32,149 nt of DNA from Candidatus Dadabacteria bacterium (GTDB lineage Bacteria > Desulfobacterota_D > UBA1144 > Nemesobacterales > Nemesobacteraceae). Location: the NCBI GenBank assembly GCA_022819805.1, contig JAJEGO010000034.1:1-32149 (forward strand), given 5' to 3'. Made by a program: the position numbers and the translations under genes. Position 1 is the first letter of the stretch. Each line of letters opens with the position of its first letter. A model generated the notes under the pieces. That model was not told where the DNA came from, searched no databases, and saw nothing but the letters and a program-made list of their open reading frames with translations. Shown piece after piece: positions 1 through 32,149 of the stretch.

Positions 1-1619
1 ATAAGGTCATCGCTATGGGCATGATGGATTGTGAAGATCAGGATATAGCGGTTATCCCGCAAGTAGCTTTTCTCGGCCAGTTGTTCCAAGGTGTTCTTTT
101 GCTCCTCATAGTTGCGGGCAAAAAAATTCCCGAGAAAAAAATAATAGACAAAAGAGTAAGACAGTTGGTGTTTTCCACTCGCGTCTACCACAATGATCCC
201 TCCTCTTTTGAGCCGATTAACAACCGTTTCGCTGATCACAAACCGCTCGCTGTACTCTTGCACAAAATCTTTGAAAGATGCTTCAGTATAGTCTTTCTGA
301 CCGCTGAATATATCAAACGCGAAATAAGTCAGAAAATTAAAAGCAGAATCTATATCGTCCTTTTGAATTCCGCATTTGAGCAACTGGGCGGTAATCAGCG
401 CTTGGTAACAATGCCCATAGGCCGTTATCCGCAGATCCTGAGGCATGAAGCCTTCATAGGTCTGAAGGATCGACAGAATATAGAAGGGGTAGCGGGGAAC
501 GATTTTATTGTTGTGTATTATCGAATTCAGATTGTCTTCTATGCGGCCTATTTCACCATGACTGATCCGTTCCGGTTCGGCCTCGGGGTCATGGAGGCTC
601 TTCCAACGCCTGATAAGACGCGCCTGCTGCGAATGAGTGAAGTGCTTGACTGACAGAAGTCCGTAGTCAGCAAGTTTTTCTTCGCTTCTGAAATATGACA
701 GGTAGTCATCTTCTGAAGTCGCGATAAGGATGCGGTCAAAGTTTTCCTTCGCAAAGTCGAGAAACTCCAAGCGAGAATGGCTGTCGAGGCCATCAATTAT
801 CAGAGTCTTATTTTCCTGCTCCTTCCATCTCCTGTAGTTTCCGTGGAACTGTTCATTGAACTTCTTTTCCGTCAAGACATCGTGATTTTTCGGACTTCTG
901 ATTTCCCGTCCCAAGATCATCAGGACCGGATCATTTTTTGAGAAGCATTCAAGAAATATCTTTCTGCATATCGTCGTTTTTCCGCTTGATTCTTCACCCT
1001 GAAGGATCAGATAGTTATTAATGTTCCATAGTTTATCAAAATCCAGAACCTGAACATCGTTCTGTTCCCTCACGTGAACTATGTTGGGAAAAACAAAGAT
1101 GTCATCAAGCTTCAAGTTGTCCTTGCTCTGGGATATAAACGCGATCTCCGTCAGCTTGTTCTCAAATTCCGCTTTAATGGAAAACTCCTTTTCTTTGATC
1201 ACCTGCTTCACCCCTTCATATATGTCTAGAAACGCCTTATCCCGGTTTGACCAATCAGTAACTGGTCTGCCATCCTCGGGCAGAGCCATTAACTCCCGAA
1301 CCCCTTTAACATCTTTCCATGCGCAGGGAGTAAGCACAACCGGTATGACGCAGATGCCTTTTTCCGACAGCCGAAGTGCTTCCCTCATCTCTTTTTTACA
1401 GCTCTCCGACGCAAGAAAATTCGAACTGAGCAAGAGCAGTATTATATCGGAAGACAGCATTTCGGCTCTGATTTCATCGTTGAACTTGCTGCCAGATAGT
1501 ATTTTTCTATCATGCCATTGGCCAAGCAGGCCTTCTTCCGTCAATATATCTAGACGCTTTGCAATTTCGTCGCGAAAACCCTCATCCTTGTGGGAATAGC
1601 TATAAAACAGTTTTTTCAT
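1..1619 (-). CDS. TIR domain + STAND/NACHT-like NTPase, probable defence protein (partial, runs off left edge)
   Basis: The frame is open from ATG at 1619 to the window edge, giving 539 residues with no stop. Residues 1-140 look like a TIR_2 domain: the start MKKLFYSYSHKDEGF, then a W-H-D...G-S-K-F segment at 35-46, and an S-x-C-x-x-E motif with E77 at the position of the NADase glutamate of active TIR domains. A P-loop follows at 208-215 (GEESSGKT), a Walker B at 273-279 (LIIDGLD) and a sensor-like ILIATS at 297-302. The later part is helical (YSFVYYFFLGNFFA near 488-501), as in NACHT/STAND ATPases. GAGGAG lies about 6 nt before the ATG. By family knowledge, TIR-STAND proteins sense infection through a C-terminal region and then deplete NAD. 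The sensor region lies outside this window, so the trigger cannot be judged. The defence role is inference. Confidence 0.85.
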   Translation of the reverse strand, partial: MKKLFYSYSHKDEGFRDEIAKRLDILTEEGLLGQWHDRKILSGSKFNDEIRAEMLSSDIILLLLSSNFLASESCKKEMREALRLSEKGICVIPVVLTPCAWKDVKGVRELMALPEDGRPVTDWSNRDKAFLDIYEGVKQVIKEKEFSIKAEFENKLTEIAFISQSKDNLKLDDIFVFPNIVHVREQNDVQVLDFDKLWNINNYLILQGEESSGKTTICRKIFLECFSKNDPVLMILGREIRSPKNHDVLTEKKFNEQFHGNYRRWKEQENKTLIIDGLDSHSRLEFLDFAKENFDRILIATSEDDYLSYFRSEEKLADYGLLSVKHFTHSQQARLIRRWKSLHDPEAEPERISHGEIGRIEDNLNSIIHNNKIVPRYPFYILSILQTYEGFMPQDLRITAYGHCYQALITAQLLKCGIQKDDIDSAFNFLTYFAFDIFSGQKDYTEASFKDFVQEYSERFVISETVVNRLKRGGIIVVDASGKHQLSYSFVYYFFLGNFFARNYEEQKNTLEQLAEKSYLRDNRYILIFTIHHAHSDDL

Positions 1620-1653
1620 GGTTTTTCTCCTCAACAATATTCTCAAATTTCAG

Positions 1654-1794
1654 TTAGTTTCCGGTAGCCTCCAAAGTATCAAACATTTCCATGTGTGGTA
1701 CCCCGGTCTTCCAAAACCTTGGAATTACATATGCCCGTCGAACTCTAAGGCGCATCACCCCTAAAAGCAAGGCTTGAACCATTTGAAAGAGCAT
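1654..1794 (-). CDS. Possible 46-aa small ORF upstream of the TIR-NTPase gene
   Basis: This short minus-strand reading frame (begins MLFQMVQALLLGV, ends MFDTLEATGN) lies between the 205-aa gene and the TIR-NTPase gene and ends 34 nt before the latter. A GGAGG sits only 1 nt before the ATG, which is too close to be a normal ribosome binding site. No family is recognised. It may be chance, or a relic of a longer gene. Confidence 0.18.
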   Translation of the reverse strand: MLFQMVQALLLGVMRLRVRRAYVIPRFWKTGVPHMEMFDTLEATGN

Positions 1795-1827
1795 ACCTCC
1801 GGTGTATCTTGCCCACCAAGAAAGAGA

Positions 1828-2445
1828 CTATAACAACAAATCCCGCAGGTTCGAACAAAAGGCTCTCATCTGCTGGATGTTGGCGTCCATCATGGAGTTA
1901 TCAAGCCACCAGTCCGCACCGGGCCTAAGCACCTTCTTCGGCCTGTAGCCAGGGTCTTCCGTAATCGACCGAAAAGTCGCCGTGCCGGTGTCCGTATTCA
2001 CGATCAGGACTTTTTTCCAGTTGTCGTTCGGATCCGAATTGACCACGAAGAAAGGATCTCGGCCCCAGTCTTCTTCGGAACCCGCGAAGCTGGCCAGTTC
2101 GCATCTCCTCTCCGCGGGAGCCATCCTGGTCGAAACCAGCGTGTCGCAGACAAATCCCGTTCGGCAGTCGAGGTCGAAAGACTTTTGATCCAAAGCTCCC
2201 CTGGATTCCGCTTTTTCCATCATTTCCAGCGCTTTCGCCGCTGGAATGGTCCAGACGCCGTCTTTCTCGGTGAAATAAAAACGCCGGTTCCTACCGTTCG
2301 GCGAATATCTGGTTCTCCAGCTTAGCACCCACCAGGACTCACCCGAAGCCACGATCGTCCGCTTCTGCAGCACAAGTTCCACCGCTATGCCGTTTATCTC
2401 CCTCGTTGCCACCTTCTTCGGGCAAGAGTAACTCGTTCTGTGCAT
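1828..2445 (-). CDS. Hypothetical protein, 205 aa
   Basis: The protein is not recognised. It is soluble-looking, with no signal peptide or membrane segment, and rich in Trp, Asp and Arg. It carries four cysteines in the N-terminal three quarters (C8, then a CRTGFVCDT segment and RRCELASF) and a WWLDNSMMDANIQQM segment near the C-terminus. The start at 2445 is fixed by an in-frame TAG two codons upstream, but no good Shine-Dalgarno sequence is visible. It stops with TAG. It lies upstream of the TIR-NTPase gene on the same strand with a gap of about 210 nt. Whether the two are co-transcribed is open: no terminator is seen between them, and base composition is similar. Confidence 0.55.
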   Translation of the reverse strand: MHRTSYSCPKKVATREINGIAVELVLQKRTIVASGESWWVLSWRTRYSPNGRNRRFYFTEKDGVWTIPAAKALEMMEKAESRGALDQKSFDLDCRTGFVCDTLVSTRMAPAERRCELASFAGSEEDWGRDPFFVVNSDPNDNWKKVLIVNTDTGTATFRSITEDPGYRPKKVLRPGADWWLDNSMMDANIQQMRAFCSNLRDLLL

Positions 2446-2621
2446 ATTCTAAACTGTCCGTGCTTGTGTTTCGCTTTACGCAAAATACCGGTCGACAGAC
2501 AATGGAAAAGAGAGGAAAACCCGATCTTGTCTTTACATTCGGGATGTGTGTTCTGGAAACCGGTGTCGGGAAAAAATTCTCTTTCAACTCGTGAAAATCC
2601 CCCTGCTCCATCAACAGGGCA

Positions 2622-2660
2622 TAAAAAAAAAGCGGGCAACCTTTGTTAGGAAGCCCGCTT
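2622..2660 (-). terminator. Intrinsic terminator of the porin-like gene
   Basis: An 8-bp GC-rich stem, AAGCGGGC (2630-2637) with GCCCGCTT (2653-2660), has a 15-nt loop. Read on the minus strand it is followed directly by a run of eight or more U. It lies about 37 nt past the stop codon of the porin-like gene, in the right orientation. Confidence 0.85.
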
Positions 2661-2696
2661 CATTCAAGCTTTGTGAGCTTTGATTATTGTTTTTAT

Positions 2697-4211
2697 TTAT
2701 TTCGCAAACTGATCAATGTAAACCATCAGTCTTGACTGAAACGCCCAGATCGTATCATTGGGGTCGGTAGCTCCTTGAGCCGTGAGCAAGTCGGTAAGAC
2801 CGTCTCCGGCAAGCACCAAGCTTCCGATGAAGTCAAGGTTTACACCCGGATGAAGCGTCCAACTGAGCGTTCCCTCGATCTCGGTTCCGAGATAGTCATC
2901 AACAACTGCGGGTCCAATACCTGAACCCAAACTCAAATTTGCACCGTCAAAAGCCGAAACCGCATTAGTCTCATCGTTCCAAGCAATCAGAACCTGAGGA
3001 GTGAATCCTAGATTCTCAGCAAGCTGCATATTCGCATATGCCTTAGCATAGATGGCGTTTATGACGCTCCCCTCTATGTTGTAAATAGTCGGAATGACAT
3101 GCTTGAAGAGAAGGTTGTCAACATTATAGGCTGGGCTGAACGGAAGGGCGTTACCTTCAATATCCGTAGTAGTACCGTCGTCACCCTGTGCCCAACCGGC
3201 TTCAAGACCTATAGCGCTTACCTGAGCCATCGTTGAAGGATAGATCTCAAGGCGGCCCGCCATGTCAAAAGCGTAGTCAAGCTTAAGTGGGAAATTCGCT
3301 CCGTTGGCACCTAAAGGAGTATCCAACTCTCCCCCTCCGAACATCTGAACCTCATAGGTGAAACTCCAGCCGGCGGCCTTAAGTACGAGAAGACCTGAGT
3401 AGAGCGCAGTGCGGTCAACATCCCAACCAGAAGCTCCACCAGTACTGAAGATATTGTTCTGATGCAGGTACGGGAATCCGTACGCTCCCACGGTCACGTT
3501 TACGTCCCCCATCTGCTGGTTGTAGATACCCGCCGCAGCAAGTATGTCATAACCTACACCACTGTTTTCGCCAAACAGCGAAGCACCCTGGGAGAATACG
3601 TCAGACACGAGAACCAGAGTAAAGGTTCCAGCACCCGCCGGGAAGGACTTTAACCAAAGAGCCCTGTCAACCACGAAACCAAGATCCGAATGCGGATCGT
3701 GTCCGCCGTTTGCCAAGATTCCAAGACCCCAGTCAAAAGGCTGGCGTCCTATCCTCACGAAACCTAAGTTGTTCGGAAGAACTATGTCAGCGTGAAGCAT
3801 GCGTACGTTGAAAAATCCGAAATCCTCATCAACAGCACTTTCAACCCCGCCTTTATCGCCAACCAAAACAGCACCCCTGAAGCGATCGCTTGGTCTAAGG
3901 TCAGACAGAACTACACTGTCCCCGTCACCAAAAAAACCGCTGGTAACGCCACCCCATACCATGTTGCTCGCTACGTCAACCTGAGCTCTCACGGTAACCG
4001 AGTCGCTTAAGCCCAACTGCGGGGTAATTCTGAGCGTCGTATCAACAAAGCTAATCTTATCGTCGTTATTCACGGCGGTAGCATTGCCAATGACACGCGC
4101 TCTCGTCCTCAGGTAACTCGGAAACCCGCCAAGCGACCAATCTATCGCGAATGACGGGATCGACATACCGAGAACGGCAAAAAATATTATAAGCCATCTG
4201 GCTTGAATCAT
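2697..4211 (-). CDS. Porin-like outer-membrane beta-barrel protein
   Basis: The 504-aa protein starts with a clear signal peptide (MIQARWLIIFFAVLGMSIPSFA, cut before IDWSLGG). The rest alternates short amphipathic strands with turns rich in Gly, Asn and Asp, for example TTLRITPQLGLSDSVTVRAQVDV, IVLPNNLGFVRIGRQPFDWGLG and GTLSWTLHPGVNLDFIG. This is typical of barrel proteins of the porin or alginate-export type, as is the R-x-G-R-Q-x-F-D-W-G-x-G motif near residue 155. It has no C-terminal aromatic residue (ends DQFAK). The ATG at 4211 follows AGGAGG at 10 nt and a second GGAG closer in. The gene is monocistronic, with its own terminator downstream and a long AT-rich upstream region. It probably belongs to the host chromosome and not to the conjugative element. 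The transported substrate is unknown. Confidence 0.75.
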   Translation of the reverse strand: MIQARWLIIFFAVLGMSIPSFAIDWSLGGFPSYLRTRARVIGNATAVNNDDKISFVDTTLRITPQLGLSDSVTVRAQVDVASNMVWGGVTSGFFGDGDSVVLSDLRPSDRFRGAVLVGDKGGVESAVDEDFGFFNVRMLHADIVLPNNLGFVRIGRQPFDWGLGILANGGHDPHSDLGFVVDRALWLKSFPAGAGTFTLVLVSDVFSQGASLFGENSGVGYDILAAAGIYNQQMGDVNVTVGAYGFPYLHQNNIFSTGGASGWDVDRTALYSGLLVLKAAGWSFTYEVQMFGGGELDTPLGANGANFPLKLDYAFDMAGRLEIYPSTMAQVSAIGLEAGWAQGDDGTTTDIEGNALPFSPAYNVDNLLFKHVIPTIYNIEGSVINAIYAKAYANMQLAENLGFTPQVLIAWNDETNAVSAFDGANLSLGSGIGPAVVDDYLGTEIEGTLSWTLHPGVNLDFIGSLVLAGDGLTDLLTAQGATDPNDTIWAFQSRLMVYIDQFAK

Positions 4212-4566
4212 CTCTCCTTACCTCCTGTAAAATTTATGTTTCCAAAGTAAACGATCATTTTATAATCCCCCTAAAATGGACACAGAACATGATCAAACTC
4301 TCTATAAGCCTACTATAAAAGCAAGCCTAATTCAAGCGTTTTTTTCCTTAACGGAAAATCACACTATTCCTTAATACGCCCTTAACAATAAAGCACAGAG
4401 GCGGAAATGTCAAGGTTTTTTGACTCGGCAACCCAAAGGCTGGCGGCAATGGGGGCTTTCCAAACATCTCCTTTTTTCCATTGGGAAGACACGAGCCGAC
4501 ACGAAACACCCGTATTCTCCCGCCCGCAAGCAGCCGACACGAACCGGAAAAAACATCCTTCCCCTG
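4212..4566. other. Intergenic region between porin-like gene and conjugation region
   Basis: The first 200 bases are AT-rich and presumably hold the porin promoter on the minus strand, but I could not pick a convincing -35/-10 pair. From about 4400 the composition becomes GC-rich, like the transfer genes, so the change of origin may lie near 4400. Short frames on both strands here have no coding character. The stretch contains the direct repeat listed separately. Confidence 0.4.
4494..4543. repeat. 12-bp direct repeat AGCCGACACGAA, two copies 38 nt apart
   Basis: Identical copies lie at 4494-4505 and 4532-4543, in the gap at the left edge of the GC-rich conjugation region. Function is unknown. 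It could be a recombination or protein-binding site, or chance. Confidence 0.4.
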
Positions 4567-5235
4567 TCAGCCCCGCCCGAAAAGCCGAAGCGTGACAAAA
4601 GGTATCAGGCTAAGCGCGGGCGAGAGGGCAAGCTGCGTTGAGGCGCTTTTCCGAAGAGGCTCCTTCATCCCCATTACTCCCCGGTAAAGCGAAGCCGGGT
4701 CCCCGACAAGACCCCCGATCGCTTCTGAGAGATAAAAAACGTTTCTCGGGCTCAGAAGATACACAAGCAGGTTAAAAGCCAGGAATACAAGGACCCCCTT
4801 CGCCACTAGGCTTAGCGTCCGCCCCCAGACAAGCGAGTTAACGGCCCTCCTTGTGAGGTTCCCGCCGTAGTACCTTGCAAGTATCCCCCCGAGAATGACC
4901 GTCATCATGAGGCTTATCCCGAAACCGAAAAGAAAGACCAGGCACTTACCGAAAAAATCGGCCATCCCGCCGAAAGCGGGGATCACATCCTCCCACACTC
5001 CCCAGGCAAGCGGGAGAAGAAGCCCGAGAAACACCCCTTCCCAGAAACCGCTACGGAACCCCACCATGAAAAAAGTGAGCATCCCCCTCACGGTGAGGAA
5101 ATCAGAAGGTATGTCCTGCCCCGTGCGCTCTATTATATGGTACTGCTGTATCTCCGATATCGCGTCTATCAGGTTGCGCGGGGACGCGTGAGGAGAAGAC
5201 GATATGGGGACGAACCCTCCCCGTCCGCCGCTCAC
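4567..5235 (-). CDS. Polytopic membrane protein of unknown function, divergent from traD
   Basis: This 222-aa protein has a short cytosolic-looking N-terminus and about four hydrophobic segments (roughly residues 52-85, 95-120, 138-162 and a weaker one near 200). No family is recognised. GTG at 5235 is chosen because GAGGAG lies 7 nt upstream. That Shine-Dalgarno sequence is inside a hairpin (see separate entry). The gene is transcribed away from traD and matches the GC-rich composition of the transfer genes, so it is probably part of the conjugative element. It may be an accessory of the coupling protein, because the traD gene here encodes no membrane segment of its own. That link is inference only. 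Confidence 0.6.
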   Translation of the reverse strand: MSGGRGGFVPISSSPHASPRNLIDAISEIQQYHIIERTGQDIPSDFLTVRGMLTFFMVGFRSGFWEGVFLGLLLPLAWGVWEDVIPAFGGMADFFGKCLVFLFGFGISLMMTVILGGILARYYGGNLTRRAVNSLVWGRTLSLVAKGVLVFLAFNLLVYLLSPRNVFYLSEAIGGLVGDPASLYRGVMGMKEPLRKSASTQLALSPALSLIPFVTLRLFGRG

Positions 5236-5242
5236 AGTTTTT

Positions 5243-5282
5243 CTCCTCTATATATAAGAGGAGGAAAACCGGCGGTTTTTCC
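5243..5282 (-). promoter_or_regulatory. Paired hairpins covering the ribosome binding site of the membrane-protein gene
   Basis: In the minus-strand RNA, CTCCTCT (5263-5257) can pair perfectly with AGAGGAG (5249-5243) over a 7-nt loop. The second arm is the Shine-Dalgarno sequence of the 222-aa gene. Just upstream, GGAAAAACCG and CGGTTTTCC (5282-5263) form another stem. An alternative pairing of CGGTTTTCCTCC with GGAGAAAAACTG near the start codon is also possible, so the structures look mutually exclusive. Confidence 0.45.
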
Positions 5283-5352
5283 GCTCCCGGGTTCCCGTGG
5301 ATCCGCCAGCCCTAAAAATTTTTCAAAAAAAGTAATGGACATTTAGTCCTAA

Positions 5353-5373
5353 TTGTAATACAGTGTATTGCAA
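5353..5373. promoter_or_regulatory. Operator-like 21-bp near-perfect palindrome
   Basis: The core AATACAGTGTATT (5357-5369) is a perfect palindrome about a central base. It extends to 21 bp through TTG and CAA, with one mismatched pair. The 9-mer AATGGACAT occurs as a direct repeat on either side (5334-5342 and 5383-5391), almost equally far from the centre. It lies between two divergent genes, so a dimeric repressor controlling one or both is likely. No regulator gene is seen in the window. Confidence 0.6.
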
Positions 5374-5396
5374 ATGTCGAAAAATGGACATAAAAA
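5368..5396 (+). promoter_or_regulatory. Candidate promoter of the tra operon
   Basis: TTGCAA at 5368-5373 and TAAAAA at 5391-5396 are 17 nt apart, each matching the sigma70 consensus at 4 of 6 positions. The -35 lies in the right arm of the palindrome, so repressor binding would block it. Confidence 0.4.
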
Positions 5397-5409
5397 CAAA
5401 GGGTCGACG

Positions 5410-5450
5410 ATGAAGAAAACCAGCAAAAACCCCGGGAGAAAAACCCCTTG
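5410..5450 (+). CDS. Possible 13-aa leader peptide overlapping the traD start
   Basis: AAAGGG lies 6 nt before ATG at 5410, which opens a basic peptide MKKTSKNPGRKTP. Its TGA stop overlaps the TTG start of traD (TTGA), a layout that allows translational coupling. Alternatively this is the true N-terminus of traD separated by a one-base change. The sequence cannot decide between these. Confidence 0.3.
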
Positions 5451-6796
5451 ATCGGACTAGGCGCAAGGAAGCTTCGGGAGACGCCCCCGCCCGCGGGAGC
5501 CGTCATAGGAGAGGGCACGGCGCTTGACCGCGACCCCGAGGCAAAGCCCGCTCCCATAATAGTTCCCGACACGGACAGGGAGGGACACATATTCACCATG
5601 GGCGCCACGAGAAGCGGAAAGACCCGCCTCGCCGAAGCCATGATAGAGCACGACATAAGGGCCGGGCGGAGCATCCTCTGGATAGACCCCAAGGGGGATA
5701 ACGAAATTTTCTCAAAGATAGTGACTGTGGCCAGGGAAGCGGGGCGAGAAGAGGACCTTCTTTTCTTCTCCCCCGTTTTTCCCCGCTACTCGGTCAGGAT
5801 AGACCCCCTGTCTCACTACTTCATGCCGGAAGAGGTGGTTAACCACGTGGTCTCGGGCGTGCGCGTCCGCGAGGAGTTCTACTTCAACATAGCCTACGAG
5901 GTGACACTCGTGGTGGTGCAGAGCCTCATGCTCATATCGAAGTCGCTCGGAGAGCGGCCCGTGTTCACGTTCCGGAGAATAAAGGAGAACATAGGGTACA
6001 GGGAGATTGAGGGGCTTCGCGCCCAGGTAGCCGAGATAGACGACCCCGAAACAGAGGAAGTCCTCATGAACCTCGACCAGATTCTCTCCTCCCCCCAGGA
6101 CTACTTCTCCAAGGTTTCCTCAAGCCTTCGCACCGTGATAACGTCTCTAAGCTCGGGCTCGGTGGGAGAAATCATCGGCAAGGATCCCGCAAACCGCTTC
6201 ATAGACCGCCTCGAGGCCGGAGAGGGGGTTATACTGGTGGTGCAGACGGGCTCGCTTCTCACCAGGAAAACGGCCCACATAATGGCGCGGGTGCTGCTTT
6301 CCATGGTGCAAAGCTTCGTCGGAAGAATTCTCGGTTCCCACCGGAAGATCGATCCTCCCTGGCCGTATACGCCGACGAAGCCTCAAACGTCCTTTACTTC
6401 GGGATAGACGACCTTTTCAACAAGGCCGGAGGGGCCGGAGTGTGGCTTCACATGCTCACGCAGAGCAAGCAGGATCTCGTGGCCGAGCTAGGCCCCGCCT
6501 ACACGGGCAAGATTCTCGACAACACGAACACCAAGATAGTTTTCCGCGTCAACGACCCCAACACCGCGGCCTACGCCTCCCGCATGGCGGGGACGAGAAA
6601 AAGGTTCTCCCCCATAATGAGCCTCGGCGGAGGCCTCAGCGTAAGGGAAATAGAGGAGAGCAGGGTTCCGCCCGAGAACTTTCTGAGGCTTGCCCGCAGG
6701 GAGTTCTACGCGTTCACCTTCGACGGCATATACAAGGGGAGGACCCTTGATGTGCGGCCGTGCGAGGAAATACGGTTCCCGGAGATAAAAAACTGA
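5448..6796 (+). pseudogene. traD: Conjugative coupling protein TraD (VirD4/SXT-TraD type), frameshifted
   Basis: The first frame (5448-6407) has the P-loop GATRSGKT (residues 52-59), the following ILWIDPKGD strand, and the helical insert typical of TraD-family ATPases. It breaks shortly after SFVGRILG. The -1 frame then continues the same protein through Walker B (VYADEASN, Asp codon at 6374), the MLTQSKQDL motif and the C-terminal TNTKIVFRVND region to a stop at 6794-6796. The shift lies somewhere in about 6320-6362. It may be a real mutation, a sequence error or, less likely, programmed. Without it the protein would be about 449 aa and would lack the usual N-terminal membrane helices. TTG at 5448 has GGGAG 10 nt upstream. 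By family knowledge, TraD pumps the relaxosome-bound strand into the type IV channel. It overlaps the next gene by one base (TGATG). Confidence 0.85.
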
Positions 6797-8193
6797 TGAA
6801 GGGGAGGAAAAAAGCGAAGATGAAATACCTGCCCCAAGTGGCGATCAGCTGGGAGACGGCTGCCGTTTTTTCGCTTCTCTGCTTCTCTCTCGGCGCGGCC
6901 CTCTGCGCCCTCGCGCTCAGGGGGAGAAGAGAAAACCGGGCCGGAGCCGCGGTAGTGGAGTTCACGACGGCTTCGGGAAGAATATCCGCGGAGAGGGAGG
7001 GCGCCTCAACGCCCGGAACCATAGGAGCCCTGGCGGAGAGCCTCTGGCTAAGAGGCGATCCCGAGGTCCCGGTGCTTTCAGATTCTGAGCCCGGGGCGGT
7101 CCCCGCATTTAAAAATCCCCAGACCCGGACTTTCTGGGAAGAGGAGATAGAGCCTCACCGCCACCTCCTTGAGCGTCGCCGGGAACTTCCGGTGATAGAG
7201 AAGGTTCTCCTCGTTCTGGATGAGCACGGAATCTGCTCAAGCGTCGTCTCGGGGGACGGAAAAAGCACCTTCTCTCCCACGGCCAGGCGCTTTTCGCGCG
7301 TCACCCTGCTCGATCACTCGCTTCGCGTCGCGCGGCGGATGAGGGAGGCTCACGACGCGGTCTACACTGAGAGGATTCTCTACGGAAAACATCTTATGGC
7401 CGCACTTGCCCACGATGTCGGAAAAATGGAGCACCTGCGCCCCGAAGGCAGGCGATACGTAAAGGATGACCACGCGGCGGCATCGGCAAGAGCGCTTAAC
7501 GCGTGGATAATGGAGTGCGGGGGAGAAAAAGCCGCCCTCGAGCTTCGCTCCGTCGTGGACGCCGTGAGAAACCACCACAGAAGCGTGAACGAGCCGGACT
7601 CCCTCCTCGAAAATCTCAAGAGGGCGGACACGGCGGCGCGGGAGGAGGAATTCTCAGGCAACCGCAAAAACCCGCGTGCGACGACCGCACCCCGCGACGA
7701 GACAAGCGCCGAGCCGCCCGAGTGGCTGCTTCGCGACATCCCCCGGATACTGAACGGCCATGTGGGGCCCGCGATAAACACGGCTTCGCTCGAGCAGGCA
7801 CCCTTCGCCCGGGCGATCTCCTCCACAAACGGGATTGTCTACGTCGACCCTCATCACCTTCTCGACGGCGTGCGGGAGCACATGGAGCGGGAGGAGATAG
7901 CCGACATGAGATTTTTCGACCCCTCCCGTCCCAAGGAACTTCAGGCAAAGCTCCTGGTCACAAACTCCCTTAAGTCCCGCAACTGGGTGGGCGAAGGGGC
8001 AAAGGACGGGTACTACGCCGCCTTCTGGAACTACGAGTACAAGGGAAAGAAGGTGAAAAAAGGCGGCTTCTGGATACCCGTTTTCGCAGAAGCGTTCGAT
8101 GTCCCGCTCTCAGAACTTGAAAAAAGAAAGAACTCCGAGCTTCGCCAGATTACTTCCGTCGAGCCGTGTCTTGCGCGGGGGCGGAGAAAATAA
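6796..8193 (+). CDS. HD-domain protein with N-terminal membrane helix; candidate MOBH-type relaxase (TraI-like)
   Basis: The 465-aa protein is translated from ATG at 6796, which overlaps the traD stop (a second ATG at 6820 has a GGGGAGG upstream). Residues about 17-40 form one membrane segment. Numbered from 6796, an HD-type metal site is visible: H174 in LLDHSLRVA, H206-D207 in ALAHDVGK, H260-H261 in VRNHHR and D278 in KRADTA. MOBH relaxases (TraI_2 family) have such an N-terminal HD-like core, and in SXT-type elements traI adjoins traD. This position and the H-S-L-x-V-A motif support a relaxase role. A C-terminal part with KGKKVKKGGFWIPV may bind DNA. The membrane helix is unusual for a relaxase, so a signalling phosphohydrolase remains possible. 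Confidence 0.55.
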   Translation: MKGRKKAKMKYLPQVAISWETAAVFSLLCFSLGAALCALALRGRRENRAGAAVVEFTTASGRISAEREGASTPGTIGALAESLWLRGDPEVPVLSDSEPGAVPAFKNPQTRTFWEEEIEPHRHLLERRRELPVIEKVLLVLDEHGICSSVVSGDGKSTFSPTARRFSRVTLLDHSLRVARRMREAHDAVYTERILYGKHLMAALAHDVGKMEHLRPEGRRYVKDDHAAASARALNAWIMECGGEKAALELRSVVDAVRNHHRSVNEPDSLLENLKRADTAAREEEFSGNRKNPRATTAPRDETSAEPPEWLLRDIPRILNGHVGPAINTASLEQAPFARAISSTNGIVYVDPHHLLDGVREHMEREEIADMRFFDPSRPKELQAKLLVTNSLKSRNWVGEGAKDGYYAAFWNYEYKGKKVKKGGFWIPVFAEAFDVPLSELEKRKNSELRQITSVEPCLARGRRK

Positions 8194-8258
8194 ACTAAAC
8201 TCAACCGGGCGGCATCTGTCCGTCCGAGAAAAAAAACAAACTAACGGAGGTAAACCAA

Positions 8259-8672
8259 ATGAAAAACAACAAAAGAGGGAGCGTTACGCTCACTATTGAC
8301 CAGATACCCTACGAACAGCTCGAACGGGAAGCCCGCAAGAGAGCGCTTGCGCCGGGAGACTACCTCGAGATGCTGATAGAGATGGACCACATCTCCAACA
8401 CGGGAAGCGACCCGGGGGAGGTGGTGTCCGTGTCCATCTCGGAGAGGCACTACTCCCTTCTCTGCCGGGAAGAGGAAGAGAGCGATCGCGGGGCGGAGAA
8501 GAACGCCGAGATGATAATAGGACTCTCGGCGGAAGCTCTTCCTGAAAAACCGCTTTCAAGGGAAACATTCGACGCCGTGGTGGAAGCGTGGGGCGGGGTC
8601 GATTTTCCGGGCGAAAAGAAACTCAGGGACGCGCAGCAGCGCGGAAACTCTCTTCATAAGCAGTCGTCCTAG
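8259..8672 (+). CDS. Tandem ribbon-helix-helix protein, TraY-like relaxosome or regulator candidate
   Basis: The 137-aa protein starts at ATG 8259 with GGAGGT 7 nt upstream. Residues 8-41 (VTLTIDQIPYEQLEREAR, then helix PGDYLEMLIEM) and 56-89 (VSVSISERHYSLLCREEE, then AEKNAEMIIGL) each have the strand-helix-helix pattern of a ribbon-helix-helix unit. They align with one another with a single gap. Two such units in one chain is the layout of F-plasmid TraY, which binds oriT and regulates tra transcription. It sits between the candidate relaxase and the pilin gene, and stops with TAG. The fold and role are inferred from pattern only. oriT may lie in the flanking gaps (8194-8258, 8673-8828). Confidence 0.5.
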   Translation: MKNNKRGSVTLTIDQIPYEQLEREARKRALAPGDYLEMLIEMDHISNTGSDPGEVVSVSISERHYSLLCREEEESDRGAEKNAEMIIGLSAEALPEKPLSRETFDAVVEAWGGVDFPGEKKLRDAQQRGNSLHKQSS

Positions 8673-8828
8673 GGACGGAAGAGACGGGGGAGCATCCGTT
8701 TCCCCGAAGGGGCTTAGAGACAGAATCGACATGACAAGATAAAACAGACGGACATATGCCGCATCCGCAATCGGGAAGGCAGCAAGATCTCACGACACTC
8801 GAAAACCACTTAAAAGGAGGAATCTAAG

Positions 8829-9143
8829 ATGAAAACTTCAGGGAATTTTCCCCGCACTGTCGCAGCGGCGGTGCTTCTGGCCGTTTTGGCGCTGGCGCTT
8901 TTTTTCCCGGACACCGCGTTCGGAGGGACCACCGGCACCGAGTTCCAGAGCATATACACCAAGGTGAAGGGATGGTCGACGGGCTACCTGGGGAGGCTGC
9001 TCGCGCTCTGCACGTTCATAATAGGACTCGGGGCCTCCATAATGCGCCAGACGCTTTTCCCCGCGCTCACGGGAATAGGCGTTGCGCTCGTGGTCTCGCT
9101 CGGCCCGTCGCTCATAGAGGGAATAGCCACGGGAACGTTCTAG
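8829..9143 (+). CDS. traA: TraA-like conjugative pilin precursor
   Basis: The 104-aa product has an N-terminal leader (hydrophobic run AAAVLLAVLALALFF, probable cleavage after DTAFG near residue 32). The mature part of about 72 aa contains two hydrophobic segments (LGRLLALCTFIIGLGASIM and FPALTGIGVALVVSLG) joined by a short loop, as in TraA/VirB2 pilins. Its position immediately before traL is the classical one. AAGGAGG precedes the ATG. Stop TAG is followed directly by the traL ATG. The mature pilin would polymerise into the conjugative pilus. No traQ or traX is seen nearby. Confidence 0.75.
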   Translation: MKTSGNFPRTVAAAVLLAVLALALFFPDTAFGGTTGTEFQSIYTKVKGWSTGYLGRLLALCTFIIGLGASIMRQTLFPALTGIGVALVVSLGPSLIEGIATGTF

Positions 9144-9410
9144 ATGAGAACGAGAATCCCCAGATACATAGACGACCCTCCGCAGATATTCTGGTGGGAG
9201 ATCGACGAGGTGGCGGTTTTCAGCGGCGCGTTCGTGGTAGGGGCCCTGGGAGGCCAGACGCTCGGCGGACTGCTCGGGGGCTTCGCCCTGTCCTGGCTGC
9301 TTGAGCGCCTGAAGGCGGGGCGGGGAAGCGCGTTTCTCCTGCATCTTGCCTACTGGTACGGGCTCTCCGGCACTAGGCCCGAGAGCCGCAGAGAGAGGTT
9401 CTTTGAGTGA
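9144..9410 (+). CDS. traL: TraL, inner-membrane component of the type IV channel
   Basis: The 88-aa protein has the family start IPRYIDDPPQIFWWEIDE followed by two hydrophobic stretches (VAVFSGAFVVGALGG and GLLGGFALSWLL), matching TraL of F-type systems. Length is normal (about 90 aa). It begins at the base after the traA TAG, so translation is probably coupled. It overlaps traE by one base. TraL is a small inner-membrane protein required for pilus assembly. Confidence 0.9.
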   Translation: MRTRIPRYIDDPPQIFWWEIDEVAVFSGAFVVGALGGQTLGGLLGGFALSWLLERLKAGRGSAFLLHLAYWYGLSGTRPESRRERFFE

Positions 9411-9997
9411 TGCTCATACGCACATTCCGCGAGAGATGGCTTAACCTCGCCCGGGAAAACGGCCTGCTCCGCTTCGCCGTGGGAGTGCTCTGCGTCACGG
9501 TCGCCCTCCAGGGCTGCCACATGAAAAAACTGTCCGAGCGCACGACCGTTCACGTTCACGTGCCCGAGTACATGCGAAAGGATTTCTCGGTCGGCGCCGC
9601 GGGGACGGCGTCCCTGTCCTACACCGAGCAGTGGGCTCTCAGCCTTCTCCCCTTCATAGCGTCCTTTACCGCCGAGACCGTCGATTTCAACGTAAGGCAG
9701 TTCCTCCTGTACGTTCACCCGGAAAGCTACAATCCCATTTCCGGATTCCTGCTTGAGAAATCAAAGGAGATAAAGACAAGCGGGGTCGCCCAGGCCTTTT
9801 TCCCGAAAACCGTGGCCGTGGAGGAAGAAGGGGATCTGGTGACGGTAAGCGGGAGGCGCACCAGAATAGTGGGAAACGTGGTGACCGACCAGAGGGAGGT
9901 CAGTTACAGGATCCGCTTCGAGCTGGGGGCTCTCAACCGCCCACTCGTAACCGAACTCACCGAGGACGAAGGAGGAGGAAGCCCCGATGAACCCTGA
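9410..9997 (+). CDS. traE: TraE, VirB5/VirB8-position pilus assembly protein
   Basis: ATG at 9410 overlaps the traL TGA (TGATG). The preceding GTG at 9407 is a possible alternative. The 195-aa product has one N-terminal membrane helix (LLRFAVGVLCVTVALQG) and a periplasmic domain with the family pattern: YTEQWALSLLPFIASFT, FNVRQFLLYVHPESY, AQAFFP and GRRTRIVGNVV. TraE is an inner-membrane-anchored scaffold protein of F-type channels, comparable in role to VirB8. It overlaps traK by 11 nt. Confidence 0.9.
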   Translation: MLIRTFRERWLNLARENGLLRFAVGVLCVTVALQGCHMKKLSERTTVHVHVPEYMRKDFSVGAAGTASLSYTEQWALSLLPFIASFTAETVDFNVRQFLLYVHPESYNPISGFLLEKSKEIKTSGVAQAFFPKTVAVEEEGDLVTVSGRRTRIVGNVVTDQREVSYRIRFELGALNRPLVTELTEDEGGGSPDEP

Positions 9998-10703
9998 TTT
10001 CCCCGCGCGCGCCCTTGCCTTCGCCGCCCCGGCATTTTTTATTTTCGCCGTGGCGGCGGCCGCCCTCACCATAGACCTCGGGAAAACCCCGGAGTCCCAG
10101 CCCATATCGCTTGAGGTGTCAGACACCGACGCAAACAGGATCGAGCTTCCGGAAACCATAATAAACGCGTTCTCCTCAAGCGAGTCGATGGACGTGAAAA
10201 TAATCGGCAACTCGGCGCTCGTGAAAACCGAGGACCCGGCGGAACTCATAATCCTGACGGAGAAAAGAAGGCTCTCGCTGCTGCTCGTCCCGGAAGAGAT
10301 CCCTTCGCGCACCGTAATAATGAGAGACGGGGACGCGCCGTCCGATCATCCGGGCGAAAAGGCCGGGGGAAACGACGCCATGGAGCCCCTCCCCTACGAG
10401 AGAGCCATAACGGACCTCGTGATCTCCCTTGCCTCGGGCCCAGCCGCGGCCGGGGGAATCCCGGAAAAAGAGGTCAAGCTTGCGGATTCGCTTTTCCTCG
10501 CGCGCCTCGGGGAGGCGGCCTCTCCCCCTCTCTTCGCTTCGCTCTACCTGGTAAGAAACGGCGGCGCCCGAAGCGCCGCCCTCGGAGAAAGCATGTTCTC
10601 CGCCGACCCCCGGACGGTGGCGGTGGGGATGGAGCGGGACGAACTTCCGCCGGGGGAATCCACGAGGGTTTTCGTAGTCACGAAGAAGGAGCCCGGGCGA
10701 TGA
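9987..10703 (+). CDS. traK: TraK, secretin-like outer-membrane-complex protein
   Basis: The 238-aa product has a hydrophobic N-terminal export signal (ALAFAAPAFFIFAVAAAALT) and the TraK-like beta-rich body, with DTDANRIELPETIINAFSSS in the first half and PRTVAVGMERDELPPGEST near the end. GGAGGAGG stands before the ATG at 9987, inside the end of traE. TraK is the VirB9-like partner that joins TraB and the TraV lipoprotein in the core complex. It overlaps traB by 4 nt (ATGA). Confidence 0.85.
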   Translation: MNPDFPARALAFAAPAFFIFAVAAAALTIDLGKTPESQPISLEVSDTDANRIELPETIINAFSSSESMDVKIIGNSALVKTEDPAELIILTEKRRLSLLLVPEEIPSRTVIMRDGDAPSDHPGEKAGGNDAMEPLPYERAITDLVISLASGPAAAGGIPEKEVKLADSLFLARLGEAASPPLFASLYLVRNGGARSAALGESMFSADPRTVAVGMERDELPPGESTRVFVVTKKEPGR

Positions 10704-11854
10704 TCGGAAAGATCCGGAAAATCTACGCCGAAAGAAAACGGCAGACCCTCGCCGTCGCAGTCATACTGTCGGGGTTCGCCGCCGCGGCTTTGATTCTCCT
10801 CCTCCTCGGCGGAGAGGAGAAGGGAATCCTCGGGGAGAAAAAACCCCGGGGGAGCATAAAGATCCTGCGGGGAGTCGACCTCGCCCGGGAGAAATGGCGC
10901 ATAGAAGGGGAAAAGCGCCTCGGGATGATAGAGACCGAGCAGAGGGAAATAAGAAAGGAGCTCGAAGCAATCTCCGCCGCGCTCGGGGCCATTGAAGAGA
11001 AGCCTCCCGAACCGTATCCATACCCGCATACGCCGCCCCGGGACGAAGCCTCCCCCGGAGCGGAGTTTCCCCCCTTCCCGCCCCGGCCGGGCGAAGCGAC
11101 GCCGACCGAGCCCCCGAGGACCCAAAGCCCGATACGGGTTTTCTCCCCCCTCGAGGGGCCCCCGGCCGAGCAGCCCGCGGGAGAGCCTGCGCTTCTTAAC
11201 TGGATTCCGTCCGGAAGCTTCGTCCCCGGAGTGCTCATAAGCGGCCTTGACGCCCCCACGGGGACCGCCTCCTCGCGAAACCCCCACCCCGTGCTTATAC
11301 ACCTTACCGAAACGTCCCGGCTGCCGAGCCTCCGGCGGATGGACATAGCCCGCTGCCACGTGACGGGAGCAGGCTACGGGCAGCTCTCGAGCGAAAGGGC
11401 CCACGTGAGGCTTGAGAGAATAGCCTGCGTTCTGCGCTCGGGAGACGTTATAGACACCGCGATAAAAGGATACGTGGCCGGGGAGGACGGGAAAACGGGG
11501 ATCCGGGGAAGGCTCGTTTCAAAACAGGGAAAGATACTCTCGCGCTGCATCCTGGCCGGCTTTGACTCGGGCTTCTGCTAGGCAGTTGAAAGTTCGAACT
11601 CGACCTCCGGAGTGGTGGCGGGCGCAACGTTTAGCGTGAGCCACAAGAGCTAGCGGGATCTTGTGAAAACGGGCATAGGGGGAGGAACCGGAGAAGCCGG
11701 GAGGCTTCTCGCGGAATACTACCTGAAGCTCGCCGAAGAGGTGTTTCCGGTGATAGAGGTAGACGCGGGGCGAAGAGTCGACGTGATCATAACCGAAGGA
11801 ACGGAGCTTGCCCCGAGAAAAACCACCTACGCCACAAGAGAGGGGAAGGGATGA
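10700..11854 (+). pseudogene. traB: TraB, VirB10-like core protein, interrupted by two in-frame TAG codons
   Basis: One reading frame runs from ATG 10700 to TGA 11852-11854 (384 codons) but contains TAG at 11579-11581 and again at 11651-11653. Before the first stop are an N-terminal membrane helix (LAVAVILSGFAAAALILLLL), a coiled-coil-like stretch (TEQREIRKELEAISAALGAIEE), a long Pro/Glu-rich linker and the start of the VirB10-like domain (GSFVPGVLISGLDAPTG...HPVLIHL, ERIACVL). After the second stop is the family C-terminus (YYLKLAEEVFPVIEVDAGRRVDVI). No frameshift is needed. CAG to TAG change at both sites is an easy path, since Gln would fit the first position in a G-x-Q-A-like context. GTG at 11663 could restart a C-terminal fragment, but only a weak Shine-Dalgarno sequence is seen. 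TraB normally bridges both membranes, so these stops would be disabling. Confidence 0.85.
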
Positions 11855-12378
11855 GAAAACTCTGCCTGCTCCTTCTGTTTTTCGTCCTGTTTGCGGTCTC
11901 CTGCGCGGGCGGGTCGTCGCGCTACGGCTGCCCGGCGAAATCAGGTCACTCGTGCAAAAGCGTCTCAGAGGTTTACGCCGAGGCCGCCTCGGGCGGAGGG
12001 AGCGCGACGGACCTTCTCCCGAAAGCCCCAGAGAATGAAGAGGGCACGCGTGCCTGGGGGATCACGGGGAAAAGGCCCCCGAAGGGAAGAGTCCTCCGAA
12101 GGGGGAAGGATATGAGGAAACAGCCAGGCGGCGAGAATATCTCCGGGAGGCGGGCGGAGGCCAGAGCAAGCATGCCCGTTTACCTCCCCCCGCCCGTAAT
12201 ACGCCTGTGGATAGCCCCGTGGCAGGACGCCCGCGGCGTCTTTCACTCCGGGAAATACGTGTACATGCTTTCGGGAAAGGGCCGGTGGACAATCGGGGGA
12301 AAAACGGTTCCGCTCGGCGGGGCAGGGGGAGAGTATCCCGATGACATACCCCTTCGGGCAGCGGAGAGGGCTCCCTGA
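11851..12378 (+). CDS. traV: TraV, outer-membrane core lipoprotein
   Basis: The 175-aa product starts with a lipoprotein signal (hydrophobic LLLLFFVLFAVSC, lipid-anchored Cys 18). It has the CP...GHSCKSVSEVY motif of TraV, a Pro/Gly-rich middle, and the family C-terminus RLWIAPWQDARGVFH...YVYM...RWTIGG. ATG 11851 overlaps the end of traB (ATGA), and its own TGA overlaps the ATG of traC. TraV anchors the TraK ring to the outer membrane. Confidence 0.9.
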   Translation: MRKLCLLLLFFVLFAVSCAGGSSRYGCPAKSGHSCKSVSEVYAEAASGGGSATDLLPKAPENEEGTRAWGITGKRPPKGRVLRRGKDMRKQPGGENISGRRAEARASMPVYLPPPVIRLWIAPWQDARGVFHSGKYVYMLSGKGRWTIGGKTVPLGGAGGEYPDDIPLRAAERAP

Positions 12379-14807
12379 TGGGCGTTGCGAAGGAGCAGCT
12401 TCGGGAACTTGCGCAGAGGGACTCGCTTTCCGATTACCTTCCCTACGTGGCCTGGGAGGACGGGATGTACGTGCTGGCCGATATGTCTTTTGGTTTCGTA
12501 TGGGAAATAAACCCGCTGCTTTTTGCCGGGGAGGACGCGAAAAGAATCCTGGGCGGAATGCTGAGCGACCGGGTGCTTCCCCCGGGAACCTCCGTCAAGT
12601 TCCACGTGTTCGCCTCGGAACTCATATCCCCGCTTTTCCCCGAGAAGGCGGAGACGGTGAACAGGGTATGCCGGGAGATCGGAGCGGAGAGAAAACAGCT
12701 TTACACCCGCGACATGCGGGAGAGGGTCGGGGTTCCCGCTAGGGACTTCCGGTTTTTAGTGTCGGTGAGAATCCCGTCCCGCTTCGGGAAAGGCGAGGTA
12801 ACGGAATCCCTCTGGGACAAGCATACGGAGGACGCCCGAAAGCTCGGGGCGAGCGTGACCGGAGTTCTCAACTCGGCCCAGCTTTATCCGCGGGACTTCC
12901 TCCCCGACGAGTTCATCCTCCTTCTCCGCGAAGCGCTTAACCCCGATGCGCGCTGGTACGACGACCCCTACTATCTCGGCCGCCCGGACAGCCTCTACAA
13001 CCGGAACGAGGAAATAAGAAACCAGGTAGTGGACCGCGAGACCGCGATAGAGGTACGCGCGGGAGAGATAGCCATGGGGGACGTGAGGCTTAGAGGATAC
13101 GCGCCCGCCTCCATGCCGGAGTATTTTTCTCTTCACGAGTTCCACGAGCTGCTCGGAGACCCGCTTCGGGGACTCTCGCAGGTGCCCGCGTACTTTTTCC
13201 TGCAGGCGGGTTTCGTGATCCCGGAGAGGAAAAAGGCCTCCGAGGTGAGAACGAAGGCCGTCATGGTAAAGCAGCAGAGCTTCGGCCTTGTGACGAGGTT
13301 CATACCGAGGCTTAGGAAAAAGGCGGAGAACTTCGATTTTCTGGTTAACGCGCTTGAGGACGAGGGCCTCGTCACGGGGTCTTTGAGCCTTTTCCTAAAG
13401 ACCCGGGGCGAGGAGGCGGCGGAGAGGGTAAAGGAGATGGCGACGGGGATATGGAGGGCAAGGAACTTCGATCTTCGGGAGGAAAAATACATACTGCTTC
13501 CGCTTCTGCTCGAAAGCCTCCCGCTCGGCGCAGAACCCGCCCTCACGAAGCTTCTTCGGCGAAACTCAACCATGCAGACCTCGGCCGGGGCCTCGATACT
13601 TCCCGTCATGTCGGACTGGAAGGGGACGGGTTCGGGGCCGCTTACCTTCATATCGAGGAGGGGGCAGGTGATGAAGCTTGACCTTTTCAGCTCGGCCTCA
13701 AACTACAACTGTGCGGTGTTCGCCCAGTCGGGCTCGGGCAAGTCCTTTCTCACCTCGGACATGATCACGGGGTATCTCGCGGAGGGGGCGCGGGTGTTCG
13801 TGATAGACATCGGCCGCTCCTACGAGAAGCTCTGCGGCCTCGTGGGCGGGGAGTTCGTGGTGTTCGACGAGAAAAGCGGGATCTCTCTTAACCCCTTCTC
13901 CCGCGTGACGGACATAGACGAGGACATGGAGCTGCTTAAGCCCCTTTTCGCGCAGATGGCATCCCCTTCCGAGAAAATAGGGGATCTCGGGAAATCGCTT
14001 CTCGAGGAGGCGATAAAGGGAGCCTGGGAGCGCCGCGGCCCCGAGGCGCGGATAGACGACGTGGTGGAGGCATTATCCGGCATCTCGGATCCGCACCGAA
14101 GGTCGGAGGACCTCGCGCACATGCTCTACGCCTACTCCTCCCGCGGGCAGTACGGGCGGTTCTTCGAGGGGCCGTCCAATCTCTCGTTTGAAAAGGACCT
14201 GAATGTGCTTGAACTCGAGGAACTCAAGGCAAAGCCCGAGCTTCAGACCGTCGTGGTGCTGATGATCATTTGGCACATAGAGAGGGAGATGTATCTGGGG
14301 AGCCGGGAACGGCGCAAGCTCGCGATAATAGACGAGGCGTGGGACCTTCTCGGCGGCGGGTTCTCGGGCGAGTTCATAGCCCACGGCTACCGGAGGGCGC
14401 GGAAGTACAACGGCGCCTTCGTCTCCATCACCCAGAGCCTGCTTGACTTCTACCGGGCGGGGGACCTCGGGGAATCGGTGCTTGAGAACTCGGCCTGGAT
14501 GTTCATGCTTCGTCAGAAGGGGGAGAGCGTCGAGGAGATAAAAAAAGGAGGGAAGCTCCTGCTCGGGGATTACTTCGGGGAGCTTGTCTCAACGCTCTCG
14601 ACGCGCCCCGGGGAGTTCTCGGAGGTGTTCATATACAACAGCGAGCGCGGCATGGGTCTCGGGCGCTTGGTCGTTGACCCTTTTTCCTACTGGACCTACA
14701 CCACCAATCCAGATGACGTCTCCCTTCTTAACGGATTCATATCGGAAGGAATGGAAGTGCACGAGGCCATAGAGCGGTGCGTCGAGACCTCGCGGGGGAA
14801 GAGATGA
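12378..14807 (+). CDS. traC: TraC, VirB4-family transfer ATPase
   Basis: The 809-aa protein is intact and near F TraC in size (about 875 aa). The N-terminal half is the TraC/VirB4 domain with the early SDYLPYVAWEDGMYVLADMSFGFVWEI signature. The ATPase half has Walker A AQSGSGKS (residues 449-456), FVIDIGRSYEKLC, NPFSRV, and Walker B LAIIDEAWDLL (Asp 652, Glu 653), followed by the ARKYNGAFVSITQS motif. It is a peripheral inner-membrane ATPase that powers pilus assembly. The start overlaps the traV stop (TGATG), and the end overlaps trbI (ATGA). Confidence 0.97.
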   Translation: MGVAKEQLRELAQRDSLSDYLPYVAWEDGMYVLADMSFGFVWEINPLLFAGEDAKRILGGMLSDRVLPPGTSVKFHVFASELISPLFPEKAETVNRVCREIGAERKQLYTRDMRERVGVPARDFRFLVSVRIPSRFGKGEVTESLWDKHTEDARKLGASVTGVLNSAQLYPRDFLPDEFILLLREALNPDARWYDDPYYLGRPDSLYNRNEEIRNQVVDRETAIEVRAGEIAMGDVRLRGYAPASMPEYFSLHEFHELLGDPLRGLSQVPAYFFLQAGFVIPERKKASEVRTKAVMVKQQSFGLVTRFIPRLRKKAENFDFLVNALEDEGLVTGSLSLFLKTRGEEAAERVKEMATGIWRARNFDLREEKYILLPLLLESLPLGAEPALTKLLRRNSTMQTSAGASILPVMSDWKGTGSGPLTFISRRGQVMKLDLFSSASNYNCAVFAQSGSGKSFLTSDMITGYLAEGARVFVIDIGRSYEKLCGLVGGEFVVFDEKSGISLNPFSRVTDIDEDMELLKPLFAQMASPSEKIGDLGKSLLEEAIKGAWERRGPEARIDDVVEALSGISDPHRRSEDLAHMLYAYSSRGQYGRFFEGPSNLSFEKDLNVLELEELKAKPELQTVVVLMIIWHIEREMYLGSRERRKLAIIDEAWDLLGGGFSGEFIAHGYRRARKYNGAFVSITQSLLDFYRAGDLGESVLENSAWMFMLRQKGESVEEIKKGGKLLLGDYFGELVSTLSTRPGEFSEVFIYNSERGMGLGRLVVDPFSYWTYTTNPDDVSLLNGFISEGMEVHEAIERCVETSRGKR

Positions 14808-15157
14808 GAAAAGTCAGGGTTTCGGTTCTGGCGATGGTTCTCCTGTTCCTGCTCCCGCTTGCGGTTCTCTCATGCGCAGCGGACAAGGGGGAGAGGGAAG
14901 TGGTGTTCATAGACCTTGAGGCCGTGGTCTCAGAGGAGCGCAAAAGGATATTTTCGAGGGTGCTTCGCGGGGAGCTATCGCGCGAGGAGGCCGAGGAGCG
15001 GGTCGGGCGGTTTTTCATACGCTTCGGGGAAGTCCTCCATGATTACGAGGAGGAAGGCTACCTGGTGCTTGACGCGAAGTCGGTCCTGGGAGGCGGGCGC
15101 GACATAACCGGGGAGATACTCGAGGTGCTTTCCGCACGGGGAGAAGAAAATGAATAA
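14804..15157 (+). CDS. trbI: TrbI (F-type), pilus-related inner-membrane protein
   Basis: ATG 14804 overlaps the traC stop and follows a purine-rich GGGGGAAGAG. The 117-aa product has one N-terminal hydrophobic segment and the family pattern VVFIDLEAVVSEERKRIFSRVL...FGEVLHDYEEEGYLVLDAKSVLGGGRDITGEIL, as in F-type TrbI. The leader ends VLSCA, so lipid attachment at Cys 24 instead of a plain membrane anchor is possible and would be unusual. In F, TrbI influences pilus retraction. It overlaps the next gene by 8 nt. Confidence 0.75.
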   Translation: MRKVRVSVLAMVLLFLLPLAVLSCAADKGEREVVFIDLEAVVSEERKRIFSRVLRGELSREEAEERVGRFFIRFGEVLHDYEEEGYLVLDAKSVLGGGRDITGEILEVLSARGEENE

Positions 15158-15644
15158 GTTTTTGCGGGTCTGCACGGGAGCGCGGGGAACCGTTTTGGTT
15201 CTCTGCGTTTGTTCCGTTCTCGCGGGAGCTTATTTTTCAGGGATCCGTATTTCACTCAACGTATCTGGGTCTCTTCCCCACCGGGCGTTTCTCACGGCAA
15301 GGGGCGGGGAGATTTCCTGCGGGCCCCGAAGCATAGGGCTTTTCCGCCTGAACATGCGGAACCCTTACTGGGATTACGGAACGGTTTTCGCCAAGAGATT
15401 TGTCGGATGCCCGGGCGATACGCTCAGGACGCAAGGGGCCGGGTTTTACCTGAACGGCGAGAGAGTAGTCGTCGCAAGCAAACATGACTCAAAGGGAATA
15501 GCTGTCTCCAGTTTCCGGTTTGACGGGGTGATTCCCGCCGGCAGCTACTTCGTTCTGGGAGACGGGGAGAGAAGCTATGACTCGAGATACTGGGGGTTTG
15601 TCAGAAAATCATGGATAGTCGGGCGTGGATTTCCCTTGTTCTAG
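15150..15644 (+). CDS. S26-family conjugative signal peptidase (TraF of RP4 / TrhF type)
   Basis: The 164-aa product has an N-terminal membrane helix and the S26 catalytic pair: Ser 41 in NVSGSLPHR and Lys 82 in AKRFVGCPGD. The GDGERSYDSRYWGFV box follows near residue 137. This is the conjugation-specific branch (TraF of RP4, TrhF of H plasmids), which processes the pilin or another transfer protein in the periplasm. Its place between trbI and traW matches SXT/IncH layouts. It stops with TAG and overlaps traW by 34 nt. Confidence 0.85.
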   Translation: MNKFLRVCTGARGTVLVLCVCSVLAGAYFSGIRISLNVSGSLPHRAFLTARGGEISCGPRSIGLFRLNMRNPYWDYGTVFAKRFVGCPGDTLRTQGAGFYLNGERVVVASKHDSKGIAVSSFRFDGVIPAGSYFVLGDGERSYDSRYWGFVRKSWIVGRGFPLF

Positions 15645-16234
15645 TCTTGGTCTTTTTTATCCAGTTCTCCCCGATAGTGGCCCAGGATTCGGGTAAGGAT
15701 CTCGGGGTTCACGGGAAGCTCTACGAGATAGAGGAAGAGGACATGCTTTCCTATGTGAAGAGAAAGGCTGGGGAAATCGACATGCGGGCACTCCGGGAAA
15801 GCATGGAGAAAGAACTTGAGGAATCCTACGCAGAGCACTCTTTCGTTTCTCTCGACCTCCCCTCGGCTACTGAAGAGCGGGTACGTTATGTTGACCCTTC
15901 GGTGAATGTACGGAATCCGCTCTACGACCACACGGGGAAAATGATTTTCCCCGCAGGCGTCGTAAATCCCCTTGATCACATGCCACTTTCAAAAAGCATC
16001 TTGGTGCTGAAGGAGGACCAGATGAAAAAAGCGCTTGAGGAAACGGTCAAAAGAGGTGAAAGACCGATTCTGCTGCTCACCGACGGCGATACCCGAAGGG
16101 CTTCCTCGCTTGCGGGCCGGATGGTGTACAAGGCGACTCCTTTCATACTCAGAAGGCTTCAGATCAAAAAAGTTCCGTCGCTTATAGAACAGCAAGGTAG
16201 GATACTCAGGGTGAAAGAAATGTTTTTAGAATAA
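15611..16234 (+). CDS. traW: TraW, periplasmic pilus assembly protein
   Basis: The 207-aa protein (F TraW is about 210 aa) has a signal peptide (ISLVLVLVFFIQFSPIVAQ). It continues with the family pattern DLGVHGKLYEIEEEDML, then VRNPLYDHTGKMIFPAGVVNPLDHMPLS and a C-terminal ILLLTDGD...KKVPSLIEQQG segment. ATG 15611 lies inside the previous gene. TraW normally acts with TrbC and TraU, whose genes usually follow at once. Here traU is displaced by 2.8 kb of inserted sequence, and an oppositely oriented gene ends 15 nt after the traW stop. Confidence 0.92.
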   Translation: MDSRAWISLVLVLVFFIQFSPIVAQDSGKDLGVHGKLYEIEEEDMLSYVKRKAGEIDMRALRESMEKELEESYAEHSFVSLDLPSATEERVRYVDPSVNVRNPLYDHTGKMIFPAGVVNPLDHMPLSKSILVLKEDQMKKALEETVKRGERPILLLTDGDTRRASSLAGRMVYKATPFILRRLQIKKVPSLIEQQGRILRVKEMFLE

Positions 16235-16248
16235 TGCTGTGGCTCTAT

Positions 16249-16647
16249 TTATGGATTAGGATTAGCAACAAAGCGAGCATTCCTCGCTATTTCCAAAGCT
16301 AAAAGTTTTCTTGCATCCTTGCTAAGTGGCCAGCCTCTAATGTTGGCATGATTGGGATTATCGGCTGTCGGGTCGGCTACAACACTCAATAACTGTGATG
16401 TTACGTGAGAAACCCTCACATCAGCTCTGCCATGAAGCTTTCTGTTCGGCTGCCCAGAAACAATTTTATTTCCGATACCCCAAATTTCATTTTCGAAAAG
16501 ACTTAAATGGCGGGTAGTTGACAATTCTAGAGGAATTTCAGGGGGAATAAAGGCGTCTTGCTTGACCGTCTGGTCTGCTCTACGATACCACTTTGAGGAA
16601 GTGATATATCTAGCCAAAAGCTCATCAGGTAAAACGAAATCCGTCAT
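16249..16647 (-). CDS. Cassette protein C, 132 aa, unknown function
   Basis: Last gene of the minus-strand cassette. ATG 16647 overlaps the stop of the gene before it by 4 nt (ATGA), with GGAGAGG upstream. The protein is soluble with no membrane segment. Recognisable blocks are WYRRADQTVKQDAFIPP, LSTTRHLSLFENEIWGIG, KLHGRADVRVSHV and HANIRGWPLSKDARKLLALEIA. I recall similar small uncharacterised proteins in sporadic bacterial loci, but I know no function. Base composition is far more AT-rich than the tra genes. Confidence 0.75.
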   Translation of the reverse strand: MTDFVLPDELLARYITSSKWYRRADQTVKQDAFIPPEIPLELSTTRHLSLFENEIWGIGNKIVSGQPNRKLHGRADVRVSHVTSQLLSVVADPTADNPNHANIRGWPLSKDARKLLALEIARNARFVANPNP

Positions 16648-17144
16648 AAGACCTCTCCTGTAACCTCTCCAATTAAATCCAATAAATCGTAGGAAACAAA
16701 AAATGAAACAGGGTCCATTCCGTGCCTTCGCTTTGCACCAATTATAGCCGCATAATAAACCCCTCCTCTAGGGTTAATGCTGACTGAAACGACTCTAGAA
16801 GGGGACCGATACCATTCCAAAGAAATTGCTCCATCCGGTTCAGCACCTATTTCCGGAGATTCACTACCCCAAGGAAAAGATTCTAGAAAGATTTGAGCAT
16901 TCCATAAAACTTCTCTTGTTATAGCTTTAGCTTTCTCTCCATCCCATCCGTCCACTCCACATTCGTTAAAAGTCTTTTCCAGTTCCCAAAAAACACCTCT
17001 AGCTCCAAAACCCAAGATATTAGACTTTTGCAAATGAATAGATAATTCCCTCATTTGCTGGTCTATAAAATCACCAGCGGAAAGATTCTGACCAGAGCAA
17101 CCTGAAATAACAGCGGGAGTAGAAGACATTTCAATTGCTAACAT
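16644..17144 (-). CDS. Cassette protein B, 166 aa, unknown function
   Basis: The middle gene of the cassette starts one base after the TIGR04255 gene ends, with GGAGG 12 nt upstream, and overlaps gene C by 4 nt. The protein has a CGVDGWDG motif near residue 65, followed by a helix and PEIGAEPDGAISLEWY, VVSVSINPRGGVYYAAIIG and a C-terminal DLLDLIGEV helix. This DGWDG...PDG-x-x-x-L-E-W...YYA pattern recurs in small uncharacterised proteins of scattered distribution (recollection, not a search). No catalytic residues or signal peptide are evident. The tight coupling suggests a joint function with its neighbours. Confidence 0.75.
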   Translation of the reverse strand: MLAIEMSSTPAVISGCSGQNLSAGDFIDQQMRELSIHLQKSNILGFGARGVFWELEKTFNECGVDGWDGEKAKAITREVLWNAQIFLESFPWGSESPEIGAEPDGAISLEWYRSPSRVVSVSINPRGGVYYAAIIGAKRRHGMDPVSFFVSYDLLDLIGEVTGEVL

Positions 17145-17145
17145 C

Positions 17146-17901
17146 TTATTTACATTCCTCCAAGGCTTTCTTTGTTAAACTACTGAAGAAAACTTTATTT
17201 TTTACCCAACGCATTTCGTCCATATATTTAGAAATTCGTATTTCACTACAGTTAAGAGATTTTTGCATGAACACATCTATGTCCAACAGCAATCCAGTTT
17301 CTTGCTGAATCCTTTGAACAGTTTTTATAACATTAACCGAATAGGAAGTCCCCGGAACTTGCAGCACATCTCGATGCAAATAACCTGACAAAGGCCAGCT
17401 CAAACCTTCGATAGGTAGTGGCGGTTTCTTATAATAATCAGCTAATTCAATCTTTTGTCCCTGTCTGGTCGCTAGACAGTTTATAAAACGCAAACCAATT
17501 CTCCCAATTTCAGTTGGTTCTAACAGTTCACAGTAAATTTCCCAAAGCCTTAACGCTTCTTGGCTAAATTTTCCCCAATCTTCGTAAGGCTTTAGTCGAC
17601 TAAAAACAAATGAATCTTTATTAAACTGTACGACATAAAGACTATCTTCTGACTGGCACTTCAAACCAACATGGACAAGATCTTTAATTATATTGGTTCC
17701 AGTCTTGGGTGAAAGCTGAACTTCAGTTTCCTGCACCGTGTCATGCTTCGGGTAATCAGGCAATCGTTCTTCCAGCTGGCTTCGTAGACTCGACTCATCC
17801 CATTCAGTAGAAGAAACAACTCGAAGATCGAGAACGGCCTCAACGATTGGCGCTCGTGGTAAGTGAGGAAATTGTTCTTTTATATCAATAGGGGATTGCA
17901 T
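17146..17901 (-). CDS. TIGR04255-family protein, first gene of the inserted cassette
   Basis: The 251-aa product opens with the family signature FPHLPRAPIVEAVLDLRV and continues with the expected VQFNKDSFVFSRLKPYEDW block, a TEIGRIGLRFINCL strand, a PLSGYLHRDVLQ segment and an LDIDVFMQ segment near the C-terminus. TIGR04255 is described as sporadically distributed with no known function. ATG 17901 is chosen by the match to the family N-terminus. Its Shine-Dalgarno sequence is weak, and an overlapping out-of-frame ATG (MSDKDYAIPY) lies just upstream. It heads a three-gene set transcribed against the surrounding tra operon. Confidence 0.85.
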   Translation of the reverse strand: MQSPIDIKEQFPHLPRAPIVEAVLDLRVVSSTEWDESSLRSQLEERLPDYPKHDTVQETEVQLSPKTGTNIIKDLVHVGLKCQSEDSLYVVQFNKDSFVFSRLKPYEDWGKFSQEALRLWEIYCELLEPTEIGRIGLRFINCLATRQGQKIELADYYKKPPLPIEGLSWPLSGYLHRDVLQVPGTSYSVNVIKTVQRIQQETGLLLDIDVFMQKSLNCSEIRISKYMDEMRWVKNKVFFSSLTKKALEECK

Positions 17902-18241
17902 AATCTTTGTCGCTCATATCCCTTATCATTGTTTTTAAGTTTTTTCCAAATCCCCATTCTCCACAATATTCCCGACAAGCCTTTTTCTAACCGACTTCAT
18001 CGCCCGAAATCAAATGGAGATAAAAAATCACAGGATGATAGATATTCTGCTCGGTTCTGGGCAGATCCAACAACAAGCGTAAGATTACTTCCGGCCATAA
18101 TCTTCTTTTCCCTCAACTCTAGTGGAGAAAGCTTTTTAAGAACTTTTTTTCGTCAGTGACTCGCTCAGCATCAACTTAACAAGACTTCTTCTGCCTATTT
18201 CCTAGTAATTTTTGGGAAAATTAAACTTATCTTTACTCTAT
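17902..18241. other. AT-rich leader of the cassette (about 340 nt)
   Basis: The stretch lies between the cassette promoter and its first gene. Apart from the two tiny minus-strand frames noted separately I see no convincing gene. A plus-strand frame across it lacks coding character. The length suggests a regulated 5' leader or the relic of a fourth gene. Confidence 0.35.
17997..18098 (-). CDS. Possible 33-aa upstream ORF in the cassette leader
   Basis: MAGSNLTLVVGSAQ... opens at 18098 with GAGGGA about 9 nt upstream. Its TGA overlaps the ATG of a second tiny frame (18000-17935, MKSVRKRLVGNIV). Together they lie between the cassette promoter and the TIGR04255 gene. They may be leader peptides or a broken small gene. 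Confidence 0.25.
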   Translation of the reverse strand: MAGSNLTLVVGSAQNRAEYLSSCDFLSPFDFGR

Positions 18242-18270
18242 ATAATAGTACTAGAGTCTAATATTGACAA
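18242..18270 (-). promoter_or_regulatory. Sigma70-like promoter of the TIGR04255 cassette
   Basis: On the minus strand TTGTCA (18270-18265) and TATTAT (18247-18242) are separated by exactly 17 nt. Each matches the consensus at 5 of 6 positions. Transcription would start near 18235. Confidence 0.6.
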
Positions 18271-18405
18271 GGTCTTTTCATAATTTTTGAGTGTTTTGAT
18301 CCTCGATTGCTCTAATAGCATTGCCCGACAACGGAAGATTCGACTTCTCCGCATGCCAATACTGATGAAACAACGCAACGGTCCCCCGCAGCACACTCAA
18401 TCCAG

Positions 18406-18435
18406 TTGTGTTTCAAGCCAAAATCCGCTTATAAT
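18406..18435 (+). promoter_or_regulatory. Promoter of the 139-aa secreted protein gene
   Basis: TTGTGT (18406-18411), an 18-nt spacer and a perfect TATAAT (18430-18435) lie just upstream of the gene. The -10 ends only 10 nt before the ATG at 18446, so the mRNA would have almost no 5' leader. This fits the absence of a Shine-Dalgarno sequence. Confidence 0.45.
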
Positions 18436-18445
18436 TGTCATTGAT

Positions 18446-18865
18446 ATGAAAACGCTTCTGCTCATCACCGCGCTTTTGATCTGCGCTTGGCCGACGGGTG
18501 TTTTTGCCGACACCCAGACTTCTGAAGTTCCCGGGGAACGTTCAAGGCAAAAAGCGGCGGTTTCGCGACCCGCCGACGCGCCCAGCGCCAAATCAAAAGC
18601 CTTCATACACCCGGATACCGGAGAAATCCTGACCCGCGAGCAGTGGCAGGCCCTCGGCCTCGAAAACGACGAAGCCGAGGCGGTTACGCGCTCCTCTTCC
18701 GACGCCCCCGAACCGGAGAGTACCCAGGCGGTGCTCCAGGGAAGGCAGATCGATCTTGGAAACGGAGACTACGTCATAGTGGTCGACGCTCCCGAATCCG
18801 AGATGGTCGAAACCAAAGTGTGGTTCGACGAGAAGGGAAAAGCCCATATCAGATGCAACCACTAA
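18446..18865 (+). CDS. Small secreted protein, 139 aa, unknown function
   Basis: ATG 18446 is chosen because it opens a standard signal peptide (MKTLLLITALLICAWPTGVFA, cut before DTQT). The frame is open further upstream but without coding character. The mature protein has a polar low-complexity stretch, then HPDTGEILTREQWQALGLEND, and a compact C-terminal part, QIDLGNGDYVIVVDAPESE...VWFDEKGKAHIRCNH. No family is recognised. Composition is closer to the tra genes than to the adjacent cassette. Its position between the insert and traU suggests it is element cargo or part of the same insertion. Confidence 0.6.
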   Translation: MKTLLLITALLICAWPTGVFADTQTSEVPGERSRQKAAVSRPADAPSAKSKAFIHPDTGEILTREQWQALGLENDEAEAVTRSSSDAPEPESTQAVLQGRQIDLGNGDYVIVVDAPESEMVETKVWFDEKGKAHIRCNH

Positions 18866-18885
18866 GCGTCGCGGAAAAGTGGACC

Positions 18886-18933
18886 ATGCCGGAAACAGGC
18901 TACTTAATCCGCTTCTTGCAGCGTTTTCGGCAT
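18886..18933. repeat. Inverted repeat between the secreted-protein gene and traU
   Basis: ATGCCGGAAAC (18886-18896) and GTTTTCGGCAT (18923-18933) pair at 10 of 11 positions across a 26-nt loop. There is no T-run, so it is not a typical terminator. Role unknown. Confidence 0.4.
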
Positions 18934-18976
18934 TTAACATAAAGACCCTTCCCCAGTCCAACTGATCACGTTTTCC

Positions 18977-19005
18977 TTGCCTTATCTTCTCTTTTGTATT
19001 ACATT
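18977..19005 (+). promoter_or_regulatory. Candidate restart promoter for traU-traG
   Basis: TTGCCT and TACATT are 17 nt apart, just upstream of traU. The match is modest (4 of 6 each). A local promoter would be useful because the insertion separates these genes from the upstream operon. Confidence 0.3.
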
Positions 19006-19014
19006 ATAGTTATT

Positions 19015-20004
19015 ATGTCCCGAAAAAAAGTCCTACTTGACTTCCTCCTGAGCGCTTTGCTCGGGGGTGCCGCAAGAGACGCTGCCGCCGGGACAAAATG
19101 CGGTGGGAGGTTCTTTAACCCGGTCTCAGACGTCGACTGGAAGGCGATGTTTCCGATAAAGATAGGAGGAGTGGCCGTAACGCCCGGGGAAGGGACGGAC
19201 ACGGTAAACCGGTTTCCGCTCTGTTTCTGCGGATCCCCCGTCCCGCGCGTCGGGATAAAGGTCTCGTTCTGGGAACCGGTGAAGCTTGTTGAGGTCGTAA
19301 GGCACCCGGGATGCTTTCCTTCGCTCGGGGGCCGCAAGCTCCCCCTCCCGTCCTTCGCCATGGCGGGAGCGTACGGCGAGGGAGGCGGGCAGCGGGGTGA
19401 CAGGACTTCCTTTCTTCACGTCCACCACTTTCTCTACCCTGTGTTCTCGGTGCTTAACCTTTTCTCAAGTTTCGGTTGCATGACCCAGGGAGGATTCGAT
19501 CTCGCCTACCTGACGGCGTTTGACCCTCTCTGGAGCAACGACGAGCTCTCGTTTCTGCTGCATCCCGAGATAGCGCTCGTCGCGAACCCCGTTGCCCAGG
19601 CCTCGTGCGCCGCGGACGCCGTGGCCGCCACGGGGGGCTTCGGGATAAACGAGCTTTTCTGGTGCGCCGGATCCTGGGGAAGCGTCTATCCGCTCACGGG
19701 GAACAACGGGGCCACGGGAGACCTCCCGGCCGTCTATGCGCTCTCGGCCGTAAAGCTGCTCGCGAAACTCCACAACGAACTGCTGGCGTTTAAGACCACG
19801 GGAGAGGGCTCTCTCTGCGCGGCCCGCCCCCATCGCGTAATAGTCAAGGACCAGTACAAGCTTCAGCTTGCGTTTCCCAAGAACACACAGGCGTTTCCGA
19901 TAGGGAGGGTGACGGCGCGCTGGGCCCCCGGCAAGTGGTATCCCGCGCGTGGAGAGGACTGGGTATGGGTGCTATGGAGAAAAAAAGACTGCTGCCTGCT
20001 CTGA
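19015..20004 (+). CDS. traU: TraU, mating-pair / pilus assembly protein
   Basis: The 329-aa protein (F TraU is about 330 aa) starts at ATG 19015 with a short signal peptide (LLDFLLSALLGGAARDAAAG). Family blocks are visible: CGGRFFNPVSDVDWKAMFPIKIGG at the start of the mature part, FCFCGSP-like FPLCFCGSPVPRVGIKVSFWEP, HHFLYPVFSVLN and GSWGSVYPLTG. As I recall the family, the first block usually reads D-x-C-W-x-C-x-F-P. Here both cysteines are replaced (D-V-D-W-K-A-M-F-P). TraU is periplasmic and acts with TraW and TrbC. No clear Shine-Dalgarno sequence is seen. It overlaps trbC by 40 nt. Confidence 0.9.
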   Translation: MSRKKVLLDFLLSALLGGAARDAAAGTKCGGRFFNPVSDVDWKAMFPIKIGGVAVTPGEGTDTVNRFPLCFCGSPVPRVGIKVSFWEPVKLVEVVRHPGCFPSLGGRKLPLPSFAMAGAYGEGGGQRGDRTSFLHVHHFLYPVFSVLNLFSSFGCMTQGGFDLAYLTAFDPLWSNDELSFLLHPEIALVANPVAQASCAADAVAATGGFGINELFWCAGSWGSVYPLTGNNGATGDLPAVYALSAVKLLAKLHNELLAFKTTGEGSLCAARPHRVIVKDQYKLQLAFPKNTQAFPIGRVTARWAPGKWYPARGEDWVWVLWRKKDCCLL

Positions 20005-20684
20005 TCGTAACCGTGGTTTCCGTATCGTGGGCAGCGGTCTCGTCCACTCAGGACTCCACTTCGCTCCAGGGCATAAGAACGAAGCCCGAAGAGGCGGAGC
20101 TTGCCCGCACGAAAAACTTCCTCGGAAACTTGCTTGAGCCTGACATGCCGGGAGCGGAGAAGGCAATCTCCGACATGAAAAACAATCGTCTGGAAGAACA
20201 GACAGAACAAATAATGAAGCTTCTTTCGGTTAAACCCAGTCCCGAAGCGGTCTCCCCTGAAGAAAACGCGGCGCCGCAAAAAGAAAAACCGAAACTTTTT
20301 TACTTTTTTTCATTCTCAATGCCGCACTCCTCGCTTCGGGAGGCGGCACGGGAGAGCGCCGCCGCGGGAGCGGTGATGGTTCTTCGGGGACTCTCGGGAG
20401 AGGGGCTCGGAGAAACCGCCTTGCGTATACAGGAGATCATCGGAAAGACCGGGGCGGAGGTCTGGATAGACCCCCTTCTTTTCGAATGCTTCTCGGTCGG
20501 GGCGGTGCCGCAGCTTGCGCTTGCGTACGGGCACCTTGAGGGGGCGCAGTGCAACGGACTTCGCCACGCAAAGCTCTCGGGAGACGTATCGCTTCCCTAC
20601 GCCTTGGGGCTCATGGAAAAGGAGGATGCAAATGCCGGGATCTTTATCGAACGCCTCGAGAAAAGCGGCTTTTATCGTGATTAG
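19965..20684 (+). CDS. trbC: TrbC (F-type), periplasmic partner of TraW
   Basis: ATG 19965 is preferred because GGAGAGG lies 7 nt upstream. ATG 19974 is the alternative. The roughly 239-aa product has a signal peptide (LLPALIVTVVSVSWAAVSS), a charged helical region, then the TrbC domain: FYFFSFSMPHSSLREAARES, GAVMVLRGLSGEGL, EVWIDPLLFECFSV and VPQLALAY, a thioredoxin-like fold by family knowledge. It ends with TAG and overlaps traN by 53 nt. Confidence 0.88.
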   Translation: MGAMEKKRLLPALIVTVVSVSWAAVSSTQDSTSLQGIRTKPEEAELARTKNFLGNLLEPDMPGAEKAISDMKNNRLEEQTEQIMKLLSVKPSPEAVSPEENAAPQKEKPKLFYFFSFSMPHSSLREAARESAAAGAVMVLRGLSGEGLGETALRIQEIIGKTGAEVWIDPLLFECFSVGAVPQLALAYGHLEGAQCNGLRHAKLSGDVSLPYALGLMEKEDANAGIFIERLEKSGFYRD

Positions 20685-22806
20685 TCTTCTGCTCCTGCCC
20701 GCCCTCGCCGCGCGCGCCGGGGAGGATTTCGAGGCGGGCCTTCAGGAAGGGAGAACCCACGGAGCGGAAATTCTCTCCCGCCACTCCGAAATACTGAAGC
20801 CCTCAGCCGCCACGCCGGAGGCGGTTCCCGGCTACGGGGCGGGGACCCAGCAGGAACTTCGCCGCAAGGGATCACGGTGGACCGGGGATCCCGGGGGGAT
20901 GAGAACCGAGGCGGAGGGCGCCATACAGGGCGGGGACCCCTCTACTTCCGACGCTCCCGGGTTCTTGAAACAAAGTTCCGCTCAGAGGCCCACATTCACG
21001 ATAGACCCCGAAACCGACCCCATGATTCGAAACTCAAGGGACGCGATCGAGAACCCGCTCTCCCAGTGCGAGAAAACAGAGGTGTGCACGGAGTACACAG
21101 AGAGTTCCTGGAACGAGAGGGAGGAGTGCTACGACCAGGCGACGCTCGGCAGGGTCTCCTGCAACGTGAGAAAAACCGTGACCGTAACCGAGAGCACCGA
21201 GACCTGGAGGTACATGACGCTTGAGATAGACCGAAACGACGGCGGAGTGGGGTTCTCCGCGAGCATAGACACAGACGGCGACGGCTCCCGGGACATAAGT
21301 ATTTACTCCCCCGGATGCCTTGACCGCCGAAGCGGGGACGTGTGGGGGGATTTCGGAGGATTCACCCTAGGCGGTTCCCACTGGAGGAGCTGCTTCACGC
21401 TTGACGGCTCGGGAAGCTTCGTCGCCGCGCCCGCCGCGACGTGCGTGGCGACCTTCGGACAGACGGCCTCTTCGGGAAGACTTCCCCTCGGAGACAGCGC
21501 CGCTCAGAACACAAGCCTTCAGAACATCCTGGCTTCCGCGATGAGAGCAAAATTCCCGCCGCCCCCGGGCGCGCGCGTGACGGCGACGGTTGAAGCGAGA
21601 TGGAGCAGGGCGAGGCGTTGCCGCGCGGGGGACGGCGACGGAAACGGGCGGAGAGTTTCGTACACGGCGACCAGGACCACTTACGAAACGGACATAGAGA
21701 CCGACGACCGCTGCGGCAACTACGGGGGAAACGCAAACTGCAAACCCACCGGGAGCAAGTGTCTTGAGACCACGCAGACCCCGGACGGAGAGAGCGTCTG
21801 CGCAAACACGGAGCGAACCTATCTCTGCGTGAGTCCCCTTGCTGAAGGCCCCGACTGCGCAGAGCTCCGGGCCGACGGCTGCCACCAGACCGGTGCGCGC
21901 TGCGTCATGCGCGTCGGCGAACACCCCGAGCTCCCGGATCCCCCGGGAGCGAACCTCGGGGCGTGCCTCATCCATGAAAACATCTACGAGTGTCCCAAAA
22001 ACATAAGCCTCTGCCGGCAGAAAAGTGTCGCGTTTGACTGCGACGGCGAAATCCGCTGCGCCTCGGGGGATGACTGCTTCGATACCCAAACTGAGCAGAG
22101 CGTCGATTTCCCGAAGGTGGCCTCGCGCATGGCCATGCTCGCGGACATGGAGCGTTGCCTTGCTACGACCCGGGACGGGGAGAGTTCCGCCGAGGGCTAC
22201 GGGCCCATAGAGGTGGACGGCACCACGGGAACGACGGCAGGGCCGATTGACTGCACGGACACCTCGAGCGGGGAAGTGACCATATTCAAGGGGAAGCGTT
22301 ACCGCTGCGATCTCAATCTCGCGGGATTCGTCCAGAACTGCTGCAGGAAGAAAGGGCTTTTCTCGGGAGCGTGTCCCTCAAGCACCAAAGAACTTCGCGC
22401 GAGGAGGGACGATGCGCGGGCCTGCCATTACGTCGGCATCCACAAGAAAAAAGTTCTCGGCGTCACGCTCAAGAAAAGGAAAGTTTACTGCTGCTTTAAT
22501 TCCAAGATGGCGAGGGTGGTACACGAGCAGGGGAGGGGGCAGCTGATAGAGAAAGGGCTCTGGGACACGGCTGAGAACGGAGGGTGGGGCAAGGCGAAGA
22601 ATCCGCTTTGCGGAGGCATGAGCGCGCAGCAGTTCCAAGAAATAGATTTTGACGGGGTGGATTTCTCGGAGATCTACGCGGACCTTCTCGACGAAGCCGA
22701 TATCCCGGATCTTGCGGACTTGACGCAGGGCACAGGAGAGGACATAGAGAACCTCTGCCCGGAGAACTCCGAAGCGCTTGACTGCGACGGGGAGGAGGAG
22801 CAATGA
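20632..22806 (+). CDS. traN: TraN, cysteine-rich outer-membrane mating-pair protein
   Basis: ATG 20632 has GGAGG 6 nt upstream, inside trbC, and opens a signal peptide (FIVISLLLLPALAARA). The roughly 724-aa protein is larger than F TraN (602 aa). It is very Cys-rich in the second half, with CGNYGGNANCKPTGSKCLE, CHQTGARCVM and CPKNISLCRQ, then the conserved GKRYRCDLNLAGFVQNCCRKKGLF and KVYCCFNSKMARVVHEQGRGQL blocks. TraN stabilises donor-recipient contact and selects recipients through an outer-membrane receptor. The middle region has a DTDGDGSRD calcium-loop-like motif. Its stop overlaps the traF start. Confidence 0.93.
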   Translation: MPGSLSNASRKAAFIVISLLLLPALAARAGEDFEAGLQEGRTHGAEILSRHSEILKPSAATPEAVPGYGAGTQQELRRKGSRWTGDPGGMRTEAEGAIQGGDPSTSDAPGFLKQSSAQRPTFTIDPETDPMIRNSRDAIENPLSQCEKTEVCTEYTESSWNEREECYDQATLGRVSCNVRKTVTVTESTETWRYMTLEIDRNDGGVGFSASIDTDGDGSRDISIYSPGCLDRRSGDVWGDFGGFTLGGSHWRSCFTLDGSGSFVAAPAATCVATFGQTASSGRLPLGDSAAQNTSLQNILASAMRAKFPPPPGARVTATVEARWSRARRCRAGDGDGNGRRVSYTATRTTYETDIETDDRCGNYGGNANCKPTGSKCLETTQTPDGESVCANTERTYLCVSPLAEGPDCAELRADGCHQTGARCVMRVGEHPELPDPPGANLGACLIHENIYECPKNISLCRQKSVAFDCDGEIRCASGDDCFDTQTEQSVDFPKVASRMAMLADMERCLATTRDGESSAEGYGPIEVDGTTGTTAGPIDCTDTSSGEVTIFKGKRYRCDLNLAGFVQNCCRKKGLFSGACPSSTKELRARRDDARACHYVGIHKKKVLGVTLKKRKVYCCFNSKMARVVHEQGRGQLIEKGLWDTAENGGWGKAKNPLCGGMSAQQFQEIDFDGVDFSEIYADLLDEADIPDLADLTQGTGEDIENLCPENSEALDCDGEEEQ

Positions 22807-23603
22807 GAGTGGCTCTCGCGACACTTGCCGCCATGTTCTTTGTTCTCTCCCTCGGAGATGCGGCGCTCGGAGAACCCTATTTTGACCAGAGGGAGAGGGG
22901 GTGGTTCTGGTACGAGCCCCTTCCGCTGCGCAAGGACGGGGCACGGCCCGGGAATCCCGAGGGACGGAGAACGGTAGAGCAGATAAGAAAAAGGGGGGAG
23001 GAGCTTTTTGAGACAGCGCTTCTGTTCCCGACAAGAGAAAACGTGAGGGCGTACATGGAGCATCAGAAGCGGGTGCTTGAGCGAAGCGAAGAGTTCGCGC
23101 AGGTGTGGAAGCGGGTTCTCTGGGAGACCCCCGCCCTTGACGCCACGGTCGACCATCCGGTGAGCGCCGCCGGGGCCGAGATATCGAGGAACCTAGAGAG
23201 AAGCGCGCGCGACCGGGTGATAGAGAGAATATCCCGCGTCGGGAAGCTCGTTTTCTTTTTCCGCTCGGACTGCCCGTTTTGCCGTGGGCAGGCGGAGGTA
23301 ATAAAAACGCTTGAGAGAAGACACGGAATCGGGGTTCTGGCGGCGTCGCTTGACGGAAAGGGGCTTTATCCCCTCTACACGAACTTCGTTAACGGCGCGG
23401 CGCAGGCCGCGCGCCTGGGAGTCGACCGGGTGCCGGCGCTTTTTCTTTTTGTCCCTTCGCGCTCGAAGATCGTCCGTATAGGCACGGGCTACCTCACCCT
23501 GGGCGAAATAAGGCGCAGGCTCCACGTGGTGGGAGAGGAAGTCCTGGGAACGGAGCGGGACGCGCGGAGAGATCTTCTCACGCTGAGCGGGGAGGAGAGA
23601 TGA
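22803..23603 (+). CDS. traF: TraF, thioredoxin-like periplasmic pilus assembly protein
   Basis: The 266-aa product has a signal peptide (LATLAAMFFVLSLGDAALG), the family opening RGWFWYEPLP and a thioredoxin-like domain with an intact C-P-F-C motif (Cys 157 and Cys 160, in RSDCPFCRGQ) and the cis-Pro segment VDRVPALFLF. Many F-type TraF proteins lack the second or both cysteines, so this one is probably redox active and may oxidise the many cysteines of TraN, TraH and TraU. ATGA overlaps occur at both ends. Confidence 0.92.
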   Translation: MRVALATLAAMFFVLSLGDAALGEPYFDQRERGWFWYEPLPLRKDGARPGNPEGRRTVEQIRKRGEELFETALLFPTRENVRAYMEHQKRVLERSEEFAQVWKRVLWETPALDATVDHPVSAAGAEISRNLERSARDRVIERISRVGKLVFFFRSDCPFCRGQAEVIKTLERRHGIGVLAASLDGKGLYPLYTNFVNGAAQAARLGVDRVPALFLFVPSRSKIVRIGTGYLTLGEIRRRLHVVGEEVLGTERDARRDLLTLSGEER

Positions 23604-25000
23604 GAAACCTTTTCCTGCCCGCAGCTTTTTTTCTTGTCCTTTCGCTCTTACCCACGGTCTGCCTGGCCGATCTCGGAGGGGAGGTTCGCGGCATGTTCGA
23701 CCGCCTCGGGCTTTCCGGAAGCGCCACCCCGTCCGGGGTCTACGAGGGACAGTCAAGGGGATTTGTCACGGGAGGGTCTCTCTCCGTCAGGCTTCCGAAC
23801 GAAACCGTGCAGCCTCTTTCCGTGAGCCTCCCCCACCTGCGCTCGGGATGCGGCGGGGTGGATCTTTTCCTGGGGGCAATCTCCTACATAAGCGCGGACG
23901 ACCTGATACGGAAGATGAAAACCATAGGGACTTCGTTTGCGAGCTACGCGTTCATGATGGCGCTTAAGACGCTGTGCTCCCCGTGCGAAAACATAATGGA
24001 GAAGCTCGAGGCCGCCTCGCGGGCCGCAAACTCCCTTAGCGTCGACACGTGCAGGGCCGGGGAGAGCCTTGCGGAGGGGATATTCGGGCAAGGGGGAATA
24101 ATCAGGGGAGAGCAGGCGGGGCGCTGCGCGTTTGTGGGAGTGAAGCAGTCCCTTTTCACAGACCCCGCCGAGGGGCTTTCGGAGTGCCGCACCCAAAGCG
24201 GGATAACGAGCACCGTCTCCGACATAAACGCGGGCTCCGTCGCGCAGGACAAGGAACTCGTAAAGCAGGTGAGAAACACCGTGTGGGAGGCGCTCCGGTC
24301 GATTCCCTCCTCCACGCTTACAAAGGAACAGAAAGAGCAGATAATGAGCGTCACGGGAACCTTCGTCACGACACGGACCCGCTCCGAGTACAAGCCCCCG
24401 ACCATAAGCCTCGAGTACCTGACGGGCGGCGGGGGCGCGGCCAGGGTCTACAGCTGCGGAACGGATCCCGACTGCACGGCCCCCGCGGCAGTGGCGGTCG
24501 GGGCGGGTTTCAAGCCGTTTACGGAACTTGTCTCGGAAAAACTCCTCGAGGCCCACGCGGCGATAGTCAACAACCGCCGCCCGCAGGACGAGACCGTGAG
24601 ATTCCTGGACGCCCTTCCCTTTCCCGCGTGGAAGCTTCTCTCTTCGGCGGGAGCGGTCGACCCCGAAATAGGCGGAACCTACGTCTCCGCGCTCGCAAGA
24701 CCGATAGCCGTGTTCTCGACGGCGGCGTGGCTTGAGCGGGCAACTCGGAACCTCTGGAGCGGGATCGGGAGTTCGGAGAGAAAGGGAACCCTCTCCGCCA
24801 TGGACCGCAAAAAGATCGCAGAGAGGATGAAGATGCTCCGGGAGGAGATCTCGCTTATGATGGAGCAGGAAAACACCAAGGTGGAGGAGCTTGTCTACGC
24901 GATCTCGATAATAGAGCACCTTGACTCCCGCTCCCCGGTCGTATTCGAGAGAAAAAGCCGAAAGAAGGCGGGCGACGAGGTGATCCAGGGTGCCGACTGA
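23600..25000 (+). CDS. traH: TraH, mating-pair / pilus assembly protein
   Basis: The 466-aa protein (F TraH 458 aa) has a signal peptide (LFLPAAFFLVLSLLPTVCLA). Conserved blocks are RSGCGGVDLFLGAISYISADDLI, LKTLCSPCENIMEKLEAAS, VDTCRAGESLAEGIFGQGG and a helical C-terminal region (KKIAERMKMLREEISLMMEQEN). TraH is a periplasmic or outer-membrane-associated component of the F pilus machine. The start overlaps traF (ATGA), and the last 11 nt overlap the GTG start of traG. Confidence 0.95.
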   Translation: MRNLFLPAAFFLVLSLLPTVCLADLGGEVRGMFDRLGLSGSATPSGVYEGQSRGFVTGGSLSVRLPNETVQPLSVSLPHLRSGCGGVDLFLGAISYISADDLIRKMKTIGTSFASYAFMMALKTLCSPCENIMEKLEAASRAANSLSVDTCRAGESLAEGIFGQGGIIRGEQAGRCAFVGVKQSLFTDPAEGLSECRTQSGITSTVSDINAGSVAQDKELVKQVRNTVWEALRSIPSSTLTKEQKEQIMSVTGTFVTTRTRSEYKPPTISLEYLTGGGGAARVYSCGTDPDCTAPAAVAVGAGFKPFTELVSEKLLEAHAAIVNNRRPQDETVRFLDALPFPAWKLLSSAGAVDPEIGGTYVSALARPIAVFSTAAWLERATRNLWSGIGSSERKGTLSAMDRKKIAERMKMLREEISLMMEQENTKVEELVYAISIIEHLDSRSPVVFERKSRKKAGDEVIQGAD

Positions 25001-27992
25001 AAAAACCGCCCGCGGCCTCTTCGGACTCGGTTTGCCGCTCGGCGTTGTCTTTTTCGCCGGGATTCTCTTTTTCCCGGATGTGGCCGGGGCCCAGACCTTC
25101 CAGATAGACACCTACGGAAACGGGCAGTTCATAGCCGAGGTGCTTAACTCCATAGCCATTCTCGCGGGCTCGGGCCTTCTTGGCCTCATACGCCTGGGAC
25201 TGGTCGCCGGCATACTGCTTGCCGTTCTGTCCTCGCTTTTCGGCGGCAGGATGATGCCGGGCCAGCAGTTCGCGCTCTCCCTGCTGATCTACATGATGCT
25301 TTTCGGGGTGAGGATAGACGTGGCGGTTTTCGACAGGGTGACCTCGTACACGCGCGTCGTATCCTCGGTGCCCGCGGGAGTGGGGGTGTTCGCCTGGGCT
25401 ACCTCGGGGATCGGAAGCGGTCTCACCCGGCTGATGGAAACGGCATTCTCGACCCCCGAAGCGCTTCGCTACTCGGAAAACGGGCTGCTTCGCGGCGCGG
25501 AGCTGATAAAGCGCTCGACCGCATTTACCGTCGCCGAGCCCCATCTGGCGAACACGATAAGCTCTTTTGTGAGGGAGTGCGGCCTGAAGGGCGTGACCTC
25601 GGGGCTGATAAGCCCGGACACCCTTGAGAAGTCAGCCGACCTTTTCTCTTCCATGGGCGTCGCGAACTACCGCTTTGTCGAACTTCACACAAACGTCGCC
25701 CTGCCCCCGGGTGCGTACGCGTCCCCGCCCAGCTCGGGGGACTGCTCCCCGGCCCCAAGGCCCGTACTCGCCTACTGCGGGGAAGCCCACGCGGGAATAA
25801 ACGCCTGCGTAAACGCCTACTATCCCGGGTGGGCGACGGAACTTGCCGAGGAATCGGGCTTCGTAAACCGCCAGACGGACACGGTCGACGCCGCGGGGTT
25901 CACCGAGGCGCTTCGGGAGTCGTACAGGGAGCTTGCCGGGATTTCCATGTCCGCAAAGGACATAATCATCCAGAACGCCATGATAAACAGCTATTCCCGC
26001 TCGGTTAAGTCGCTCGCGGTAGCGGGAGGATCGGAGGCCTCGCTTCTAAGTCTCTCCATAGCCGAGGCGCGGGCGAGGCAGAAAAACTCGTTTCTCGTCC
26101 TGGGGGAGATGGCGCGGCACACCCTGCCCTACATAAGGGGACTCCTCCAGGGAATGCTCTACGGCATATTCCCCGCGGTGATCTTCCTTGCCATGACACC
26201 GCTTGCGGCGCGGATAATCCCCGCCTACCTGATCGCGATGCTCTGGACCGAACTCTGGAATCCCATATACGCCATAGTGAACCTGTTCTCAAACCTCAAG
26301 CTGCAAAGAGCGCTTGAGCCCTACACAGACGGTGCCCTCACCGTGATCTCGAGAGGATCCGTCGTCCACGAGTCAGACATGGCGATGGCGGTCGCCGGAC
26401 TCGCCGCCACCATAGTCCCCATGATCGCCTACTACGTGGTCTCCGCGAGCCAGCACGCCGTGGTGGGAGCCGTGCAGCAGTTCATGGGACCCACCCAGTC
26501 GATCTCGACCCAGACGGCGGGGGCCTACGCCGCGGGGAACATATCGCTTGGAAACGTCTCGGTCGCGACAGGGCGTTACGACACGGTGACCGCCAACAAA
26601 TCAGACGTAGCGCGCGAGACCACGACGGGGAACCTCGCCCGCCGCTACGAGGACATCTACGAGCAGCCCGCCTCGAGAGTCGGGGGAATGCGGGTAACCG
26701 GGAGCGAGGGGATAAGGTTCGCGGCTAGGGAGGAGCTTTCAGACACCGTGCGGAACATGGAGGCGAGCCGGGAGGCCGTGACGGACTCGGCTACCGCGGC
26801 ATCCGCGCGGGTTTTCGGGGGATCCAGGGCCGCAACGGACGAGCGAAGCTACTCCGAGGTCCTCGGGCTCTCGGGCACTACCGGCGAGAAAAGGGATCTC
26901 TCCACGGTACTCTCCACCGCCGAGCAGCTCCAGAGCCGCTTCGGCCTGTCCCGCCAGGAGTCGCTTAAGATGTCGTGGGACACGGCGATGGTCTACGAGG
27001 CGGGAGCCAAGGCGGGAACTTCGGTCGGCCTTCCGGGCGGAGGGTCCGGGGAACTTTCGGCCGGAGCGGGGATAAGGGCGAGGGGCGTTCGGGAGACCGA
27101 CGCAAGCGCCGGCGAGAGGTACGAGGAGGCGAGGGAGTTCGCCTCGAGCTCGAACTCCGGGGTGAATTTCTCAAGGGCCTTTTCAGAACTTGAAAGCACG
27201 CTCACCTCGAAGCAGGCCCAGGAAAGTCTGCAGTTCACGGCCCGCGACTCGGAGGAGGCGAGGGCCGAGCTTCACTCCGCCAGAAGCTCGCTCAAGGACT
27301 ATTCCTCCCACCGGGAAAAAGCCAGGGCGTATTCCGAAGTGCTCTCGGGGGAGAGATCCTTCGGCGCGGGTCTTGAGAGGGAGTACACCCAGGCGGTGTT
27401 CTCCGATATGAGGGGGCAGGGGTATTCGGACAGCTATACCGCCAGGGGGCTTGCGGACCTTCGCGACGGAAGACACGACACCGGGGAGGCGGAAGCCGTT
27501 TCGGGGTCCATACACAGGGTCACGGGTCTTGAGGGACTCGTCGGCGCGGGTAGCGGCGCCAGGGAGTCGGTCGCCGCGATGCCCTCAGATGGCTACGGCC
27601 TTGGGGACGTCCACAGATTCGAGGTTGACGTGGAGCGATCCTTCGGGGAATACAGAAAGTCCGCCGCGGGGGCGGGCGGTGCAGGAATCGAGCCGACGCG
27701 AAGCTCGATAGAGGAGGATTCCGCGGCCATCAGGGAGCAGGTAGCCCGCGCGCGGGAACGGACCCGGGAAAGAATCGAAACCGACGGGACGGAGACCGCA
27801 GGGGATTTCGGGGCGGGGAGAGACGAGATATTCAAGGGCAGGGAATCTCTTCAACATTCAACTGAAGGGGTGCGGGAGCGTCTTGATAACGCCAAATCGG
27901 AGAGCCCTTCCCGGGAACAGAAAATGTCTGAAATCAGAAAGTCTATCGAGAGCAGCAGGGCGCAGCAGGAAAAAGATGACGGATCCGGCTGA
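24990..27992 (+). CDS. traG: TraG, inner-membrane mating-pair stabilisation / entry exclusion partner
   Basis: GTG 24990 is used as start, inside the end of traH. The 1000-aa protein (F TraG 938 aa) has a membrane-bound N-terminal half: an N-terminal hydrophobic segment and signal-like AGA, three membrane segments within 50-115, and further ones around 370-415 and 460-490. A Cys-containing periplasmic stretch (CGEAHAGINACVNAYYPGWA) lies near residue 265. From about residue 510 it is a long Ser/Ala/Glu-rich periplasmic domain with much helix. F TraG anchors pilus assembly through its N-terminus and supports mating-pair stability through its C-terminus. No traS or traT exclusion gene follows. 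Confidence 0.93.
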   Translation: MPTEKTARGLFGLGLPLGVVFFAGILFFPDVAGAQTFQIDTYGNGQFIAEVLNSIAILAGSGLLGLIRLGLVAGILLAVLSSLFGGRMMPGQQFALSLLIYMMLFGVRIDVAVFDRVTSYTRVVSSVPAGVGVFAWATSGIGSGLTRLMETAFSTPEALRYSENGLLRGAELIKRSTAFTVAEPHLANTISSFVRECGLKGVTSGLISPDTLEKSADLFSSMGVANYRFVELHTNVALPPGAYASPPSSGDCSPAPRPVLAYCGEAHAGINACVNAYYPGWATELAEESGFVNRQTDTVDAAGFTEALRESYRELAGISMSAKDIIIQNAMINSYSRSVKSLAVAGGSEASLLSLSIAEARARQKNSFLVLGEMARHTLPYIRGLLQGMLYGIFPAVIFLAMTPLAARIIPAYLIAMLWTELWNPIYAIVNLFSNLKLQRALEPYTDGALTVISRGSVVHESDMAMAVAGLAATIVPMIAYYVVSASQHAVVGAVQQFMGPTQSISTQTAGAYAAGNISLGNVSVATGRYDTVTANKSDVARETTTGNLARRYEDIYEQPASRVGGMRVTGSEGIRFAAREELSDTVRNMEASREAVTDSATAASARVFGGSRAATDERSYSEVLGLSGTTGEKRDLSTVLSTAEQLQSRFGLSRQESLKMSWDTAMVYEAGAKAGTSVGLPGGGSGELSAGAGIRARGVRETDASAGERYEEAREFASSSNSGVNFSRAFSELESTLTSKQAQESLQFTARDSEEARAELHSARSSLKDYSSHREKARAYSEVLSGERSFGAGLEREYTQAVFSDMRGQGYSDSYTARGLADLRDGRHDTGEAEAVSGSIHRVTGLEGLVGAGSGARESVAAMPSDGYGLGDVHRFEVDVERSFGEYRKSAAGAGGAGIEPTRSSIEEDSAAIREQVARARERTRERIETDGTETAGDFGAGRDEIFKGRESLQHSTEGVRERLDNAKSESPSREQKMSEIRKSIESSRAQQEKDDGSG

Positions 27993-28095
27993 TGTGACTA
28001 TAACACTTGAGAAGAATACCTTATACAGCTGTTATTATTCCCTGAAAAAGATTCATTCTTCCTTGCAAATCCCAAACACTATTTTCAATTTATAA
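27976..28095 (+). CDS. Possible 39-aa ORF overlapping the traG end
   Basis: ATG 27976 has AGGA 6 nt upstream and opens MTDPADVTITLEKNTLYSCY... to a TAA at 28095. The base composition falls sharply inside the frame. It may be a small gene coupled to traG or the truncated 5' end of a longer tra gene cut at the element boundary. Confidence 0.3.
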   Translation: MTDPADVTITLEKNTLYSCYYSLKKIHSSLQIPNTIFNL

Positions 28096-28190
28096 GGACA
28101 AGAAAAATTATAGAACCATATAAGAAACCAGAAAAAGAAAGGGGGGATTATAGGAACAAATGTTTAGGCATAGTCGGTCAGATTTTCCGG

Positions 28191-28403
28191 CTATTTTTCG
28201 TCAGCACTATCTTCGTTCGGTGGCTCCGGTGGTGATTCCTCGGCTGATTCCTCGGCTGATTCCTCTTCAGCTTTTGGTTGGTATCCGTACGTAACAGGTC
28301 CGTCCAGGATGGACTCATCCGTCTTAGGCGATTTGGGCTGATAACCCCTCTCGGTTGTTTCGATGTCTGAATTATCTGTCCGTGGTTTTTTATCTTGACT
28401 TAT
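28191..28403 (-). CDS. Small acidic protein, 70 aa, with apparent AUA start
   Basis: The frame is open from 28403 to TAG at 28191 and has coding character: a repeated GYQPK motif (ERGYQPKSPKT and YGYQPKAEEES), a run of ESAE repeats and an acidic proline-rich end. No ATG, GTG or TTG is available. A perfect AAGGAG (28416-28411) lies 7 nt before ATA at 28403, giving (M)SQDKKPRTDN.... The start therefore looks like a natural AUA initiator or a mutated ATG. The gene overlaps the end of the DUF6338-like gene by 14 nt, so the two form a coupled pair. I recall small GYQP-containing proteins beside DUF6338 genes elsewhere, but have not verified it. Confidence 0.55.
   Translation of the reverse strand: MSQDKKPRTDNSDIETTERGYQPKSPKTDESILDGPVTYGYQPKAEEESAEESAEESPPEPPNEDSADEK
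28234..28265. repeat. 12-bp tandem repeat (about 2.7 units) coding for ESAE units
   Basis: GATTCCTCGGCT is repeated at 28234 and 28246 with a partial third unit. It lies in frame within the acidic protein gene, so unit number can change without a frameshift. Confidence 0.7.
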
Positions 28404-29178
28404 TTTTTCGCTCCTTAGACCAAAGTTCTATCGTTTGAATCTGGCCTCCTACAATAAGAATACCTTTTCCATCCTCTGGAATACAATTGCTATTTTCATC
28501 AATTTTACAAACAGTCTCGATATAGACATCCCGCTCGGTTGGATCGGAAGATACAAAGGAATTTTTCCCAAGAAAACCTGCTATTTTGGTTCCGTCTTTT
28601 AAGGTAACAAGAACTTTCTGTTCACCCATGTTGTTGAACTTCCAGTCCCATGCAGATGGAATAGGATGTGCTGGGTTCAAGCCAATACATGTACCAACAC
28701 ACCTCAAAAAACGATAAAAAAATTGTTTCTGGACATCGTACCCCAGCAAAAACCCCGAAATTGCCGGCAACACAAACACAAGCAAAAGCCAGCCCAGCCA
28801 TTTTCCCTGGTCAGGCCCCTGGAGATACGGAACGGGGTTTACCACAAGCAGCACCAACGCATAATAGACACCGGAAACCGCCAAATAGGATAAAACAGGA
28901 TGCGGCGGGTTGAGTCTGCCGGTCAGGAACTGCGAACGCACAAACAAAATAATCATACCGGGAACCAACAATCCGATTACGGAGTAAAAGTTCTCCGGCG
29001 TGAACAGGGAAAGCGAAGATGATTGAGCCCAACCGCTAGTCGGAGACACAGTGATCAAAATCAGACTCAAAAATGAACCCAATAACAATAAATAAATACG
29101 TCGCATAACAACGGTGGCTAGTATTAATCGTGAAACAGGTTTCCAGATTGTAGTCAGATTTTTACGTGAAAAAACCAT
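28390..29178 (-). CDS. DUF6338-like membrane protein
   Basis: The 262-aa protein has four or so N-terminal hydrophobic segments (LLLLGSFLSLILITV, FYSVIGLLVPGMIILFV, YLAVSGVYYALVLLVV, WLGWLLLVFVLPAISGFLLG). A cytosolic C-terminal domain reads HPIPSAWDWKFNN...VLVTLKDGTKIAGFLGKNSFVSSDPTERDVYIETV. This P-x-A-W-D...V-T-L-K-D-G...S-F-x-S-S-x-P-x-x-R-D-x-Y pattern is that of DUF6338, whose function is unknown. Start is uncertain: ATG 29178 or ATG 29106 (MRRIYLLLLG, signal-like); neither has a clear Shine-Dalgarno sequence. It is AT-rich compared with its neighbours, suggesting transfer. Confidence 0.75.
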   Translation of the reverse strand: MVFSRKNLTTIWKPVSRLILATVVMRRIYLLLLGSFLSLILITVSPTSGWAQSSSLSLFTPENFYSVIGLLVPGMIILFVRSQFLTGRLNPPHPVLSYLAVSGVYYALVLLVVNPVPYLQGPDQGKWLGWLLLVFVLPAISGFLLGYDVQKQFFYRFLRCVGTCIGLNPAHPIPSAWDWKFNNMGEQKVLVTLKDGTKIAGFLGKNSFVSSDPTERDVYIETVCKIDENSNCIPEDGKGILIVGGQIQTIELWSKERKNKSR

Positions 29179-29191
29179 ATTAGTGGATCAG

Positions 29192-29223
29192 AATATACCA
29201 CAGTTAATTGGATGGCAACCAAT
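29192..29223 (-). promoter_or_regulatory. Weak promoter/operator candidate of the DUF6338 pair
   Basis: On the minus strand TATATT (29197-29192) follows TTGCCA (29218-29213) with a short 15-nt spacer. The -35 lies inside an ATTGG/CCAAT inverted repeat (29207-29211, 29219-29223). Confidence 0.28.
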
Positions 29224-29256
29224 CATAAGCAAAGCAAATTACCGGCACCCTCCCAC

Positions 29257-30720
29257 TCACGAACCGTGATATATGGAGAGAAAGGCGGTGTAGGTGAAAC
29301 CGAACTGCATTAGCAACAAAAAGGGAATCCAGATGAAAAACCCCATGTACAGTACATACGCCACCTGGACTGTGAAGAAAAGCGAGAGGACAACCTCGAA
29401 AAAGGTCGTAACTCCCCTCGAGGATACATACGCCGAGGTTCTCCAGCGGTCCTTGCGGTTCACGACGGCATACTTGGGCGTTCTCGCAAAGCCCGACGTC
29501 CTGCCCGCAACCGCCTCCAAGACGGCCTTGGCGTTGTTAACTGCTATGCCCGCCCCGACGCTTAGCGCAACGGGTATGTACTTGTAAAATCCCCGCGCCT
29601 CCGGTCCGTGAGCCTCCCCGACGGCAAGTATGTAAAATCTTATTATCGCGAAAGTGCCCACCGCCACCCCCGTAACGCTCGCTATGAAGAGGTCGTTTAG
29701 CCAGATGCGCTCCCAGAGGAAATTCATGGGTATTATGAGAACGATCGTGGCGAGCAGGAAGAGGTAGCTGAAGTTGCCGAGGAGATGAAATACGCTCTCG
29801 GCCTTCACCTTAAACGGAATCTTCGGATGGCCGAGCACCGAGGGCAGAAGCTTGACGGCCGTCTGGATCCCTCCCTTAACCCACCTGTGCTGCTGTATCT
29901 TAAAGGCGTTCATGTCCACCGGAAGCTCAGCGTCAGACACCACGTCGGGCAGGTAGACGGCGCGCCACCCGTTTATCTGCGCCCTGTAGCTGAGGTCAAG
30001 ATCCTCCGTGAGGGTGTCGTGCTGCCATCCTCCGCTCTGCTCGATGCATTTTTTGCGGATCACCCCAGCGGTGCCGTTGAAGTTAAGGAAGAGGCCGTTT
30101 CCGTGGCGCGCGGCCTGCTCGATTACGAAATGGCCGTCAAGAAGCACGGACTGGGCCTTTGTGAGAAGCGAGTAGTCGCGGTTAAGATGCCCCCACCTTG
30201 TCTGCACTATTCCGACCCCGGGGTCCTCGAAGCACGGCACGGTCTTTCGGAGAAAATCCCGCGGGGGAACGAAATCCGCGTCGAAAACAGCGAGGAACTC
30301 CCCGCTTGCCTCGGCGCAGCCCGCGGCAAGCGCCCCGGCCTTGTACCCCTCCCTGGTCCCCCTCCGGATATGCTTTATGTCAAACCCGGCCGCCCGGAGC
30401 TCCTCCGCGCAATGCGCCGCTATGCGGCTTGTGTCGTCGGTTGAGTCGTCAAGCACCTGCACCTCGAGCAGATCCCTCGGGTAGTCGATCCCGCAGACCG
30501 CCCGCATCAGCCTTTCGGTGACGTACATCTCGTTATAGACGGGCAGCTGCACCGTAACGCGCGGAAGAAAGCCCTCTCCCGCGGGAGCGGCGGCGCGGCG
30601 CGCCTTCTTCGCCCTCGAGTAGAGACCGACCAGGTAGTAGCGGTGAAGGCCGAATATGCAGAGAAAAACAGAAGAGACAATGTAAAGCAGGGTGCAAAAG
30701 TACTTAAGGAGATCAAACAC
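29257..30720 (-). CDS. Processive family 2 glycosyltransferase (cellulose synthase-like)
   Basis: The 487-aa protein has an N-terminal membrane helix, a cytosolic GT2 domain and about four C-terminal membrane segments. All processive GT2 motifs are present: DD (91-92), DAD (147-149), TED (238-240) and QQHRW (276-280). Closest known type is the CESA/CSLA-like group that makes beta-linked polysaccharides or glycolipids; the sugar cannot be told. GTG 30720 is chosen because AAGAGG lies 8 nt upstream. It follows dapL by 36 nt on the same strand with no terminator, so they are co-transcribed. The GC-rich composition suggests host chromosome. Confidence 0.9.
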   Translation of the reverse strand: MFDLLKYFCTLLYIVSSVFLCIFGLHRYYLVGLYSRAKKARRAAAPAGEGFLPRVTVQLPVYNEMYVTERLMRAVCGIDYPRDLLEVQVLDDSTDDTSRIAAHCAEELRAAGFDIKHIRRGTREGYKAGALAAGCAEASGEFLAVFDADFVPPRDFLRKTVPCFEDPGVGIVQTRWGHLNRDYSLLTKAQSVLLDGHFVIEQAARHGNGLFLNFNGTAGVIRKKCIEQSGGWQHDTLTEDLDLSYRAQINGWRAVYLPDVVSDAELPVDMNAFKIQQHRWVKGGIQTAVKLLPSVLGHPKIPFKVKAESVFHLLGNFSYLFLLATIVLIIPMNFLWERIWLNDLFIASVTGVAVGTFAIIRFYILAVGEAHGPEARGFYKYIPVALSVGAGIAVNNAKAVLEAVAGRTSGFARTPKYAVVNRKDRWRTSAYVSSRGVTTFFEVVLSLFFTVQVAYVLYMGFFIWIPFLLLMQFGFTYTAFLSIYHGS

Positions 30721-30756
30721 TCTTAAAACCTCTTGTCGGTAAAGACCCGGCCGCCC

Positions 30757-31923
30757 CTACGGCCTGAAATTCGCTATCCTCTCGGCCGCCTGCTCTATCC
30801 TCGCGGTGTCAAACGTCACTGACACCCTGGCGTAGCCCTCGCCGCAGTCCCCGAAACCGTTTCCGGGGGTGACCACCACCCCGGCCTCAGAGAGCATCCT
30901 CGCGCAGAAATCTGAAGACGTCATCCCCTCGGGAACCTCAAACCACACGTAGAAGGTGGCCTCGGGACGGGTGTAGCTTATGCCCGCCTTCTCAAGGCCG
31001 CGGCAGAATATCTCAAGGCGCTCCCTGTAGACCTCCTTTCTCTCCTCAAGCCCCACGGAGCTGTTGCGAAGCGCCGTTATCCCCGCCACCTGGACCGCCT
31101 GGAAAACCCCCGAGTCTATGTTCGTCTTTATCTTCCCGAGGCCCGCCACGGCCTTTTCGTTCCCCGCGGCAAACGCGAGGCGCCACCCGGTCATGCTGAA
31201 GGTCTTGGACAGGGAGTGGAACTCGATTCCCACATCCATAGCCCCCGGTATCTCAAGGAAGCTGAGCGGATTCTTGCCGTAAAACGCTATCTCCGTGTAG
31301 GCGGCGTCGTGGCAGATGAGCACGTTGTTTTCCCGGGCGAAATCGACCACCTCACGGAAAAACCCCTCGTTCGCTAAAACGGTGGTCGGGTTGTTCGGAT
31401 AGTTAAGGAACATCATTACGGACTTTCGAACCACGGGCCCCGGGATCGCGTCAAGATCGGGAAAAAAGCCGTTTTCCTTAAGAAGCGGCATCGGGTAGGG
31501 AACCCCTCCCGCAAACGTCGTCGAAACCGGGTACACGGGGTATCCCGGGTCGGGCACAAGCGCCACGTCCCCCGGGTCAAGAAACGCGAGAGGCGCGTGG
31601 GCTATCCCTTCCTTCGAGCCTATAAGCGTGACCACCTCCCTTGCGGGATCGAGAGTGACTCCGAAGCGCTCGGAGTACCACTCGGCCGCGGCCTCCCGAA
31701 AAGACGGCATCCCAACGTAAGAGGGGTAGCGGTGGTGCTCCGGCGACCCGGCGGCCTCGCGAAGCGACTCCACTATGTGCCCAGGCGTCGGTATGTCCGG
31801 GTCTCCCACTCCGAGGTCGATCACGTCGACCCCCTTCTCCACAAGCTCGTCCTTTTTCCTGTCGATCTCGGCGAAAAGGTAAGGGGGCAGCTCCTCGATT
31901 CTCTTTGCCCATTTGATTTCCAT
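30757..31923 (-). CDS. dapL: LL-diaminopimelate aminotransferase-like PLP enzyme
   Basis: The 388-aa fold-type I aminotransferase has the DapL-like start WAKRIEELPPYLFAEIDRKK, the G-x-G-D-P-D-I-P-T-P loop at 38-47, NYPNNPT (174-180), D206 and Y209 for the cofactor, the PLP lysine K240 in SLSKTFSMTGWR, and a C-terminal ARVSVTF segment with the substrate carboxylate Arg. DapL converts tetrahydrodipicolinate to LL-diaminopimelate for lysine and peptidoglycan. Other members of this subgroup use different amino acids, so the substrate is likely but not proven. ATG 31923 has GGAGG 8 nt upstream. Confidence 0.85.
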   Translation of the reverse strand: MEIKWAKRIEELPPYLFAEIDRKKDELVEKGVDVIDLGVGDPDIPTPGHIVESLREAAGSPEHHRYPSYVGMPSFREAAAEWYSERFGVTLDPAREVVTLIGSKEGIAHAPLAFLDPGDVALVPDPGYPVYPVSTTFAGGVPYPMPLLKENGFFPDLDAIPGPVVRKSVMMFLNYPNNPTTVLANEGFFREVVDFARENNVLICHDAAYTEIAFYGKNPLSFLEIPGAMDVGIEFHSLSKTFSMTGWRLAFAAGNEKAVAGLGKIKTNIDSGVFQAVQVAGITALRNSSVGLEERKEVYRERLEIFCRGLEKAGISYTRPEATFYVWFEVPEGMTSSDFCARMLSEAGVVVTPGNGFGDCGEGYARVSVTFDTARIEQAAERIANFRP

Positions 31924-32027
31924 GTAAAATCCTCCAGCGGATAGATAGGCCTTAACGGAGCATTTAGACTAACTTAACGGTGTCAAATGGGCAAGTGTTT
32001 CCGTGCGGGGTGTTAGTAATAAACTAA

Positions 32028-32062
32028 TTGACCGGTTTCTTAACAAATGGTTTGACCGGTTT
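32028..32062. repeat. Two direct copies of TTGACCGGTTT before a transposase gene
   Basis: Identical 11-mers lie at 32028-32038 and 32052-32062, 24 nt apart. CAAATGG also recurs at 31984 and 32045. They look like terminal or subterminal binding sites of an insertion sequence whose left end lies in about 31970-32030. Confidence 0.5.
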
Positions 32063-32089
32063 TAGATTTTTCCTTGTTAGGAGGGATCT

Positions 32090-32149
32090 ATGAACCGCAC
32101 AGAGCTACTGCAGAACATACGGACGATGCAATTCGAGCAGATATACAGA
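32090..32149 (+). CDS. Transposase, 5' end only (ISNCY-like)
   Basis: ATG 32090 is preceded by AGGAGGG at 5 nt and opens MNRTELLQNIRTMQFEQIYR up to the window edge. This start resembles ISNCY-type transposases, which begin with an R-x-E-L-L-Q-x-I-R-x-M-x-F-E motif and then a helix-turn-helix. Only 20 codons are visible, so the family is tentative. The gene lies outside and in the opposite direction to dapL. Confidence 0.5.
   Translation, partial: MNRTELLQNIRTMQFEQIYR

Follow-up and report, generated by a model that had tools for sequence, protein, structure and literature searches.

An AT-rich, TIGR04255-led cassette lodged between traW and traU of a Dadabacteria conjugation operon is best read as one type of three-part toxin-antitoxin-like system

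The conjugation operon of the window analyzed here (the whole stretch of 32,149 nucleotides of contig JAJEGO010000034.1, from Candidatus Dadabacteria bacterium) is interrupted between traW and traU by three minus-strand genes, called A, B and C from first to third (Table 1). According to the coordinates of the open reading frames, A and B are separated by a single nucleotide, B and C overlap by 4 nt, and the GC content of the insert (0.399) is much lower than that of the DNA upstream (0.577) or downstream (0.614). The original prediction had noticed these junctions and this composition, and both were confirmed. It had also held that traW and traU are normally adjacent and are split here. The insert does lie between the two flanking genes, but so does a small gene that is kept in the traW-traU interval of the relatives examined in the genus, so that here, with or without the cassette, traW and traU are no immediate neighbors in the strict sense. 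Much of the genus has the tra operon in common with the window, as found by mapping the window proteins onto the relatives. A second AT-rich minus-strand gene (DUF6338, 28390-29178) lies 3' of traG in the window, and a DUF6338 homologue is also present near traG in genome G019; the 3' end of traG thus looks like a further cargo site.

Table 1. Features in and around the traW-traU interval of the window
Feature	Position	Strand	Description and basis
traW	15611-16234	+	TIGR02743, E = 1.1e-29, under the curated cut-off; stop 6 nt before the unit
Mobile unit (promoter, leader, A-B-C)	16240-18276	-	blastn against copies elsewhere
Gene C	16249-16647	-	132 aa; candidate toxin/effector, gene 3 of the cassette
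Gene B	16644-17144	-	166 aa; WDG...EPDG domain; candidate antitoxin/adaptor, gene 2
Gene A	17146-17901	-	251 aa; TIGR04255 family; candidate shared control component, gene 1
5' leader, about 340 nt, conserved	17902-18241	-	alignment of copies
Promoter-like site TTGTCA-17-TATTAT	18242-18270	-	scan; at the outer edge of the unit
hipA 3' remnant, about 30 codons	18287-18382	-	blastn, 86% to hipA of L040/L041; in-frame match to the HipA tail
Small gene, signal-peptide-like start	18446-18865	+	tblastn matches in L025, L031, L038-L042
traU	18994-20004	+	PF06834, E = 5.2e-98

The cassette is a sharply bounded unit. Copies in G021 and G022 (loci L025 and L026) are 86% identical to the window at the nucleotide level over exactly positions 16240-18276, and the copy of L028 is 78% identical to the unit (blastn). 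By nucleotide comparison, the two ends correspond to the -35 box and to a point 9 nt beyond the stop codon of C. The adjoining stretch 18287-18382 lies outside the cassette and is what remains of the 3' end of a hipA gene. The cassette had also been credited with a promoter of its own. The site in question comes from a promoter scan that as a whole (4 sites against 3.6 expected) was not above chance, but it is retained in the aligned copies of G021, G022 and G020. The leader that follows the site matched no Rfam family, and the covariation found when its RNA was folded is weak and not convincing. The dN/dS ratios of the window copy relative to its relatives are 0.18-0.26 for A, 0.18-0.27 for B and 0.14-0.17 for C, comparable to those of traW; all three genes are under purifying selection. 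Copies with exactly the same ends, together with these ratios, show that the A-B-C unit of the window is more than a chance arrangement. A transposon or integron cassette was considered and rejected, since the unit has no recombinase and the boundaries of independent copies share no terminal or target repeats. No target duplication was found at the ends of the unit.

That the cassette is cargo inserted in a conjugation operon, as had been proposed, is borne out by the relatives, whose gap has almost no content or a different cargo. A-B-C is missing from the traW-traU interval of five related tra loci in which this interval is intact (L038-L042), and an ordinary tra component was rejected on this ground. 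G020 has almost nothing on the traW side of the gap. The slot of G026 and G027 contains, in antisense, hipB, hipA and genes for an AbiLi-type ATPase and an AbiLii/RloB protein: the slot, the orientation and the kind of cargo are those of the window, although the proteins are unrelated. RTX-repeat proteins occupy the slot in G018 and G025, and G022 has there a cassette of three genes, distantly related, whose last gene is C-like and which faces traW tail to tail, as the cassette of the window does. The latter cassette (L188 2345-4360, C77) is antisense, encodes proteins of 232 and 303 aa followed by the C-like protein, and adjoins traW (4479-5102, minus strand); its gene 1 was not recognized as TIGR04255, and a similar cassette is found in G015 (L189 1592-3480). 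The hipA remnant of the window and the differing cargo of the relatives indicate that the slot is a cargo site with turnover. The remnant, together with the complete genes of G026 and G027, suggests that an ancestor of the window carried hipBA in the slot. A short frame of G020 (L042 12009-12155), which terminates in DHLKTVPLTA, resembles the end of HipA and is perhaps a second hipA remnant.

Within the phylum, B was detected in ten further genomes, and tra loci were located in relatives. A, B and C are kept together in five congeners (G021, G022, G017, G020 and G023) and also, at about 30% identity, in G001, G002 and G004. Their order is intact at 8 of the 8 other Dadabacteria A-B-C loci, in agreement with the compact operon originally described. 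With this order kept in Dadabacteria and the gap of the relatives nearly empty or filled otherwise, neither a lack of association between A and the B-C pair nor a role of the three as ordinary tra genes was found outright. In G021, G022 and G017 the cassette lies beyond the end of traG, adjoining duplicated traG fragments, and in G020 and G023 it lies away from tra. In G021 and G022, the cassette is flanked by fragments of a duplicated traG 3' end, with AAA/DUF4143 ATPase genes beside it; one fragment of this kind occurs in G017 as well (L025 9441-13362, L026 5737-10592, L027 13071). C of G017 is interrupted by a stop codon, A and B being intact there, and G019 carries B without C. The orphan B of G019 (L053 3080-5390) is located inside the tra operon, between traN and traF, beside homologues of the PD-T4-4 defense pair.

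Outside the phylum, species genomes were scanned with the B alignment, leading to 13 loci in which A, B and C were then located by local profile searches. The three genes occur in order and on one strand in seven phyla, represented by Dadabacteria, Nitrospiraceae, Omnitrophota, Phycisphaerales, Verrucomicrobiia, Syntrophaceae and Atribacteria. An Armatimonadetes locus (L047) has B and C without A, its B bearing an N-terminal HTH_17 domain, and a Rubritalea locus (L055) has B alone. Spread of B and C by plasmids or phages was considered and rejected: neither protein found a match in the PLSDB plasmids or in IMG/VR, and B found none in phage records. One viral protein, unnamed, matched C (A0A9E7QQI2, E = 1e-3).

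Neither B nor C matches a Pfam or NCBIfam model above threshold, and solved relatives sought by sequence gave none that is convincing. No helix-turn-helix or other DNA-binding domain was found in the B of the window. The AlphaFold model of C is confident (pLDDT 93), and a Foldseek search against the PDB returned no significant solved fold. An ADP-ribosyltransferase fold was rejected as an assignment, the top PDB matches, to a tRNA 2'-phosphotransferase (E = 0.58) and to AvrPphF ORF2 (E = 0.69), being not significant and a lead only. Four residues, R13, S43, R46 and H100, are invariant in the alignment of C and are candidates for a catalytic or binding site.

Gene A, predicted from the start to belong to TIGR04255, is indeed a member of this family, scoring 112.5 bits over residues 14-249 against a curated cut-off of 30. 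It has no Pfam match, hence no SecB match by Pfam, and its AlphaFold model (pLDDT 80) is a two-repeat alpha/beta structure for which Foldseek gives weak TBP-like matches. The family was sampled in the phyla of three genomes that had been found with the B alignment. It was present in 22/247, 41/246 and 34/198 genomes of the three samples (about 9-17%), which agrees with the patchy distribution anticipated and with the name of the NCBIfam model, sporadTIGR04255. At 72 of 93 TIGR04255 loci, nearly all from these samples, two operonic genes follow downstream, the commonest junction to gene 2 being a 4-nt overlap. All 17 of the Dadabacteria TIGR04255 loci are such triads: 9 are A-B-C, 2 contain a divergent B/C pair, 2 HEPN, 2 DUF7689, 1 PIN and 1 another type.

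The third genes of these triads include known toxins. Among 71 gene 3 proteins, Pfam recognized PIN (7), DUF7689 (7), HEPN (3), PemK (2), HicA (2) and zeta (1), so that recognized toxins make up only about one fifth of the proteins; among 69 gene 2 proteins, a minority was matched, nearly always by helix-turn-helix families. In the annotated Vibrio parahaemolyticus plasmid CP063527, a TIGR04255 gene, a hypothetical gene and a zeta toxin gene stand in a row. As a control, no toxin family appears among the upstream-gene families listed (25 of 151), so that single toxin hits may occur among the rest, and the gene 3 proteins match no upstream gene. A family without Pfam match, characterized by the motif QGDI ... 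SQDCD, recurs as gene 3 beside TIGR04255 (L062, L075, L087, L105, L115, L116, L128, L135, L137, L141, L156 and others) and is a candidate new toxin family.

Nearly every gene 2 cluster has a single gene 3 cluster as its partner, and vice versa. The link that had been expected between TIGR04255 and the two other genes of the window proved to be partly correct: C is accompanied by B in 18 of the 18 sampled cassettes that contain C, but TIGR04255 is not tied to this pair, since B/C-type pairs, divergent ones included, account for about 25 of the 71 sampled cassettes and the remainder are other gene pairs. The gene 2 families of most different types have no detectable kinship to each other, which makes A the component common to the types. 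The types form clusters in a tree of A, on which partners change 14 times compared with 44.5 times after shuffling. Partners are nevertheless exchanged: the B/C clade encloses the DUF7689 clade, and behind near-identical A genes, gene 3 is in some cases PemK and in others a QGDI protein. At L075 and L077, A is near-identical, the gene 2 family is shared and gene 3 is different.

We propose, with a probability of roughly two in three, that A-B-C is a tripartite toxin-antitoxin-type cargo cassette, with C as toxin, B as antitoxin and A as shared control. It is supported by a mobile block of the size of a transcription unit, a gene order maintained across phyla and purifying selection, and also by the pairing of gene 2 and gene 3 families, the known toxins found as gene 3 elsewhere and the exchange of partners behind related A genes. 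In addition, HipBA and AbiLi/AbiLii share the slot in relatives. From the position of the genes in the cassette we infer that C is toxic and that B neutralizes it; the role of A is likewise inferred. The occurrence of B without C in G019 and Rubritalea and the stop codon in C of G017 are what a costly C would lead one to expect, although the cases are few. As in type II toxin-antitoxin systems, B and C are small, adjacent, co-oriented genes conserved as a pair. In contrast to such systems, C does not belong to a recognized toxin family, whereas its counterpart in sister TIGR04255 cassettes does, and B of the window lacks the DNA-binding domain of an antitoxin, which its relative in L047 possesses. 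That neither the toxin family of C nor an antitoxin fold in B is recognized counts against the proposal, as do the lack of a DNA-binding domain in the B of the window and the small share of recognized toxins among gene 3 proteins. L047, where B and C occur without A, speaks against it too: A is not always needed, and the HTH_17 domain of that B suggests that another domain can take on the task of A.

The closest parallel is offered by toxin-antitoxin-chaperone (TAC) systems, in which a SecB-like chaperone protects the antitoxin and serves HigBA, HicAB and MqsRA pairs (PMC5105189). In CmdTAC, the chaperone detects the capsid protein of a phage and sets free an ADP-ribosyltransferase (PMC11618068); the pairs named in these two papers are HigBA, HicAB, MqsRA and CmdTA. 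Like these systems, the cassette is a three-gene operon whose third component is common to several toxin-antitoxin families. It is not a SecB-type TAC: the third component of TAC is SecB-like, while A has no SecB match and weak TBP-like structural matches, and the order third component-antitoxin-toxin differs from that of the best-known TAC systems, a further point against the toxin-antitoxin reading. On the model of CmdTAC and other TAC systems, A would maintain B in a state in which it silences C; if A were lost or titrated, for example when a phage infects the cell or the element disappears, C would be set free. A could work like a TAC chaperone although no relationship to SecB is detectable.

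An anti-phage defense system other than toxin-antitoxin, in which A would sense, B adapt and C execute (for instance as a nucleic-acid enzyme), selection being for defense and not for maintenance, is an unlikely alternative with several observations in its favor. B and C are distant kin of the PADLOC candidate pair PDC-M32: 14 of 14 members of B match the C-terminal part of PDC-M32A (best E = 1.3e-5), over only about residues 270-337 of 375, and 5 of 12 members of C match PDC-M32B (best 1.8e-5), the C of the window itself having no match. PDC-M32 members L066-L068 stand in type I restriction operons, beside hsdM or hsdS (named by eye from the sequence), the B of L055 lies within a type I restriction locus, and the slot also holds defense genes in relatives. 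Nevertheless, PDC-M32 is itself a computational candidate, and PDC-M32A differs from B in its N-terminal region and has no TIGR04255 partner; as full-length PDC-M32A and PDC-M32B are not matched, the cassette is not a PDC-M32. Moreover, classical toxins end other TIGR04255 cassettes, and housekeeping genes predominate immediately upstream of TIGR04255 loci, restriction genes being few there, so that the enrichment in defense islands envisaged at the outset is weak in this sample. A stabilization- or defense-like nature, as originally suggested, is upheld, but the unspecified defense module yields to a toxin-antitoxin-type cassette, which is the better reading because other TIGR04255 pairs often end in recognized toxins.

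Far less probable is an accessory function in conjugation or maintenance of the element, the genes regulating or aiding transfer. The location inside the tra operon here, and beside traG in G021 and G022, would fit, but this idea is largely refuted by the antisense orientation, by the fact that most relatives sharing these tra genes lack the cassette in their tra operon, and by its occurrence far from tra in G020 and in lineages with no tra nearby. Least tenable is a selfish or decaying insertion without present function, which the AT-rich composition, the patchy occurrence and the broken C of G017 might evoke and which is contradicted by the dN/dS ratios and by an order intact across several phyla.

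The toxin-antitoxin-type reading of A-B-C extends beyond this locus. The best interpretation is that of a broad class of toxin-antitoxin-like cassettes, each in three parts and headed by TIGR04255, to which the cassette of the window belongs as one type; this class-level pattern is more interesting than the single cassette. Within the open-licence literature searched, no published description of the A-B-C cassette was found, TIGR04255 and DUF7689 are not named, which is weak evidence of novelty, and no mention was found of TIGR04255 as the gene that recurrently heads toxin-like triads; the NCBIfam model has no assigned function. More tentatively, a large and so far undescribed class of tripartite toxin-antitoxin systems may have TIGR04255 as its hub. 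A would then be a non-SecB control component or sensor licensing many unrelated pairs, and C a toxin with a new fold, perhaps responding to phage infection in the way CmdTAC does by means of CmdC.

The traW-traU slot provides a clear example of cargo replaced stepwise inside a conjugation operon. With TIGR04255 as the common first gene, what was an orphan family would define a class of three-part toxin-antitoxin systems that is open to testing, and A would represent a second design, without detectable relationship to SecB, for a third component that serves many pairs. This reading predicts new toxins (C, DUF7689 and the QGDI proteins), together with their partners.
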